A stretch of 64,000 bases of DNA from a bacterium (GTDB lineage Bacteria; Bacillota; Bacilli; Lactobacillales; Streptococcaceae), in the NCBI GenBank assembly GCA_905221505.1, contig CAJNDL010000001.1:124001-188000 (forward strand), written 5' to 3'. Within the stretch, counting starts at the first letter, position 1. Every line of letters begins with the position of its first letter. The notes beneath the pieces are model-generated. The model saw nothing but the letters and a program-made list of their open reading frames with translations. It searched no databases and had not been told where the DNA came from. The position numbers and the translations under genes are program-made. Shown here piece after piece: positions 1 to 64,000 of the stretch.

Positions 1-1189
1 TCTCAGGGTGTTGATTGAGGAGAAGTCCAAAGTCTTTGCGACGACTTTCTCCCTTGTTTCCTGTCGAACCCAGAACCAGTGCAATCTTTCCAGTTTGATG
101 AGTCTCTACAACATTGATGAGTTTTTTCAGGCTGTCACCATTGTGGGCATAGTCGATGAAGACCTTAGCGCCATTTTTCTGAGTCAGGACTTCCATACGA
201 CCAGGAACACGGGTTGCTGCGATTCCTTTCTTGATGTCCTCAAGACTAGCACCGAGACGGAGGCAAGCAAGTCCAGCAGCGACTGCATTTTCTTGGTTGA
301 AGTGGCCAATCAGTTGGATATCATAATCACCAGCGAGTTTACCAGTAGCTGAAAAGCTAAAGGCTTTGGAATTCTCGATTTGGTTACTTGACTGGCTACC
401 ATAGAAGTCATGGTCTTGATTTTCCACTTGTTCTTTTAGTACAGAAAAGTGATCCATGTCACTATTAATGATGACTGCTCGGCTATTTTCCATCAAGAGA
501 CGTTTGTGGTAGAAATAGTCTTCAAAGCTAGGGTGTTCAATCGGGCCGATGTGGTCTGGACTGATATTGAGGAAAACTCCTACATCAAAGGTGAGACCAT
601 AGACGCGTTTGACCAGATAGGCTTGACTGGATACTTCCATGATGAGGTGGGTGCGGTCATTTTGCACAGCTTGATTCATCATGTCAAAGAGGTCAATGCT
701 CTCAGGAGTTGTCAATGCTGATTTAAAGAAAGTTTTGCCATCTAGAGTTGTGTTCATGGTCGACAACATTGCAGGTCGGTGCCCTTGAGACAAAATGTTA
801 TAGGCGAAATAGGCTGCCGTTGTCTTACCCTTAGTACCAGTAAAGGCGAGGAGTTTGAGTTTGTCTTGTGGATTGCCATAAAATTCCATAGCAATCAAAC
901 TCATGGCTTTCTTGATATCGCTGACGATAATGGCAGGAATACCAACCTCATAGTCCTTTTCAGCCACATACCAACCGAGTCCTTGAGAGATGGCTGAAAG
1001 CAGAAATTCCTTCTTAAAGGCAGCGCCCTTGACGAAAAAGAGGCTCTTCTCTTTGGCCTTGCGGCTGTCATAGCAGATGGTGTCAAAGACGACATCGCTG
1101 TAGTTGTAGTGGTAGTGTCCTTGGTCGATAATCTCGCGGAAGAGACCATCTTTCTTTAATATATCTAATACGGTTTCAATCTTTATCAT
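1..1189 (-). CDS. murE: UDP-N-acetylmuramyl-tripeptide synthetase MurE (3' part outside window)
   Basis: Cytoplasmic Mur ligase that adds the third stem-peptide residue (L-lysine in streptococci) to UDP-MurNAc-L-Ala-D-Glu. The reading frame starts at the ATG at 1189 ([15 protein letters not shown]) and stays open to the window edge, giving about 396 of the roughly 480 residues expected. The ATP-binding loop GTKGKTT lies near residues 118-124, and a [13 protein letters not shown] segment is still present at the truncated end. It is divergent from the murJ-like gene. A TACAAT -10 box ends only seven bases before the ATG and no clear ribosome binding site fits between, so the mRNA may be leaderless. 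Lysine rather than diaminopimelate specificity is inferred from the genus. Confidence 0.95.
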
Positions 1190-1196
1190 ACTTTCT

Positions 1197-1225
1197 ATTG
1201 TAAACCGAAAGTCGCAAATTTACAA
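1197..1225 (-). promoter_or_regulatory. murE promoter
   Basis: On the minus strand TTGTAA (1225-1220), a 17-base spacer and TACAAT (1202-1197). The predicted start falls at about 1190, next to the murE ATG. The -35 box overlaps the -35 box of the divergent promoter. Confidence 0.6.
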
Positions 1226-1247
1226 GTAACAAGGAAAAGTTTATAAT
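1219..1247 (+). promoter_or_regulatory. Promoter of the murJ-like gene
   Basis: TTTACA (1219-1224), 17-base spacer, TATAAT (1242-1247), a near-consensus sigma-A promoter 48 bases before the chosen ATG at 1295. Confidence 0.75.
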
Positions 1248-1294
1248 GGAAGATAAGGAGTTTTTCCTAGTTATCAAAATTGAATGAGGAATCT

Positions 1295-2917
1295 ATGTCG
1301 CACGAAAACAATCACCAGCAGGCCCAGATGTTACGGGGGACTGCTTGGCTAACGGCTAGTAACTTTATCAGTCGCCTGCTTGGGGCTATCTATATTATCC
1401 CTTGGTATATCTGGATGGGGTCTTATGCAGCTACGGCCAATGGTCTCTTTACCATGGGATATAATATTTATGCTTGGTTCTTGCTGGTTTCAACAGCAGG
1501 TATTCCAGTTGCGGTGGCCAAGCAAGTTGCCAAGTATAATACCATGCGAGAAGAGGAGCATAGCTTTGCCCTGATTCGGAGCTTTCTAGGCTTTATGACG
1601 GGACTAGGCCTCGTTTTTGCCCTAATCTTGTATGTCTTTTCCCCTTGGCTAGCAGACTTGTCTGGCGTGGGTAAAGACTTGATACCGATCATGCAAAGCT
1701 TGGCTTGGGGAGTCTTGATTTTCCCATCTATGAGTGTTATCCGAGGATTTTTCCAAGGAATGAATAATCTCAAACCTTATGCCATGAGCCAAATCGCTGA
1801 GCAGGTCATTCGTGTTATCTGGATGCTCTTAGCAACCTTTATCATTATGAAGCTCGGTTCAGGAGATTACCTAGCAGCGGTTACCCAATCGACCTTTGCG
1901 GCCTTTGTCGGTATGGTAGCCAGTTTTGCAGTTTTGATTTATTTCCTTGCTCAAGAAGGTTTACTCAAAAAAGTCCTTGAAACAGGGGATAAGATTAACA
2001 GCAAACGTCTCTTGGTCGATACCATTAAGGAAGCCATTCCTTTTATCCTGACAGGGTCTGCCATCCAGCTCTTCCAGATTCTGGACCAGATGACCTTTAT
2101 CAATAGTATGAGTTGGTTTACCAACTACAGCAACGAGGACTTGGTTGTCATGTTTTCTTATTTCTCAGCCAATCCTAATAAAATCACGATGATTTTGATT
2201 TCTGTAGGGGTTTCAATTGGGGGTGTCGGTTTGCCGCTTTTGACGGAAAACTATGTCAAGGGGGACTTGAAGGCAGCTTCTCGTCTCGTTCAGGATAGCA
2301 TTACCATGCTTTTCGTATTCCTGCTACCAGCAACGGTTGGAGTAGTCATGGTAGGAGAACCTCTTTATACGGTTTTCTACGGCAAGCCAGATAGTTTGGC
2401 TATGGGCTTGTTTGTCTTTGCAGTTTTGCAGTCTACTATTTTAGGTCTGTACATGGTCTTGTCTCCAATGCTTCAGGCCATGTTCCGCAACCGCAAGGCC
2501 GTTCTCTATTTTATCTATGGTTCCATTGCCAAGCTAGTCTTGCAAATTCCAACCATCGCTCTCTTCCACAGTTACGGGCCTTTGATTTCTACAACCATCG
2601 GTCTCATTATTCCTAACGTCTTGATGTATCGAGATATTTGTAAGGTAACGGGTGTCAAGCGCAAGGTGATTTTGAAGCGAACCATTTTAATCAGTTTGTT
2701 GACCCTTGTTATGTTCATCGGTGTCGGTGCCATCCAGTGGATTTTAGGATTTGTCTTCCAACCGAGTGGACGTTTGTGGAGCTTCCTTTATGTAGCCCTT
2801 GTCGGTGCCATGGGTGGAGGAGTATACGGAGTCATGAGTCTCCGTACTCGTTTATTGGATAAGGTAATTGGAAAAGCCCAAGCAGATCGCCTGCGAGCAA
2901 AATTAAAAATTTCTTAA
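1295..2917 (+). CDS. murJ: MurJ/YtgP-family lipid II flippase (MOP superfamily)
   Basis: Polytopic membrane protein of the polysaccharide transporter/MviN group. The streptococcal YtgP branch is known to function as a lipid II flippase. The 540-residue product has about fourteen hydrophobic segments and an early arginine-containing stretch (LTASNFISRLLGAIYIIPWY) typical of MOP transporters. I start at the ATG at 1295 because GAGGA at 1286-1290 sits just before it; an in-frame TTG at 1280 has no such site. Its divergent neighbour murE makes the precursor this protein would flip. An alternative is a general polysaccharide exporter, but the location supports peptidoglycan. Confidence 0.85.
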   Translation: MSHENNHQQAQMLRGTAWLTASNFISRLLGAIYIIPWYIWMGSYAATANGLFTMGYNIYAWFLLVSTAGIPVAVAKQVAKYNTMREEEHSFALIRSFLGFMTGLGLVFALILYVFSPWLADLSGVGKDLIPIMQSLAWGVLIFPSMSVIRGFFQGMNNLKPYAMSQIAEQVIRVIWMLLATFIIMKLGSGDYLAAVTQSTFAAFVGMVASFAVLIYFLAQEGLLKKVLETGDKINSKRLLVDTIKEAIPFILTGSAIQLFQILDQMTFINSMSWFTNYSNEDLVVMFSYFSANPNKITMILISVGVSIGGVGLPLLTENYVKGDLKAASRLVQDSITMLFVFLLPATVGVVMVGEPLYTVFYGKPDSLAMGLFVFAVLQSTILGLYMVLSPMLQAMFRNRKAVLYFIYGSIAKLVLQIPTIALFHSYGPLISTTIGLIIPNVLMYRDICKVTGVKRKVILKRTILISLLTLVMFIGVGAIQWILGFVFQPSGRLWSFLYVALVGAMGGGVYGVMSLRTRLLDKVIGKAQADRLRAKLKIS

Positions 2918-2935
2918 AAAATAATTTATAAATAA

Positions 2936-2987
2936 AATGAATAAGTTGAGTTTTTTAAAAACCAAATCACTCTCTTATTCATTTTTT
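2936..2987 (+). terminator. Terminator after the murJ-like gene
   Basis: AATGAATAAG (2936-2945) pairs with CTTATTCATT (2974-2983) across a long loop and runs into a T tract (2982-2987). Confidence 0.65.
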
Positions 2988-3062
2988 ATTGTTGGAATTG
3001 GATATAAAATGTAAACCAGAGAATAAATAACGAAAGTAATTGAATTTTATGTCAAAAAACAC

Positions 3063-3091
3063 TTGACTAAAAAGTAGTTAGTCTGTATAAT
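3063..3091 (+). promoter_or_regulatory. Promoter of the AliB-like lipoprotein gene
   Basis: TTGACT (3063-3068), 17 bases, TATAAT (3086-3091); AGGAGG follows at 3110-3115 and the ATG at 3124. Confidence 0.85.
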
Positions 3092-3123
3092 AAAACAAAT
3101 CTTTAAATCAGGAGGTTCTGGAA

Positions 3124-5082
3124 ATGAAAAAGTCTAAGGCCAAGTATGCAACACTTGCAGGTGTCGTGTTAAGTGCAGGTATTTTGTTAAGTGCCTGTGG
3201 AAATTCTAGCACAGCGTCAAAAACATATAACTATGTTTACGTAAGTGACCCATCAAGTTTGAACTATCTAGCAGAAAACCGTGCAACAACCAGTGATATC
3301 GTGGTTAATTTGGTAGATGGGCTCATGGAAAATGACCAGTATGGGAACTATATCCCATCCTTGGCAGAGGATTGGAGTGTTTCTCAAGACGGTTTGACCT
3401 ATACCTACAAACTGCGTAAAGATGCTAAATGGTACACTGCAGATGGGGAAGAATATGCTCCTGTAACTGCCCAAGATTTTGTAACTGGTTTGAAATATGC
3501 GGCTGATAAAAAATCAGAAGCCTTGTACTTAGTTCAAGAATCCGTTGCAGGTTTGGATGATTACATTAACGGTAAAACAAGCGAATTTTCAACTGTCGGA
3601 GTCAAGGCTCTTGATGACCAAACCGTTCAATATACCTTGGCACGACCAGAACCTTACTGGAACTCAAAAACAACCTCAACCATTCTCTTCCCAGTCAACG
3701 CTGATTTCTTGAAATCAAAAGGAGATGATTTTGGGAAGGTAGACCCATCTAGCATTTTGTACAATGGACCTTTCTTGATGAAATCCTTTGTTTCAAAATC
3801 AGTTATCGAATACAAGAAAAATCCTAATTACTGGGATGCTAAAAATGTCTTTGTAGATGATGTCAAATTGGCCTATTATGATGGTAGTGACCAAGATGCA
3901 CTGGCTCGTAACTATGTAGAGGGAGCCTATAGCTACGCTCGTCTCTATCCAAATAGTTCAAGCTTTGAAGGAATCAAAGAGAAGAATAAAGACAATATCA
4001 TCTATAGTCTGCAAGATGCTACTTCTTACTTCTTAAACTTCAACTTGGATAGAAAATCTTATAAATTCACTTCCAAGACAAGTGATGCTGAAAAGAAATC
4101 GACTCAAGAAGCAGTTCTGAATAAAAACTTCCGTCAAGCCATTAACTTTGCCTATGACCGTACAGCTTACGGGGCCCAATCTCAAGGAGAAGATGGTGCA
4201 ACTAAGATTTTGCGTAACTTGGTTGTTCCTCCAAACTTCGTAAGTATCAACGGAAAAGACTTTGGTGAAGTAGTAGCCTCTAAGATGGTCAATTATGGTA
4301 AAGAATGGCAAGGAATCAACTTTGCGGATGCCCAGGATCCATACTACAATGCTGAAAAAGCTAAATCTAAATTTGCTGAAGCTAAGAAAGAACTCCAAGC
4401 CAAAGGAGTCCAATTCCCTATCCACTTGGACATGACAGTTGACCAAGCTGATAAAAAGGGTGTCCAAGAGGCAAATTCTATGAAGCAATCTATTGAAGCA
4501 GCCTTAGGTGCAGAGAACGTTGTAATTGATATTCAACAACTTTCTACTGAAGACTTTGATAATTCAAGCTATCTGGCTCAAACTGCTGCTCAGAAAGATT
4601 ATGATCTTTACAACGGTGGTTGGAGTGCAGACTATCAAGACCCTTCAACCTATCTTGATGTCTTTAATGTTCATTCTGGTGGTCTGATGCAAAATCTAGG
4701 TTTAGAGCCGGGTGAAGCCAATGACAAGGCCAAGGCTGTTGGGCTGGATGTCTATACTCAAATGTTGGAAGAAGCTAATAAGGAACAAGATATTGCAAAA
4801 CGCTATGAAAAGTATGCTGAAATCCAAGCTTGGTTAGTAGATAGCGCTTTAGCAATTCCAAATGTTTCTAAGGGTGGAACACCAACATTGAGAAAAACAG
4901 TTCCTTTCTCATCACCATATTCATTAGCTGGTAATAAAGGTATCGAATCATATAAATATCTCAAAGTACAAGATAAGACAGTCACAAAAGATGAATATGA
5001 AAAAGCTAAAGAAAAATGGCTGAAGGAAAAAGAAGAGTCCAATAAAAAAGCCCAAGAAGAATTGGCAAAACATGTCAAATAA
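3124..5082 (+). CDS. aliB: AliB-like oligopeptide-binding lipoprotein (SBP family 5)
   Basis: Extracellular substrate-binding lipoprotein for oligopeptide uptake. In pneumococci the Ami/Ali binding proteins feed peptides to a shared AmiCDEF permease encoded elsewhere, and no permease or ATPase lies next to this gene. The 652-residue product starts with a lipoprotein signal whose lipobox LSAC places the modified cysteine near residue 25, followed by a full family 5 binding domain with YDLYNGGWSADYQDP near the C-terminal third and a lysine-rich tail. It is monocistronic, with its own promoter, strong AGGAGG site and terminator. Which Ali paralogue it is cannot be settled without alignment. A nearby murE would fit aliB. 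Confidence 0.87.
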   Translation: MKKSKAKYATLAGVVLSAGILLSACGNSSTASKTYNYVYVSDPSSLNYLAENRATTSDIVVNLVDGLMENDQYGNYIPSLAEDWSVSQDGLTYTYKLRKDAKWYTADGEEYAPVTAQDFVTGLKYAADKKSEALYLVQESVAGLDDYINGKTSEFSTVGVKALDDQTVQYTLARPEPYWNSKTTSTILFPVNADFLKSKGDDFGKVDPSSILYNGPFLMKSFVSKSVIEYKKNPNYWDAKNVFVDDVKLAYYDGSDQDALARNYVEGAYSYARLYPNSSSFEGIKEKNKDNIIYSLQDATSYFLNFNLDRKSYKFTSKTSDAEKKSTQEAVLNKNFRQAINFAYDRTAYGAQSQGEDGATKILRNLVVPPNFVSINGKDFGEVVASKMVNYGKEWQGINFADAQDPYYNAEKAKSKFAEAKKELQAKGVQFPIHLDMTVDQADKKGVQEANSMKQSIEAALGAENVVIDIQQLSTEDFDNSSYLAQTAAQKDYDLYNGGWSADYQDPSTYLDVFNVHSGGLMQNLGLEPGEANDKAKAVGLDVYTQMLEEANKEQDIAKRYEKYAEIQAWLVDSALAIPNVSKGGTPTLRKTVPFSSPYSLAGNKGIESYKYLKVQDKTVTKDEYEKAKEKWLKEKEESNKKAQEELAKHVK

Positions 5083-5094
5083 GGATTTTTCAAG

Positions 5095-5128
5095 AAAAAC
5101 GATGGTTTCGAAAGAAGCTGTCGTTTTT
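5095..5128 (+). terminator. Terminator after the AliB-like gene
   Basis: AAAAACGA (5095-5102) pairs with TCGTTTTT (5121-5128), ending in T residues twelve bases after the stop. Confidence 0.7.
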
Positions 5129-5191
5129 ATATAGAACGGTGGAAAATTTGGAAGAAAAGTGCTCACATTTTCTCGTAGTTAATTGAGTTTA

Positions 5192-5377
5192 TGCTATAAT
5201 AAATATAAGAAACTACGTTCGAAAATTTACCCAATGTTGATTGAAGTATGCACACGCTAGGGTAATGTTATAGGAGGAGTGCCATCTAATGGAAAAGTAA
5301 GATAAAATGCAACAAATGATAAGTTCTTCTTTTATGTGAAGAATTCTTATCTGTCTATTTACTAATCGTTATGGAGG
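5192..5377 (+). promoter_or_regulatory. Extended -10 promoter and long structured leader
   Basis: TGCTATAAT at 5192-5200 is an extended -10 box and would start an RNA near 5207, about 178 bases before the next start codon. The leader holds TTACCC (5227-5232) complementary to GGGTAA (5260-5265), an AGGAGG-type site near 5272 followed by a three-codon mini-ORF (ATG GAA AAG TAA), and a bulged hairpin GATAAG-TTCTTC / GAAGAATTCTTATC (about 5319-5352). No known riboswitch class was recognised. Confidence 0.5.
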
Positions 5378-5384
5378 TAACATT

Positions 5385-5840
5385 ATGGGCGCTATTATGG
5401 AGTTTGCGACAGAAAAACAGATTGCATCATTTCTTTCAACTTGTCGCATTGAAGGGCAAAAGAATTTTCTGATGGCTTTCAAGAAAAAGACATGGCTGAA
5501 ATCTTTTATTGATTTCTTCATTGTAGGAGGAAGTTACTATGTTCAGTCGAGTGTGAAGCCTAAGATTTTGGCATTCACACCTAAGGGAATCTACTTGATG
5601 GACATTAGCGATGTAACTGAGAATCGTTTTAATCAAGTCCTTGAGATGTCTTGGAATCAGGTTCAAGAATTTACTTATAAGCCAGTCTTGAATACAGTTA
5701 GGCTGAACTGGAACCATCAAAATGAATCCTATATTTTTTCCGTGGATGTCGGTCAGGTTAGTCAGCATGTGGGTCAGTATCAATTTAACAAAGAGCATTA
5801 TGACTATTTAGCTCAACAGGATTTCTTTCAGTCTAAGTAA
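5385..5840 (+). CDS. Uncharacterised 151-residue protein, possibly PH-like
   Basis: I do not recognise a named family. The product has no signal peptide. It has a helical, lysine-rich N-terminal part and one weakly hydrophobic patch near residues 42-55 (FIDFFIVGGSYYVQS). A beta-rich region follows, with alternating hydrophobic and polar residues (KPKILAFTPKGIYLMDI, then MSWNQVQEFTYKP), which resembles bacterial PH-like domains in pattern only. GGAGGT at 5373-5378 supports the ATG at 5385 over the in-frame ATG at 5397. It stands alone between terminators, behind an unusually long leader. Confidence 0.7.
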   Translation: MGAIMEFATEKQIASFLSTCRIEGQKNFLMAFKKKTWLKSFIDFFIVGGSYYVQSSVKPKILAFTPKGIYLMDISDVTENRFNQVLEMSWNQVQEFTYKPVLNTVRLNWNHQNESYIFSVDVGQVSQHVGQYQFNKEHYDYLAQQDFFQSK

Positions 5841-5860
5841 GCCTTAGCAATCATTTTCGC

Positions 5861-5894
5861 AAAAGAATCTGGAATGTTTTCTGGATTCTTTTTT
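5861..5894 (+). terminator. Terminator after the 151-residue gene
   Basis: AAAAGAATC (5861-5869) pairs with GATTCTTTT (from 5884), followed by further T residues to 5894. Confidence 0.75.
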
Positions 5895-5907
5895 AGCTTT
5901 ACTAGCT

Positions 5908-6014
5908 AATACTCAATGAAAATCAAAGAGCAAACTAGGAAGCTAGCCGCAAGCTGTACTTGAGTACGGTAAGGCGACGCTGACGTGGTTTGAATTTGAT
6001 TTTCGAAGAGTATA
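5908..6014 (-). repeat. BOX element, A-C form, reverse orientation
   Basis: About 107 bases that read on the minus strand as boxA (TATACTCTTCGAAAATCAAA, then the CCACGTCAGCGTCGCC core) joined directly to boxC (core GCGGCTAGCTTCCTAG, ending TTTTCATTGAGTATTA), with no boxB. BOX elements are dispersed, probably mobilised repeats of pneumococci and relatives. This copy lies between a terminator and the upstream region of the next gene. Confidence 0.9.
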
Positions 6015-6111
6015 AGTGTATAGCTTGAAACTATAACTAGCTCTTGAAAAGAAGAAAATGAGTTGATGAAAATAAGTGGTACAATAGTTACTATAGATTT
6101 GGAGGTATTGT

Positions 6112-7206
6112 ATGAGCAAGGAATTACACATTAATACAATTTTGGCCCAAGCGGGTATCAAGTCAGATGAAGCGACAGGAGCTTTGGTGACACCGCTTCA
6201 TTTTTCGACGACCTATCAGCATCCGGAGTTTGGTCAGTCTACTGGTTTTGATTATACGCGTACCAAAAACCCAACTCGTAGCAAGGCTGAAGAAGTCTTG
6301 GCGGCTATCGAGTCAGCAGACTATGCCCTAGCGACTAGCTCAGGCATGTCAGCAATTGTACTGGCCTTTAGCGTTTTTCCGGTAGGTAGTAAGGTTTTGG
6401 CTGTCCGTGACCTTTACGGTGGTTCTTTCCGCTGGTTCAATCAAGTGGAGCAGGAAGGTCGATTCCATTTTACCTATGCTAATACAGAAGAAGAGTTGAT
6501 TGCTGAGTTAGAAAAGGACGTGGATGTTCTCTATATCGAAACGCCAACCAATCCTTTGATGTTGGAATTTGATATCGAAAAACTAGCAAAATTGGCTCAT
6601 GCTAAGGGTGCCAAAGTGGTGGTGGACAATACCTTCTACAGCCCTATCTACCAACGTCCGATTGAAGATGGAGCAGACATCGTTCTTCATTCAGCGACTA
6701 AGTATCTAGCAGGGCACAATGATGTCTTGGCTGGAGTGGTTGTGACCAATAGTTTAGAACTATACGAGAAACTCTTTTACAATCTCAATACGACAGGGGC
6801 AGTCTTGTCTCCATTTGACAGTTATCAATTGATTCGTGGTCTCAAGACCCTATCTCTTCGTATGGAGCGCTCAACAGCCAATGCCCAAGAAGTGGTTGCC
6901 TTTTTGAAGGATTCTCCAGCAGTTAAGGAAGTTCTCTACACTGGGCGTGGAGGCATGATTTCCTTTAAAGTAGCGGATGAAACACGCATTCCTCATATCT
7001 TGAATAGTCTCAAGGTCTTCTCTTTTGCGGAAAGTTTAGGTGGGGTGGAAAGTCTTATCACTTACCCAACGACCCAAACCCACGCTGATATTCCAGCAGA
7101 AGTGCGCCATTCTTATGGTTTGACAGATGACCTCTTGCGCTTATCAATCGGGATTGAAGATGCTAGAGATTTGATTGCAGATTTGCGCCAAGCTTTGGAA
7201 GGATAA
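6112..7206 (+). CDS. Cystathionine gamma-synthase / beta-lyase family PLP enzyme
   Basis: Cytoplasmic Cys/Met-metabolism PLP-dependent enzyme acting on cystathionine or O-acyl-homoserine in trans-sulfuration. The 364-residue protein carries the family hallmarks: the DYTRTKNPTRS substrate loop, TPTNP, VVDNTF and the PLP-lysine segment HSATKYLAGHND. Length is slightly below the usual 370-400 with no obvious gap. GGAGG precedes the ATG at 6112. It is followed seven bases later by a MalY/PatB-type C-S lyase, so the pair probably forms a sulfur amino-acid operon. Sequence alone does not separate synthase from lyase. Confidence 0.88.
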   Translation: MSKELHINTILAQAGIKSDEATGALVTPLHFSTTYQHPEFGQSTGFDYTRTKNPTRSKAEEVLAAIESADYALATSSGMSAIVLAFSVFPVGSKVLAVRDLYGGSFRWFNQVEQEGRFHFTYANTEEELIAELEKDVDVLYIETPTNPLMLEFDIEKLAKLAHAKGAKVVVDNTFYSPIYQRPIEDGADIVLHSATKYLAGHNDVLAGVVVTNSLELYEKLFYNLNTTGAVLSPFDSYQLIRGLKTLSLRMERSTANAQEVVAFLKDSPAVKEVLYTGRGGMISFKVADETRIPHILNSLKVFSFAESLGGVESLITYPTTQTHADIPAEVRHSYGLTDDLLRLSIGIEDARDLIADLRQALEG

Positions 7207-7213
7207 GATAAAG

Positions 7214-8380
7214 ATGGGAAAATATGATTTTACAAGCCTGCCCAATCGTTTAGGGCATCATACCTATAAATGGAAAGAGGCAGAAACGGATAGTGAAGTC
7301 CTGCCAGCTTGGATAGCAGATATGGACTTTGTGGTTTTGCCTGAAATCCGCCAAGCCGTGCAAACTTACGCGGATCAGCTGGTTTATGGCTATACTTATG
7401 CCAGTGAAGAGTTAATTAAGGAAGTTCAAAAGTGGGAAGCAACACAACACGGTTACCACTTTGACAAAGAGGCCCTTGTCTTTATCGAGGGTGTGGTACC
7501 AGCTATCTCGACAGCTATTCAAGCCTTTACAAAAGAAGGCGAAGCGGTTCTGATTAACACACCGGTCTATCCACCTTTTGCTCGCAGTGTCAAGTTGAAC
7601 AACCGTAGATTGATTACCAATTCTTTAGTGGAAAAAGATGGCCTGTTTGAGATTGACTTTGACCAACTGGAGAAGGATTTGGTAGAAGAGGATGTCAAAC
7701 TCTATATCCTCTGCAACCCTCATAATCCTGGTGGACGTGTGTGGGAAAAAGAAGTGTTGGAGAAGATTGGCCAACTCTGCCAAAAACACGGTGTATTCTT
7801 GGTTTCAGATGAGATTCACCAAGATTTGGCCCTCTTTGGTCACAAGCATCATTCCTTCAATACTATCAATCCTGATTTTAAAGAATTTGCTATCGTCTTG
7901 ACTAGTGCCACTAAAACCTTTAACATTGCTGGGACAAAAAATTCCTATGCAGTGATTGAAAATCCTAAGTTGAGAGCGGCTTACCAGAAACGTCAGTTGT
8001 CTAATAATCAGCATGAAATTTCAGGTTTGGGTTATTTGGCGACAGAAGCTGCCTATCGTTATGGGAAGGATTGGCTAGAGGAACTCAAGCAAGTCTTTGA
8101 AGACCACATCGATTATGTGGTGGATCTATTTGGCAAAGAGACTAAAATCAAGGTTATGAAACCGCAAGGAACCTACTTGATTTGGCTTGATTTTTCAGCC
8201 TATGACCTGACTGATGAAAGATTGCAAGAGCTTTTGAGAAATGAAGCCAAGGTTATTTTGAACCGTGGTTTGGATTTTGGAGAGGAAGGAAGTCTCCATG
8301 CCCGCCTCAATGTAGCCATGCCTAAATCTCTGCTGCAAGAAGTTTGTCAGCGGATTGTGACGACTTTTGCCAAACGTTAA
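7214..8380 (+). CDS. MalY/PatB-family C-S lyase (cystathionine beta-lyase-like aminotransferase fold)
   Basis: Class I/II aminotransferase-fold PLP enzyme of the MalY/PatB group, which cleaves C-S bonds of cystathionine or cysteine conjugates to pyruvate, ammonia and a thiol. The 388-residue product starts MGKYDFTSLPNR and shows the family features WIADMDF, CNPHNPGGRVW, SDEIHQDL and the PLP-lysine motif TSATKTFNIAGTKNS. I chose the ATG at 7214, after the upstream stop. The frame is open back into the previous gene, but a start there would only overlap it, and AAGGAT lies about nine bases before 7214. Co-transcription with the preceding gene is likely. Confidence 0.88.
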   Translation: MGKYDFTSLPNRLGHHTYKWKEAETDSEVLPAWIADMDFVVLPEIRQAVQTYADQLVYGYTYASEELIKEVQKWEATQHGYHFDKEALVFIEGVVPAISTAIQAFTKEGEAVLINTPVYPPFARSVKLNNRRLITNSLVEKDGLFEIDFDQLEKDLVEEDVKLYILCNPHNPGGRVWEKEVLEKIGQLCQKHGVFLVSDEIHQDLALFGHKHHSFNTINPDFKEFAIVLTSATKTFNIAGTKNSYAVIENPKLRAAYQKRQLSNNQHEISGLGYLATEAAYRYGKDWLEELKQVFEDHIDYVVDLFGKETKIKVMKPQGTYLIWLDFSAYDLTDERLQELLRNEAKVILNRGLDFGEEGSLHARLNVAMPKSLLQEVCQRIVTTFAKR

Positions 8381-8386
8381 AAATCC

Positions 8387-8425
8387 AGCCTCCTAGGAGA
8401 AAAGTATTCCTAGAAGGCTATTTTC
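8387..8425 (+). terminator. Terminator after the PLP-enzyme pair
   Basis: AGCCTCCTAGGA (8387-8398) pairs with TCCTAGAAGGCT (8408-8419) with one mismatch and a short loop, followed by a modest T run. Confidence 0.75.
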
Positions 8426-8438
8426 ATAGGTGAAAATA

Positions 8439-8447
8439 TGGTATAAT
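8439..8447 (+). promoter_or_regulatory. Extended -10 promoter of the SNF2 gene
   Basis: TGGTATAAT at 8439-8447 with no good -35 box. The segment AGGTGAAAATATGG that contains it is repeated at the ribosome binding site and start codon (about 8463-8476). Confidence 0.6.
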
Positions 8448-8472
8448 AAAAAGATAAGGTAAAGGTGAAAAT

Positions 8473-11400
8473 ATGGCTAAATTGATTCCGGGCAAAGTCC
8501 GTATCGAAGGCGTTGCCCTTTATGAAACTGGTAAAGTTGACATCATCAAGGAAAAGAACAATCGGCTCTATGCTCGCGTTGCAGAAGAAGAATTGCGCTA
8601 TAGTTTAGAGGATGATTTGGTTTTTTGTGCCTGCGATTTTTTCCAAAAGAGGGGCTACTGTGTGCATTTGGCAGCGCTGGAGCATTTTTTAAAAAATGAT
8701 GAGCGTGGTCAGGAAATCTTGCAAAGTCTGGAAGAAGGCCATGAGGAAAAAGAGGCCGTTGAAACCAAGGTGACCTTGGGTGGCAAGTTTTTGGATCGAA
8801 TCTTGTCTCCAAAATCAGAACGAGCCTATGAATTATCAGCTGTGGGTCAGGTGGAAGCAGGAACTAATCATATCTTGTGGACGCTTAGAATCGGGCAAAT
8901 CAATAGCCAAAAATACTATGTCATTCGGGATATTCCACTTTTTTTAAGAGTTGTTGAGAAGAGAAAACCTTATATGATTGGCAAGATTTATGAGGAATCC
9001 TTGTCTTGGGAAGCCTTTAATGAGGAAAGTCAAGAGCTTCTAACTTTCTTACGTGGACTAATAGAGGAAGGACAGGCTCCAGATCTCTTTTTCCAAAACC
9101 AGGGTCGGCACCTCTTTTTCCCTCTGACCTTTTTTGAGCAGGGTGTGAATTTACTGATGACCTTGCCCCATTTTCAATTTGACCATCAAGTGGATAGCTA
9201 CCAGACCCTGCTTTTTCAGGATATGCATGCTGATGCCAATCTTTTTGCCTTTACAGTAACAGAATACTCGGATTATTTTGAAATGGAAATCAGTGATAGT
9301 CCGAGTGTCAATGTCTTTTATCAGGGGGCTGTGCTTTTCCATAAAGGACAGGTTTATTTTCTAACAGACCAGCAGATGCGTCTTCTCAAGGAAATCAAAG
9401 CGCTGCCTTTGGATCAACATGGGAAAAAATTCCTGCAATTTGATAGCAGTGACCGCGATAAGTTGGCTTCTTGTCTAACTCTTTTTAACCAGATGGGTAC
9501 TGTTTCAGCTCCAGAACGTCTACAAATCAAAACGTTTTCGCCCTCTTTTTACTTTGACAGGGAAGAGGATAATCGGATTCGTCTGGAAATCCAGTTTGAT
9601 TATGGGGATAGACAGGTATCTAGCCGACAAGAGCTAGAAGAATTGCCCTTTTCAAGTGATGCTGATTTAGAAGAAAGAATTTTCCAAGTCTGTTTGGCAG
9701 CGGGTTTTGAAGCCGATTTTCAATCTTGGCGCCAGGCCTTAAAAGCTGAGTCCATCTATCATTTCTTCCATGATATCATTCCAGTTTTTGAAAAACTGGG
9801 GAATGTTGACCGTTCAGACAGGTTAGAAGAACTTTATAACCTAGCTAGCCCTCAAGTACAGATTGCTTCCAAGGGAGGTCTCTTGGAAATCCAGTTTGAT
9901 TTTCAAGATATTGCCCAAGAGGAAATTGACCAAGCCATGCAGGCCTTGGTTGACAATCAGGATTTTTACATTGATTCGTCCAATCAAGTCTACTTTTTCG
10001 ATGAAGAAACCAAGAAGATTCGCCAAAATTTACAGGAATTGGGGCAATTTGAACTAAAAGATGGCTCCTTACAGGCTCGGAAATCCTTGGCCTACAGTTT
10101 AGCTCATCTCTTTGAAGGGCGAGACCGTGTTTCTTTTTCACAAGAATTCCAGAATCTGGCCCACGATTTGACGCATCCAGAGGCCTTCCCTCGACAAGCA
10201 ACTCAGGTTCAGGCTGATTTGCGAGATTATCAGGAAAAGGGAATCGGCTGGCTGCAAATGCTCCATCATTATGGTTTTGGTGGGATTTTGGCTGATGATA
10301 TGGGATTGGGGAAAACTCTCCAGACCATTGCTTTTTTGACCAGTCAAGTGACAAAAGAAAGTCGAGTCTTGATTCTCGCTCCGTCGGGTTTGATTTACAA
10401 CTGGGCAGATGAATTTAAGAAATTTGCCCCACAGTTGGATGTGGCTGTTGTTCATGGTTTAAAAGCTAGTCGTGAAGAGATTCTTGCTGAGAACCATCAA
10501 ATCTATGTGACGAGCTATGCTACCTTCCGTCAGGACAGTGATCTTTATCAAGGGATGGCCTTTGACTTCCTTTTCTTAGATGAGGCCCAGGTCATGAAAA
10601 ATGCCCAGACCAAGATTGCCCAGACCTTGAGACAATTTGTGGTGCCGTCGGTCTTTGCCTTGTCAGGAACTCCTATTGAAAATCATTTAGGTGAGTTGTG
10701 GTCTATTTTCCAAATCGTCATGCCAGGACTCTTGCCAAGCAAGAAAGAATTTATGAAATTGCCAGCTGAGCGCGTAGCTCAGTTTATCAAGCCTTTCGTG
10801 ATGCGACGTAAGAAAGAAGAAGTTCTGACTGAATTGCCAGACTTGATTGAGGTGGTTTATAAAAATGAACTGGAAGACCAGCAAAAGGCTATCTACCTAG
10901 CCCAGTTGCAACAGATGCGAGACCGTCTGGCGCAAGTGTCAGATCAGGAATTTCAGCGAAGTCGTGTGGAAATTTTATCTGGTCTGATGCGTTTGCGTCA
11001 AATCTGCGACACGCCTGCCCTCTTTATGGAGGATTATCAGGGTGCCAGTGGCAAACTGGATAGTCTCCGAGACCTGCTGGTACAGGTGGCAGACGGCGGA
11101 CACCGTGTCTTGATTTTCTCGCAGTTCAAGGGAATGTTGGAGAAAATTGAGCAAGAACTGCCAGACTTGGGCTTGACATCCTTTAAAATTACGGGTTCAA
11201 CCCCAGCCAAGGAAAGACAGGACATGACCAAGGCCTTTAACCAAGGAGAAAGGGATGCCTTTCTGATTTCCCTCAAGGCTGGTGGGGTCGGTCTGAACCT
11301 GACAGGTGCTGATACAGTTATCTTGGTTGACCTTTGGTGGAATCCTGCGGTGGAGGCGCAAGCCATTGGCCGTGCCCATCGTATGGGACAGGAAGAAACG

Positions 11401-11571
11401 GTTGAGGTCTATCGCTTGGTAACCAAGGGAACCATTGAAGAAAAAATTCAGGAACTCCAAGAACAAAAGAAACATCTGGTGTCACAAGTATTGGACGGGA
11501 CAGAGTCACGTGGCAGTCTGACCCTAGCAGAAATTAGAGAAATTTTGGGAATTTCTGAAGCCAGCACTTGA
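8473..11571 (+). CDS. SNF2/RapA-family DNA-dependent ATPase with SWIM zinc finger
   Basis: Superfamily 2 helicase-like protein of 1032 residues that would move on double-stranded DNA and remodel bound proteins. In bacteria the exact role is usually unknown. Near residues 50-72 the pattern CACDFF...CVHL fits a SWIM zinc finger. The C-terminal half carries motif I ADDMGLGKTLQT, motif II LDEAQ, motif III LSGTPIEN, and the helicase C-terminal motifs SLKAGGVGLNLTGAD and GRAHRMGQ. AAGGTG just before the ATG supports the start. It has its own promoter and terminator-bounded context and precedes a cell-wall gene cluster, which may be coincidence. Confidence 0.93.
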   Translation: MAKLIPGKVRIEGVALYETGKVDIIKEKNNRLYARVAEEELRYSLEDDLVFCACDFFQKRGYCVHLAALEHFLKNDERGQEILQSLEEGHEEKEAVETKVTLGGKFLDRILSPKSERAYELSAVGQVEAGTNHILWTLRIGQINSQKYYVIRDIPLFLRVVEKRKPYMIGKIYEESLSWEAFNEESQELLTFLRGLIEEGQAPDLFFQNQGRHLFFPLTFFEQGVNLLMTLPHFQFDHQVDSYQTLLFQDMHADANLFAFTVTEYSDYFEMEISDSPSVNVFYQGAVLFHKGQVYFLTDQQMRLLKEIKALPLDQHGKKFLQFDSSDRDKLASCLTLFNQMGTVSAPERLQIKTFSPSFYFDREEDNRIRLEIQFDYGDRQVSSRQELEELPFSSDADLEERIFQVCLAAGFEADFQSWRQALKAESIYHFFHDIIPVFEKLGNVDRSDRLEELYNLASPQVQIASKGGLLEIQFDFQDIAQEEIDQAMQALVDNQDFYIDSSNQVYFFDEETKKIRQNLQELGQFELKDGSLQARKSLAYSLAHLFEGRDRVSFSQEFQNLAHDLTHPEAFPRQATQVQADLRDYQEKGIGWLQMLHHYGFGGILADDMGLGKTLQTIAFLTSQVTKESRVLILAPSGLIYNWADEFKKFAPQLDVAVVHGLKASREEILAENHQIYVTSYATFRQDSDLYQGMAFDFLFLDEAQVMKNAQTKIAQTLRQFVVPSVFALSGTPIENHLGELWSIFQIVMPGLLPSKKEFMKLPAERVAQFIKPFVMRRKKEEVLTELPDLIEVVYKNELEDQQKAIYLAQLQQMRDRLAQVSDQEFQRSRVEILSGLMRLRQICDTPALFMEDYQGASGKLDSLRDLLVQVADGGHRVLIFSQFKGMLEKIEQELPDLGLTSFKITGSTPAKERQDMTKAFNQGERDAFLISLKAGGVGLNLTGADTVILVDLWWNPAVEAQAIGRAHRMGQEETVEVYRLVTKGTIEEKIQELQEQKKHLVSQVLDGTESRGSLTLAEIREILGISEAST

Positions 11572-11595
11572 AAAATCAAGACAATACGCTATAAT
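11568..11595 (+). promoter_or_regulatory. Promoter of the murC operon
   Basis: TTGAAA (11568-11573), 16 bases, TATAAT (11590-11595), overlapping the end of the SNF2 gene; AAAGGA precedes the ATG at 11619. Confidence 0.75.
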
Positions 11596-11618
11596 GAAGT
11601 GTTGAAAGGAAATAGAAA

Positions 11619-12236
11619 ATGAAACAAGAACGTTTTCCATTGGTGTCAGATGACGAGGTTATGTTGACTGAAATGCCAGTCATGAACTTGTATGATGAGT
11701 CTGATCTGATCAGTAATATCAAGGGTGAGTATCGAGATAAAAATTATTTAGAATGGGCTCCTATTACTGAAGAAAAACCAGTCAAACCGATTGAAAAGCA
11801 AGTAGAGAAACCTAAAAAGGCTCCTTTAGGAGTTAAAAAAGAAGGAAAGAGCTATGCGGAGGTGGCGCGTGAAGAAGCGCGTGCAGACTTGAAAAAGAAA
11901 CGCTCTGCTAACTATCTAACTCAGGATTTCAGCCGTGCGAGACGTCATTCTAAATCTGGCCTCGTTAGAAAGGGCGATCAACCGACAGCGCCTTTCCAAA
12001 AAGAAAATCCTGGTGAATTGGTGAAATATAGCCAAAAATTGACCCAGTCTCATTATATCTTGGCGGAAGAAGTTCATTCTATCCCTACCAAGAATGAAGA
12101 AGTGTCAGCACCTGCTCCAAAGAAAAACAACTATGATTTTCTGAAAAAGAGCCAAATCTACAATAAAAAAAGTAAACAAACAGAACAAGAACGTCGGGTT
12201 GCCCAAGAGTTGAATCTGACAAGAATTACAGAATAG
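11619..12236 (+). CDS. Uncharacterised basic, low-complexity protein upstream of murC
   Basis: I do not recognise a domain. The 205-residue product is highly charged, with no signal peptide or membrane segment. It has an acidic start (residues 1-45), a Lys/Pro/Glu-rich linker (about 48-75), a helical basic stretch containing [19 protein letters not shown], and a Gln/Lys-rich end. It looks largely disordered with short helices, as expected for a cytoplasmic adaptor. It lies ten bases before murC and shares its promoter, so a link to envelope growth or division is possible, but this is only inferred from position. Confidence 0.8.
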
Positions 12237-12246
12237 GGGAGAAATC

Positions 12247-13581
12247 ATGCCAAAGACATATCATTTTATCGGAATTAAAGGATCAGGTATGAGTGCCTTG
12301 GCCTTGATGTTGCACCAAATGGGGCACAAGGTTCAAGGATCAGATGTTGAAAAATACTACTTTACTCAACGCGGTCTAGAGCAGGCAGGTATTAGCATTC
12401 TTCCTTTTGATGAAAAGAATCTAGATGGTGATATGGAAATTATCGCTGGAAATGCCTTCCGCCCAGATAACAATGTCGAGATTGCTTATGCAGACCAAAA
12501 TGGTATCAGCTACAAACGTTACCACGAGTTCCTAGGTAGCTTTATGCGTGACTTTGTCAGCATGGGAGTAGCAGGTGCGCACGGAAAAACTTCAACGACA
12601 GGTATGTTGTCGCACGTCTTGTCTCACATCACAGACACTAGCTTCTTGATTGGGGATGGGACAGGTCGTGGTTCAGCTAATGCCAAATATTTTGTCTTCG
12701 AATCTGACGAATATGAGCGTCATTTCATGCCTTACCACCCAGAATACTCTATCATCACCAACATTGACTTTGACCATCCAGACTATTTCACAAGTCTAGA
12801 GGATGTTTTCAATGCCTTTAACGACTATGCTAAACAAATTACCAAGGGGCTTTTTGTCTACGGTGAAGATGCCGAGTTGCGTAAAATTACGTCTGATGCT
12901 CCGATTTATTATTATGGTTTTGAAGCTGAGGGCAATGACTTTGTAGCTAGCGATCTTCTTCGTTCTACAACTGGTTCAACCTTCACAGTTCACTTCCGTG
13001 GACAAGAATTGGGTCAATTCCACATCCCAACCTTTGGTCGCCACAATATCATGAATGCAACGGCCGTTATTGCTCTTCTTTACACAGCAGGATTTGATTT
13101 GAACTTGGTGCGTGAGCACTTGAAAACATTTGCCGGTGTTAAGCGTCGTTTCACTGAGAAAATTGTCAATGATACAGTTATTATCGATGACTTTGCCCAC
13201 CATCCAACAGAAATTATTGCGACCTTGGATGCGGCTCGTCAGAAATATCCAAGCAAGGAAATTGTTGCAGTCTTCCAACCGCATACTTTTACAAGAACAA
13301 TCGCTTTGTTGGACGAATTTGCCCACGCTTTGAACCAAGCGGATGCAGTTTACCTAGCGCAAATTTATGGGTCAGCTCGTGAAGTAGATCATGGTGATGT
13401 TAAGGTAGAAGACCTAGCCAAAAAAATCAACAAAAAACATCAAGTGATTACTGTTGAAAATGTATCTCCTCTCTTAGACCATGACAATGCTGTTTATGTC
13501 TTTATGGGAGCAGGAGATATCCAAACCTATGAATACTCATTTGAGCGCCTCTTGTCTAACTTGACAAGCAATGTTCAATAG
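12247..13581 (+). CDS. murC: UDP-N-acetylmuramate--L-alanine ligase MurC
   Basis: Cytoplasmic Mur ligase that adds L-alanine to UDP-MurNAc, the first step of stem-peptide assembly. The 444-residue product has the nucleotide-binding start [17 protein letters not shown], the ATP loop [15 protein letters not shown], the central SDEYERHFM segment and the C-terminal [10 protein letters not shown] motif used by MurC. GGGGAGA before the ATG gives a clear start. It follows the charged protein by ten bases and is followed by two overlapping acetyltransferase genes, which probably form one transcript with it. Confidence 0.97.
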
Positions 13582-13590
13582 GATGTTCCT

Positions 13591-14052
13591 ATGGAAATTC
13601 CAATTAAGATCATTCAGGCAAGTAAGTCTGATTTGGCTGAGATAGAGGCAATTCAAACTTCGTCTTTTCCAGCTGAACAGCAGCAACCTGCCCATATTTT
13701 AGAAGAAAGTATCCGTAAGTGTGCGGATACCTTTCTTCTAGCTAGGGATGAAAATCAACTTTTAGGCTATATTTTATCAAGTCCTCAGTCAGACAATCCG
13801 CAATGTCTAAAAATACATTCTTTAGTCATCGAGTCTGACCATCAGAGACAGGGCTTGGGAACACTTCTTCTTGCAGCCTTGAAAGAGGTGGCAGTTGAGC
13901 TGGATTACAAAGGGATTCGTTTGGAGAGTCCCGATGAGCTGCTTTCCTATTTTGAAATGAACGGTTTTATTGATGAAGAAACTTCCCTTTATGCAACTAG
14001 CCAGGGGTTTAGTATGATTTGGTTTAATCCCTTTTATTTGGAGGCACAATGA
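13591..14052 (+). CDS. GNAT-family N-acetyltransferase
   Basis: Acyl-CoA-dependent acetyltransferase of unknown substrate, 153 residues. The acetyl-CoA-binding motif appears as DHQRQGLGTLLLAALKEVA after the strand LKIHSLVIES, and the fold continues with ALKEVAVELDYKGIRLE and YFEMNGF. It starts nine bases after murC and its stop overlaps the next GNAT start (ATGA), indicating translational coupling. The two neighbours resemble each other in order and motif spacing and may be an old tandem duplication. Confidence 0.85.
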   Translation: MEIPIKIIQASKSDLAEIEAIQTSSFPAEQQQPAHILEESIRKCADTFLLARDENQLLGYILSSPQSDNPQCLKIHSLVIESDHQRQGLGTLLLAALKEVAVELDYKGIRLESPDELLSYFEMNGFIDEETSLYATSQGFSMIWFNPFYLEAQ

Positions 14053-14543
14053 AAATCAGACAAGCAAGATTAGAAGATTTGGATCGGATTGTTGAACTTG
14101 AACTTGAAAATTTTTCGGTCGAAGAAGCTATTCCTCGAACTGTCTTTGAGGCACATTTGCGAGAAATACAGACCTCTTTTCTGGTTGCAGAAAAAGAGGG
14201 CAGAATCATGGGTTATATCGAAGGGCCAGTTGGCCCCCACCGCCATCTGCAAGACCAGTCCTTTACAGAAGACATAAAAGACTATAGTCATGAGACTGGT
14301 GGCTATATCTCTGTGACCTGTCTGTCTATTGCCAAGGAAGCACAAGGCTTCGGACTGGGTCAGAAATTGCTAACAGCCTTGAAAGAACTGGCTCTTGAAG
14401 ATGGAAGAGAAGGCATTAACCTAACCTGTCATGACTATCTCATTGCCTACTATGAAAAGCATGGATTTGTCAACGAAGGCTTGTCCCAGTCAACCTTTGC
14501 AGGGGAAACTTGGTATGATATGGTCTGGGAAACGAAAAAATAA
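14049..14543 (+). CDS. GNAT-family N-acetyltransferase
   Basis: Second acetyltransferase of the tandem pair, 164 residues. It begins MKIRQARLEDLDRIVELE, a common GNAT opening, and carries the acetyl-CoA loop EAQGFGLGQKLLTALKELA followed by CHDYLIAYYEKHGFVNEG. The start overlaps the previous stop by four bases. The PVGPHRHLQDQSF segment between strands recalls AANAT-like branches of the superfamily, but substrate cannot be assigned. Confidence 0.87.
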   Translation: MKIRQARLEDLDRIVELELENFSVEEAIPRTVFEAHLREIQTSFLVAEKEGRIMGYIEGPVGPHRHLQDQSFTEDIKDYSHETGGYISVTCLSIAKEAQGFGLGQKLLTALKELALEDGREGINLTCHDYLIAYYEKHGFVNEGLSQSTFAGETWYDMVWETKK

Positions 14544-14563
14544 GCTAGGAAAAGTATCATAGG

Positions 14564-14592
14564 TTGCTTTTCTTGGACTTTTAAGATATAAT
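14564..14592 (+). promoter_or_regulatory. Promoter of mltG
   Basis: TTGCTT (14564-14569), 17 bases, TATAAT (14587-14592), with AAGGAGG about 20 bases further on. Confidence 0.65.
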
Positions 14593-14623
14593 ATTATGGA
14601 TTGTCAACAAGGAGGAAAAACTT

Positions 14624-16363
14624 TTGAGTGAAAAGTCAAGAGAAGAAGAGAAATTAAGCTTTAAAGAGCAGATTCTGAGAGATTTAGAAAAAGTAAAACG
14701 CTATGATGAAGTTCTGAAAGAAGATGAGGCAGTAGTTCCTATTCCTGCAAATGAACCTTCAGCTGAAGAACTCATGGCTGATTCCTTGTCAACGGTAGAG
14801 GAGATTATGAGAAAAGCTCCTGCTACGCCTACTCACCCAAGTCAAGATGTACCAGCTTCTCCAGCAGATGAGATTCAAAGAGAAACTCCTGGTGTTCCAA
14901 GTCATCCAAGTCAAGATGTGCCTTCTTCTCCCGCAGAAGAGGCTGTAAGACAAGCTCCACTTGCTCCTAGTCATCCGAGTCAAGAAGGACCTTCTACTCC
15001 ATCAGCGGAGGGAGTATCAAGACCAACTCCAGGACCTGTTAGTCCTAGAAAAGTAGAAAAGGAATTTAATGAAATCCCAACGAGGGTAGCTGTTTCTTAT
15101 AAGACAGAAGCTCAGAGAGAGGTGAAAAGAGAAGTTCCTACTTCAAAACCAGTAGTGGAAAAGAAAGTTGTAGAAGAAATGCCTGCAACTCCACGTCGTA
15201 GCCGTAGAGAGGGAGCGAAACCCGTTAAGCCTAAGAAAGAGAAAAAATCTGGCTTCAAGGCCTTCTTCATTTCTCTACTGATTTTCCTTGCCTTGATTTC
15301 GGCAGGTGGTTACTTCGGTTATCAGTATGTTCAGTCATCTTTACAGCCTGTGGATGCTTCATCTAAACAATATGTGACAGTGCAAATCCCAGAAGGAGCT
15401 AATGTTCAAGAAATCGGTAAGACACTTGAAGATGCCGGATTGATTAAACACGGTTTAGTTTTTGGCTTGTATGCTAAGTACAAAAATTATGCTGATTTGA
15501 AATCAGGTTACTATAATTTGCAAAAGAGCATGAGTACAGAAGATATTATCCACGAACTACAAAAAGGTGGAACAGCTGAAGTTCAAGAACCTGTCCTTGC
15601 GACTTTGACAATTCCAGAAGGTTATACGATTGATCAAATGGCACAAGCGGTAGGTCAATTGCAAGGTGACTTCAAAGAGCCTTTGACAGCGGATGCTTTC
15701 CTAGCAAAAGTTCAAGATGATAGCTTTATCAGCCAAGAAGTTGCTAAATATCCTAGTCTACTTGAAAGCTTGCCTACAAAGGAAAGTGGAGCTCGTTACC
15801 GTTTGGAAGGTTTCCTTTTCCCAGCTACATACTCTATCAAGGAAAGCACAACTATTGAAAGCTTGATTGATGAGATGTTGGCAGCTATGGACAAGACTTT
15901 GGCACCTCATTACAGTACGATTAAGTCTAAGAATTTGACGGTCAATGAATTGCTGACCATTGCTTCACTCGTAGAAAAAGAAGGAGCTAAGACTGACGAT
16001 CGTAAGTTGATTGCAGGTGTGTTCTACAATCGCTTGAATCTTGGTATGCCACTTCAAAGCAATATTGCCATCTTGTATGCCCAAGGCAAACTTGGTCAGA
16101 AGATTAGTCTTGCCGACGATGCTGGAATCGATACATCGATTGATTCACCATACAATGTTTATACAAATCTAGGCCTCATGCCTGGTCCAGTAGATAGTCC
16201 AAGCTTAGATGCTATCGAGTCAAGTATCAATCAGACTAAGAGTGAAAACCTTTACTTTGTTGCAGATGTAACAGATGGTAAGGTCTACTATGCTAGCAAT
16301 AAAGAAGAACATGATCGGAATGTTGCTGAACATGTCAACAGCAAGTTAAACCAAACAAACTAA
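14624..16363 (+). CDS. mltG: Endolytic murein transglycosylase MltG
   Basis: Membrane-anchored lytic transglycosylase (YceG domain) that cuts nascent glycan strands. In pneumococci MltG is part of the peripheral elongation machinery. The 579-residue product starts at TTG 14624 (MSEKSREEEK), eight bases after AAGGAGG. It has a cytoplasmic region with three proline/serine-rich repeats of 23 residues (about 69-140), a basic stretch, one membrane segment near 212-234 and an extracellular YceG domain with the catalytic glutamate in ASLVEKEGA, here about E451. The repeat number may vary between strains. A perfect hairpin terminator begins at the stop codon. Confidence 0.95.
   Translation: MSEKSREEEKLSFKEQILRDLEKVKRYDEVLKEDEAVVPIPANEPSAEELMADSLSTVEEIMRKAPATPTHPSQDVPASPADEIQRETPGVPSHPSQDVPSSPAEEAVRQAPLAPSHPSQEGPSTPSAEGVSRPTPGPVSPRKVEKEFNEIPTRVAVSYKTEAQREVKREVPTSKPVVEKKVVEEMPATPRRSRREGAKPVKPKKEKKSGFKAFFISLLIFLALISAGGYFGYQYVQSSLQPVDASSKQYVTVQIPEGANVQEIGKTLEDAGLIKHGLVFGLYAKYKNYADLKSGYYNLQKSMSTEDIIHELQKGGTAEVQEPVLATLTIPEGYTIDQMAQAVGQLQGDFKEPLTADAFLAKVQDDSFISQEVAKYPSLLESLPTKESGARYRLEGFLFPATYSIKESTTIESLIDEMLAAMDKTLAPHYSTIKSKNLTVNELLTIASLVEKEGAKTDDRKLIAGVFYNRLNLGMPLQSNIAILYAQGKLGQKISLADDAGIDTSIDSPYNVYTNLGLMPGPVDSPSLDAIESSINQTKSENLYFVADVTDGKVYYASNKEEHDRNVAEHVNSKLNQTN
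14828..15034 (+). repeat. Three 69-base repeats inside mltG
   Basis: The MltG cytoplasmic region contains three diverged 23-residue units, each beginning around PTHPSQ/PSHPSQ and followed by DVPASP, DVPSSP or EGPSTP. The units are close at protein level and less so at DNA level, indicating an older expansion. Confidence 0.75.
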
Positions 16364-16393
16364 AATTATGTGATGCTTCACATAATTTTCTTT
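16362..16393 (+). terminator. Terminator after mltG
   Basis: Perfect 12-base stem AAAATTATGTGA (16362-16373) / TCACATAATTTT (16378-16389) with a four-base loop. The left arm overlaps the mltG stop codon. T residues follow. Confidence 0.85.
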
Positions 16394-16424
16394 AGAAAAT
16401 ATCATCAGAAGAAAGTTGAGAAAA

Positions 16425-16907
16425 ATGGCAGAAAAAACATATCCTATGACCCTTGAGGAAAAGGTAAAACTTGAAAAAGAATTAGAAGAATTAAAATTGG
16501 TCCGCCGACCAGAAGTGGTAGAACGCATTAAGATTGCTCGTTCATACGGTGACCTTTCTGAAAACAGTGAATACGAAGCAGCTAAGGATGAGCAAGCATT
16601 TGTCGAAGGGCAAATCTCTAGCTTGGAAACAAAAATCCGCTATGCTGAAATCGTCAATAGCGACTCAGTTGCCCAAGACGAAGTAGCGATTGGTAAAACA
16701 GTCACTATCCAAGAAATTGGTGAGGACGAAGAAGAAGTTTATATTATCGTAGGTTCAGCCGGTGCGGATGCCTTTGCAGGTAAGGTTTCAAATGAAAGCC
16801 CAATTGGACAAGCCTTGATTGGTAAGAAAACAGGTGACACAGCAACCATTGAAACACCTGTTGGTAGCTATGATGTAAAAATCTTGAAGGTTGAAAAAAC
16901 AGCCTAA
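16425..16907 (+). CDS. greA: Transcription elongation factor GreA
   Basis: Binds RNA polymerase and stimulates cleavage of backtracked transcripts. I start at the ATG at 16425 ([13 protein letters not shown]), which gives the family-standard 160 residues; an in-frame TTG nine bases upstream adds only three residues. The N-terminal coiled coil includes the conserved acidic tip ([17 protein letters not shown]), and the C-terminal FKBP-like domain ends with [14 protein letters not shown]. It follows mltG after a terminator, and no convincing promoter was seen between them, so readthrough may supply part of its expression. Confidence 0.97.
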
Positions 16908-16914
16908 GAACAGA

Positions 16915-16956
16915 AAAAAGGAGTGGGGAGGCTGTGCGCTTCACTCACTCCTTTTT
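16915..16956 (+). terminator. Terminator after greA
   Basis: AAAAAGGAGTG (16915-16925) pairs with CACTCCTTTTT (16946-16956), with further T/C bases after it. Confidence 0.85.
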
Positions 16957-16982
16957 CCATTTTAAATTGAATTGGAGACGAT

Positions 16983-18347
16983 ATGAGTTCAAAGAAGAAA
17001 AAAAACAAGATGGAGCGTGGTCTGACTAATCGTCACGTGCAGGTTATGGCCATTGCAGGAACAATCGGAACAGGACTCTTTTTGGGGGCAGGTCGCTCTA
17101 TCAGCCTAACAGGTCCTTCTATTGTACTGATTTATATGATTACTGGGGCCTTCATGTTCCTCATGATGCGTGCGGTTGGGGAAATGCTCTACCAAGACCC
17201 TGAGCAACATACCTTTATCAACTTTATCACACGCCATTTGGGCAAGGGCTGGGGTTATTTCTCAGTTTGGTCTTATTGGCTTTCCGTTGTCTTTATCGGT
17301 ATGGCGGAAATCACAGCCATCTCTCACTATGTTCAGTTTTGGTTCCCTAGCTGGCCAAGTTGGATGATTGAGATTGGATTTTTGACCATTCTAGCTTTGG
17401 TCAATCTGATTGCGGTTAAACTCTTTGGGGAAGTTGAGTTTTGGTTTGCGATGGTCAAGATTGTGGCTATTTTAGCCATGATTGCCACAGGAGTCTTTAT
17501 GGTCTTGACAGGCTTTAAGACACCTCATGGAGTAGCAAGTTTGGCTAATATTGCTGACAATTTCTCTCTCTTCCCAAATGGTGGAGTCAACTTTGTCATG
17601 GCCTTTCAGATGGTGTTCTTTGCCTACCTCATGATTGAATTTATCGGGGTCACAACTTCTGAAACCAAAAATCCACGTCAGGTTTTGCCAAAAGCCGTTA
17701 AGGAAATTCCTTTGCGTATCGCCTTTTTCTACGGTGGTGCCCTCTTAGCCATTATGGCTATCATTCCATGGCGTGAACTTGCTTCTGCTGACTCACCTTT
17801 TGTTACAGTGTTTGAATTGGCCGGTATCAAGTGGGCGGCAGCCTTGATTAACTTCGTCGTTTTGACCTCAGCAGCATCTGCCCTTAACTCGACCCTTTAT
17901 TCAACAGGGCGCCATTTGTACCAGATTGCCCATGATTCGCCAAATCCATTCCTAAAAGCGATCAAGGCAGATACCCTTTCTCGTCACAACGTACCACAAA
18001 ATGCTATCATTGCTTCAGCGGTTTTGATTGCCCTCGCAGCCTTTATCAATATCTTGCCAGGTGTTTCAGATGCCTTTGCCTTGATTACGGCTTCATCATC
18101 AGGTGTTTATATCGCCATTTATATCTTGATTATGGTGGCTCACCTTAAATACCGCAAGTCGCCAGACTTTATGGCAGATGGCTACCTCATGCCTCATTAT
18201 CGTTTCCTAAATCCTTTAACCATGCTCTTCTTTGTCTTTGTCTTTGTAACCCTCTTTTTACAAGAGTCTACATTTGTAGGAGCAATCGGCTCAGCTATCT
18301 GGATTATCGGTTTCGGGATTTACAGCCAGTGGAAATTTAGAAAGTAG
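16983..18347 (+). CDS. APC-superfamily amino acid permease
   Basis: Proton-coupled amino-acid importer of the AAT type, 454 residues with about twelve membrane segments. The first helix carries the APC signature AIAGTIGTGLFLGAG, and the second conserved region has EMLYQDPEQHTFINFITRHLGKGWGY. The sequence ESSTFVGAIGS-like C-terminal helices and IGVTTSETKNPRQVLPKA match the family (cf. the AnsP/CycA/RocE branch), but the substrate cannot be named. GGAG precedes the ATG. No dedicated promoter is obvious in the 26 bases after the greA terminator, so it may depend on readthrough. Confidence 0.88.
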   Translation: MSSKKKKNKMERGLTNRHVQVMAIAGTIGTGLFLGAGRSISLTGPSIVLIYMITGAFMFLMMRAVGEMLYQDPEQHTFINFITRHLGKGWGYFSVWSYWLSVVFIGMAEITAISHYVQFWFPSWPSWMIEIGFLTILALVNLIAVKLFGEVEFWFAMVKIVAILAMIATGVFMVLTGFKTPHGVASLANIADNFSLFPNGGVNFVMAFQMVFFAYLMIEFIGVTTSETKNPRQVLPKAVKEIPLRIAFFYGGALLAIMAIIPWRELASADSPFVTVFELAGIKWAAALINFVVLTSAASALNSTLYSTGRHLYQIAHDSPNPFLKAIKADTLSRHNVPQNAIIASAVLIALAAFINILPGVSDAFALITASSSGVYIAIYILIMVAHLKYRKSPDFMADGYLMPHYRFLNPLTMLFFVFVFVTLFLQESTFVGAIGSAIWIIGFGIYSQWKFRK

Positions 18348-18353
18348 ATTTGG

Positions 18354-18382
18354 AACTCATCAACTTAGCTTGATGAGTTTTT
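18354..18382 (+). terminator. Terminator after the permease gene
   Basis: AACTCATCAA (18354-18363) pairs perfectly with TTGATGAGTT (18370-18379), then T residues. Confidence 0.9.
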
Positions 18383-18388
18383 GCTAGT

Positions 18389-18417
18389 TTGACAGTCCAT
18401 TGAAATAAGACTATAAT
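18389..18417 (+). promoter_or_regulatory. Promoter of GNAT gene
   Basis: Consensus TTGACA (18389-18394), 17 bases, TATAAT (18412-18417). Confidence 0.9.
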
Positions 18418-18447
18418 CAAGCTGTATCAGTTTTCGAGGAGGTTTGG

Positions 18448-18858
18448 ATGTACTTTAGATTGGAAAATAAGGAATCCCATAAATCACAAGAAATAGGGAA
18501 TCTGATTCGTTTTTATAACCGTTCAAAAAGAGAAGAGGCTGAAAGTGAGCCACTGAATCTTTATGTCGAAGATGAAAAGGGCAATCTTCTGGCTGGCTTG
18601 GTAGCTGAGACTTTTGGAAATTGGCTAGAAATCGAGTATTTGTTTGTAAAAGAGGAACTGCGAGGGCAAGGAATCGGTTCAAAACTATTGCAGCAGGCAG
18701 AAAGCGAAGCTAAGAATCGAAACTGTCGTTTTGCTTTTGTCAATACTTACCAGTTTCAAGCGCCAGATTTTTATCTAAGCCATGGCTACAAGGAAGTTTT
18801 TACCTTGCAAGACTATCCCTATACAGGAAAAAGATTTTATTACCAAAAAGATTTGTAA
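18448..18858 (+). CDS. GNAT-family N-acetyltransferase
   Basis: Acetyltransferase of 136 residues and unknown substrate. The core reads WLEIEYLFVKEELRGQGIG with the acetyl-CoA loop RGQGIGSK, then FVNTYQFQAPDFYLSHGYKE, a pattern common in small streptococcal GNATs. It has a consensus promoter and an AGGAGG site six bases before the ATG, so it is probably well expressed. Just downstream lies a decayed HAD hydrolase. Confidence 0.87.
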   Translation: MYFRLENKESHKSQEIGNLIRFYNRSKREEAESEPLNLYVEDEKGNLLAGLVAETFGNWLEIEYLFVKEELRGQGIGSKLLQQAESEAKNRNCRFAFVNTYQFQAPDFYLSHGYKEVFTLQDYPYTGKRFYYQKDL

Positions 18859-18890
18859 GGAGAATATGAAAGCATAGAGCAAAGAGGGAT

Positions 18891-19088
18891 TTTTCACATT
18901 ACTATGAAGGTGGATTGATAGGTATAAGATTGACCGTTTAAGGAGATTCTAGACAAATACCAGTTAAATCCTACAAATTCTGTCTTTCTAGATGATATTG
19001 AAGACAATGCAATCGCACATTGGGAATCAAGGTCTATCAGATTAAGAAAAGAAGCGAAGTTGTCGAAATTTTGAAATTATATATTTAA
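18891..19088 (+). pseudogene. Remnant of a HAD-superfamily hydrolase
   Basis: No intact frame exists here, but three consecutive pieces in shifting frames recreate the C-terminal half of a HAD hydrolase. HYYEGGLIGIR comes from 18897 on. PFKEILDKYQLNPTNSVFLD and then DIEDNAIA follow from 18934 to about 19017. LGIKVYQIKKRSEVVEILK follows from 19020, with a stop at 19086-19088. The middle part contains the HAD motif SVFLDD. The N-terminal half with the nucleophile aspartate is missing. The stretch between the GNAT gene and the next promoter holds nothing else coding. Confidence 0.75.
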
Positions 19089-19092
19089 ACTA

Positions 19093-19127
19093 AAAACTCT
19101 CTATCTTTTTGTGGTAGAGAGTTTTTT
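19093..19127 (+). terminator. Terminator after the HAD remnant
   Basis: AAAACTCTCTA (19093-19103) pairs with TAGAGAGTTTT (19115-19125) and ends in T residues. It is probably the original terminator of the decayed gene. Confidence 0.85.
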
Positions 19128-19160
19128 GTTAATAAAATTTTACAAAATGACATTTATACA

Positions 19161-19188
19161 TTGCATTAAGTTAGATATATGATATAAT
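19161..19188 (+). promoter_or_regulatory. Promoter of the XRE regulator gene
   Basis: TTGCAT (19161-19166), 16 bases, TATAAT (19183-19188) with an extended TGA before the -10. Confidence 0.75.
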
Positions 19189-19235
19189 GTTGTTAAAAAG
19201 AGGCGCAACTTTTTAAAATTATAAGGAGGACGCAG

Positions 19236-19445
19236 GTGGCTAAAAATTTAAAATTAAAATTAGCTCGTGTAGGGCTTGATTTAACACAAGGTCAACTGGC
19301 AGAGGCTGTTGGGGTGACGCGCCAGACTATTGGTTTGATAGAGGCGGGCAAATACAATCCCAGTCTCTCGCTCTGCCAGTCCATTTGCAGATGTTTAGGG
19401 AAAACCCTAGACCAATTATTTTGGGAGGAAGAAGATGAAAAATAG
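19236..19445 (+). CDS. Small XRE-family helix-turn-helix regulator
   Basis: DNA-binding protein of 69 residues, essentially one Cro/CI-type HTH domain: LKLARVGLDLTQGQLAEAVG, then VTRQTIGLIEAGKYNPSLSL. It starts with GTG at 19236 after AAGGAGG, and the frame shows no ATG alternative nearby. Its last eleven bases overlap the next gene, a membrane protein, so the two are translationally coupled. Such minimal HTH proteins often repress their own operon. No operator was identified. Confidence 0.88.
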   Translation: MAKNLKLKLARVGLDLTQGQLAEAVGVTRQTIGLIEAGKYNPSLSLCQSICRCLGKTLDQLFWEEEDEK

Positions 19446-19923
19446 ATTTTTTTATTATCAATTACTAGACGAAAGAGAAGAACAACTGATGAATAAAGCG
19501 GGCTCTGAAAGTTTCTATATCTGCATCGCTTTGTCGCTCCTATCTTATATCATTTCAGTATTAGCACCAAGCCTTTTTAATTCTAATATGCTGCTCATCG
19601 TTATCATCATAGGGACATTTTACTTTTTTAACCGTGCTCGAAATCTCGGAGTGACCTATTATAGCCGATTTCATTTTACGATTTTGGGATGCTTACTAGT
19701 GACTCTTGCAATTACAGCCATCTTGATGCTCCAGAATTACCAGTTCAATATTGAGATTTATCAGCATAATCCTTTGAATTTTAAATATCTGTCTGCTTGG
19801 ATCCTTACTTATCTTCTTTATCTTCCATGGGTTTTTATTGGAAACCTAACTTTAAGAAATTTTGGCGAATGGGCCCAGAAAAAGTTTGAGCAAGATATGG
19901 ATGAACTGGAGAGTGGAGAATAG
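19435..19923 (+). CDS. Four-segment membrane protein coupled to the XRE regulator
   Basis: Protein of 162 residues without a recognised function. After a charged start (LLDEREEQLMNKAGSESFY) come about four hydrophobic segments near residues 27-48, 50-64, 81-100 and 118-140, and the tail is acidic (KKFEQDMDELESGE). Small XRE regulators of this kind are often paired with such membrane proteins in Firmicutes, so a joint stress or peptide response is possible, though that is inferred only from organisation. Confidence 0.8.
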   Translation: MKNRFFYYQLLDEREEQLMNKAGSESFYICIALSLLSYIISVLAPSLFNSNMLLIVIIIGTFYFFNRARNLGVTYYSRFHFTILGCLLVTLAITAILMLQNYQFNIEIYQHNPLNFKYLSAWILTYLLYLPWVFIGNLTLRNFGEWAQKKFEQDMDELESGE

Positions 19924-19955
19924 CTTGTTACTCTTTTCTCAATCCAGCTAAAATG

Positions 19956-20016
19956 TGATATAATAGTACTAATTTATTGGAATACATGAAAGTTCTTGAA
20001 AATTTTCATGTATTTC
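19956..20016 (+). promoter_or_regulatory. pncB promoter and leader hairpin
   Basis: Extended -10 TGATATAAT at 19956-19964. Immediately downstream, AATACATGAAA (19981-19991) is complementary to TTTCATGTATT (20005-20015), making an 11-base hairpin within the short leader before pncB. It lacks a long T run, so it may affect translation or RNA stability rather than terminate. Confidence 0.55.
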
Positions 20017-20038
20017 TAGCTAAGGAAGTAGGAAAAGT

Positions 20039-21499
20039 ATGTATCCAGATGATAGTTTGACATTGCACACGGACTTGTACCAGATTAACATGATGCAGGT
20101 TTACTTTGACCAAGGGATTCACAATAAGAAGGCGGTTTTTGAGGTATATTTCCGCCAACAGCCTTTTAAGAACGGCTATGCGGTTTTTGCTGGTTTGGAA
20201 AGAATTGTGAATTATCTTGAAGATTTGCGTTTTTCAGATAGTGATATTGCCTATTTGGAGTCGCTGGGCTATCATGGGGCATTCTTGGACTACCTCCGCA
20301 ATTTCAAGTTGGAGTTGACCGTTCGTTCTGCCCAAGAAGGGGACTTGGTTTTTGCTAATGAACCGATTGTGCAAGTTGAAGGCCCTCTAGCCCAATGCCA
20401 GTTGGTCGAAACGGCTCTTTTGAACATCGTCAACTACCAGACCTTGGTGGCGACTAAGGCAGCTCGTATTCGTTCAGTCATTGAAGATGAGCCCTTGATG
20501 GAGTTTGGAACACGTCGTGCGCAAGAAATGGATGCGGCTATCTGGGGAACACGCGCAGCGGTGATTGGTGGTGCCAATGGAACCAGCAACGTGCGTGCTG
20601 GTAAACTATTTGACATTCCTGTCTTGGGTACTCATGCTCATGCCTTAGTACAGGTTTATGGCAACGATTACGAAGCCTTCAAGGCCTATGCTGCGACCCA
20701 CAAAAATTGCGTTTTTCTTGTGGATACCTATGATACCCTTCGTATCGGGGTGCCAGCTGCTATTCAGGTGGCGCGTGAGCTGGGCGACCAGATTAACTTT
20801 ATGGGTGTGCGGATTGACTCTGGGGATATTGCCTATATTTCCAAGAAAGTCCGTCAGCAACTGGACGAGGCCGGATTTACAGAGGCTAAGATTTATGCTT
20901 CTAATGATTTGGATGAAAATACCATCCTCAATCTCAAGATGCAAAAGGCTAAGATTGATGTCTGGGGTGTGGGAACTAAGCTGATTACAGCCTATGATCA
21001 GCCAGCTCTTGGGGCAGTTTATAAGATTGTGGCCATCGAAGATGAAAATGGTAACATGCGCAATACCATCAAGCTGTCTAATAATGCGGAAAAAGTGTCG
21101 ACGCCAGGTAAGAAGCAGGTGTGGCGCATTACCAGTCGTGAAAAAGGCAAGTCAGAAGGCGATTATATCACTTATGACGGTGTGGATGTGAGCGACATGA
21201 CTGAAATCAAGATGTTCCATCCGACCTATACTTACATCAAGAAGACTGTTCGTAATTTTGATGCTGTTCCTCTCTTGGTGGATATCTTCAAGGACGGAAA
21301 ACTGATTTACAAGTTGCCTAGCTTAACTGAGATTCAGGCTTATGCCCGTAAGGAATTTGACAAGCTTTGGGATGAGTACAAGCGCGTGCTCAATCCGCAA
21401 CATTATCCAGTGGATTTGGCGCGTGATGTATGGCAAGACAAGATGGACTTGATTGATAAGATGCGCAAGGAAGCCCTTGGTGAAGGAGAAGAAGAATGA
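20039..21499 (+). CDS. pncB: Nicotinate phosphoribosyltransferase PncB
   Basis: Cytoplasmic NAD-salvage enzyme joining nicotinate and PRPP to nicotinate mononucleotide. The 486-residue protein begins [19 protein letters not shown] and carries the family segments [42 protein letters not shown] and the [11 protein letters not shown] phosphate-binding region, with IYASNDLDE further on. The length fits the Gram-positive type. Its stop overlaps the start of nadE (ATGA), so the two NAD genes are coupled. Confidence 0.97.
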
Positions 21500-22320
21500 G
21501 TTTGCAAGAAACGATTATCCAAGAACTGGGCGTGAAACCAGTGATTGATGCCCAAGAAGAAATCCGTCGTTCTATTGATTTCTTAAAGAGATACCTGAAA
21601 AAACATCCCTTCCTAAAAACCTTTGTACTAGGGATTTCTGGGGGACAAGACTCAACCTTAGCAGGTCGCTTGGCCCAATTAGCTATGGAAGAACTGCGCG
21701 CAGAAACGGGCGATGATAACTACAAATTTATCGCTGTCCGCCTGCCATACGGAGTGCAAGCTGATGAAGCAGATGCTCAAAAAGCCCTAGCCTTTATCCA
21801 GCCAGATGTCAGCTTAGTGGTTAATATCAAGGAATCTGCTGACGCCATGACAGCTGCAGTTGAAGCGACAGGAAGCCCTGTTTCAGACTTTAACAAGGGA
21901 AATATCAAGGCTCGTTGCCGTATGATTGCTCAGTATGCCCTGGCTGGTGCCCATAGTGGAGCGGTCATTGGAACAGACCATGCTGCGGAAAATATCACAG
22001 GTTTCTTTACCAAGTTTGGTGACGGAGGTGCAGATATTTTACCCCTTTTCCGTCTCAATAAACGTCAAGGAAAACAACTCTTGCGGGAACTAGGTGCAGA
22101 CCCAGCCCTTTATGAAAAAATCCCAACAGCAGACCTAGAAGAAGACAAACCAGGCCTAGCTGACGAAGTCGCACTTGGAGTCACCTATGCAGAGATTGAT
22201 GACTACCTGGAAGGCAAAACAATCAGCCCAGAAGCTCAAGCGACCATTGAAAACTGGTGGCACAAAGGCCAACACAAACGCCACCTACCAATCACCGTAT
22301 TTGATGACTTTTGGGAGTGA
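21496..22320 (+). CDS. nadE: Ammonia-dependent NAD synthetase NadE
   Basis: Catalyses the last step of NAD synthesis, amidating nicotinate adenine dinucleotide with ammonia. The 274-residue length is that of the ammonia-dependent form without a glutaminase domain. Visible motifs include the PP-loop [37 protein letters not shown] and [20 protein letters not shown]. It is translationally coupled to pncB, so the pair supplies NAD from nicotinate. Confidence 0.97.
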
Positions 22321-22340
22321 AAACCTCCAGTGGAGGTTTT
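22320..22340 (+). terminator. Terminator after nadE
   Basis: Perfect 9-base stem AAAACCTCC (22320-22328) / GGAGGTTTT (22332-22340) with a three-base loop, touching the nadE stop codon. Confidence 0.75.
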
Positions 22341-22347
22341 CAGCCCG

Positions 22348-22627
22348 AGTCTAGAAATAAGAAAACGAGGAACCTCCAGTGTAGGTTTTTAGCCTCTCAC
22401 CTTGAAATAAAAAAGTGAGAGAAGATTCGGTAACTCGAAGAGTTCGATTTCGTCGTCTCACCCCCGCAATGATGACTAGGTTTGAAAAAGCTTGGTAAAG
22501 CGCATTTCAAACCAGACAGCGACTGCGTAAAGAAATTAGATGAAAAACTAGTTTCTAGCTGTTGCTGAGTTAGCTTTTTACCCCAAGTCTAAAAATAGGA
22601 AAACGAGGAGGTCCTGTGGACCTTTTT
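22348..22627. other. Gene-free structured segment with two diverged repeat copies
   Basis: No protein-coding frame was seen. A unit beginning AGTCTAGAAATAAGAAAACG (from 22348) reappears from 22587 as AGTCTAAAAATAGGAAAACG, and each copy is followed by a short hairpin and TTTTTAGC. Between them lie nested complementarities: CTCTCAC (22394-22400) with GTGAGAG (22415-22421), which competes with GTGAGA/TCTCAC (22456-22461); AACTC/GAGTT within that; GGTTTGAAA (22479-22487) with TTTCAAACC (22505-22513); and GAAATTAG (22532-22539) with CTAGTTTC (22548-22555). It could be a structured RNA, a decayed mobile repeat, or both. The name is not known to me. Confidence 0.6.
22609..22627 (+). terminator. Terminator-like hairpin ending the structured segment
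   Basis: AGGTCC (22609-22614) / GGACCT (22618-22623), three-base loop, then T residues to 22627. Confidence 0.6.
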
Positions 22628-22712
22628 AGCTTATTATCTTGAGATTCGAAATCAAAACAAGTTTCAATGGCGATTGAACAGAGAATCATCTATTAGAAAG
22701 CGAGGTAGCACC

Positions 22713-23264
22713 ATGAAATCTATTGGTACGCAAATGTTACAGACAGACCGTTTGATCTTGAGAAGATTTGTGGAGAGTGATGCGGAAGCTATGTTTCAAA
22801 ATTGGGCTTCGTCTGATGAGAATCTGACCTATGTTACTTGGAATCCACATCCTAATGTTGAGGTCACTCGAAACTCGATTCGAAATTGGGTTGCTTCTTA
22901 TGTCAATCTCAACTATTACAAATGGGCTATTTGTCTCAAAGAAAACCCAGAGCAAGTGATTGGAGATATCAGTATCGTTAAGATAGATGAGAATGATTCA
23001 AGTTGTGAAATTGGATATATTTTAGGAAAAAACTATTGGGGTCGTGGTATGATGACGGAGGCCTTGAAAGCTGTCTTAGACTTTTGTTTTACTCAAGCAG
23101 GCTTTCAAAAGGTCAGAGCTCGTTACGCCAGTCTCAACCCAGCTTCAGGTCGTGTCATGGAGAAGGCTGGAATGTCTTGTCTAAAAACCGTTACCAATGG
23201 TGTGGAGAGAAAAGACTACGTTGCGGACCTTATTTATTACCAGATAAGTAAGGAGGACAGATAA
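22713..23264 (+). CDS. RimJ/RimL-type GNAT acetyltransferase
   Basis: Acetyltransferase of 183 residues in the GNAT branch that includes ribosomal-protein N-acetylases. It has the typical start LQTDRLILRRFVESDAEAMF, the strand-loop CEIGYILGKNYWGRGMMTEA for acetyl-CoA binding, and RYASLNPASGRVMEKAGM. I start at the ATG at 22713, preceded by GAGGT at 22702-22706. An in-frame TTG at 22674 would add a poorly conserved extension and lacks a binding site. Substrate unknown. Confidence 0.88.
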   Translation: MKSIGTQMLQTDRLILRRFVESDAEAMFQNWASSDENLTYVTWNPHPNVEVTRNSIRNWVASYVNLNYYKWAICLKENPEQVIGDISIVKIDENDSSCEIGYILGKNYWGRGMMTEALKAVLDFCFTQAGFQKVRARYASLNPASGRVMEKAGMSCLKTVTNGVERKDYVADLIYYQISKEDR

Positions 23265-23382
23265 GCTTAACATTTATCGATTATTCGCTGTTCTTATTTT
23301 TTGATTTACTATTTCATTTATCCTTTCTTTTCCGAATAAATAAGTAGTAGCAGAGAATCTAGTAAACCTAGATTTAAAAATG

Positions 23383-23391
23383 TGCTATAAT
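23383..23391 (+). promoter_or_regulatory. Extended -10 promoter of the Rpn-like gene
   Basis: TGCTATAAT at 23383-23391; AGGAG follows and the ATG is at 23407. No good -35 box. An in-frame ATG at 23380 lies inside this promoter and is therefore not the start. Confidence 0.65.
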
Positions 23392-23406
23392 GAAAGGAGA
23401 GGAAGT

Positions 23407-24285
23407 ATGACTGTACGTCATCCGGGCATCAGCCCGACCAATGATTTAGTTGCTAAGAAGATTTTTAGCAATCCGGAAATCACTTGTCAATTTATTCGCG
23501 ATATGCTGGACTTACCAGCCAAAAATGTGACCATTTTGGAGGGAAGCAATATACACGTCTTACCTTCCATGCCTTACTCGGCCCAGGATTTCTATACCAG
23601 TATAGATGTCTTGGCGGAGTTAGACAACGGTACGCAAGTTATTATTGAAATTCAAGTTCATCATCAGAATTTTTTCATCAATCGCCTGTGGGCTTACCTA
23701 TGCAGTCAGGTCAATCAAAATCTAGAAAAAATTCGTCAGCAAGAAGGCAATACTCACCAGAGCTATAAACACATTGCACCAGTATACGCTATCGCAATTG
23801 TCGATAGTAATTATTTCCAAGATGATTTAGCCTTTCATAGCTTTAGCATGCGAGAGGACACGACAGGTGAGGTCTTAACTATCACAAATAATGGACAAGA
23901 AAATCATCTGGTCAAGATGGTATTCTTAGAACTAAAAAAATACAGAGAAACCAGCAAAGATAGTATTCGCAAACCATGGTTAGAGTTTTTTGGGAATAAA
24001 CCCTTTACCCAGCAACCGGAGCGAGCCATCAGTCAAGCAGATCAACTGCTGGACTATAAAAGCTGGTCCGAGGAGGACAGGAAAATGTTTAGTCAACTAC
24101 GTATGCGCGAAGAACAAGCCTTGTTAGCACAGGACTATGCCTTGGAAACTGCTAGGGAGGAAGGGAAATTTTTTGCCTTCCTAGATATGGTCCACCAAGG
24201 TCTTCTGACTTCTGAGGTTGCCAGCCAGCAGTTAGGCATGACTGTCTCTGAGTTTGAAGAACTATTGAAAGAGCATCGCAAATAA
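23407..24285 (+). CDS. Rpn/transposase-31-like PD-(D/E)XK nuclease family protein
   Basis: Protein of 292 residues in the group annotated as Rpn recombination-promoting nuclease or PD-(D/E)XK nuclease family transposase. The opening SPTNDLVAKKIFSNPEI is the usual start of this family. The nuclease core is visible as YTSIDVLAELDNGTQVIIEIQV, that is D followed by an E-x-Q pair. The C-terminal part is helical with repeats of acidic and lysine residues. These proteins are frequently multi-copy and variable in number. A fragment of a second copy lies immediately downstream. True function (DNA recombination, defence or self-mobility) is not settled for this group. Confidence 0.85.
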   Translation: MTVRHPGISPTNDLVAKKIFSNPEITCQFIRDMLDLPAKNVTILEGSNIHVLPSMPYSAQDFYTSIDVLAELDNGTQVIIEIQVHHQNFFINRLWAYLCSQVNQNLEKIRQQEGNTHQSYKHIAPVYAIAIVDSNYFQDDLAFHSFSMREDTTGEVLTITNNGQENHLVKMVFLELKKYRETSKDSIRKPWLEFFGNKPFTQQPERAISQADQLLDYKSWSEEDRKMFSQLRMREEQALLAQDYALETAREEGKFFAFLDMVHQGLLTSEVASQQLGMTVSEFEELLKEHRK

Positions 24286-24351
24286 GAACTAAAAAAATAT
24301 AGAGAAACCAGCAAAGACGAGGTTCGCAAACCGTGGTTGGAGTTTTTGTAA
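24286..24351 (+). pseudogene. Fragment of a second Rpn-like gene
   Basis: Directly after the stop codon and in the same frame, 22 codons read ELKKYRETSKDEVRKPWLEF and end in a stop. They repeat, with a few substitutions, an internal segment of the preceding gene (from about 23928, ELKKYRETSKDSIRKPWLEF). This is the scar of a second copy after deletion or unequal recombination. Confidence 0.8.
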
Positions 24352-24366
24352 ATCAATAAATCAATG

Positions 24367-24403
24367 ACAGATTTTTCCGCTATAGATGGAAGAATCTGTT
24401 TTT
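24367..24403 (+). terminator. Terminator downstream of the Rpn fragment
   Basis: ACAGATT-T-TTCC (24367-24378) pairs with GGAA-G-AATCTGT (ending 24399), then a T run. Confidence 0.8.
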
Positions 24404-24423
24404 AGTTTACTAGATGTTAGCCT

Positions 24424-24448
24424 AAAAGGTAAGATAGCTTATCTTTTT
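24424..24448 (+). terminator. Second terminator before ccdA
   Basis: AAAAGGTAAG (24424-24433) pairs with CTTATCTTTT (24438-24447), one G-U pair, four-base loop, T run. The remaining bases to ccdA hold a TATAAT at 24540-24545 without a good -35 box, and nothing else recognised. Confidence 0.75.
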
Positions 24449-24577
24449 ACTCATGCTTTTTTGATTTATTTGAAGTATAACCTGATTAAATTCCTATTTT
24501 TCCCTATCATTGTCCCTGTTTTTTCTGGAGTTTTGGGGCTATAATAGTCCTATCAAATTAAAGAATGGAGGAAGGCA

Positions 24578-25288
24578 ATGGATAATATAATCTTTTTTAT
24601 CAGTGTTTTTCTTGCTGGAATTCTTTCCTTCTTTTCTCCTTGTATCTTACCCTTGTTACCGGTCTATGCAGGGGTCTTGTTGGATGATAAAGATGGTGCT
24701 CAGGCTTCTAGTGGCAAATTTTCAATCTCAGTTGTTAGCTTATTGCGAACTCTGGCCTTTATAGCAGGGATTTCCTTTATCTTTATCCTACTGGGTTATG
24801 GAGCTGGTTTTTTAGGAGATTTGCTGTACGCCACTTGGTTTCAGTATGTGACAGGTGCCGTTATCATTCTCTTGGGCTTGCATCAGATGGAAGTCTTACA
24901 TTTGAAGGGACTCTACAAGGAAAGAAGGCTACAATTAAAGAGACAGGGGCAAAAGGGTAAGGGCTATAGTCAGGCATTTTTACTAGGGTTGACCTTTAGC
25001 TTTGCTTGGACGCCTTGTGTGGGGGCGGTTCTGGGCTCTGTTTTAGCCTTGGCGGCTTCAGGTGGCTCAGGAGCTTGGCAGGGAGCGGGTCTCATGTTGG
25101 TGTACACGTTGGGTTTGGCGCTACCATTCTTGCTTCTAGCTCTGGCCTCTAGTTATGTTTTGAAACATTTCCGAAAACTCCATCCTTATCTAGGAAACCT
25201 CAAAAAAGTAGGTGGTTTCCTCATTATCGTGATGGGAATCTTGGTGCTTTTGGGAAATGCTTCCATTTTGACTACATTGTTTGAATAG
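24578..25288 (+). CDS. ccdA: CcdA-type thiol-disulfide transmembrane carrier
   Basis: Membrane protein of 236 residues with about six hydrophobic segments that passes electrons from cytoplasmic thioredoxin to extracytoplasmic redox proteins. The two family cysteines are present in the motifs SFFSPCILPLLPVYAG (about C22) and FAWTPCVGAVLGS (about C147). GGAGG precedes the ATG. It heads an operon with a thioredoxin-like lipoprotein and MsrAB, which in pneumococci form a system that repairs oxidised surface methionines. Confidence 0.93.
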   Translation: MDNIIFFISVFLAGILSFFSPCILPLLPVYAGVLLDDKDGAQASSGKFSISVVSLLRTLAFIAGISFIFILLGYGAGFLGDLLYATWFQYVTGAVIILLGLHQMEVLHLKGLYKERRLQLKRQGQKGKGYSQAFLLGLTFSFAWTPCVGAVLGSVLALAASGGSGAWQGAGLMLVYTLGLALPFLLLALASSYVLKHFRKLHPYLGNLKKVGGFLIIVMGILVLLGNASILTTLFE

Positions 25289-25301
25289 AGAGGAAAAAGA
25301 A

Positions 25302-25865
25302 ATGAAAAAATGGCAAACATGTCTCCTTGGAGTAGGCTCAATCTGTTGCTTGGCAGCCTGTTCGGCTAAAAATATGTCAGACGAATCTACTATGAAGGAG
25401 CAAACAAAAACAGAACAAGTCAGTTCACAAACTGCTACTAAAGGTCAGGCAGTTGCTGATTTCGAACTGACAGGAGTAGATGGCAAGACCTACCGCTTGT
25501 CTGATTACAAGGGCAAGAAAGTCTATCTAAAATTCTGGGCTTCTTGGTGTTCCATCTGTCTAGCCAGTCTTCCAGATACCGATGAAATCGCTAAGGATGC
25601 TGGTGATGATTATGTGGTCTTGACAGTGGTCTCTCCTGGACACAAGGGGGAACAAGCTGAAGCGGAATTTAAGAATTGGTACAAGGGCTTGGATTATAAA
25701 AATTTCCCAGTTCTAATTGACCCATCAGGTAAACTTTTAGAAAGTTATGGCGTTCGTTCTTACCCAACTCAAGCCTTTATAGACAAGGAAGGCAAGCTGG
25801 TCAAAACGCAACCTGGTTTTATGGATAAGGATATGATTTTAAAAACATTGAAAGAAATGGGGTAG
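25302..25865 (+). CDS. Thioredoxin-like surface lipoprotein (Etrx type)
   Basis: Extracytoplasmic TlpA-like redoxin of 187 residues that would receive electrons from CcdA and reduce the methionine sulfoxide reductase next to it. It has a lipoprotein signal with lipobox LAAC (C20), a short linker rich in Thr/Gln, and the redox motif WASWCSICL (C83 and C86), followed by the cis-proline region YPTQAFIDKEG. I start at the ATG at 25302, after AGAGG; an earlier in-frame TTG overlaps ccdA. It matches the pneumococcal Etrx1 position between ccdA and msrAB. Confidence 0.92.
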   Translation: MKKWQTCLLGVGSICCLAACSAKNMSDESTMKEQTKTEQVSSQTATKGQAVADFELTGVDGKTYRLSDYKGKKVYLKFWASWCSICLASLPDTDEIAKDAGDDYVVLTVVSPGHKGEQAEAEFKNWYKGLDYKNFPVLIDPSGKLLESYGVRSYPTQAFIDKEGKLVKTQPGFMDKDMILKTLKEMG

Positions 25866-25874
25866 AGAAAGGTC

Positions 25875-26987
25875 ATGAATGATAAAGTAAAATTGTTTGT
25901 CTTGGCAGGAATCTTTTTCTTAGCCATAACCGGTTTCTATTTTCTATTGATGCGAAATGCAGGGCAGACAGATAGCTCGCAAATTGAGAAAGCGGCAGTT
26001 AGCCAAGGAGGAAAAACAGTGAAAAAAACAGAAGTGAGTAAAGATGCAGACTTGCACGAAATTTATATAGCTGGAGGATGTTTCTGGGGAGTTGAGGAAT
26101 ATTTCTCACGCGTTCCCGGTGTGACAGATGCCGTATCAGGCTATGCAAATGGTAGAGGGGAAACAACCAAGTACGAATTGATTAACCAAACAGGTCATGC
26201 GGAGACTGTTCATGTTACCTATGATGCCAAGCAAATTTCCCTCAAGGAAATCCTGCTTCATTACTTCCGCATTATCAATCCAACCAGCAAGAATAAACAA
26301 GGAAATGATGTGGGAACCCAGTACCGTACTGGTGTTTATTACACAGATGACAAGGATTTAGAGGTAATCAACCAAGTCTTTGATGAGGTGGCTAAGAAAT
26401 ACGATCAACCTCTAGCAGTTGAAAAGGAAGCCTTGAAGAATTTTGTGGTGGCAGAGGATTACCACCAAGACTATCTCAAGAAAAACCCAAATGGCTACTG
26501 TCATATCAATGTTAATCAGGCGGCCTATCCTGTCATTGATGCCAGCAAATATCCAAAACCAAGTGATGATGAATTGAAAAAGACCTTGTCACCTGAAGAG
26601 TATGCAGTTACCCAGAAAAATCAAACAGAACGAGCTTTTTCAAACCGCTACTGGGATAAATTTGAATCTGGTATCTATGTGGATGTAGTAACTGGCGAAC
26701 CCCTCTTTTCATCAAAGGACAAGTTTGAGTCTGGTTGTGGCTGGCCTAGTTTCACCCAACCTATCAGCCCCGATGTTGCTACCTACAAGGAAGATAAGTC
26801 TTACAATATGACGCGCATGGAAGTGAGAAGCCGAGTTGGAGACTCTCACCTTGGCCATGTCTTTACGGACGGCCCTCAGGACAAGGGTGGCTTGCGCTAC
26901 TGTATCAATAGTCTCTCTATCCGCTTTATTCCCAAAGACCAAATGGAAGAAAAAGGCTACGCTTATTTACTAGATTATGTTGATTAA
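25875..26987 (+). CDS. msrAB: Membrane-anchored methionine sulfoxide reductase MsrAB
   Basis: Fused MsrA-MsrB enzyme of 370 residues that reduces both methionine-sulfoxide stereoisomers in surface proteins. An N-terminal hydrophobic anchor (about residues 6-25) places it outside the membrane. The MsrA domain has [11 protein letters not shown] (catalytic C69), and the MsrB domain has SGCGWPSF, the GDSHLGHVF segment and [11 protein letters not shown] (catalytic C343). It is the third gene of the ccdA operon, nine bases after the thioredoxin gene. Its stop codon adjoins a BOX element. Confidence 0.95.
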
Positions 26988-27199
26988 TACTCTTCGAAAA
27001 TCAAATTAAAACCACGTCAGCGTCGCTTTACTGTGGGTAGGGTTGAGACTGGGCAAAAACTCAATTTGAGGAGAAAATAAAGCAAATTTTCTAATTTAAA
27101 AGCCTTTTTGCTCAGTATCTCTATCTACAACCTCAAAGCAGTGCTTTGAGCAAACTGCGGCTAACTTCCTAGTTTTCTTTTTGATTTTCATTGAGTATA
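26986..27199 (+). repeat. BOX element with an insert between boxA and boxC
   Basis: boxA is seen from 26988 (TACTCTTCGAAAATCAAATT and the CCACGTCAGCGTCGC core), and boxC from about 27122 (CTACAACCTCAAAGCAGTGC, then CTGCGGCTAACTTCC, ending TTTTCATTGAGTATAA at 27199). Instead of boxB there are about 80 unrelated bases. The element begins at the msrAB stop codon and ends upstream of the response-regulator promoter. Confidence 0.85.
27045..27121. mobile_element. Small inverted-repeat insert (MITE-like) within the BOX element
   Basis: GAGACTGGGCAAAAA (27045-27059) is an imperfect inverted copy of TTTTTGCTCAGTATCTC (27105-27121), with AT-rich sequence between. The length of about 77 bases and terminal inverted repeats are those of a miniature non-autonomous element. 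The class was not identified. Confidence 0.55.
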
Positions 27200-27232
27200 A
27201 GAGTGCTTTCCTAAGCAGTTAGAGGAGAATTT

Positions 27233-27241
27233 TGCTATACT
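27233..27241 (+). promoter_or_regulatory. Extended -10 promoter of the two-component operon
   Basis: TGCTATACT at 27233-27241, without a convincing -35 box; GGAG at 27261-27264 precedes the ATG at 27271. Confidence 0.5.
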
Positions 27242-27270
27242 GATACTAGTAAGTGACAAAGGAGAGAAGC

Positions 27271-28008
27271 ATGACCTACACAATCTTAATCGTAGAGGAT
27301 GAATATCTAGTAAGACAAGGTTTGACCAAGCTGGTCAATGTAGCAGCCTATGATATGGAAATCATCGGTCAGGCTGAAAATGGAAGGCAGGCTTGGGACT
27401 TAATCCAAAAGCAGGTGCCAGATATCATTTTAACTGATATCAACATGCCTCAGCTAAATGGCATCCAGTTAGCCAGTCTGGTCCGAGAAACCTATCCTCA
27501 GGTGCATTTGGTCTTTTTAACAGGTTACGATGATTTTGATTATGCCTTGTCTGCTGTCAAACTAGGTGTGGATGACTACCTGCTCAAGCCCTTTTCCCGT
27601 CAGGATATTGAAGAAATGTTGGGGAAAATCAAGCAAAAACTAGACAAGGAAGAAAAGGAAGAGCAGTTACAAGATCTATTGACTGATAAGTTTGAGGGAA
27701 ATATTGCTCAGAAGATTCAGTCTCATCTGGCTGATAGCCAGTTTAGTTTAAAGTCTTTGGCCAGTGACTTGGGCTTTAGTCCGACTTATCTGAGTTCTTT
27801 GATTAAGAAAGAGTTGGGTCTGCCTTTTCAGGATTACCTGGTGAGAGAGCGTGTCAAACAAGCTAAGCTCTTGCTTCTGACTACAGATTTAAAGATTTAT
27901 GAGATTGCAGAGAAAGTTGGTTTTGAAGATATGAATTATTTTACCCAACGCTTTAAGCAGATTGCAGGTGTGACCCCTCGTCAGTTTAAGAAGGGAGAAG
28001 GCAGATGA
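27271..28008 (+). CDS. YesN-type response regulator with AraC DNA-binding domain
   Basis: Two-component transcription regulator of 245 residues. The receiver domain has the acidic pair in ILIVEDEYLVRQ, the phosphoacceptor in LTDINMPQLNG (about D56), the TGYDDFDYA segment and the conserved KPF lysine. The C-terminal AraC-type domain shows SLASDLGFSPTYLSSLIKKE and EIAEKVGFEDMNYFTQRFKQ, ending GVTPRQFKK. I start at the ATG at 27271, after GGAG; an upstream in-frame GTG has no site. It is coupled to the kinase gene (ATGA) and lies close to zmpB. In pneumococci this matches TCS09 (RR09). Confidence 0.92.
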   Translation: MTYTILIVEDEYLVRQGLTKLVNVAAYDMEIIGQAENGRQAWDLIQKQVPDIILTDINMPQLNGIQLASLVRETYPQVHLVFLTGYDDFDYALSAVKLGVDDYLLKPFSRQDIEEMLGKIKQKLDKEEKEEQLQDLLTDKFEGNIAQKIQSHLADSQFSLKSLASDLGFSPTYLSSLIKKELGLPFQDYLVRERVKQAKLLLLTTDLKIYEIAEKVGFEDMNYFTQRFKQIAGVTPRQFKKGEGR

Positions 28009-29696
28009 AGCGTTCTTCTCTACTAGTCAGAATGGTTATTTCCATCTTTCTGGTCTTTCTCATTCTCCTAGCTCTGGTCGGGACTTTCTACTATCAATCT
28101 AGTTCATCAGCTATTGAGGCCACTATTGAGGGCAATAGTCAAACGACTATCAACCAGACTAGCCACTTTATTCAGTCTTATATCAAAAAATTAGAAACGA
28201 CCTCGACTAGTTTGACCCAGCAGACGGATGTTCTAGCCTATGCTGAGAATCCCAGTCAAGACAAGGTCAAGGGGATTCGAGATTTGTTTTTGACCATCTT
28301 AAAGGCAGACCAGGACTTGAAAACGGTGGTACTGGTAACCAAATCCGGTCAGGTCATTTCTACAGATGACAGTGTGCAGATGAAAACTTCCTCAGATATG
28401 ATGGCTGAGGATTGGTACCAAAAGGCTATTCATCAGGGAGCTAAGCCAGTTTTGACACCAGCTCGTAAATCGGATAGTCAGTGGGTCATTTCTATCACTC
28501 AGGAACTGGTTGATGCAAAGGGAGCCAATCTTGGCGTGCTTCGCTTGGACATTTCCTACGAAACTCTGGAAGCCTATCTCAACCAACTTCAGTTGGGTCA
28601 GCAGGGTTTTGCCTTTATCATCAATGAAAACCATGAATTTGTCTACCATCCTCAACACACAGTTTATAGTTCATCTAGCGAAATGGAGGCCATGAAACCC
28701 TATATCGTGACAGGTCAGGGCTATACCCTTGACCACAAATCCTACGTCAGTCAGGAACAGATTGCAGGAACTGATTGGACGGTTATAGGAGTTTCTTCGC
28801 TGGAGAAGTTAGACCAGGTTCGGAGTCAACTCATGTGGACCTTGCTTGGGGCTAGTGTCACCTCTCTTCTTGCCTGTCTCTGCTTGGTGTGGTTCAGTCT
28901 CAGACGTTGGATTGCCCCTTTGAAGGATTTGAGAGAAACCATGCTGAAAATTTCCTCTGGTATACAAAATCTGCGTGCCAAGGAAACTGGTGCATATGAG
29001 TTGAGAGAAGTGACTCGTCAGTTTAATGCCATGTTGGATCAAATTGATCAGCTGATGGCAGATGTGCGCAAACAGGAAGAAACGACCCGTCAGTATGAAC
29101 TTCAAGCCTTGTCGAGTCAGATTAACCCCCATTTCCTCTATAATACCTTGGATACCATCATCTGGATGGCTGAATTTCAGGATAGTCAGAGAGTGGTGCA
29201 AGTGACCAAGTCCTTGGCGACTTATTTCCGCCTAGCGCTCAATCAGGGTAAAGATTTGATTTGCCTGTCTGACGAAATTAACCATGTTCGCCAGTATCTC
29301 TTTATCCAGAAACAACGCTACGGAGATAAGTTGGAATACGAGATTGCTGAAAATCCTGCCTTTGATAACCTAGTCTTGCCCAAGCTGGTGTTACAACCTC
29401 TGGTGGAAAATGCTCTTTACCATGGCATCAAGGAGAAGGAAGGTCAGGGCCATATTAGAGTTTTTGTCCAGAAACAGGATTCTGGCTTGGTCATCCGCAT
29501 TGAGGATGATGGCGTTGGCTTTCAAAATGCTGGCGATAGTAGTCAAAGTCAGCTCAAACGTGGAGGAGTTGGTCTGCAAAATGTTGATCAGCGTCTCAAA
29601 CTTCATTTTGGAGGAGATTATCAGATGAAGATTGATTCTGCACCCGACAAAGGGACGACGGTTGAAATATATATAAATAGAATAGAAACTAGCTAA
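28005..29696 (+). CDS. YesM/LytS-type sensor histidine kinase
   Basis: Membrane kinase of 563 residues paired with the preceding regulator. A membrane segment near residues 9-31 and another near 277-300 bracket an extracellular sensor domain of Cache type (SVQMKTSSDMMAEDWYQKAI lies in it). A HAMP region and the His_kinase domain follow, with SSQINPHFLYNTLD (phosphorylated H376), and an ATP-binding domain with LVENALYHGI and EDDGVGF. The ligand is unknown. YesM-type kinases often sense sugars or other small molecules. Confidence 0.93.
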   Translation: MKRSSLLVRMVISIFLVFLILLALVGTFYYQSSSSAIEATIEGNSQTTINQTSHFIQSYIKKLETTSTSLTQQTDVLAYAENPSQDKVKGIRDLFLTILKADQDLKTVVLVTKSGQVISTDDSVQMKTSSDMMAEDWYQKAIHQGAKPVLTPARKSDSQWVISITQELVDAKGANLGVLRLDISYETLEAYLNQLQLGQQGFAFIINENHEFVYHPQHTVYSSSSEMEAMKPYIVTGQGYTLDHKSYVSQEQIAGTDWTVIGVSSLEKLDQVRSQLMWTLLGASVTSLLACLCLVWFSLRRWIAPLKDLRETMLKISSGIQNLRAKETGAYELREVTRQFNAMLDQIDQLMADVRKQEETTRQYELQALSSQINPHFLYNTLDTIIWMAEFQDSQRVVQVTKSLATYFRLALNQGKDLICLSDEINHVRQYLFIQKQRYGDKLEYEIAENPAFDNLVLPKLVLQPLVENALYHGIKEKEGQGHIRVFVQKQDSGLVIRIEDDGVGFQNAGDSSQSQLKRGGVGLQNVDQRLKLHFGGDYQMKIDSAPDKGTTVEIYINRIETS

Positions 29697-29720
29697 CTCC
29701 CAGTTAATTCTGGGAGTTTT
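29695..29720 (+). terminator. Terminator after the sensor kinase gene
   Basis: AACTCCCA (29695-29702) / TGGGAGTT (29711-29718), then T residues. The left arm overlaps the stop codon. Confidence 0.8.
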
Positions 29721-29755
29721 ATGCGTAATTGGGCAAGCTTTCTAGGTTGTCTATC

Positions 29756-29784
29756 TTGCTAAAAACAAGAAAAAACGATATGAT
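29756..29784 (+). promoter_or_regulatory. Promoter of the UPF0340-zmpB operon
   Basis: TTGCTA (29756-29761), 17 bases, TATGAT (29779-29784). The predicted start near 29791 excludes the in-frame ATG at 29790 as the translation start. Confidence 0.65.
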
Positions 29785-29810
29785 AGATAATGACAAAAGA
29801 GGTATCAAGT

Positions 29811-30374
29811 ATGAAGGAAAAAGACATTCAAAGAGAAACAAGCCAGATTGTAGAAGATGTGTTAAAAAAGGCCAATTTGAAGCAAGGAACTATCTTTGTT
29901 TTGGGCCTTTCTTCTAGTGAAGTCATAGGTGGTCAGATTGGCAAGGAATCCAGTCAAGAAATTGGCGAAATCATTGTGAAGACCATCCTAGATATCCTAG
30001 AGGAAAAAGGAATTTATCTAGCTGTTCAAGGCTGTGAACATGTCAATCGGGCCCTCGTTGTTGAACGTCAGTTGGCAGAGCAGTTTGGTCTGGAAATCGT
30101 CAGTGTCCTTCCGACTCTTCATGCAGGGGGGTCAGGTCAGTTGGCAGCCTTCAAGTTTATGCAGGATCCAGTTGAGGTTGAGTTTATCAAGGCTCATGCT
30201 GGATTGGATATCGGAGATACTGCAATTGGCATGCATGTCAAGCATGTTCAGGTTCCGATTCGCCCTCTTTTGAGAGAGATTGGGCATGCCCATGTAACGG
30301 CTCTTGCAAGTCGTCCCAAATTAATCGGAGGTGCGCGTGCGCACTATCCGCAAGATTCTATTAGAAAGTCGTGA
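29811..30374 (+). CDS. UPF0340 / TIGR01440-family protein
   Basis: Conserved cytoplasmic Firmicutes protein (YwlG group) of 187 residues and unknown function. Recognisable segments include [29 protein letters not shown] and [15 protein letters not shown] start at the ATG at 29811, with GAGG about nine bases before; the ATG at 29790 lies on the predicted transcription start. The stop overlaps the beginning of zmpB, so the two are coupled, which links a housekeeping protein to the surface protease. Confidence 0.87.
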
Positions 30375-30376
30375 GA

Positions 30377-33300
30377 ATGAAAAAAACAAAACAACAACTA
30401 GAAAAAATTACCAAATATTCGATTCGTAAGTTAACTGTTGGGGTAGGTCCTGTAGCAATCGGGGCCTTCCTTTTTGGTGCTAGTACCCTTTCAGTAGATA
30501 AGGTACAAGCCAATGAAGTTGGTGGAGCTCATAGCGTTCATTACCGTTATCTGGCGGAGCAGGAATTGACCGAGTCTGAAAAAGCCCTGATTCACCATGA
30601 GGTTCCTACAGAATTTCAAGATGATGATATTCTTTATGTAGTTTATCGCAAGAAGGAAACTAACAGTCAACAACTTCCATACACAGGAAGTAAGGAACTA
30701 GCTTTGGCAGGTCTTGGCTTGGCAACTGCTTCTCTAGCAGTCTTTTTGGTGTCCAAAAAAGGTCGTAGAGAAGTCCTAGGTGTTCTCTGGATTGGTTCTT
30801 TAGGAGCTAGCACCTTTGTTCCTTATGGGACATTTGCTTTTGAAAATAAAGAATTGCTTTCTTATAACCAAACTATTTCGGCCACTACACATGAAGGCTT
30901 AGCTGAAGGGATTATCCACATTGATGGCTATGAGTACATCGGCTACTTCAAGGAAGCAGAACTCCATCCATCAAGACCAGCTTCAGCTGAGAAGCCTCAG
31001 TTGCCAGTAGAAAAGCAAAGTTCAAAAGAAATGGAGAAAACAGAAGTAGCTCAGGAAAGACCTGCTGTTGCTTCGGAAATTGCCGTTGAAAAACCTGTAG
31101 GAGAGACTCCAGTTGCTCCTGCGGTTGAAGAAAAACCAGTTTCTGAGAAGCCTCAGGCAAGACAGGAAGAGAGCTTGGTGGAGATTCCTTTTGAAACGGT
31201 CACAAGTCCAGATGCGAATTTAGTAGAAGGACAGACTCGTATCGTCACAGCCGGAGTAAATGGTCAGCGTCGCCTTGTAACCAAAGTTTCGATGGTCAAT
31301 GGTCAAGAAGTTAGAGAAGTTATCGAAGACCAAGTTGTTCAAAATCCTGTGTCTCAAGTCATTGCAGTCGGAACTAAGAAAGAGGTACAACCTGCTCCAA
31401 CTCCAGTACCACAAGCTGAACCAAATCACCAAGCAGCTAAAGGAACCCAAGAGGCAGGTAAGGAAGGTCAATCCTTAACGCAACCAGAAAATACAGAATA
31501 TCATGAAGTAAAAGGTGTTCAAGAAGTGAAAGAAGGCGAGCAGCAAGGTCAAGCCTTAATCCAGCCAGAACTTTCTGAATATAAAGAACCAGTTTCAACA
31601 AAGGGAACTCAAGAACCTGGTCAAGAAGGTCAAGCACCAGTACAAGAAGTAAACCCAGAATATAAAGTAACAACAGGTACAGTTGAGAAGTCTACCGAGA
31701 GTGAATTAGATTTCACAACAGAAGTTGTTCCAGACGATACAAAATATGTGGATGAAGAAGTAGTTGAAACCCCTGGTTCTAAAGGTGTTCAAGTTACGAA
31801 AACAACTTACGAAACAGTGGAAGGTGTAGAGACAGATAAAGTTCTTTCTACAACTACAGAAGTGAAAACGCCTGCCATTTCTAAAGTCGTTAAAAAAGGA
31901 ACGAAACCACTTGAAGGAACAACAGTTGAAACAAGAGAAGAAGTCATTCCTTTTGAAACAAAAGAACAAGAAGATGACACTTTAAAACGCGGAACAAGAC
32001 AAGTAGCTCAAGAAGGTGTAAACGGTAAGAAACAAATTACTGAAACCTATAAAACAATTCGTGGAGAAAAAACAAATGAAGCTCCAACAGTAGAAGAAAC
32101 AGTTCTCCAAGCACCTCAAGATGAGGTTATCAAAAAAGGTACAAAAGGTTTAGAAAAACCAACCTTAGAATGGGCTAAAACAGAAAAAGATGTCTTGAAG
32201 AAGAGCGCAACAGCTAGTTATACATTAAATAAACCAGCTGGAGTAGAAATCAAATCAATCAAATTAGCGTTGAAAGATAAAGATGGACAACTTGTAAAAG
32301 AAGTAACGGTATCTGAAAATAATTTAAACGCTACTTTAGATAAATTGAAATATTATCAAGGATACACTCTATCTACTACGATGGTTTATGATCGTGGAGA
32401 AGGCGAAGAAACTGAAACATTAGAAGATAAACAAATTCAGTTAGACCTCAAAAAAGTTGAAATCAAAAATATCAAAGAAACAAGCTTGATGAGTGTGGAT
32501 GCTGACGGTAATGAAACAGACACTAGTTTACTGACAGAAAAACCAGCAGATGTTTCTCCGCTTTATTTACGAGTGACCACTCATGACAATAAAACAACAA
32601 GACTTGCCGTTGGCAAGATTGAAGAAGTCACAGTTGATGGCAAGACCTTGTATAAGGTCACTGCCAAAGCACCTGATTTGATTCAACGTAATGCTGACAA
32701 CACACTTAGCGAAGAGTATGTTCATTACTTTGAAAAACAAAAAGCAAAAGAAGGTAATGTCTACTACAACTTCAATGAGCTTGTAAAAGATATGAAAGCT
32801 AACCCTAGCGGTGAGTTCAAACTTGGTGCAGATCTAAATGCAGCTAATGTACCAACTCCAAATAAAGAGTATGTTCCTGGTACATTTAAAGGTAAGTTAT
32901 CAAGTGTTGAGGGACAACGTTATTCAATCCACAATATGACACGTCAATTATTTGGTGGTATTGAAGGTGGTTCGGTTAAAGATGTTAATTTAGCTAATGT
33001 CGATATTAATATGCCTTGGATTGATAACATTTCTGCTCTTGCTAGAACTGTTAAGAATGCTACTGTTGAGAATATTAAAGTAACTGGTAGTATCACTGGT
33101 AGAGATGGAATTGCCGGACTTGTTAACAAATTAGATAACGGCGGACAGCTTACTAATGTTGCTTATATCGGTAAACTTACTGGTGTAGGTGATAGAGGAT
33201 GGGATTTCGCTGGTATGGTTGGTGAAATCTGGAAAGGTAATGTTGATAAAGGATATGTAGAAGCTGATATAGTTGCTAATAAAGCTCGTATCGGTGGATT

Positions 33301-36226
33301 TGTCGCTAGATCAGATAACGGTTCTGATCCTAACGGAATTGGTAAATATGGTTCTGTTCGTAATGCTGTTACGAAAGGAACTATTAAGGTAAATACACCT
33401 GTTGAAGTAGGTGGTTTCCTTAGTAAGAACTGGGCATGGGGTAAAGTTGCAGACTCTGTGTCTATGATGAAAGTTGAAAATGGTGAAGTGTTCTATGGAT
33501 CTAAAGATATTGATGCTGAGGATGGATACTTCTCAAATAACGCTTTGGAACGTAACTTCGTTGTAAAAGATGTAAGTACAGGTAATCGTTCATTTAGATT
33601 CTCTATTTCCAACCGAATTAAAGAAGTCTTACAAGAAGAAGCTGACAAGAAAATTGCAACATTAGGATTAACTGCTAACGATTATGTTATCAACCCTCTT
33701 GTTGAAGATTCACTTAACAATGTCAAACCAAAAGCAGATACTTACAAATCTACTCAAGATTACGATGCATCTCGTGAGCTTGCTTACCGTAACATCGAAA
33801 AACTTCAACCGTTCTATAATAAGGAATGGATTGTTAACCAAGGTAACAAGATTCCTGCTGGATCCAACTTATTAACTAAAGAAGTATTATCTGTTACAGC
33901 GATGAAAGGAAATGACTTTGTCACAGACCTTACAGATGCTGATCATATTATGATTCATTATGCAGATAAGACAAAAGAAATTAAAGCTATTACACAAAAA
34001 GAATCTAAGGTTCAACAAGTTCGTGAATATAGTATTAACGATTTAGGTGATATTGTTTACACGCCAAACATGGTTGTTAAAGATCGTGCAGATTTAATCA
34101 GCGCTATCGAAAGTAAATTAAGTCCAGTTGAATTGCAATCTGACCCGATTTACCAACACTTGGGTAGAACTGGTGGCAACAAAGTCAATGCAATTAAGGA
34201 TTTGTACTTAGAAGAAAGCTTCAAGTATGTTAAAGATAACCTTAATAAATTCGTTACGAAGTTAGTGGAAAATGAAGATCACCAATTGAACACAGATGAA
34301 GCTGCTAAACGTGCCTTGATTAAGAAAATCGATGACAATAAGGCTGCAGTTCTTCTTGGTTTGTCTTACCTCAACCGTTACTACGGAGTTAAATTCGATG
34401 ACTTTAACATTAAAGAGTTAATGTTGTTCAAACCGGACTTCTATGGTAAGAATGTTAGTGTTCTAGATAGAATCATCAATATTGGTTCTAAAGAAAGTTA
34501 TATTAAGGGTGACCGTACTCACGATGCTTATCGTGAAGTGATTGCTGGTGCTACTGGTAAAGGTAACTTACATGAGTTCTTGAAATACAATATGGAACTC
34601 TTCACAAGTGACACAGACTTAAATGATTGGTTCATAAAAGCAACTAAAGATAATGTATATGTCGTTGAACCGAAGACAACAACTCCTGAATTTGCTGATA
34701 AGAAACACAGAGCGTACGAAGGATTAAACAACGACATGCACGGTAAGATGATTCTACCACTTCTGAACTTAAAAGATGCGCATATGATTTTAATCTCAAC
34801 ATACAATACACTAGCATACAGTTCATTTGAGAAGTACGGTAAGAATACTGAAGCAGAGCGTGAGGCATTTAAACCTGAAATTGATAAAGTTGCTAAAGCT
34901 CAACAAAATTACTTGGATTTCTGGTCTCGTCTATCATTAGATAAAGTTCGTAACCAGCTATTGAAGAGCAATAACATGGTACCAACACCAGTACTTGATA
35001 ACCAAAACTATAAAGAAGGAACTGATAAATACGGTCACACTAATAGTGGTAAAGATGTCGCTCCAGTTCGTGAATTGTACGGACCAACAGGTCGTTACCA
35101 TGCTACTGACTGGCGTATGGGAGCTGTAGCTCGTATCTACGGTAATCCTTATAAGGATGATTCAGTCTTCTTCATGGTTACCAATATGATTAGTGACTTT
35201 GGTATCTCAGCCTTCACTCACGAAACGACTCACGTAAACGACCGTATGGTTTACTTAGGTGGTTCTAGACACCGTGAAGGTACTGACCTAGAAGCATTTG
35301 CACAAGGTATGTTACAATCTCCTGCTGAAACAAGTCCAAACGGTGATTTCAAAGCACTAGGGTTGAACATGGCCTACGAACGTCCAAATGACGGAAACCA
35401 ATGGTATAACACTAATCCAAACGACCTTACATCTCGTGCGGAAATTGACCAGTACATGAAAGGTTTCAATGATACTCTAATGCTTCTTGACTACCTTGAA
35501 GGTGAAGCCGTTCTTGATAAACACGATAAAGCCTTAAATAGTGCTTGGTTCAAGAAAGTGGATAAAAAACTACGTGGAGCTAATACGAAGAACCAATACG
35601 ATGAGGTTCGTGATTTGAATGCAGAAGAAAAAGAATATAACTTAACTTCTGTTAACGATCTGGTAGATAAGAACTTCATGACTAAACACGGTCCTGGTAA
35701 TGGTACTTATGATCCAACTGGATTTGGCTCTGCCTATGTAACGGTGCCTATCACTGCAGGTATTTACGGTGGTAATACAAGTGAAGGGGCTCCAGGAGCA
35801 ATGTCATTCAAGCATAATACCTTCCGTATGTGGGGTTACTTTGGATATGAAAAAGGCTTCTTAAACTACGCTTCTAACATGCTGAAAAATGAGTCTAAAC
35901 AAGCTGGTAATGCTACATTAGGTGATGACTTCATCATTAAGAAAGTTTCTGATGGTAAATTTAATACTCTAGAAGCTTGGAAGAAAGAATACTTCAAAGA
36001 AGTTGTGGATAAAGCTAAGGCAGGATTTAACCCTGTTACAATCGACGGTACTACATACAGTAGTTACGAAGATTTGAAGAATGCATTTGCTGCAGCTGTT
36101 GAAAAAGATAAAGCTACTCTTAAGAATGGATCAGTTAAATTTGATAATACTGTTACACTTAAAGAAAAACTATACAAAAAACTTCTTCAACAAACAAACA
36201 GCTTTAAAACTTCAATCTTTAAATAA
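30377..36226 (+). CDS. zmpB: Surface zinc metalloprotease ZmpB (peptidase M26)
   Basis: Large cell-wall-associated protease of the IgA1-protease family, 1949 residues. It has a YSIRK signal (residues 14-18) and an unusual N-terminal sorting motif LPYTG (100-104) followed by hydrophobic segments, as in other streptococcal M26 enzymes. Three G5-like regions (about 270-335, 445-512, 523-592) follow, joined by Glu/Gln-rich linkers. Then comes a GLUG-like segment and the peptidase domain with HETTH at 1615-1619 and the third ligand E1639 in DLEAFAQ. I start at the ATG at 30377; a GTG six bases upstream is possible. It follows the two-component system that, in pneumococci, neighbours zmpB. Substrate unknown here. 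Confidence 0.93.
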
Positions 36227-36235
36227 TCGAAATCT

Positions 36236-36263
36236 CTCATCTGCTTTTGCAGATGAGGGTTTT
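36236..36263 (+). terminator. Terminator after zmpB
   Basis: Perfect CTCATCTGC (36236-36244) / GCAGATGAG (36249-36257) with a TTTT loop and downstream T residues. Confidence 0.9.
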
Positions 36264-36272
36264 CTTATTTTA

Positions 36273-36281
36273 TGCTATACT
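36273..36281 (+). promoter_or_regulatory. Extended -10 promoter of pabB/C
   Basis: TGCTATACT at 36273-36281, six bases before the start codon at 36288, so transcription would begin at or next to the ATG. Confidence 0.65.
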
Positions 36282-36287
36282 TAAGAT

Positions 36288-38006
36288 ATGCATAGAAAAA
36301 CAGTGATTGATTTTAGGGCTTTGGGCGAGAGATACATCTTTACCCAGCCTATCAAAGAGTTGAAAACTAGAAATGTAGCAGAAGTAGCAGCCTTGCTGGC
36401 ACAAGTGGAAAACTACCAAAAGCAGGGTTACTATGTGGTGGGCTATGTCAGCTACGAGGCGGCACCAGCTTTTGAGGAGAAATTAGCAGTTCACAAGGCA
36501 CCTTTGTTGGACGAGTATTTGCTTTATTTTACTGTTCACGATAGGGTGGAGACCTCCCCTATTCCTCTGGCTTATGATGAGGTTGATTTGCCCTCAAATT
36601 GGCAGGAAGTGACGTCTGCAGCAGACTATGAAAAGGCGATTGCTCAGATTCACCATCATTTGCGGCAGGGGGATACCTATCAGGTCAACTATACTGTCCA
36701 ACTCAAGCAGGACTTAACCGCCAATCCTTTTGCTATCTACAATCGTATAGTGGTAGAGCAGGAGGCGGGCTACAATGCTTATGTGGAACATGATGATATG
36801 GCAGTTATTTCCATGAGCCCAGAGCTCTTTTTTGAGCAAAATGACCGCGAGTTGACAACGCGACCAATGAAGGGAACGACTCAGCGTGGCATGACTGACC
36901 AAGAAGATCTTGACCAAGCTAGTTGGTTGGAGCAGGATCCTAAAAATCGGTCTGAAAATATGATGATTGTGGACCTCTTGCGCAATGATATGAACCGTAT
37001 TTCTGAGGTGGGGAGTGAGCATGTAGAACGTCTGTGCCAAGTGGAACAGTATTCGACAGTTTGGCAGATGACTTCGACCATCAAGAGTCAGTTACGAGAG
37101 AGTGTTGACCTTGTTGAAATCTTCCGTTCTCTCTTTCCTTGTGGTTCCATAACGGGCGCTCCGAAAATTGCGACTATGGAGATTATCAAAAATTTGGAAC
37201 CTCAACCGCGCGGAGTTTATTGTGGAACGATTGGTCTCTTGCTTCCAAATGGGCGAAGGATTTTCAATGTTGCCATTCGGACCATTCAACTGCATCAAGG
37301 GAAAGCCATATATGGAGTAGGTGGCGGCATTACATGGGATAGCACTTGGGAATCTGAATACCTCGAGGTTCATCAAAAGGCAGCTGTTCTCTATCGTAAA
37401 CAAGCTCGCTTCCAACTGATTACAACTGGAAAAATTAGCCAAAAACAACTGCTGTTTGAAGAGCAACATATAGAAAGACTGAGAAAAGCAAGTCGATATT
37501 TTGCATATCCTTTTGATGCAGAAGACTTGAAACAAAAGATAGCGGCGGAGTGTCAGGCTTGTGACGCTAGTCAAGATTATCGTCTACGAATCAGTCTCGA
37601 CAAGTCTGGAGAGATAGAACTCAGTCTCCAAGTATTAGCACCCCTCAGTCCGACCTTCTGCCAAGCCAAACTTTGCCTGCAGGAAATGGATTTGAATCAA
37701 GTTTTTACCTACTTTAAAACGACTCATAGACCACATTTGACAGTGGGAAATCAGGAAATCATCTATCACACTGCTGCTGGAGAACTGCTTGAAACATCTA
37801 TTGGAAATTTGGTTCTGAAAATCGCTGGAAAGCTCTATACACCGCCAGTCCGACTTGGCATCTTACCGGGAATTTATCGTCAGTATTTACTAGAAACAGG
37901 AAAAGTAGAAGAGAAAGTCTTGACCTTAAAAGACTTAGCCCAAGCAGAAGCTGCTTACGGCTGTAATGCAGTGAGAGGCTTGTATGAATTATTTATTCAA
38001 AAATAA
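36288..38006 (+). CDS. pabB: Bifunctional aminodeoxychorismate synthase component I / lyase (PabB-PabC)
   Basis: Folate-pathway enzyme of 572 residues that makes 4-aminobenzoate from chorismate. Residues 1-375 form the chorismate-binding domain: GDTYQVNYTVQLKQDL, MSPELFF, RPMKGTTQRG, NMMIVDLLRNDM, SITGAPK and YCGTIGLL. The rest is a PLP-dependent lyase of aminotransferase class IV, with the lysine in YFKTTHRPHL (K477) and LLETSIGNLVL. The glutamine amidotransferase PabA is not adjacent. There is no ribosome binding site and the -10 box ends six bases before the ATG. I therefore expect leaderless translation. Confidence 0.93.
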   Translation: MHRKTVIDFRALGERYIFTQPIKELKTRNVAEVAALLAQVENYQKQGYYVVGYVSYEAAPAFEEKLAVHKAPLLDEYLLYFTVHDRVETSPIPLAYDEVDLPSNWQEVTSAADYEKAIAQIHHHLRQGDTYQVNYTVQLKQDLTANPFAIYNRIVVEQEAGYNAYVEHDDMAVISMSPELFFEQNDRELTTRPMKGTTQRGMTDQEDLDQASWLEQDPKNRSENMMIVDLLRNDMNRISEVGSEHVERLCQVEQYSTVWQMTSTIKSQLRESVDLVEIFRSLFPCGSITGAPKIATMEIIKNLEPQPRGVYCGTIGLLLPNGRRIFNVAIRTIQLHQGKAIYGVGGGITWDSTWESEYLEVHQKAAVLYRKQARFQLITTGKISQKQLLFEEQHIERLRKASRYFAYPFDAEDLKQKIAAECQACDASQDYRLRISLDKSGEIELSLQVLAPLSPTFCQAKLCLQEMDLNQVFTYFKTTHRPHLTVGNQEIIYHTAAGELLETSIGNLVLKIAGKLYTPPVRLGILPGIYRQYLLETGKVEEKVLTLKDLAQAEAAYGCNAVRGLYELFIQK

Positions 38007-38048
38007 GAATTGTAATGAAAAGTTATAAGGACTAGGATTGATTTTTCC

Positions 38049-38077
38049 TTGAATTGAAGAAATAAATCTGATAAAAT
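38049..38077 (+). promoter_or_regulatory. Promoter of the choline-binding protein gene
   Basis: TTGAAT (38049-38054), 17 bases, TAAAAT (38072-38077); AGGAGA near 38104 precedes the ATG at 38115. Confidence 0.65.
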
Positions 38078-38114
38078 AAACATGAAATCGATATCATAAT
38101 TATAGGAGAAAGTG

Positions 38115-39260
38115 ATGAACAAACGTCTATTTTTAAAAATGAGTCTGGCTACCTTGCCAGTTTTAGCCTTGTTTTCACAACCTGTGTTAGCAGAAGAAAA
38201 CATCCATTTTTCTAGCTGTATGGAAGCTTGGGCTAATGGCTATTCGGATCTTCATGAGGGGGATCCTGGTTATTCTGCCAAGTTAGACCGCGATCATGAT
38301 GGTGTGGCTTGCGAATTGAAAAATGCTCCTAAGGGTGCCTTTAAAGCAAAACAAGCAACTGCGGCTCAAACCAACACAACTTCATCTACAACAAGTGGTT
38401 GGGTTAAGCAGGACGGTGCTTGGTACTACTTTGATGGAAATGGAAATCCAGTGAAAAATACTTGGCAAGGAAGTTATTACCTGAAAGCAGACGGTAAAAT
38501 GGCCCAGAGCGAATGGATTTATGATGATTCTTATCAAGCTTGGTATTACTTGAAATCAGATGGATCTTATGCTTACAGTACATGGCAAGGAGCTTACTAC
38601 CTTAAATCAAACGGAAAAATGGCACAAGGTGAATGGGTTTATGACTCTTCTTACCAAGCCTGGTATTACTTGAAATCCGATGGTTCTTATGCTCGCAATG
38701 CTTGGCAAGGGAACTACTATTTGAAATCGGATGGTAAAATGGCTATAAATGAATGGGTTTATGATGCTACCTATCAAGCTTGGTATTACTTGAAATCAGA
38801 TGGATCTTATGCTTATAGTACATGGCAAGGAAATTACTATTTAAAATCGAATGGTAAAATGGCTGTCAATGAATGGGTTGATGGTGGACGTTATTATGTT
38901 GGGGCTGACGGAGTTTGGAAGGAAGGTCAAGCAAGTACAGCTTCTTCTAGTAATGATAGCAATAGTGAATATTCTGCTGCTTTAGGAAAGGCAAAAAGTT
39001 ATAATTCGTTATTCCACATGTCAAAAAAACGTATGTATAGACAATTAACTTCTGATTTTGATAAATTTTCAAATGGTGCAGCTCAATATGCGGTTGATCA
39101 TTTAGAAGCCGATTATAAATATAATGCTTTATTTAATGCTAAAAATTATAGAAAATTATTTAATATGTCTAAATCTCGTCTCATCAATCAATTGACCTCT
39201 TCTATAGATGGCTTTACAGAGGAAGAAGCTAACTATGCAATTAATCATTTAGATGACTAA
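38115..39260 (+). CDS. Choline-binding surface protein with Excalibur and two Ltp-like domains
   Basis: Exported protein of 381 residues with four parts. A signal peptide (about 1-26, ending PVLA) is followed by an Excalibur calcium-binding domain (about 28-70: CMEAWANGYSDL, then LDRDHDGVACE). Next come choline-binding repeats (about 84-262: GWVKQDGAWYYFDGNG and related units) that would attach it to teichoic-acid choline. The end consists of two Ltp-like repeats (about 285-381: HMSKKRMYRQLTS and FNMSKSRLINQLTS, each closing YAVDHL or YAINHL). Ltp domains are known from a phage lipoprotein that blocks phage DNA injection. The C-terminal part is visibly AT-rich. The function here is unknown; a DUF-like wall protein is the alternative. 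Confidence 0.87.
   Translation: MNKRLFLKMSLATLPVLALFSQPVLAEENIHFSSCMEAWANGYSDLHEGDPGYSAKLDRDHDGVACELKNAPKGAFKAKQATAAQTNTTSSTTSGWVKQDGAWYYFDGNGNPVKNTWQGSYYLKADGKMAQSEWIYDDSYQAWYYLKSDGSYAYSTWQGAYYLKSNGKMAQGEWVYDSSYQAWYYLKSDGSYARNAWQGNYYLKSDGKMAINEWVYDATYQAWYYLKSDGSYAYSTWQGNYYLKSNGKMAVNEWVDGGRYYVGADGVWKEGQASTASSSNDSNSEYSAALGKAKSYNSLFHMSKKRMYRQLTSDFDKFSNGAAQYAVDHLEADYKYNALFNAKNYRKLFNMSKSRLINQLTSSIDGFTEEEANYAINHLDD
38511..38870 (+). repeat. Three 120-base tandem repeats in the choline-binding region
   Basis: Units start at 38511, 38631 and 38751, with a partial fourth at 38871. Each encodes 40 residues beginning EWIYD or EWVYD and running through SYQAWYYLKSDGSYA. The DNA-level similarity is high, which suggests recent expansion or gene conversion. 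Confidence 0.9.
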
Positions 39261-39289
39261 CAGATACTGGTAGGCGAAAAATTCCTTAT

Positions 39290-39330
39290 AATTCATTCAC
39301 GCAAACCTTTGCATAAATGAGTGAATTTTG
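39290..39330 (+). terminator. Terminator after the choline-binding protein gene
   Basis: AATTCATTCA (from 39290) pairs with TGAGTGAATT (ending about 39327) around a loop with an inner GCAAA/TTTGC stem, then T residues. Confidence 0.65.
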
Positions 39331-39337
39331 TTATACT
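39309..39337 (+). promoter_or_regulatory. Promoter of glucokinase gene
   Basis: TTGCAT (39309-39314), 17 bases, TATACT (39332-39337). The -35 lies within the preceding terminator hairpin. Confidence 0.65.
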
Positions 39338-39385
39338 AGTACTGTAAGCATTTTCAATTAATTTATAATGAAAAAGGAGAATATG

Positions 39386-40345
39386 ATGAGTCAAAAGATT
39401 ATTGGGATTGACCTTGGTGGAACTTCTATCAAATTTGCAATCTTGACAACAGCAGGAGAAATCCAAGAAAAATGGTCTATCAAGACCAATATTTTGGATG
39501 AGGGAAGTCATATCGTTGATGATATGATTGAGTCTATTCAACACCGTTTGGACTTGCTTGGATTGGTAGCAGCGGACTTCCAAGGTATTGGAATGGGATC
39601 ACCAGGTGTGGTTGATCGTGAAAAAGGAACTGTTATTGGTGCCTACAACTTGAACTGGAAAACCCTTCAACCAATTAAAGAGAAAATTGAAAAAGCCTTG
39701 GGGATTCCATTCTTCATAGATAATGATGCCAACGTGGCAGCTCTTGGTGAGCGATGGATGGGTGCTGGTGATAACCAACCGGATGTTGTCTTTATGACAC
39801 TTGGTACAGGTGTTGGTGGCGGTATCGTCGCAGAAGGAAAATTGCTTCACGGTGTTGCTGGTGCAGCAGGTGAGCTTGGCCACATCACTGTTGACTTTGA
39901 CCAACCAATCGCATGTACTTGTGGTAAGAAAGGCTGTCTTGAGACAGTTGCTTCAGCAACAGGGATTGTCAACTTGACTCGTCGCTATGCCGATGAATAC
40001 GAAGGCGATGCAGCCTTGAAACGCTTGATTGATAATGGAGAAGAAGTGACAGCTAAGACTGTCTTTGACCTTGCAAAAGAAGGAGACGACCTTGCTTTGA
40101 TCGTTTACCGTAACTTCTCACGTTACTTGGGAATCGCTTGTGCCAACATCGGTTCAATTCTCAACCCATCAACAATCGTCATCGGTGGTGGTGTGTCGGC
40201 TGCAGGAGAATTCCTTCTACAAGGTGTTCAAAAAGTCTACGACGAAAATAGCTTCCCACAAGTACGTACATCTACTAAATTGGCTCTTGCAACTCTAGGA
40301 AATGACGCTGGAGTAATCGGAGCAGCATCACTTGTATTGCAATAA
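39386..40345 (+). CDS. gki: ROK-family glucokinase
   Basis: Phosphorylates glucose to glucose-6-phosphate and belongs to the ROK family. The 319-residue product starts MSQKIIGIDLGGTSIKFAIL at the ATG at 39386, which has GGAG at good spacing; the in-frame ATG at 39368 precedes that site and is excluded. It contains the second ATP motif LGTGVGGGIV, the ROK signature with GELGHI and the zinc-binding CTCGKKGCLE. The genus-typical multilocus marker gki has this sequence style. Confidence 0.95.
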   Translation: MSQKIIGIDLGGTSIKFAILTTAGEIQEKWSIKTNILDEGSHIVDDMIESIQHRLDLLGLVAADFQGIGMGSPGVVDREKGTVIGAYNLNWKTLQPIKEKIEKALGIPFFIDNDANVAALGERWMGAGDNQPDVVFMTLGTGVGGGIVAEGKLLHGVAGAAGELGHITVDFDQPIACTCGKKGCLETVASATGIVNLTRRYADEYEGDAALKRLIDNGEEVTAKTVFDLAKEGDDLALIVYRNFSRYLGIACANIGSILNPSTIVIGGGVSAAGEFLLQGVQKVYDENSFPQVRTSTKLALATLGNDAGVIGAASLVLQ

Positions 40346-40352
40346 AATAATA

Positions 40353-40404
40353 AAAGGAGAAAGACACTACTTTAAAGCGAGTGATTTTCCTCCTTTCTTT
40401 TTTT
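40353..40404 (+). terminator. Terminator after glucokinase gene
   Basis: AAAGGAG (40353-40359) / CTCCTTT (40390-40396) with an inner CACT/AGTG stem and a long T run. Confidence 0.75.
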
Positions 40405-40405
40405 A

Positions 40406-40414
40406 TGCTATACT
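40406..40414 (+). promoter_or_regulatory. Extended -10 promoter of thyA
   Basis: TGCTATACT at 40406-40414, with GAGGTG about 17 bases downstream before the ATG at 40444. Confidence 0.6.
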
Positions 40415-40443
40415 AGTTAAGACAATAAATGAGGTGAGAGTAA

Positions 40444-41283
40444 ATGACAAAAGCAGATACGATTTTTAAAGAAAATATTGAACGAATCCTCAAAGACGGT
40501 GTCTTTTCTGAGCAGGCACGTCCCAAGTACAAGGATGGAACTGTTGCTAACTCCAAGTACATAACAGGAGCCTTTTCTGAGTATGACTTGGCAAAGGGGG
40601 AATTCCCTATCACAACCTTGCGTCCTATCGCTATCAAATCCGCCATCAAAGAAGTTCTCTGGATTTACCAAGACCAGTCAAATAGCCTAGACGTGCTCAA
40701 TGACAAGTACAATGTTCACTACTGGAATGACTGGGAAGTGGGGGATACAGGAACTATTGGTGAGCGCTATGGTGCTGTTGTTAAGAAACACGATATCATC
40801 AATAAGCTTCTCAAGCAGTTGGAAGCCAACCCTTGGAACCGCCGCAATATCATTTCGCTCTGGGATTACCAAGCTTTCGAAGAAACAGACGGGCTGCTTC
40901 CATGCGCCTTTCAGACCATGTTTGATGTCCGCCGTGTTGATGGTGAAATCTATCTGGATGCGACCTTGACCCAGCGCTCAAACGATATGCTGGTGGCCCA
41001 CCACATCAACGCTATGCAGTATGTGGCTTTGCAGATGATGATTGCCAAACATTTTGGCTGGAAGGTTGGGAAGTTCTTCTACTTCATCAACAACCTCCAT
41101 ATCTATGACAATCAATTTGAACAAGCTCAGGAATTGCTTCGTCGTGAACCGTCTGACTGCCAACCACGCTTGGTTTTGAATGTTCCTGATGGGACTAATT
41201 TCTTTGATATCAAAGCAGAAGATTTTGAGTTGGTGGATTATGACCCTGTCAAGCCACAGTTGAAGTTTGACCTAGCTATTTAA
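40444..41283 (+). CDS. thyA: Thymidylate synthase ThyA
   Basis: Converts dUMP to dTMP with methylene-tetrahydrofolate. The 279-residue protein has the expected core: YGAVVKKHD and [11 protein letters not shown] for substrate binding, the catalytic cysteine in [23 protein letters not shown] and [12 protein letters not shown]. It has its own promoter and shares a bidirectional terminator with the convergent small DUF3042 gene. Confidence 0.96.
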
Positions 41284-41293
41284 AAGAACAGAA

Positions 41294-41328
41294 AAAAGAA
41301 GTTGAGACAATAAATCCCAACTTCTTTT
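41294..41328. terminator. Bidirectional terminator between thyA and the DUF3042 gene
   Basis: AAAAGAAGTTG (41294-41304) pairs with CAACTTCTTTT (41318-41328), giving T runs on both strands. Confidence 0.85.
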
Positions 41329-41333
41329 GTTTC

Positions 41334-41504
41334 TTAACGTGATACGCGGCGACGAGCTGCTTTTTTACGGTTTTCTTCGATGAAAGCTGCTTTTTGCTCT
41401 TCTGGTTCGATTACTTTCTTTTTAAATGCGTATACTGCGCCTGCAAGTGCAGCGACAGTTCCTGCGACACCTGTTACAAGACCTTTAGCGAATCCTTTAG
41501 CCAT
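41334..41504 (-). CDS. DUF3042 small protein
   Basis: Small conserved Firmicutes protein of 56 residues and unknown function. The ATG is at 41504 (MAKGFAKGLVTGVAGTVAAL), preceded on the minus strand by GGAGG at ordinary spacing, and the frame stops at 41334. A hydrophobic glycine/alanine-rich helix at the N-terminus may touch the membrane. A charged lysine/arginine-rich tail (EENRKKAARRRVS) follows. It is convergent with thyA and divergent from miaA. Confidence 0.85.
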   Translation of the reverse strand: MAKGFAKGLVTGVAGTVAALAGAVYAFKKKVIEPEEQKAAFIEENRKKAARRRVSR

Positions 41505-41547
41505 GAGTCTTCCTCCTTTATCTTCTTAATCAGCCAGCCTCCTCAAG

Positions 41548-41575
41548 AGGTCACATTTTTCTGACTGACCTTTTT
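41548..41575 (+). terminator. Possible weak hairpin terminator before miaA
   Basis: AGGTCA (41548-41553) / TGACCT (41566-41571) with a 12-base loop and five T residues. It is located before the miaA promoter, so its role is uncertain. Confidence 0.35.
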
Positions 41576-41576
41576 G

Positions 41577-41585
41577 TGTTATAAT
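41577..41585 (+). promoter_or_regulatory. Extended -10 promoter of the miaA operon
   Basis: TGTTATAAT at 41577-41585, about 40 bases before the miaA ATG; no good -35 box. Confidence 0.6.
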
Positions 41586-41624
41586 AATAGTAACGAAAAA
41601 ATGGGAATTTTTCAAGGAAAAAAG

Positions 41625-42509
41625 ATGAAAACAAAAATAATTGTGATTGTTGGACCGACTGCTGTTGGAAAAACTGCTCTTGCCATTGAAGTGGCCAAGC
41701 GCTTTGGTGGGGAAGTTGTTAGCGGCGATAGTCAGCAAGTTTACCGAGGTCTAGATATTGGGACGGCTAAGGCTAGTCCAGAAGAGCAGGCGGCTGTTCC
41801 TCATCATTTAATCGATGTTAGAGAGGTAACCGAGTCTTACTCGGCTTTTGATTTTGTTTCAGAAGCTAAGATAGCTATTGAGGATATTCACAGCCGTGGC
41901 AAGCTAGCCATTATTGCTGGTGGTACTGGACTTTATATCCAGAGCTTGTTAGAAGGCTACCATCTAGGTGGGGAGACTCCTCATGAGGAGATTCTAGCTT
42001 ATCGAGCTAGTTTAGAGCCTTATACAGATGAGGAATTAGCTCATCTTGTGGAGCAAGCAGGCCTTGAGATTCCTCAGTTTAATCGTCGTCGTGCTATGCG
42101 TGCCTTAGAAATAGCCCATTTTGGTCAGGATCTGGAAAATCAAGAGAGCTTGTATGAACCGCTGATTATCTGCTTGGATGATGAACGCAGTCAGCTTTAT
42201 GAACGTATCAACCACCGAGTGGATCTGATGTTTGAGGCTGGTCTTTTGGATGAGGCTAAGTGGCTTTATGACCATTACCCTGATGTGCAGGCTGCCAAAG
42301 GCATTGGCTATAAGGAACTCTTTCCTTATTTCCGTGGAGAGCAGACCTTGGAGGAAGCGAGTGAGAGTCTTAAACAGGCGACTCGTCGTTTTGCCAAGCG
42401 TCAGCTGACCTGGTTCCGTAATCGTATGCAAGTCACCTTTTATCAGATTGGAGAATCTGGTGTGCAAGACTGCATTTTAAGCCAGATAGAGGAGTTTTTA
42501 GATGATTGA
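41625..42509 (+). CDS. miaA: tRNA dimethylallyltransferase MiaA
   Basis: Adds a dimethylallyl group to adenosine 37 of tRNAs reading UNN codons. The 294-residue product starts at the ATG at 41625 ([20 protein letters not shown]-loop 10-17), after AAGGA; earlier in-frame ATGs lie upstream of that site. Motifs [19 protein letters not shown] and [12 protein letters not shown] fit the family. The last eight bases overlap hflX, starting a run of genes for RNA-related functions. Confidence 0.96.
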
Positions 42510-43740
42510 TACGGAGAAAAAAGAGGAGCGAGTCCTGCTTATCGGTGTAGAATTGCAGGGCATGGACAATTTTGACCTCTCCATGGAAGAATTGGCCAGT
42601 CTAGCCAAGACAGCTGGTGCCGTCGTAGTCGATAGTTACAGGCAAAAACGTGAAAAGTATGACTCCAAGACCTTCGTCGGTTCTGGTAAGTTGGAAGAAA
42701 TTGCGCTCATGGTGGATGCAGAAGAGATTACCACTGTCATTGTTAACAACCGCTTGACTCCACGGCAAAATGTCAATCTGGAGGAAGTTCTCGGTGTCAA
42801 GGTAATTGACCGTATGCAGTTGATTTTGGATATCTTTGCCATGCGGGCTCGAAGCCATGAAGGGAAACTCCAAGTGCATTTGGCTCAGTTAAAATATCTC
42901 TTGCCGCGCTTGGTTGGTCAGGGAATTATGCTCAGCCGTCAGGCAGGGGGAATTGGTTCCCGTGGACCAGGTGAAAGCCAGCTGGAGCTGAATCGTCGTA
43001 GCGTTCGCAATCAAATCACGGATATTGAGCGCCAACTCAAGGTGGTTGAGAAAAATCGGGCCACTGTCAGAGAAAAACGTCTGGAGTCGAGTACCTTTAA
43101 GATTGGCTTGATTGGCTACACCAATGCTGGGAAATCGACCATTATGAATACCTTGACCAGTAAGACCCAGTATGAGGCAGATGAGCTGTTTGCGACTCTG
43201 GATGCGACGACTAAGAGTATTCATCTAGGAGGGAATCTCCAAGTAACTTTGACTGATACGGTTGGCTTTATCCAAGATTTGCCGACAGAGTTGGTGTCCA
43301 GTTTCAAGTCAACCTTGGAAGAAAGCAAGCATGTGGATCTTCTGGTTCATGTTATCGATGCCAGCAATCCTTACCACGAGGAGCATGAAAAAACGGTCCT
43401 GTCTATCATGAAGGATTTGGATATGGAGGATATTCCTCGCTTGACCCTTTATAATAAAGCGGATTTGGTGGAGGACTTTACGCCGACCCAAACGCCATAT
43501 GCCCTCATTTCTGCCAAGTCTGAGGATAGTCGTGAGAACTTGCAGGCTCTGTTTTTAGAGAAAATCAAGGAGATTTTTGAGAGATTTACTCTGCGCGTAC
43601 CTTTTTCAAAATCCTACAAGATTCATGATCTAGAAAGTGTTGCGATTCTGGAAGAGCGCGACTATCAAGATGATGGAGAAGTTATTACAGGCTACATTTC
43701 TGAGAAAAACAAATGGAGGTTAGAGGAATTTTATGACTGA
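42502..43740 (+). CDS. hflX: Ribosome-associated GTPase HflX
   Basis: GTPase of 412 residues that binds the large ribosomal subunit and can split stalled ribosomes. The N-terminal HflX domain is followed by the glycine-rich [14 protein letters not shown] region, then the G domain with [12 protein letters not shown] (from about 205), [16 protein letters not shown] and LYNKADL. The start overlaps miaA by eight bases and its stop overlaps the next gene by eight, so translation is coupled along the cluster. Confidence 0.96.
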
Positions 43741-44356
43741 TATTAAAACGTTGGCTCTAAAGTATGGAGGTTATACAAGTCTGGATAAGGTCTATCTGGA
43801 TCAACTTCTAGCTGGTAAAACAGAGCAGGAGCAGTTGGCACTGATCACGCCTCCGCCCAGCGTTGTCAATGCCTATTTTGCAGAACTGTACCAGAAAAAA
43901 AGTCCTGAGGCTGCGACGGATTATTTTGCAGAACTCAGTCAGGAACTGAATTTCTACAATGCTGAGCCAAGCTTCACTCTTGAAAACAAGCCTTTTATTC
44001 GGCTCAATCTGTCTGGAAAATCCTTTGGTTTTTGTTATGAGAGTGAGGGTCTGGGTCGAATTTTCTCTGAAAATGAAGAGGTTATTTCAGAAGACTTGCT
44101 TTTTGAGATTGCGCAAATTTTCCCCCATCAGCTAGTCTTTGAGGAGTCTGGAAAGATTTACATGAAGGCTGTAGGGGACGAGGAAGTTGTTAGTGTGGAG
44201 AGTCTCACGGCTTTGACTGATTTAGAAAGCTTGGCTGATGGTCGTAAGCGTCTCAAAGGCTACAGCCAAGAGGATTTACTGCAAGAAGCTACTGCTTTTT
44301 CTGGCAAGCGCTATTTCCGATCGGAAAACCGCACAGCCATGTTATATATTGATTAA
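43733..44356 (+). CDS. Uncharacterised protein in the hflX-rnz cluster
   Basis: Protein of 207 residues that I cannot assign to a domain. It has no signal or membrane segment. The N-terminal third is helical ([20 protein letters not shown]), the centre is mixed with aromatic residues ([17 protein letters not shown]), and the end is lysine/arginine-rich ([20 protein letters not shown]). Its position between hflX and rnz, with an 8-base overlap upstream, suggests co-expression with RNA-processing genes. Confidence 0.8.
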
Positions 44357-44370
44357 TTAGAAAGTATCGG

Positions 44371-45300
44371 ATGGATATTCAATTTTTAGGAACGGGGGCA
44401 GGTCAGCCCTCTAAAGCCCGCAACGTTTCAAGTCTCGCCCTGAAACTCTTGGATGAGATTAACGAAGTTTGGCTCTTTGACTGTGGAGAAGGAACGCAAA
44501 ATCGCATTCTGGAAACCACAATTCGACCACGTAAGGTCAGCAAAATTTTTATCACTCACCTACATGGAGACCACATCTTTGGCCTGCCAGGTTTCCTATC
44601 TAGCCGTGCCTTTCAGGCCAATGAAGAGCAGACAGATTTGGAAATCTATGGACCTCAAGGAATCAAGTCCTTTGTCTTAACTAGTCTTCGTGTGTCAGGT
44701 TCTCGTCTGCCTTACCGTATTCATTTTCATGAGTTTGACCAAGATTCTCTAGGAAAAATCCTTGAGACCGATAAATTTACGGTATATGCAGAAGAGCTGG
44801 ACCACACTATTTTCTGTGTTGGCTATCGCGTCATGCAAAAGGATTTAGAAGGAACGCTGGATGCTGAAAAACTCAAGGCAGCTGGTGTCCCATTTGGCCC
44901 GCTTTTTGGAAAAATCAAAAACGGTCAGGATGTTGTTCTCGAAGATGGAACTGAAATCAAGGCAGATGACTATATCTCAGCTCCTCGTCCTGGTAAAATT
45001 ATCACTATTCTAGGTGATACCCGCAAAACAAATGCCAGCGTGCGTCTGGCTGTCAATGCGGATGTCCTTGTCCATGAGTCCACTTATGGTAAGGATGATG
45101 AGAAAATTGCTCGCAATCATGGTCACTCGACCAACATGCAGGCAGCAGAGGTCGCAGTAGAAGCAGGTGCCAAACGTCTCCTGCTCAACCATATCAGTGC
45201 CCGTTTCCTCTCAAAAGATATCAGCAAACTCAAGAAAGACGCTGCTAGTGTCTTTGAAAATGTGCATGTAGTCAAGGACTTGGAAGAAGTGGAAATCTAA
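44371..45300 (+). CDS. rnz: Ribonuclease Z
   Basis: Metallo-beta-lactamase-fold endonuclease that removes 3' trailers from tRNA precursors. The 309-residue product has the zinc motif [13 protein letters not shown] (H63, H65, D67, H68), the flexible-arm region, the GDTRK segment and the later [11 protein letters not shown] and [10 protein letters not shown] metal-binding parts. It fits the length of the short bacterial type. Confidence 0.96.
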
Positions 45301-45320
45301 AAGATTGAGAAAGGATAAGT

Positions 45321-46076
45321 ATGCGTACTATTCTTATTACCGGAGCTAGCGGTGGTCTAGCCCAAGAAATGGTCAAACTTTTACCAGAAGACCAGCTTAT
45401 CTTGCTTGGTCGAGATAAGGAAAAATTAGCTCAACTCTACGGAAATCATCCCCATGCAGAATTGATTGAAATCGATATTACCGATGATTCAGCCTTAGAA
45501 ACTCTGGTAGCAGACCTCTATCTCCGCTATGGCAAGATTGATGTCTTGATTAACAACGCTGGTTACGGGATTTTCGAGGAATTTGACCAGATTTCTGACC
45601 AAGATATTCACCAGATGTTCGAGGTCAATACCTTTGCTTTGATGAATCTGTCTCGTCGCCTTGCTGCTCGTATGAAGGAAAGCCGAAAAGGCCATATTAT
45701 CAATATCGTCAGCATAGCAGGTCTAATAGCTACTGGTAAGTCCAGCCTTTACTCAGCGACCAAGTTTGCAGCTATCGGTTTTTCAAATGCTCTGCGCTTA
45801 GAACTCATGTCCTACGGTGTTTATGTGATGACGGTCAATCCAGGACCAATCCGTACAGGATTTTTTGACCAGGCTGACCCAGATGGCACCTATCTTAAAT
45901 CGGTTGACCGCTTCCTTTTAGAGGCAGATGTAGTGGCTAAAAAGATTGTTAAGTGTATAGGAAAAAACAAACGGGAACTCAATCTTCCGGTCTTGTTGAA
46001 CTTGGCTCATAAGTTTTATACTCTCTTTCCCAAGCTAGCCGATAAGTTGGCAGGGGAGACATTTAATTATAAGTAA
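45321..46076 (+). CDS. Short-chain dehydrogenase/reductase
   Basis: Cytoplasmic oxidoreductase of 251 residues with a Rossmann fold. It shows TGASGGLAQEM for NAD(P) binding, LINNAGYGIFEEF, and the catalytic region SIAGL then YSATKFAAIGF with the Tyr-x-x-x-Lys pair. The substrate is unknown. It is the last gene of the miaA cluster. Confidence 0.9.
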   Translation: MRTILITGASGGLAQEMVKLLPEDQLILLGRDKEKLAQLYGNHPHAELIEIDITDDSALETLVADLYLRYGKIDVLINNAGYGIFEEFDQISDQDIHQMFEVNTFALMNLSRRLAARMKESRKGHIINIVSIAGLIATGKSSLYSATKFAAIGFSNALRLELMSYGVYVMTVNPGPIRTGFFDQADPDGTYLKSVDRFLLEADVVAKKIVKCIGKNKRELNLPVLLNLAHKFYTLFPKLADKLAGETFNYK

Positions 46077-46077
46077 A

Positions 46078-46121
46078 AAGAACCAATGCGTAGGTTGTTG
46101 CTAGCCTACATATTGGTTCTT
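46078..46121. terminator. Bidirectional terminator between the SDR and LysR genes
   Basis: AAGAACCAAT-GTAGG (46078-46094) pairs with CCTAC-ATTGGTTCTT (46105-46121); the T run is stronger for the minus strand. Confidence 0.75.
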
Positions 46122-46129
46122 GTCATTTC

Positions 46130-47038
46130 TCAACTATCAAACTGGACTTCTTCTAGTAGATAGTCGATAAAGCGTTCGCCCATCTTAGACAGGCTGGTTT
46201 TTTCATGCTGGATATAGACCAGCTCAATCGGGTCATCAATGTCCAGTGGGATAGAAACGATATTGTCTCCGTTGAGATTGCTGTTCAAAATCCCCGTCGC
46301 AATAGTATAACCATCCAAACCAATCAAGAGATTAAAGAGGGTGGCACGGTCACTAACCACGATGGATTTCTTATGGTGTTCTTGGGAAAGGATTTCTTCT
46401 GAGAAGTAGAAGGAATTGTGCGTTCCCTGGTCATAGCTGAGGTAAGGGAAGTTTTCCAAATCAGACAGTTTCACCTTGTCTTTCTTTGCCAGAGGGTTGG
46501 TCTTGCTGACAAAGATATGGGGCTGGGCTGTAAAGAGATGGTGAGCCAGCAGGTGGTTGTCATCCAGCATTTTTGTTAAAACATCACGGTTGTAGCTGTT
46601 TAGGAAGAGGACACCGACCTCACTACGGAAGTTCTTGACGTCGTCGATAATCTCCCAAGTCCGCGTTTCACGAAGGAAGAGCTCGTATTTTTCCATATCG
46701 CTTTTCTTGAGTAGTGATACAAAGGCATTGACCACAAAGGCATAGTGCTGGGAGGACACGCTAAAGAGTTCTCGATGGGCGACAGGATTTTTATAGCGTT
46801 CTTCCAGAAGCTGGGTCTGCTCGACAACCTGACGGGCATAAGAGAGGAACTCCATGCCATCACGAGTTAAGGTGATACCCTTGGGATTGCGGATAAAGAT
46901 CTCGATGCCCATCTCATTTTCCAAATCTCTCACAGCATTGGAAAGACTTGGTTGGGTGATAAAGAGCTGTTTGGCTGCCTCATTCATGGAGCCAGTTTCG
47001 ACGATTTTGATAATATAATGTAATTGTTGAATTCTCAT
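46130..47038 (-). CDS. LysR-family transcriptional regulator (CpsY/MtaR-like)
   Basis: DNA-binding regulator of 302 residues with an N-terminal winged HTH (MRIQQLHYIIKIVETGSMNE, then AAKQLFITQPSLSNAVRDLE) and a periplasmic-binding-like effector domain. The sequence style resembles the CpsY/MtaR group of streptococci, which often control methionine or other amino-acid uptake. I start at the ATG at 47038; a longer frame upstream has no support. The -10 box TACAAT ends six bases before it and there is no ribosome binding site, so leaderless translation is likely. It is divergent from yqgQ. Confidence 0.87.
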   Translation of the reverse strand: MRIQQLHYIIKIVETGSMNEAAKQLFITQPSLSNAVRDLENEMGIEIFIRNPKGITLTRDGMEFLSYARQVVEQTQLLEERYKNPVAHRELFSVSSQHYAFVVNAFVSLLKKSDMEKYELFLRETRTWEIIDDVKNFRSEVGVLFLNSYNRDVLTKMLDDNHLLAHHLFTAQPHIFVSKTNPLAKKDKVKLSDLENFPYLSYDQGTHNSFYFSEEILSQEHHKKSIVVSDRATLFNLLIGLDGYTIATGILNSNLNGDNIVSIPLDIDDPIELVYIQHEKTSLSKMGERFIDYLLEEVQFDS

Positions 47039-47044
47039 GTTTTT

Positions 47045-47074
47045 ATTGTACCATACTTGCGTCAGAATCGCCAA
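47045..47074 (-). promoter_or_regulatory. LysR gene promoter
   Basis: On the minus strand TTGGCG (47074-47069), 18 bases, TGG-TACAAT with -10 at 47050-47045, so the transcript begins at about the ATG. Confidence 0.6.
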
Positions 47075-47113
47075 GGAAGATAGGAAAATCAGGAGTATTG
47101 TGTGAGTCTCTTC

Positions 47114-47142
47114 TTGAAAAAAACACAAAATTTTGCTAGAAT
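47114..47142 (+). promoter_or_regulatory. yqgQ promoter
   Basis: TTGAAA (47114-47119), 17 bases, TAGAAT (47137-47142) with extended TGC. The predicted start coincides with the ATG at 47150. Confidence 0.7.
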
Positions 47143-47149
47143 GAGTCTT

Positions 47150-47371
47150 ATGAAAACATTCTATGATGTGCAGCAATTCCTCAAACGATTTGGTATTATT
47201 GTTTACATGGGAAAACGCTTATATGATATTGAACTGATGAAGCTGGAACTCTCTCGGATTTACGATGCAGGGTTGATGGACAAACTAGACTATCTAGAAG
47301 CAGAAGCGGTTCTTCGCAGGGAGCACAAGGTAGAATTGGATTATATTGAGAAAAATGGAGAAAAGAACTAA
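47150..47371 (+). CDS. yqgQ: YqgQ-family protein (DUF910)
   Basis: Small Firmicutes protein of 73 residues, mostly helical (MKTFYDVQQFLKRFGIIVYM, then YDIELMKLELSRIYDAG and YLEAEAVLRREHKVEL). Its function is unknown. I start at the ATG at 47150 because the promoter's predicted transcription start falls there; an in-frame ATG at 47141 lies inside the -10 region. There is no ribosome binding site, so leaderless translation is likely. The following gene starts within its stop codon (TAATG). Confidence 0.83.
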   Translation: MKTFYDVQQFLKRFGIIVYMGKRLYDIELMKLELSRIYDAGLMDKLDYLEAEAVLRREHKVELDYIEKNGEKN

Positions 47372-47754
47372 TGGTTACTTGGATTTTGTGGGCACTTATA
47401 CTGGCAATGTTGGCATGGATGGGCTTTAACTATCTTCGTATTCGCCGTGCGGCTAAAATTGTGGACAATGAGGAATTTGAAGCCTTGATTCGTACGGGTC
47501 AATTAATTGATTTGCGCGACCCAGCAGAATTCCACAGAAAGCATATCCTTGGAGCTCGCAATATTCCTTCAAGTCAGTTGAAGACTAGTCTTGCAGCCCT
47601 TCGTAAGGATAAACCTGTCCTTCTTTACGAAAACCAACGTGCGCAACGAGTTACAAATGCAGCACTTTACTTGAAAAAACAAGGCTTTTCTGAGATTTAT
47701 ATCCTTTCTTATGGCTTGGATTCTTGGAAAGGGAAAGTCAAAGTTGAGAAATAA
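47371..47754 (+). CDS. Membrane-anchored rhodanese-like protein lacking the active-site cysteine
   Basis: Protein of 127 residues with one N-terminal membrane segment (about 3-22) and a rhodanese domain on the cytoplasmic or external side: LIDLRDPAEFHRKHILGARN, then PVLLYENQRAQR and GFSEIYILSYGLDSWKG. In active rhodaneses the loop after the strand is Cys-x(4)-Arg; here position 87 is glutamate, so sulfur transfer is not expected. It may serve as a binding module. Translation is coupled to yqgQ. Confidence 0.87.
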   Translation: MVTWILWALILAMLAWMGFNYLRIRRAAKIVDNEEFEALIRTGQLIDLRDPAEFHRKHILGARNIPSSQLKTSLAALRKDKPVLLYENQRAQRVTNAALYLKKQGFSEIYILSYGLDSWKGKVKVEK

Positions 47755-47760
47755 GAAAAC

Positions 47761-47790
47761 GAGCTTGGATATTTTCCGAGCTCATTTTTT
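47761..47790. terminator. Terminator between rhodanese-like and RsuA-like genes
   Basis: GAGCTTGG (47761-47768) pairs with CCGAGCTC (47776-47783) apart from one mismatch, with a T run on the plus strand. Confidence 0.75.
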
Positions 47791-48514
47791 AACCACTTTT
47801 TCTGAGAAAGTCACGAATGCTTGCTAATTCTTGGGAGTTTAGGGGGCGAAAGTCTCCCTCTTGAAGATTCTCATCCAAACTCCAAGGCCCAAAATGAGTA
47901 CGTTTGAGAGAGGTGACTTTGACACCAACTGACAGGAACATTTTCTTGACCTGATGAAATTTCCCTTCTGAAATGGTGATAGAGGCTTGACTGAGGGCAG
48001 GACTTGCAGATAGAATCTCTAGTCTTGCAGGTTTACAGACAGTACCATCTAAAAAGACAATTCCCTTTTGAAAGGCTTGGATATGGGCAGGTGTCAGAAG
48101 TCCATTAACCTCAACTTGGTAGGTCTTATCGACATGATATTGGGGGTGGAGGAGCTGAAAGCCCAAGGGACCATTGTCGGTCAAGAGGAGAAGGCCCGTC
48201 GTATCTCGGTCCAGTCGGCCGACGGCATAGAGCTTGTCAGACTGAATGTCAGGTGGCAGGAGGTCCATGACAGTTGGAAGTTCCTTGTCTTTATTGGCTG
48301 TCACGACACCAGCAGGTTTATGAAGCATGAGATAGCTGTGCTCATAGCCTCGAATGATTCGGCCCTGAAAAAGGAGTTCTTGTAGCCCTGTATCGATATT
48401 CTGGGCTAGGGAGCGGGCTGGGCAACCATCGACTAGAACTTCCTCTTTGAGAAGTGCTTGTTTCATGGCCTTTCGGCTGATTTTTTCTTGGGCTAATAAA
48501 TTATCTAAACGCAT
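47789..48514 (-). CDS. RsuA-family rRNA pseudouridine synthase
   Basis: Isomerises a uridine in ribosomal RNA, most likely position 516 of 16S rRNA by family. The 241-residue product has an S4 RNA-binding domain (MRLDNLLAQEKISRK at the start) and the catalytic motif AVGRLDRDTTGLLLLT (D102), plus ISEGKFHQVKKMF near the end. The start at 48514 follows a short leader with weak AGG. Confidence 0.92.
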   Translation of the reverse strand: MRLDNLLAQEKISRKAMKQALLKEEVLVDGCPARSLAQNIDTGLQELLFQGRIIRGYEHSYLMLHKPAGVVTANKDKELPTVMDLLPPDIQSDKLYAVGRLDRDTTGLLLLTDNGPLGFQLLHPQYHVDKTYQVEVNGLLTPAHIQAFQKGIVFLDGTVCKPARLEILSASPALSQASITISEGKFHQVKKMFLSVGVKVTSLKRTHFGPWSLDENLQEGDFRPLNSQELASIRDFLRKSG

Positions 48515-48624
48515 ACTGTGCCTATCTTATCATAAGTTGTTTGCTTTGAAAAGGCTTGACGTGAAAAGAAAAGCAGAGTGAAAACATTTACACTTGCTTG
48601 AGTTATGTTATTTACTTGAAAATA

Positions 48625-48633
48625 TGGTATAAT
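48625..48633 (+). promoter_or_regulatory. Extended -10 promoter of typA
   Basis: TGGTATAAT at 48625-48633; GAGG at 48667-48670 precedes the ATG at 48676. Confidence 0.65.
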
Positions 48634-48675
48634 CGTTCAGTTAGAAAATAAATTTTGAATACTATAGAGGAAATC

Positions 48676-50517
48676 ATGACAAAATTAAGAGAAGATATCC
48701 GTAACATTGCGATTATCGCCCACGTTGACCACGGTAAAACAACCCTCGTTGACGAATTGTTGAAACAATCAGAAACGCTTGATGCACGTACTGAATTGGC
48801 TGAGCGTGCTATGGACTCAAACGATATCGAAAAAGAGCGTGGAATTACCATCCTTGCTAAAAATACAGCCGTTGCTTACAACGGAACTCGTATCAACATC
48901 ATGGACACACCAGGACACGCGGACTTCGGTGGGGAAGTTGAGCGTATCATGAAAATGGTTGACGGTGTTGTCTTGGTCGTAGATGCCTACGAAGGAACAA
49001 TGCCACAAACTCGTTTCGTATTGAAAAAAGCCTTGGAACAAGACCTTGTCCCAATCGTGGTTGTTAACAAAATCGACAAACCATCAGCTCGCCCAGCAGA
49101 AGTAGTGGACGAAGTATTGGAACTATTCATCGAGCTTGGTGCAGATGATGATCAGCTTGACTTCCCAGTGGTATATGCTTCAGCTATCAACGGAACTTCT
49201 TCATTGTCAGATGATCCAGCTGACCAAGAAGCTACGATGGCACCAATCTTTGACACGATTATCGACCACATCCCAGCTCCAGTAGACAACTCAGATGAGC
49301 CTTTGCAGTTCCAAGTATCACTTTTGGACTACAATGACTTCGTTGGTCGTATCGGTATCGGTCGTGTCTTCCGTGGTACTGTTAAGGTTGGGGACCAAGT
49401 TACCCTTTCTAAACTTGATGGCACAACTAAAAACTTCCGTGTTACAAAACTCTTCGGTTTCTTTGGTTTGGAACGTCGTGAAATCCAAGAAGCTAAAGCA
49501 GGTGATTTGATTGCCGTTTCAGGTATGGAAGATATCTTTGTCGGTGAAACTATCACTCCGACAGACGCAGTTGAAGCTCTTCCAATCCTACACATCGATG
49601 AGCCAACTCTTCAAATGACTTTCTTGGTTAACAACTCACCATTTGCTGGTAAAGAAGGTAAATGGGTGACTTCTCGTAAGGTGGAAGAGCGCTTGCAGGC
49701 AGAATTACAAACAGACGTTTCCCTTCGTGTTGACCCAACTGATTCACCAGATAAATGGACGGTTTCAGGACGTGGAGAATTGCACTTGTCAATCCTTATT
49801 GAAACAATGCGTCGTGAGGGTTATGAACTTCAAGTATCTCGTCCAGAAGTTATCGTAAAAGAAATTGACGGTGTTAAATGTGAGCCATTTGAACGTGTCC
49901 AAATCGACACTCCAGAAGAATACCAAGGTTCTGTTATCCAAAGCCTTTCTGAACGTAAGGGTGAAATGTTGGATATGATTTCAACTGGTAATGGTCAAAC
50001 TCGTTTGGTCTTCCTTGTTCCAGCGCGTGGTTTGATTGGATACTCAACTGAGTTCTTGTCAATGACTCGTGGTTACGGTATCATGAACCATACCTTCGAC
50101 CAATACTTGCCATTGATTCCAGGTGAAATTGGTGGACGTCACCGTGGTGCCCTTGTTTCTATCGATGCTGGTAAGGCTACAACTTACTCAATCATGTCTA
50201 TCGAAGAACGTGGTACAATCTTTGTCAACCCAGGTACTGAGGTTTACGAAGGAATGATTATCGGTGAAAATTCTCGTGAAAACGACTTGACAGTTAATAT
50301 CACTAAGGCTAAACAAATGACCAACGTTCGTTCAGCTACTAAGGACCAAACAGCTGTTATCAAGACACCTCGTATCTTGACCCTTGAAGAGTCTCTTGAG
50401 TTCTTGAACGACGATGAGTACATGGAAGTAACGCCTGAGTCTATCCGTTTGCGTAAACAAATCCTTAACAAGGCAGAACGTGAGAAAGCTAACAAGAAGA
50501 AAAAATCAGCTGAATAA
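48676..50517 (+). CDS. typA: Ribosome-associated GTPase TypA/BipA
   Basis: Translational GTPase of 613 residues involved in ribosome assembly and stress adaptation. The G domain starts early ([20 protein letters not shown]), with the switch I segment [27 protein letters not shown] and [12 protein letters not shown]. Elongation-factor domains and the TypA-specific C-terminal domain follow. I start at the ATG at 48676 after GAGG; an earlier in-frame ATG at 48655 has no binding site. The tail is lysine-rich. Confidence 0.97.
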
Positions 50518-50536
50518 GAGCTAGAAAGAGATAGAG

Positions 50537-50791
50537 ATGGTTTATTTAATCATAGGAATCCTCTTATTACTACTCTATGTATTTGCGACACCAGAAAGCA
50601 TTAAAGGGACAGTTAATATCGTCCTTGTCGTCTTTGCTTTCGTAGCACTTTTGATTTTGCTCATGCTGTCTGTTCTGCAAATCTTTCAGCTACCGACAGA
50701 ATTCTTTATCGCAGTCGCTATGCTCTTCCTAGCATACTTTAGCTTGCGAGATATTACCCTCATGTCGGTCAATAAAAGTAAAAGAAGATAA
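50537..50791 (+). CDS. DUF3165-type small membrane protein
   Basis: Protein of 84 residues with three hydrophobic segments (about 2-17, 25-46 and 56-68) and a basic tail (NKSKRR). It resembles the streptococcal DUF3165 family; function unknown. It begins 20 bases after typA and ends at a terminator, so it is probably co-transcribed with it. Confidence 0.78.
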   Translation: MVYLIIGILLLLLYVFATPESIKGTVNIVLVVFAFVALLILLMLSVLQIFQLPTEFFIAVAMLFLAYFSLRDITLMSVNKSKRR

Positions 50792-50816
50792 AAAGAGAGT
50801 TTCGGCTCTCTTTTTT
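50791..50816 (+). terminator. Terminator after the typA operon
   Basis: AAAAGAGAG (50791-50799) pairs with CTCTCTTTT (50806-50814), followed by T residues. Confidence 0.9.
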
Positions 50817-50870
50817 GCTTGTTAGAATGCTGAATATGGGCATTTTCGTTTAGAATTATTTCCATAAAAA

Positions 50871-50879
50871 TGGTAAAAT
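50871..50879 (+). promoter_or_regulatory. Extended -10 promoter of murD-murG-divIB
   Basis: TGGTAAAAT at 50871-50879, about 28 bases before the murD ATG. Confidence 0.55.
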
Positions 50880-50906
50880 AGTAAGAGTAGAAATGGAGTT
50901 TGAGAC

Positions 50907-52259
50907 ATGAAAGTAATAGATCAATTTAAAAATAAGAAAGTCCTTGTTTTAGGTTTGGCCAAGTCTGGTGAATCTGCAGCTCGTTTGTTGGACAAGCTAG
51001 GTGCAATTGTGACAGTAAATGATGGGAAGCCTTTCGAGGACAATCCAGCTGCCCAAAGTTTGCTGGAAGAAGGTATCAAGGTTATCACAGGTGGCCATCC
51101 TTTGGAACTCTTGGATGAAGAGTTTTCCCTTATGGTGAAAAATCCAGGTATCCCTTACAGCAATCCCATGATTGAAAAGGCTTTGGCCAAGGGAATTCCA
51201 GTCTTGACTGAGGTGGAATTGGCTTACTTGATTTCAGAAGCACCGATTGTTGGTATTACTGGTTCAAATGGAAAAACAACCACAACGACTATGATTGGTG
51301 AAGTTTTGACTGCTGCTGGGCAACATGGTCTCTTATCAGGAAATATCGGCTATCCTGCCAGTCAAGTAGCCCAAACTGCGACAGATAAGGACACGCTTGT
51401 CATGGAGCTTTCTTCTTTCCAACTGATGGGCGTTCAAGAATTCCATCCTGAGATTGCGGTTATTACCAACCTCATGCCAACTCATATCGACTACCATGGT
51501 TCTTTTGAGGAATATGTAGCAGCTAAGTGGAATATCCAGAACAAGATGACAGCAGATGATTTCCTTGTCTTGAACTTTAACCAAGACTTGGCAAAAGAAT
51601 TGGCTAGCAAAACACAAGCCACTGTTGTTCCATTCTCAACACAAGAAAAGGTTGATGGAGCTTATTTGGAAGATGGTCAGCTCTACTTCCGTGGAGAAGT
51701 GGTTATGGCAGCTAGTGAAATCGGTGTTCCAGGTAGCCACAATGTGGAAAATGCCCTTGCGACTATTGCAGTTGCCAAGCTTCGTGGTGTGGATAACCAA
51801 ACCATCAAAGAAACTCTTTCAGCCTTTGGTGGTGTCAAACACCGTCTCCAATTTGTGGATGAAATCAAGGGTATCAAATTCTATAATGATAGCAAGTCAA
51901 CCAATATCTTGGCTACTCAAAAAGCCTTGTCAGGATTTGACAACAGCAAGGTCATCTTGATTGCAGGTGGTTTAGACCGTGGCAATGAGTTTGACGAATT
52001 GGTTCCAGACATTACTGGGCTTAAGAAGATGGTCATCCTCGGTCAATCTGCTGAGCGTGTCAAACGGGCAGCGGATAAGGCTGGTGTGGCTTATGTGGAT
52101 GCGACTGATATTGCAGATGCGACCCGCAAGGCCTATGAGCTTGCAACTAAAGGAGATGTGGTTCTCCTCAGTCCTGCCAATGCTAGCTGGGATATGTATG
52201 CTAACTTTGAAGTACGTGGCGACCTCTTTATCGACACAGTAGCGGAGTTAAAGGAATAA
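50907..52259 (+). CDS. murD: UDP-N-acetylmuramoylalanine--D-glutamate ligase MurD
   Basis: Cytoplasmic Mur ligase of 450 residues that adds D-glutamate to the peptidoglycan precursor. It contains the N-terminal nucleotide fold [17 protein letters not shown], the ATP loop [27 protein letters not shown] and the C-terminal FYNDSKSTN and GGLDRGNEF segments. It begins the murD-murG-divIB gene set, and its stop codon is one base from the murG ATG. Confidence 0.97.
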
Positions 52260-52260
52260 T

Positions 52261-53319
52261 ATGAAAAAAATTGTCTTTACAGGTGGGGGGACGGTTGGAC
52301 ACGTCACCCTCAATCTTTTGTTAATGCCCAAGTTCATCGAAGATGGCTGGGAAGTCCACTATGTCGGGGACAAGCGTGGTATCGAACACCAAGAAATCCT
52401 TAAGTCAGGTCTAGATGTCACTTTCCATTCTATTGCGACTGGAAAATTGCGTCGCTATTTCTCTTGGCAAAATATGCTGGATGTCTTCAAAGTTGGTTGG
52501 GGAATTGTCCAATCTCTCTTTATCATGTTGCGACTTCGCCCACAGGCTCTTTTTTCAAAGGGGGGCTTTGTCTCAGTACCGCCTGTTATCGCAGCACGTG
52601 TGTCAGGAGTGCCAGTCTTTATTCACGAATCTGACTTGTCCATGGGCTTGGCCAATAAGATCGCCTATAAGTTTGCGACGAAGATGTATTCAACCTTTGA
52701 GCAAGCTTCAAGTTTGTCTAAGGTCGAGCATGTGGGAGCGGTGACCAAGGTTTTAGACCAAAAAACTCCAGAACCAGATGAATTGGTGGATATTCAAACC
52801 CACTTTAATCCAAAATTGCCAACTGTATTGTTTGTCGGTGGTTCTGCAGGGGCTCGTGTCTTTAACCAATTGGTGACAGACCATAAGAAAGAACTGACAG
52901 AGCGCTACAATATTATCAATCTAACTGGAGATTCAAGTCTGAACGAGTTGAGCCAAAATCTCTTTCGTGTTGACTATGTGACCAATCTCTATCAGCCCTT
53001 GATGGAATTGGCTGACATTGTTGTGACGCGTGGTGGTGCCAATACGATTTTTGAGCTCTTGGCCATGGCAAAATTACATGTTATTGTGCCACTTGGTCGT
53101 GAAGCTAGTCGTGGTGACCAGATTGAAAATGCAGCTTACTTTGTAAAAAAAGGCTATGCAGAAGAGCTTCAAGAAAGCGATTTGACCTTGGATAGTTTGG
53201 AAGAAAAACTTTCTCACTTACTAAGCCACAAGGAAGATTATCAAGCTAAGATGAAGGATTCTAAGGAATTGAAATCTCTAGCAGATTTTTATCAATTATT
53301 GAAAAAAGATTTATCATAA
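52261..53319 (+). CDS. murG: UDP-GlcNAc:lipid I N-acetylglucosaminyltransferase MurG
   Basis: Membrane-associated GT28 glycosyltransferase that makes lipid II from lipid I. The 352-residue product has the glycine-rich loop [35 protein letters not shown], the second-domain [14 protein letters not shown] and the UDP-GlcNAc site [15 protein letters not shown] and [15 protein letters not shown]. The first loop reads GGTVGH instead of the common GGTGGH; as I recall, pneumococcal MurG does the same. It links directly to murD upstream. Confidence 0.97.
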
Positions 53320-53328
53320 GGAAAGTAA

Positions 53329-54549
53329 ATGTCAAAAGATAAGAAAAATGAGGGCAAAGAAATCCTCGAAGAATTTAAAGAGTTATCAGAATGGCAGAAA
53401 CGAAACCAAGAATATCTAAAAAAGAAGGCTGAAGAAGAGGCAGCCCTAGCTGAGGAGAAGGAAAAGGAAAGACAAGCTCGAATGGGAGAAAAATCCGAGA
53501 AGTCAGAGGACAAGGAGGGCTCGGAGAGTGAAGCGGCCCCAGAAGATGAAGAATCAGCTAAGGAAAAGTCTGAAGAAAAAGTAGAAGCCCCAGAGGGTGA
53601 CAAAAAGGAAGAAGAGATAGAAGAATCAGGGGCTAAAGAGGACGAGGACCATGATAAAAAGCTTGCTAAAAAGGTTACCAAAGAAAAACCAGCCAAAGCA
53701 AAGATTCCTGGCCTCCATATCTTACGAGCCTTAACGATTTTATTTCCAAGTCTATTTTTATTGGTCGTCTCTGCCTACTTGCTCAGTCCTTATGCAACCA
53801 TGAAGGATATCCGTATTGAGGGAACGGTTCAAACTACGGCTGATGATATTCGACAGGCTTCAGGCATTCAGGATTCGGATTATACGATTAACCTTCTGCT
53901 AGACAAGGCAAAATATGAAGAACAGATCAAGTCTAATTATTGGGTTGAATCAGCTCAGCTTGTCTATCAATTTCCAACTAAGTTTACTATAAAGGTCAAG
54001 GAATACGATATTGTTGCCTACTATGTTTCTGGTGAAAATCATTATCCAATCCTTTCAAGTGGAAAGGTGGAGACTAGCGCGGTAAGTTTGGTGAGTCTGC
54101 CAGAAACTTATTTGTCAGTTCTCTTTAATGACAGCGAACAAATCAAGGCTTTTGTCTCAGAACTTTCTCAAATTAGTCCAGAACTCAAGGCTGCTATCCA
54201 AAAGGTGGAATTAGCCCCAAGCAAGGTGACATCAGATCTAATTCGATTGACTATGAATGATTCGGACGAGATCTTGGTTCCCCTGTCTGAAATGAGCAAG
54301 AAATTGCCTTACTACAGCAAGATCAAGCCTCAATTGTCAGAACCGAGTGTGATTGACATGGAAGCTGGAATCTACAGTTATACTGTGGCGGATAAATTAA
54401 TTATGGAGGCTGAGGAAAAAGCCAAAAAAGAGGCCGAAGAAGCTGAGAAAAAGCAGGAAGAAGAACGTAAACGTTTAGAAGAAGAAAAGAAAAAACAAGA
54501 GGAAGAGAGCAATCGAAACCAAACAAGTCAGCGTTCATCGCGTCGCTAG
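53329..54549 (+). CDS. divIB: Cell-division protein DivIB/FtsQ
   Basis: Bitopic divisome protein of 406 residues. The cytoplasmic N-terminus is a long Lys/Glu-rich region (about 1-125) predicted to be disordered or coiled, followed by one membrane segment (about 132-155). Outside is the POTRA region (MKDIRIEGTVQTTADDIRQA) and the beta domain (YEEQIKSNYWVESAQLVYQF). The end is another Glu/Lys-rich tail (about 360-395). Binding partners known for the family are FtsL and DivIC. It is the third gene of the cluster after murG. Confidence 0.94.
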   Translation: MSKDKKNEGKEILEEFKELSEWQKRNQEYLKKKAEEEAALAEEKEKERQARMGEKSEKSEDKEGSESEAAPEDEESAKEKSEEKVEAPEGDKKEEEIEESGAKEDEDHDKKLAKKVTKEKPAKAKIPGLHILRALTILFPSLFLLVVSAYLLSPYATMKDIRIEGTVQTTADDIRQASGIQDSDYTINLLLDKAKYEEQIKSNYWVESAQLVYQFPTKFTIKVKEYDIVAYYVSGENHYPILSSGKVETSAVSLVSLPETYLSVLFNDSEQIKAFVSELSQISPELKAAIQKVELAPSKVTSDLIRLTMNDSDEILVPLSEMSKKLPYYSKIKPQLSEPSVIDMEAGIYSYTVADKLIMEAEEKAKKEAEEAEKKQEEERKRLEEEKKKQEEESNRNQTSQRSSRR

Positions 54550-54592
54550 GTTTACCTTTTCTCCTAGAGCTCTTTAGTTGCCATGTTTTTAC

Positions 54593-54621
54593 TTGACAAG
54601 TGTTAGTAGAAATAATAGAAT
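54593..54621 (+). promoter_or_regulatory. Promoter of pyrFE
   Basis: Consensus TTGACA (54593-54598), 17 bases, TAGAAT (54616-54621), directly before the PyrR leader. Confidence 0.85.
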
Positions 54622-54640
54622 AGTAAAAAACCTTTAAAGC

Positions 54641-54729
54641 AGTCCAGAGAGGCAGCTAAGGTTAGACGGTGAAAGGGTGTAGACTACCCATTTTTCGTGG
54701 AACCTTGCTGTTGGCAGGTTCCTTTTTTT
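54641..54729 (+). promoter_or_regulatory. PyrR-binding attenuator leader of pyrFE
   Basis: The leader starts with the conserved PyrR-binding loop AGTCCAGAGAGGCAGCTAAG (54641-54660). A terminator hairpin, GGAACCT (54699-54705) / AGGTTCC (54716-54722) with an added GC pair, then follows and runs into seven T residues (54723-54729). By the known mechanism, PyrR bound to UMP stabilises the binding loop and favours termination before pyrF. No pyrR gene lies in the window. Confidence 0.87.
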
Positions 54730-54781
54730 GTGGCTTCTGTTGACCAGACTCTCTCACTAGCAAAGGTAAAAGGAGAAACCT

Positions 54782-55477
54782 ATGCGAGAACATCGTCCAG
54801 TCATTGCTCTTGATTTTCCTGGTTTTGAGGCGGTCAAGGAATTTTTATCTCTTTTCCCAGCAGAAGAAAGTCTTTATCTAAAAGTGGGGATGGAGCTTTA
54901 TTACGCAACGGGGCCTGAGATTGTGTCTTACTTGAAAGGCTTGGGCCATAGTGTCTTTTTGGATCTCAAACTTCATGACATTCCCAATACAGTCAAGTCA
55001 GCCATGAAGGTCTTGTCTCAGCTTGGTGTCGATATGACCAATGTTCATGCGGCTGGTGGTGTAGAGATGATGAAGGCTGCGCGTGAATGTCTTGGAAGTC
55101 AAGCAAAATTGATAGCTGTAACGCAGCTTACATCAACGTCAGAAGCCCAGATGCAGGAGTTTCAAAATATCCAAACCAGTCTGCAAGAGTCTGTGATTCA
55201 CTATGCCAAGAAGACAGCTGAATCGGGCTTGGATGGTGTCGTTTGCTCGGCTCAGGAAGTACAACTCATCAAGCAAGCCACCAATCCAGATTTTATCTGC
55301 CTGACACCAGGGATTCGTCCAGCAGGTGCTGCAGTTGGAGACCAAAAACGCGTTATGACACCTGCTGATGCCTATCAAATCGGTAGTGACTATATCGTAG
55401 TGGGACGTCCCATTACCCAAGCTGAGAATCCTGTTGAAGCTTATCATGCCATCAAGGATGAATGGAACCAAGACTAG
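54782..55477 (+). CDS. pyrF: Orotidine 5'-phosphate decarboxylase PyrF
   Basis: Last step of UMP synthesis. The 231-residue TIM-barrel product has the catalytic tetrad region [10 protein letters not shown] (D61, K63, D66), the loops TNVHAAGG and the phosphate-binding TPGIRPAG and [12 protein letters not shown] precedes the ATG by several bases. It is transcribed with pyrE behind the attenuator. Confidence 0.97.
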
Positions 55478-55516
55478 AATTAAAGAAATAGATTATAAAA
55501 ACAAAAGGAGAAGACC

Positions 55517-56149
55517 ATGACACTTGCTAAAGATATTGCTAGCCACCTCTTGAAAATTCAAGCAGTTTACCTTAAACCAGAGGAGCCTTTCACTTGGGCA
55601 TCTGGTATCAAATCACCGATTTACACAGATAACCGTGTGACACTAGCCTATCCAGAAACTCGTACTCTCATCGAAAATGGTTTTGTGGATGCTATTAAAG
55701 AAGTCTTTCCAGAGGTTGAAGTGATTGCAGGAACTGCGACAGCAGGGATTCCACACGGAGCTATCATCGCTGATAAGATGAACTTGCCTTTTGCCTACAT
55801 TCGCAGCAAACCAAAAGATCACGGAGCTGGTAATCAAATCGAAGGCCGCGTGGCTCAAGGACAAAAAATGGTAGTGGTTGAAGACCTCATTTCAACTGGT
55901 GGTTCTGTTCTTGAAGCTGTTGCAGCAGCTAAGCGAGAAGGAGCAGATGTGCTTGGAGTTGTAGCAATTTTCAGTTACCAATTGCCAAAAGCAGATAAGA
56001 ACTTTGCGGATGCTGGCGTGAAATTGGTGACACTTTCAAATTACAGCGAACTCATCCACCTAGCCCAAGAAGAAGGTTACATCACGCCAGAAGGATTGGA
56101 CCTTCTAAAACGCTTTAAAGAAGACCAAGAAAATTGGCAAAATGCTTAA
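55517..56149 (+). CDS. pyrE: Orotate phosphoribosyltransferase PyrE
   Basis: Joins orotate and PRPP to orotidine monophosphate, the substrate of PyrF. The 210-residue product carries [14 protein letters not shown] near the start and the PRPP-binding motif [16 protein letters not shown]. It follows pyrF after 39 bases with a GGAG site. Confidence 0.97.
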
Positions 56150-56155
56150 GACATA

Positions 56156-56195
56156 GAAAATCAGGTAGTCACTAGGATTACCTGATTTCTTTTTG
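56156..56195. terminator. Terminator between pyrE and the amino-acid ABC operon
   Basis: AAATCAGGTA (about 56158-56167) pairs with TACCTGATTT (56179-56188) with T residues after it. T residues on the other strand suggest it also ends the convergent operon. Confidence 0.8.
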
Positions 56196-56210
56196 TGATT
56201 TCATTGAGTA

Positions 56211-57077
56211 TTAGTCAACTTTTCCACCTTCAACAACTAGGTCATCTGCCTTAGCAGCATCACCGTAGGTTGGGTGGAGTGTTTTTTCATAGGCCTTGTG
56301 GAAGAAGTTTTCCTTGCCTAATTTTTCAATATCTTTATTGATGAAGTCTAGCAATTCTTGGTTGCCTTTTTGAACTGCTGCTGCGATGGTATCTGGATCA
56401 CCGAGGGAAGTAATTCCTACTTCAAATCCTTTGTTTTCAAGCGCCCAAGCTAGGACTTCCGTATTGTCAGTAGAGAAGGCATCTCCGCGTCCGTCAAGAA
56501 GGGCTTGGTAAGAGTCGCTGTATTGGTCGTATTTTTGGAGCTTGATTTCTGGATGATTCTTTTCAAAATAAGTCTCAGCAGTCGTTCCTTTTGTAACAAT
56601 CAAGGTTTTACCTTCCAATTGTTTGACATCTGTAATGAGACCAGTCTTAGGTGATACGACACCAAGGGAAACTTTCATGTAAGGAAGAGCAAAATCAACT
56701 TGTTTCTTTCGTTCGTCAGTAACTGTGAAGTTGGCAAGAGTGATATCTACCTTGTTTGAAATCAAGTATTCAGCACGGTTGGCAGCATCGACTGAAACGT
56801 ATTTAACCTTCACGCCAAGGTCTTGTGCCAGTTGGTTCCCGAGCTCAATATCGTAACCTTTGTAAGAACCATCATTGTCAACGTAACCAAACGGTTTCTT
56901 GTCTCCAAATACGGCGATTCGTAGCTCACCGCTTTTTTTGATTTCATCGATTGTGCGAGCCTTGGCAGTGGTTTTACCAGACGATGAACCAGCATTGCCA
57001 CCTGAGCTACAAGCAGTGACAAAGATAAGAGCAAAGGCAAGTGCCAAAACAGTTAAGAGTGGTTTGAATAGTTTCAT
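56211..57077 (-). CDS. Amino-acid ABC transporter substrate-binding lipoprotein
   Basis: Surface lipoprotein of 288 residues from solute-binding family 3. The signal ends in the lipobox VTAC (cysteine near 23), then an SSGGNAGSSSG linker. The binding domain begins TIDEIKKSGELRIAVFGDKK and contains GYDIELGNQLAQDLG and ISNKVDITLANFTVTDERKK, typical of polar amino-acid binders. The ligand is not determined. It is the last gene of the operon, 11 bases after the ATPase gene, with a GGAG site. Confidence 0.93.
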   Translation of the reverse strand: MKLFKPLLTVLALAFALIFVTACSSGGNAGSSSGKTTAKARTIDEIKKSGELRIAVFGDKKPFGYVDNDGSYKGYDIELGNQLAQDLGVKVKYVSVDAANRAEYLISNKVDITLANFTVTDERKKQVDFALPYMKVSLGVVSPKTGLITDVKQLEGKTLIVTKGTTAETYFEKNHPEIKLQKYDQYSDSYQALLDGRGDAFSTDNTEVLAWALENKGFEVGITSLGDPDTIAAAVQKGNQELLDFINKDIEKLGKENFFHKAYEKTLHPTYGDAAKADDLVVEGGKVD

Positions 57078-57088
57078 AAGAATCTCCT

Positions 57089-57847
57089 TTATAGATATGA
57101 GCCAAATTGGCTAAAGTCAAAGACGTTTAAAAATTCCTGGGCTCGTTTAGTTTGAGGATTGGTAAAGAAGGCTTGAGCCGTTCCTTCTTCAGCGATTTTC
57201 CCTTGGTCTAGGAAGATAATGCGGTCGGCAATTGCTTGGGCAAACTGCATTTCATGAGTTACTAGAATCATGGTGCGCCCTTCTTGGGCTAAGTCATTGA
57301 TGAGTTCCAGAACCTCACGTACCATTTCGGGGTCCAGAGAAGCCGTCACTTCGTCAAAGAGGATAATTTCTGGATGCATGAGCAGGGCACGGACAATTGC
57401 AACCCGTTGTTTTTGTCCGCCAGATAATTGACGGGCAAAGCTATGTTGTTTATCCAGCAAACCCACACGCTCTAGTAATTGCAAAGCTTCTTCAGTTACT
57501 TCTTTTTTGTCCCGTCCCTGTGCTTTGATAGGTCCTAGGATGAGGTTTTGAAGGACATCCAGATGGGGAAAGAGTTCATAGCTTTGAAAGACCATGCCAA
57601 TCTTTTGGCGAACTAAGTGAAAGTCTTTCTGATTACCAATAATGGACTGGCCATCTAGAAGAATATCTCCACCTTGAATACTTTCTAAGCCATTGAGGCA
57701 ACGAAGGAGGGTACTTTTCCCACAACCAGATGGCCCTAGGATGACCACAACTTCCCCTTTTTTGATATCTAGAGAAAGACCTTGGAGGATAGGATTGTCT
57801 CCGAAGGATTTTTTTAGCTCCTTGATTTCTAAAATAGTTTCAGACAT
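57089..57847 (-). CDS. Amino-acid ABC transporter ATP-binding protein
   Basis: ATPase subunit of 252 residues, GlnQ-like. It has the Walker A GPSGCGKSTLLRCLNGLE, Q-loop FQSYELFPHL, signature LSGGQKQRVAIVRAL and Walker B ILFDEVTASLDP, and the D/H-loops TASLDP and VTHEMQFA. The FDEVTASLDP sequence has V where the family usually has P or A; the catalytic glutamate is intact. It starts adjacent to the stop of the second permease. Confidence 0.95.
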   Translation of the reverse strand: MSETILEIKELKKSFGDNPILQGLSLDIKKGEVVVILGPSGCGKSTLLRCLNGLESIQGGDILLDGQSIIGNQKDFHLVRQKIGMVFQSYELFPHLDVLQNLILGPIKAQGRDKKEVTEEALQLLERVGLLDKQHSFARQLSGGQKQRVAIVRALLMHPEIILFDEVTASLDPEMVREVLELINDLAQEGRTMILVTHEMQFAQAIADRIIFLDQGKIAEEGTAQAFFTNPQTKRAQEFLNVFDFSQFGSYL

Positions 57848-58525
57848 TTAGTTCCTCCAATGTTTTTCTAAGTGTGTGGATAGTTTGGAAATAGGGAAGC
57901 AGACTGCGAAATACAAGACCAGAATGGTTCCATAAATCCAAAAAGAAGCAGTTGGGATAGTCAGGCGGTTACTATCGATGATTTGCTGTCCAACCTTGGT
58001 TACTTCAACAACCCCAATCAAGACGACCAAGGAAGTTGTTTTGATCATCCGAGTGACAAGATTGATAGCTTGTGGCAACAATCTTCTCAAGACCTGTGGG
58101 ATGATGATGTGGTAGTAAAGTTGAACATTGGTTAAGCCTAGTGCCTGTCCACTTTCAAATTGATGCTTAGGGAGGGAAGTGATAGCTCCACGGACCAAGT
58201 CCCCCATTTCAGCTGTTCCCCAGAGGGTAAAAACGATAATAGCTGAAGTCTCACCTGAGATATTGATATTAAAGTTTCGAGCCAAACCGAAATAAACGAT
58301 GAAGAGTAGCACCAGCTGGGGCATGATACGGATGAATTCCAGATACAATCGTGTCAAAAATCGTACGATTCTAGAATGGGAGGTCATGATAATTCCCATG
58401 ACTGTTCCGAAAATCATGGATAGAATGACAGACAGGATCGAAATCCCAATCGTGACTCCCAATCCCTGTAAAATCCGCAGGAGATTATTTCCCTGAAAGA
58501 GTACTTGGATTCCCGAATCCTGCAT
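57848..58525 (-). CDS. Amino-acid ABC transporter permease
   Basis: Membrane subunit of 225 residues, about five helices, of the His/Glu/Gln/Arg type. The EAA-like loop ESGQALGLTNVQLYYHIIIP is present, and LYLEFIRIMPQLVLLFIVYF is typical. GGAGG precedes the ATG. It overlaps the 3' end of the first permease gene by 41 bases. Confidence 0.93.
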   Translation of the reverse strand: MQDSGIQVLFQGNNLLRILQGLGVTIGISILSVILSMIFGTVMGIIMTSHSRIVRFLTRLYLEFIRIMPQLVLLFIVYFGLARNFNINISGETSAIIVFTLWGTAEMGDLVRGAITSLPKHQFESGQALGLTNVQLYYHIIIPQVLRRLLPQAINLVTRMIKTTSLVVLIGVVEVTKVGQQIIDSNRLTIPTASFWIYGTILVLYFAVCFPISKLSTHLEKHWRN

Positions 58526-59165
58526 GGCGGAGCCTCCTTTCTATCCAGCTAAAGACCAGTGAGATGGGCAGTAGCATAATCAGGTAAGCAATTACCAACA
58601 TAGCCAGCGCAATGTCTGTCTCATAATAGAGCCCAATCAAGTCCTTGGCGACGTACATGAGGTCGGCCAAAGCTACTGCTGAGAAAACAGAGGTTTCCTT
58701 GATGAGAAAAATGACATTGGCACTAAAAGACGGCAGTGCCACCGCTGTTGCTTGTGGAAGAACCACATAGCGAAAGACCTGTATAGGTGTCAGACCGATG
58801 GCTAATCCAATCTCATGCTGGGTTTGACTGACGGCTTCCAACCCACTCCGGAAAGATTCTGCCATATAGGAGCCTCCTAAAAAGACCAGTCCTAGAGTAG
58901 CGCAGACTTCTGAAGATAGGACAATCCCTATTCGGGGAAGACCAAAGTAGAGAAAGAAGAGTTGAATCAAAAGGGGCGTATTGCGTGACAATTCAATGTA
59001 GGCTGTCGCTATTTGCGCCAAAACAGGGATGCGGTAATGCCGGATGATGCTGACGATTAAACCGAGCAGAAAGGATCCCAGAATCCCCCAAACTGCAATA
59101 TGCAAGGTTAGGAGAAAAGCCTTTTGATATAGTGGTAGATATTGTTCAACAATGGACCAATCCAA
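58485..59165 (-). CDS. Amino-acid ABC transporter permease
   Basis: First gene of the operon, 226 residues with about five membrane helices. The family segment YIELSRNTPLLIQLFFLYFG and the EAA-like loop EIGLAIGLTPIQVFRYVVLP are visible. The start is a TTG at 59165, preceded by GGGAGG at good distance; no ATG is in a better place. It would pair with the second permease to form the heterodimeric membrane channel. Confidence 0.92.
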   Translation of the reverse strand: MDWSIVEQYLPLYQKAFLLTLHIAVWGILGSFLLGLIVSIIRHYRIPVLAQIATAYIELSRNTPLLIQLFFLYFGLPRIGIVLSSEVCATLGLVFLGGSYMAESFRSGLEAVSQTQHEIGLAIGLTPIQVFRYVVLPQATAVALPSFSANVIFLIKETSVFSAVALADLMYVAKDLIGLYYETDIALAMLVIAYLIMLLPISLVFSWIERRLRHAGFGNPSTLSGK

Positions 59166-59198
59166 AAATAGAACCTCCCATCTAGAAATAATACAGTT

Positions 59199-59207
59199 AT
59201 TGTAGCA
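59199..59207 (-). promoter_or_regulatory. Extended -10 promoter of the amino-acid ABC operon
   Basis: On the minus strand TGC-TACAAT with -10 at 59204-59199, about 34 bases before the TTG start; no strong -35 box. Confidence 0.55.
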
Positions 59208-59274
59208 CTTAAAATCTCCTTTGGATAATATCTATTTTTTATTGCTGTGATAAGGATTTTTTATCATAGACATA

Positions 59275-59289
59275 AAATTTCTGAAATTT
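59275..59289. promoter_or_regulatory. CodY-box-like site between the ABC operon and lctO
   Basis: AAATTTCTGAAATTT differs at two positions from the CodY consensus AATTTTCWGAAAATT. It lies 71 bases upstream of the -10 of the minus-strand operon and about 90 bases before lctO. CodY represses amino-acid uptake genes in streptococci, so the ABC operon is the more plausible target. Confidence 0.5.
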
Positions 59290-59347
59290 CCAAACAAAAT
59301 ATTTGAAAAGTTTTGAAAAAAGAGTTAAGATATTTTTGTAATATACA

Positions 59348-59363
59348 AAGTAAACGCTTACTT
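59348..59363 (+). promoter_or_regulatory. cre-like site before lctO
   Basis: AAGTAAACGCTTACTT is nearly palindromic and close to the CcpA-binding cre consensus. It lies just upstream of the AAGGAGG site, suggesting CcpA control of lactate oxidase. Confidence 0.65.
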
Positions 59364-59380
59364 ATTAAGGAGGGCATTTT

Positions 59381-60517
59381 ATGTCATACAAAACAAGCAA
59401 TGCAGAAGGCCATGTAGATTTCATCAATACCTATGATTTGGAGCCTATGGCGCAACAAGTGATTCCTAAGGCAGCTTTTGGCTATATCGCCAGTGGAGCA
59501 GAAGATACATTCACTTTACGCGAGAACATCCGTGCCTTTAACCACAAGCTCATCGTTCCTCATACACTTTGCAATGTTGAAAATCCAAGTACAGAGATTG
59601 AATTTGCGGGTGAAAAACTATCTTCACCAATCATTATGGCGCCTGTTGCGGCTCATAAATTGGCAAATGAGCAAGGTGAAGTAGCTACTGCGCGTGGTGT
59701 GCATGAGTTTGGTTCTCTTTATACAACCAGCTCTTACTCTACTGTCGACCTTCCAGAAATTACGGAAGCCCTTCAAGGGACACCTCATTGGTTCCAATTT
59801 TACTTTAGTAAAGATGATGGTATTAACCGCCATATCATGGACCGTGTGAAGGCTGAAGGTTATAAGGCGATTGTCTTGACTGCAGATGCTACTGTAGGGG
59901 GCAATCGTGAGGTTGATAAGCGTAATGGTTTTGTCTTCCCAGTTGGCATGCCGATTGTTGAAGAATACCTGCCAGAAGGTGCTGGAAAATCAATGGACTT
60001 TGTTTACAAATCAGCTAAACAACGCTTGTCTCCACGTGATGTAGAATTTATCGCTGAATACTCAGGACTTCCTGTTTATGTCAAGGGGCCACAATGCCGT
60101 GAGGACGTTGAACGTTCGCTTGCTGCAGGAGCCTCTGGTATCTGGGTAACCAACCACGGTGGCCGCCAAATCGACGGTGGACCAGCCGCCTTCGACTCAC
60201 TTCAAGAAGTGGCAGAAGCAGTTGATAAACGTGTGCCAATCGTCTTTGACTCAGGTATTCGTCGTGGTCAACACGTCTTTAAAGCCTTGGCATCAGGAGC
60301 AGACTTGGTAGCTATTGGCCGTCCTGTTATCTATGGCTTGGCTCTTGGCGGTAGTGTCGGTGTACGTCAAGTCTTTGAACACTTGAATGCAGAATTGAAG
60401 ACAGTCATGCAATTATCTGGAACTCAGACTATTGAAGATGTCAAACACTTCAAACTCCGTCACAATCCATACAACCCAACCTTCCCAGTTGACCCTCGTG
60501 ACTTAAAATTGTATTGA
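59381..60517 (+). CDS. lctO: L-lactate oxidase
   Basis: FMN-dependent alpha-hydroxy acid oxidase of 378 residues that oxidises L-lactate with oxygen to pyruvate and hydrogen peroxide; with pyruvate oxidase it accounts for peroxide production in this group. Visible motifs are YIASGAEDTFTLREN, SSPIIMAPVAAHKL, FQFYFSKD, VLTADATVGGNREVDKRNGF, the catalytic-base region WVTNHGGRQIDGGPA (His) and FDSGIRRGQHVFKALASGA. AAGGAGG precedes the ATG. It stands alone with its own terminator. Confidence 0.95.
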   Translation: MSYKTSNAEGHVDFINTYDLEPMAQQVIPKAAFGYIASGAEDTFTLRENIRAFNHKLIVPHTLCNVENPSTEIEFAGEKLSSPIIMAPVAAHKLANEQGEVATARGVHEFGSLYTTSSYSTVDLPEITEALQGTPHWFQFYFSKDDGINRHIMDRVKAEGYKAIVLTADATVGGNREVDKRNGFVFPVGMPIVEEYLPEGAGKSMDFVYKSAKQRLSPRDVEFIAEYSGLPVYVKGPQCREDVERSLAAGASGIWVTNHGGRQIDGGPAAFDSLQEVAEAVDKRVPIVFDSGIRRGQHVFKALASGADLVAIGRPVIYGLALGGSVGVRQVFEHLNAELKTVMQLSGTQTIEDVKHFKLRHNPYNPTFPVDPRDLKLY

Positions 60518-60529
60518 TAAAAGAGATTG

Positions 60530-60553
60530 CCTCCACTTGATGTGGAGGTTTTT
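60530..60553 (+). terminator. Terminator after lctO
   Basis: CCTCCAC (60530-60536) pairs with GTGGAGG (60542-60548), then five T residues. Confidence 0.9.
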
Positions 60554-60618
60554 CTTCGTGTATTGGAAGAATAAATCGCTATCAAAAACTATATAAAGAT
60601 ATTTTTCGGTCAAATATC

Positions 60619-60647
60619 TTGCTAGGGCTTTCATTTTTTGCTATACT
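60619..60647 (+). promoter_or_regulatory. Promoter of the tenA transcript
   Basis: TTGCTA (60619-60624), 17 bases, TATACT (60642-60647) with extended TGC. The same arrangement recurs at 61714-61742. Confidence 0.8.
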
Positions 60648-60651
60648 GGTC

Positions 60652-60745
60652 CAGTAATTAAATAATAAAGACATTTGGGGTGCTTTAGGCTGAGATGATA
60701 CCCATTGAACCTGATACAGTTAAGACTGGCGAAGGGAAATGTGAA
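60652..60745 (+). repeat. 94-base direct repeat, copy 1 (riboswitch cassette)
   Basis: Identical base for base to 61747-61840. It covers the start of the transcript and the whole TPP aptamer. Similarity continues, less exactly, upstream through the promoter and downstream into the expression platform. Confidence 0.9.
60671..60742 (+). promoter_or_regulatory. TPP riboswitch 1 (before tenA)
   Basis: The aptamer contains the conserved THI-box blocks GGGGTGC, GGCTGAGATGATACCC, GAACCTGAT and ACTGGCGAAGGGAAATGT, closed by ACATTT/AAATGT. Downstream, AACTCTAATT pairs with AATTGGAGTT before a T run (60790-60823), the presumed ligand-controlled terminator. Confidence 0.95.
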
Positions 60746-60789
60746 ACGTTTTTTCGTATGGCGAAATGAACGATCTAATCTTGTAAGTC

Positions 60790-60823
60790 AACTCTAATTC
60801 TTGATTGTAATTGGAGTTTTTTT
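60790..60823 (+). terminator. Riboswitch-controlled terminator 1
   Basis: AACTCTAATT (60790-60799) / AATTGGAGTT (60809-60818), one G-U pair, then T residues; a competing hairpin CGTT...AACG lies between aptamer and terminator. The 145 bases from here to tenA contain nothing else recognised. Confidence 0.8.
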
Positions 60824-60968
60824 GTTTATATAAGCTGGATGAAGGCGATACAAAGCATTTAGGTATCTCTTCTTGAACGCCCTTGATTTTCTTTAAAAAG
60901 GTCAAGTAAAACTAGGATTTTCTTGGTGTTTTGTTGATTACGAACGAGTAAAGAGAGGAAAAGTAAAT

Positions 60969-61637
60969 ATGGAAAAACAAGACTATGCATTTCAGCCAGG
61001 TTTGACTGTTGGAGAATTATTAAAAAGCAGTCAGAAGAATTGGGAGGATGCAATCAATCATCGTTTTGTTAAGGAACTTTTTGCGGGGACAATTGAGAAT
61101 AAGGTCTTAAAAGACTACCTAATTCAAGATTATCACTTCTTTGATGCCTTCTTATCCATGCTGGGTGCTTGCGTAGCCCACGCAGATCAGCTTGAATCCA
61201 AGCTTCGTTTTGCCAAGCAACTAGGCTTTCTTGAAGCGGATGAAGACGGTTATTTCCAAAAGGCTTTTAAAGAGTTAAAAGTAGCAGAGACTGACTATCT
61301 AGAAGTGACCTTGCACCCTGTAACAAAAGCCTTTCAGGATCTAATGTATTCGGCAGTGGCTTCATCAGACTATGCCCATCTTTTGGTTATGCTGGTCATT
61401 GCAGAAGGCCTTTATTTAGACTGGGGTTCTAAAAATTTGACTCTACCTGAAGCCTATATTCATTCGGAATGGATCAATCTACATAGAGGCCCTTTCTTTG
61501 CAGAGTGGGTTCAATTTCTAGTTGATGAACTTAATCGTGTCGGGAAAAATCGAGAAGATTTGACAGAACTTCAGGAGCGCTGGAATCAAGCAGTTGCTTT
61601 AGAATTAGCATTTTTTGATATTGGTTATGAATTATAG
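60969..61637 (+). CDS. tenA: TenA-family protein (aminopyrimidine aminohydrolase-like)
   Basis: TenA/PQQC-fold protein of 222 residues for thiamine salvage. TenA enzymes hydrolyse thiamine breakdown products to HMP. It begins LTVGELLKSSQKNWEDAINH, followed by FVKELFAGTIENKVLKDYLI, and contains the conserved QDYHFFDAFLSM (about 53-64). At the region where classical TenA has the catalytic cysteine, the sequence reads LVIAEGLYLDWGSK, with no cysteine; the only one is C68. It may belong to the cysteine-less TenA_E-type branch. Control by the TPP riboswitch supports the pathway. Confidence 0.87.
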   Translation: MEKQDYAFQPGLTVGELLKSSQKNWEDAINHRFVKELFAGTIENKVLKDYLIQDYHFFDAFLSMLGACVAHADQLESKLRFAKQLGFLEADEDGYFQKAFKELKVAETDYLEVTLHPVTKAFQDLMYSAVASSDYAHLLVMLVIAEGLYLDWGSKNLTLPEAYIHSEWINLHRGPFFAEWVQFLVDELNRVGKNREDLTELQERWNQAVALELAFFDIGYEL

Positions 61638-61713
61638 GATAAATTCAATTCTTTTATGTAGATTAAAAGAATTAACACACAAACTATATAAAAATATTTT
61701 CCAGTCAAATATC

Positions 61714-61742
61714 TTGCTAGGGCTTTCAATTTCTGTTATACT
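61714..61742 (+). promoter_or_regulatory. Promoter of the ykoEDC transcript
   Basis: TTGCTA (61714-61719), 17 bases, TATACT (61737-61742), with extended TGT; a near-copy of the tenA promoter. Confidence 0.8.
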
Positions 61743-61746
61743 AGCA

Positions 61747-61840
61747 CAGTAATTAAATAATAAAGACATTTGGGGTGCTTTAGGCTGAGATGATACCCAT
61801 TGAACCTGATACAGTTAAGACTGGCGAAGGGAAATGTGAA
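61747..61840 (+). repeat. 94-base direct repeat, copy 2 (riboswitch cassette)
   Basis: Identical to 60652-60745; the two copies start 1095 bases apart and flank tenA. Confidence 0.9.
61766..61838 (+). promoter_or_regulatory. TPP riboswitch 2 (before ykoE)
   Basis: The same aptamer blocks as copy 1, closed by ACATTT/AAATGT. The following hairpin GTTTTTTCTT / AAGAAAAAAC is a candidate antiterminator arm, and the terminator lies at 61884-61918. Confidence 0.95.
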
Positions 61841-61883
61841 TAGTTTTTTCTTGAGAAAGAAAAAACCATCTAATTTTGTAAGC

Positions 61884-61918
61884 AAAACTCTAATTCTTGT
61901 GTGTGATTAGAGTTTTTT
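61884..61918 (+). terminator. Riboswitch-controlled terminator 2
   Basis: AAAACTCTAAT (61884-61894) / ATTAGAGTTTT (61906-61916), then T residues. Confidence 0.85.
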
Positions 61919-61997
61919 ATTTTTTACTAGATAGACTAGATGCAGAGTATGATGGCAGGTCTCTCTTAAATGCCCTATTGTCTTAAAAGGAGTTTTT

Positions 61998-62558
61998 ATG
62001 TTTAAAAAATGGCGTTTAAAAGATGTTATCTTGCTTGCTTTCTTGTCTATCTTTTTTGGTGGCGTTTTTGTGGGCTCAGGCTATCTGTTTGATATTCTCA
62101 CTCTGATTTTAGCCCCTCTTGGTTTGCAGGCCTTTGCTAATGAAATCCTCTTTGGTCTCTGGTGTATGGCTGCGCCCATTGCTGCTATCTTTGTTCCAAG
62201 AGTCGGAAGTGCAACGATTGGAGAAGTGCTCGCTGCGCTTGCTGAAGTCCTTTATGGTAGCCAATTCGGTCTAGGCGCTCTTTTGTCTGGCTTGGTTCAA
62301 GGCTTGGGAAGTGAACTTGGTTTTATCGTAACCAAGAATCGCTATGAAAGTTGGCTCTCTCTAACTGCTAATAGTATTGGGATTACGCTTGTTAGCTTTG
62401 TCTATGAGTACATTAAGTTAGGTTACTACGCCTTCTCCCTTCCTTTTGTCCTTTCCTTGCTTGTGGTGCGCTTTATTTCTGTCTTTTTCTTCTGTACTAT
62501 CTTGGTTCGTGCCATTGTCAAACTCTATCATCAGTTTGCAGCTGGGGGCAAGGCATAG
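61998..62558 (+). CDS. ykoE: ECF transporter S component YkoE (thiamine precursor)
   Basis: Membrane substrate-capture subunit of 186 residues with about six helices. YkoE-type proteins bind thiamine or its pyrimidine part HMP within an ECF-like transporter. The start has KKWRLKDVILLAFLSIFFGG, and IGEVLAALAEVLYGSQFGLG with the following GSELGFIVTKNRYESW is typical. AAGGAG precedes the ATG. It is the first gene of ykoE-ykoD-ykoC behind a TPP riboswitch, which supports the substrate. Confidence 0.93.
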   Translation: MFKKWRLKDVILLAFLSIFFGGVFVGSGYLFDILTLILAPLGLQAFANEILFGLWCMAAPIAAIFVPRVGSATIGEVLAALAEVLYGSQFGLGALLSGLVQGLGSELGFIVTKNRYESWLSLTANSIGITLVSFVYEYIKLGYYAFSLPFVLSLLVVRFISVFFFCTILVRAIVKLYHQFAAGGKA

Positions 62559-63944
62559 ATGGGGCTGGAACTACGAGCGATTCAGTCCCCAATCTTCTCT
62601 GAGCCGATTGATTTTACTTTTCATGCGCAAGCCTTTACCTTGTTAGTTGGGAGCAGTGGTTCAGGAAAATCGAGCCTCTTTCAAATGATTGCCCAAGTCA
62701 GTTCTCTTCCCTATAGCGGTCAAGTCCTGATAAATGGGAGCGAGGTCAGTCAACTTTCTATCATCGAACGTGTCCAGACGGTTGGCATTCTCTTTCAAAA
62801 TCCCAATCACCAGTTTACTATGGAGAACTTGTTTGAAGAGCTGATTTTTACCTTGGAAAATATTAGGCATCCCGTTCAGGAAATTGATTCTAAAATAGCA
62901 GAGGTGGTTCGACAATGTCGCTGCGAGAAGATCTTGCACCGTCCCATCCATCACTTATCAGGTGGAGAAAAGCAAAAGGTTGCCTTGGCAGTTCTCTTTG
63001 CCATGAATCCTAGGGTCTATCTCTTGGATGAGCCCTTCGCTTCCATTGACCGCAAGAGTAGGATAGAGATATTGGAGATTCTAAAAGAGTTAGCTTCTAA
63101 TGGGAAGACAGTTATTTTGTGCGACCATGATTTAACGGACTATGAAGCCTATATCGACCATATGGTGGAGCTAAGAGATGGCCAACTAGGGGAAGTGTTT
63201 CAAATCCCTACCTCAGAGATAACACAGGTTGCTTCAAAGGAAGTTGCTTCTAGCCCAGAACTATTCCATATGGATAGAACGATTTGTGAGCTGAATAAGC
63301 GCTCCCTCTTTTCGATTGCGGATTTCACATTCTACCAAGGAATTTCCTGTATCTTGGGTGATAATGGTGTCGGGAAATCAACCCTCTTTCGGTCTATTCT
63401 TCAATTTCAAAAGTATAAGGGGCACATTACCTGGAAGGGGACAGTCCTGAAAAAGAAAAAGAGTTTGTACCGTGACCTGACGGGTGTTGTTCAGGAAGCT
63501 GAGAAACAGTTTATCCGAGTCAGTCTGCGAGAAGAACTTCAATTAGATGGACCTGATTCTGAAAGAAATCAGCGGATTCTCCAAGCTTTACAATATTTTG
63601 ATCTGGAGCAGGCTCTTGATAAGAGTCCCTATCAATTAAGTGGTGGTCAGCAAAAGATTCTTCAGCTCTTGACCATCTTGACCAGCAAGGCTTCTGTGAT
63701 CTTGCTAGACGAACCTTTTGCAGGTTTGGATGATAGAGCTTGCTATTATTTTTGTCAGTGGATTGTGGAGGACAGAAATCAAGGAAGAAGTTTTCTGATC
63801 ATTAGCCATCGTTTATATCCCTTGATCTCTGTGGTTGATTATTGGATTGAGATGACTAGTCAGGGTCTCAGTCATGTGAAAGCAGTGACAATTACCAAAC
63901 CACTCACATCTCAGAGTAGCAATACCCAAAAGGAGGTGAGATAG
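62559..63944 (+). CDS. ykoD: ECF transporter ATPase YkoD with two ABC domains
   Basis: Energising subunit of 461 residues made of two fused ABC domains. Domain 1 has the Walker A GSSGSGKSSLFQ, signature LSGGEKQKVALAVL and Walker B VYLLDEPFASIDR. Domain 2 has GDNGVGKSTLFRS, LSGGQQKILQLLT and VILLDEPFAGLDD. It replaces the usual EcfA1/EcfA2 pair. The ATG directly follows the ykoE stop codon. Confidence 0.95.
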   Translation: MGLELRAIQSPIFSEPIDFTFHAQAFTLLVGSSGSGKSSLFQMIAQVSSLPYSGQVLINGSEVSQLSIIERVQTVGILFQNPNHQFTMENLFEELIFTLENIRHPVQEIDSKIAEVVRQCRCEKILHRPIHHLSGGEKQKVALAVLFAMNPRVYLLDEPFASIDRKSRIEILEILKELASNGKTVILCDHDLTDYEAYIDHMVELRDGQLGEVFQIPTSEITQVASKEVASSPELFHMDRTICELNKRSLFSIADFTFYQGISCILGDNGVGKSTLFRSILQFQKYKGHITWKGTVLKKKKSLYRDLTGVVQEAEKQFIRVSLREELQLDGPDSERNQRILQALQYFDLEQALDKSPYQLSGGQQKILQLLTILTSKASVILLDEPFAGLDDRACYYFCQWIVEDRNQGRSFLIISHRLYPLISVVDYWIEMTSQGLSHVKAVTITKPLTSQSSNTQKEVR

Positions 63945-63945
63945 T

Positions 63946-64000
63946 ATGGTCAAAGTAGCAACCCAGACACCGATTATCAGTCTCTTTTTGCTGATTTTAT
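63946..64000 (+). CDS. ykoC: ECF transporter T component YkoC (5' end only)
   Basis: Only the first 18 codons are in the window: MVKVATQTPIISLFLLIL, a short leader followed by the start of a hydrophobic helix. AGGAGGTG at 63931-63938 gives a strong start. The identification rests mainly on the order ykoE-ykoD-ykoC, which is standard for this transporter. Confidence 0.65.
   Translation, partial: MVKVATQTPIISLFLLIL

What the first reader, a model, noticed from the sequence alone, without database searches (positions are those of the whole stretch)
38115..39260. Choline-binding surface protein ending in two Ltp-like domains: a possible host-encoded phage-entry block
The protein combines an Excalibur domain, teichoic-acid choline-binding repeats and two C-terminal repeats with the pattern of Ltp (HMSKKRMYRQLTS / FNMSKSRLINQLTS, each ending YAVDHL or YAINHL). 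Ltp repeats are established from the TP-J34 phage lipoprotein of Streptococcus thermophilus, which prevents phage DNA injection. There the domain is tethered by a lipid; here the tether would be choline. The C-terminal part is more AT-rich than the rest, which suggests domain acquisition. That this protein affects phage infection is my inference.
Basis: partly seen in the sequence, partly recalled or inferred. Interest (0 to 1): 0.72.

Follow-up and report, generated by a model that had tools for sequence, protein, structure and literature searches.

The report
Choline-anchored CbpL with paired Ltp tail
This is the Streptococcus mitis version of CbpL, an already described wall-bound surface protein; its tail folds like a phage protein that keeps rival phages out, but whether it blocks phages here has not been tested.

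The parts
38104..38109 (+). Shine-Dalgarno-like AGGAGA
   Evidence: sequence
38115..39260 (+). cbpL ORF, 381 aa (GTG at 38112 is an alternative in-frame start)
38115..38192 (+). signal peptide, residues 1-26, no lipobox
   Evidence: lipobox scan negative; residues 1-26 are the published CbpL signal peptide (PMC5137146); no signal-peptide predictor was run
38208..38315 (+). Excalibur Ca-binding domain, residues 32-67
38397..38924 (+). choline-binding module, about residues 95-270
   Evidence: limits as published for CbpL (PMC5137146)
38925..38966 (+). serine-rich linker, residues 271-284
   Evidence: sequence; residues 273-279 have pLDDT under 50
38967..39104 (+). Ltp repeat 1, residues 285-330
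39120..39251 (+). Ltp repeat 2, residues 336-379
36288..38006 (+). pabB, upstream neighbour that marks the cbpL locus
   Evidence: gene name from the published locus (PMC5137146) and recall, no profile run here
39368..40345 (+). gki (glucokinase), downstream neighbour
   Evidence: gene name from the published locus and recall
30371..36226 (+). zmpB, upstream neighbour
   Evidence: gene name from the published locus and recall

Best explanation
It is the S. mitis-type CbpL: a secreted protein that binds phosphorylcholine of teichoic acids and holds out a pair of three-helix Ltp repeats on a short serine linker. Shown: domains, predicted fold, absence of a lipobox, cassette behaviour, purifying selection on the tail within the CbpL clade. 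Inferred: the Ltp pair is an autonomous binding module that catches a tail protein (tape measure or tip) of tailed phages that land on choline teichoic acid and so hinders DNA entry, a wall-tethered counterpart of lipid-tethered phage Ltp. Confidence in the identity as CbpL is about 0.97; the number given is for the phage-entry mechanism.
For: Ltp fold and pair arrangement as in the crystallised superinfection-exclusion protein. Lipid is not needed for Ltp activity: the secreted non-lipoprotein Ltp inhibited all tested 936 and P335 phages below detection (PMC3952083, passages). Pneumophage adsorption depends on choline teichoic acid (PMC4652380, passages), so a choline tether would put the module on the receptor polymer. 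The tail is carried by different proteins in the same slot (Excalibur type; proline-rich type; a third N-terminus in strain 888_SPSE whose Ltp pair is 92% identical to the window's over residues 12-111 of the tail), so its role need not depend on Excalibur. dN/dS 0.00-0.22 in all 10 pairs of five CbpL-clade tails. Presence or absence varies between strains, which would suit an entry defence (inference).
Against: The Ltp pair is not acidic: core net charge +4, pI 9.3 (with flanks and C-terminus +1, pI 7.9) against -4, pI 4.8 for TP-J34 Ltp; acidic residues are the reported contact to a basic tape-measure C-terminus (PMC3952083). Tape-measure ends of the phages looked at have no common sign. Prophage portal genes in 4 of 9 Ltp+ against 6 of 20 Ltp- slot genomes, p 0.67. 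dN/dS is 0.58-1.00 (5 pairs; one more undefined) among the four proline-rich-group tails compared, so selection there is weak. The secreted Ltp is much less active on most c2 phages, and TP-J34 Ltp acts only weakly on S. thermophilus phages (PMC3952083). No PADLOC family at E 0.01. No close relative in IMG/VR contigs. CbpL has published host-facing roles. Pneumococcal alleles carry one repeat or are cut short inside repeat 1.
Confidence: 0.4

Rival explanations
1. Host-facing surface protein: the Ltp repeats, like Excalibur, bind host matrix or serum proteins (adhesion, immune evasion); the resemblance to phage Ltp is one of fold only.
For: [quoted passage not shown] cbpL mutants are attenuated in mice and taken up more by phagocytes (PMC5137146, abstract, headings and Discussion). 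The repeat core is mostly net positive, which could suit contact with anionic matrix (inference).
Against: No passage seen here assigns a host ligand to the Ltp part; the 2016 paper says the role of each module is unsolved. In 4 of the 5 slot genomes whose proteins carry four Ltp repeats (G020, G033, G035, G085; not G008) there is no Excalibur motif in the slot, and carriers include strains named S. mitis, a commensal.
Confidence: 0.35
2. Envelope housekeeping: the Ltp pair docks a secreted or membrane partner of the cell itself.
For: CbpL is unevenly distributed on the cell (PMC5137146). Ltp repeats are found in 32 of 147 relatives, though some of these are prophage genes: L055 and L034 are identical in the pair to phage Ltps and the rest were not checked. 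Ltp pairs also occur behind PF03793 (PASTA, name recalled) in P0140 and P0142.
Against: 32 of the 37 named genomes lack the tail altogether, so it is dispensable for CbpL.
Confidence: 0.15
3. Relic: a swapped-in tail that is tolerated and decaying.
For: Single-repeat, frame-broken and early-terminated forms exist: L106 split in two ORFs, L099 with a stop inside repeat 1, L103 and L104 each over two ORFs, P0186 ending inside repeat 1 on 414 contigs. dN/dS 0.58-1.00 within the proline-rich group.
Against: dN/dS 0.00-0.22 within the CbpL clade (10 pairs) and 0.13-0.22 between the two groups, where dS is saturated; the 11 choline-bound pairs from loci all keep a positive core; the 20 sampled pairs trace to one origin.
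Confidence: 0.1

Closest known systems
CbpL of Streptococcus pneumoniae (SP_0667 / SPD_0579 / spr0583)
   Same: Same locus between pabB and gki; signal peptide, Excalibur, choline-binding module, C-terminal Ltp (PMC5137146)
   Different: Published protein is 332 aa (PMC5753484 passage) with one Ltp repeat (283-332); here 381 aa with two.
Ltp of S. thermophilus phage TP-J34 (PDB 4eqq)
   Different: Phage gene next to the integrase, lipobox, acidic; here chromosomal, choline-anchored, repeat core net positive.
Proteins named 'Ltp family lipoprotein' in S. mitis databases (P0014; strain 321A, L061)
   Same: 99% identical over all 381 residues
   Different: The name misleads: no lipobox in 321A or SK608.
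C. difficile CwpV
   Same: Wall protein of the host that gives phage resistance, a precedent for the idea (PMC4737114, search listing and start of abstract only)
   Different: No sequence comparison was made here.

Membership tests
CbpL | locus pabB-cbpL-gki | tested here: met
   window order; relatives
CbpL | Excalibur + choline-binding module | tested here: met
CbpL | C-terminal Ltp domain | tested here: met
   two repeats here, one published
Pfam Lipoprotein_Ltp (PF07553) | score over curated cut-off 23.2 bits | tested here: met
   119.9 bits
[quoted passage not shown]
Ltp superinfection-exclusion proteins (features as listed in PMC5137146) | acidic pI | tested here: not met
   pI 9.3 core, 7.9 with flanks and tail, (the paper gives 5.99 for its CbpL Ltp domain)
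Ltp superinfection-exclusion proteins (features as listed in PMC5137146) | membrane anchor / lipobox | tested here: not met
   no lipobox; pneumococcal CbpL reported not to be a lipoprotein (PMC5137146)
Ltp superinfection-exclusion proteins (features as listed in PMC5137146) | blocks phage DNA injection | not testable with these tools
   needs an infection assay
Known anti-phage systems (PADLOC-DB 2.0.0) | match to a model | tested here: not met
   0 families at E 0.01

The most novel reading that the evidence does not exclude
Mitis-group streptococci run a host-owned entry block of their own: one old lineage of charge-reversed Ltp pairs, displayed on at least three kinds of choline-anchored protein in one chromosomal slot, sitting on the very polymer that their phages use as receptor and swapped in and out between strains.
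Probability: 0.28. Interest if true: 0.75.

Novelty: new member of a known kind. Interest (0 to 1): 0.37.

Why it matters
If the tail blocks phage entry, phage sensitivity of oral streptococci and pneumococci would depend on an allele of a surface protein that the papers seen here treat as a host-interaction factor, and a phage exclusion domain would be shown to work from a wall tether. If it does not, the Ltp fold is a more general binding repeat and 'superinfection exclusion' labels on such proteins are over-annotation. Either result is one gene-removal experiment away.

Tried and rejected

Rows dropped before counts: 11 loci gave Ltp lines of 0-3 bits at a permissive threshold and were counted as Ltp-less (accepted repeats score 47-79). 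L095 and L098 are two contigs of one strain (SK564), counted once. L030 (G068) was not in the pabB-gki slot and was left out of the 29. P0122 stood under 'other' and was moved to the choline group. In one search some tails lack the last residue. Alignment A1 used 30 of the 70 proteins. The tree rows called hostlipo were not checked for being prophage genes.

Full report

What it is. The gene lies between pabB and gki, behind zmpB and before thyA (names from the published locus and recall). That is the locus of CbpL, named in PMC2911433 (passages) and studied in PMC5137146 (abstract, passages and whole Discussion seen). [quoted passage not shown] So the architecture and the thought behind the finding are in print. 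I saw no test of CbpL against phage in the papers listed; of most of these only the listing was seen, of seven some passages or sections.

What is different here. The published domain is one repeat (283-332). The window has two, as do strains S. mitis 321A, SK608 and SK564 and 75_SPSE (labelled S. pseudopneumoniae). Partial proteins named S. pneumoniae have one repeat at their end (P0135, P0138). Its cbpL is also split in two ORFs. An allele named pneumococcal, of 188 residues on 414 contigs, leaves frame inside repeat 1 (P0186; inferred from the protein alone). Intact copies exist.

A cassette in a slot. Of 37 named genomes in which the scan found the gene (38 loci, SK564 counted once), 5 have Ltp in the slot: 321A, SK608, SK564, 75_SPSE, 888_SPSE. 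The scan's patterns include two Ltp peptides, so Ltp+ loci are if anything over-represented. In the six Ltp-less loci aligned, the gene ends in a last choline repeat and clear likeness to the window resumes only just upstream of gki, so the whole 3' end seems to be exchanged. In the same slot, 888_SPSE (L065, L105) has a 647-aa protein with another N-terminus and a 92%-identical Ltp pair; G033, G035, G085 and G008 have proline-rich proteins of 648-855 aa with four Ltp repeats; G020 and G063 have Ltp proteins spread over two ORFs.

Origin. On a tree of 78 Ltp pairs, the 20 choline-bound ones are one group (support 100/99), while the 5 phage ones need 4 changes. The tree has only 96 columns, its root is arbitrary, and only 5 of the 60 phage records are in it. 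Those 60 (of 50,697) are all under 60% identical to the window's tail. So one old origin of the choline-bound Ltp is the simplest reading. dN/dS is 0.00-0.22 in 10 of 10 pairs within five tails of the CbpL clade, but 0.58-1.00 in 5 pairs (a sixth undefined) within four proline-rich-group tails: conserved in one group, loosely held or diversifying in the other.

Charge. In the core of the pair, 11 of 11 choline-bound modules from loci are net +2 to +7; 8 database fragments of the same kind run from -1 (P0123) to +6; the other pairs have a median of -4, with exceptions up to +8. Of the 5 phage Ltps, 4 are negative and one (SAP_1432) is neutral. Distinct sequences: 16 against 48, p 1.7e-8; at 80% identity 5 against 33, p 8e-4. 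Because the choline group is one lineage, this is one evolutionary event and the p-values do not count independent changes. With two residues of flank and the C-terminal end the 11 range from -1 to +7 and the window is +1, so the size of the shift depends on the limits chosen. Ten columns shift by half a charge or more, eight towards positive (window K294, K305, R309, R346, K347, K353, D314 and N377, the last two by loss of acid) and two towards negative. PMC5137146 lists acidic pI among the marks of the Ltp family, and PMC3952083 (passages) ties acidic residues to binding of a basic tape-measure end. That mark is not met here.

How it may work. Ltp does not need lipid: the secreted form is active on 936 and P335 phages, less so on most c2 phages (PMC3952083, passages). 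Pneumophage adsorption depends on choline teichoic acid (PMC4652380, passages). A choline-held Ltp pair would thus stand where such phages dock; this is inference. Against it stand the charge, the lack of a prophage difference (portal 4 of 9 against 6 of 20, PF10145 3 of 9 against 6 of 20), the undecided tape-measure charges, and the host-facing data (binding of collagens, elastin and CRP; attenuation of mutants). I give phage entry 0.4, host binding 0.35, own-envelope partner 0.15, relic 0.1.

Verdict. Observation confirmed; interpretation plausible, partly anticipated in print, undecided. Worth a gene-removal test because the Ltp tail is naturally variable.

Noticed in passing
L105:4906-6846 (-): Choline-binding protein of 888_SPSE at the cbpL slot has an N-terminal region, apparently duplicated, with no Pfam family over its cut-off.
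   Followed up: partly
L099:3219-7621 (-): G008 carries two neighbouring Ltp genes between pabB and gki: an Excalibur CbpL with a stop inside Ltp repeat 1 and an 806-aa protein with four Ltp repeats.
   Followed up: partly
window:39300-39313: Short inverted repeat (TGCAAA-type arms; CGCAAACCTTTGCA in the window) upstream of gki; its last 13 bases are the same in all 11 loci aligned, and Ltp+ and Ltp- alleles become alike again there. Possible operator.
   Followed up: no
P0186: 188-aa CbpL allele named pneumococcal, on 414 contigs, ends inside Ltp repeat 1, so a common pneumococcal form may lack the Ltp domain; the 2016 paper speaks of high conservation of CbpL.
   Followed up: partly
P0140, P0142: Ltp pairs behind PF03793 (PASTA, name recalled): another wall-type anchor for Ltp.
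   Followed up: no
L115:24752-27775: S. mitis phage SM1 tape-measure protein PblA is annotated as a platelet-binding protein and has an acidic C-terminus, unlike P008.
   Followed up: partly
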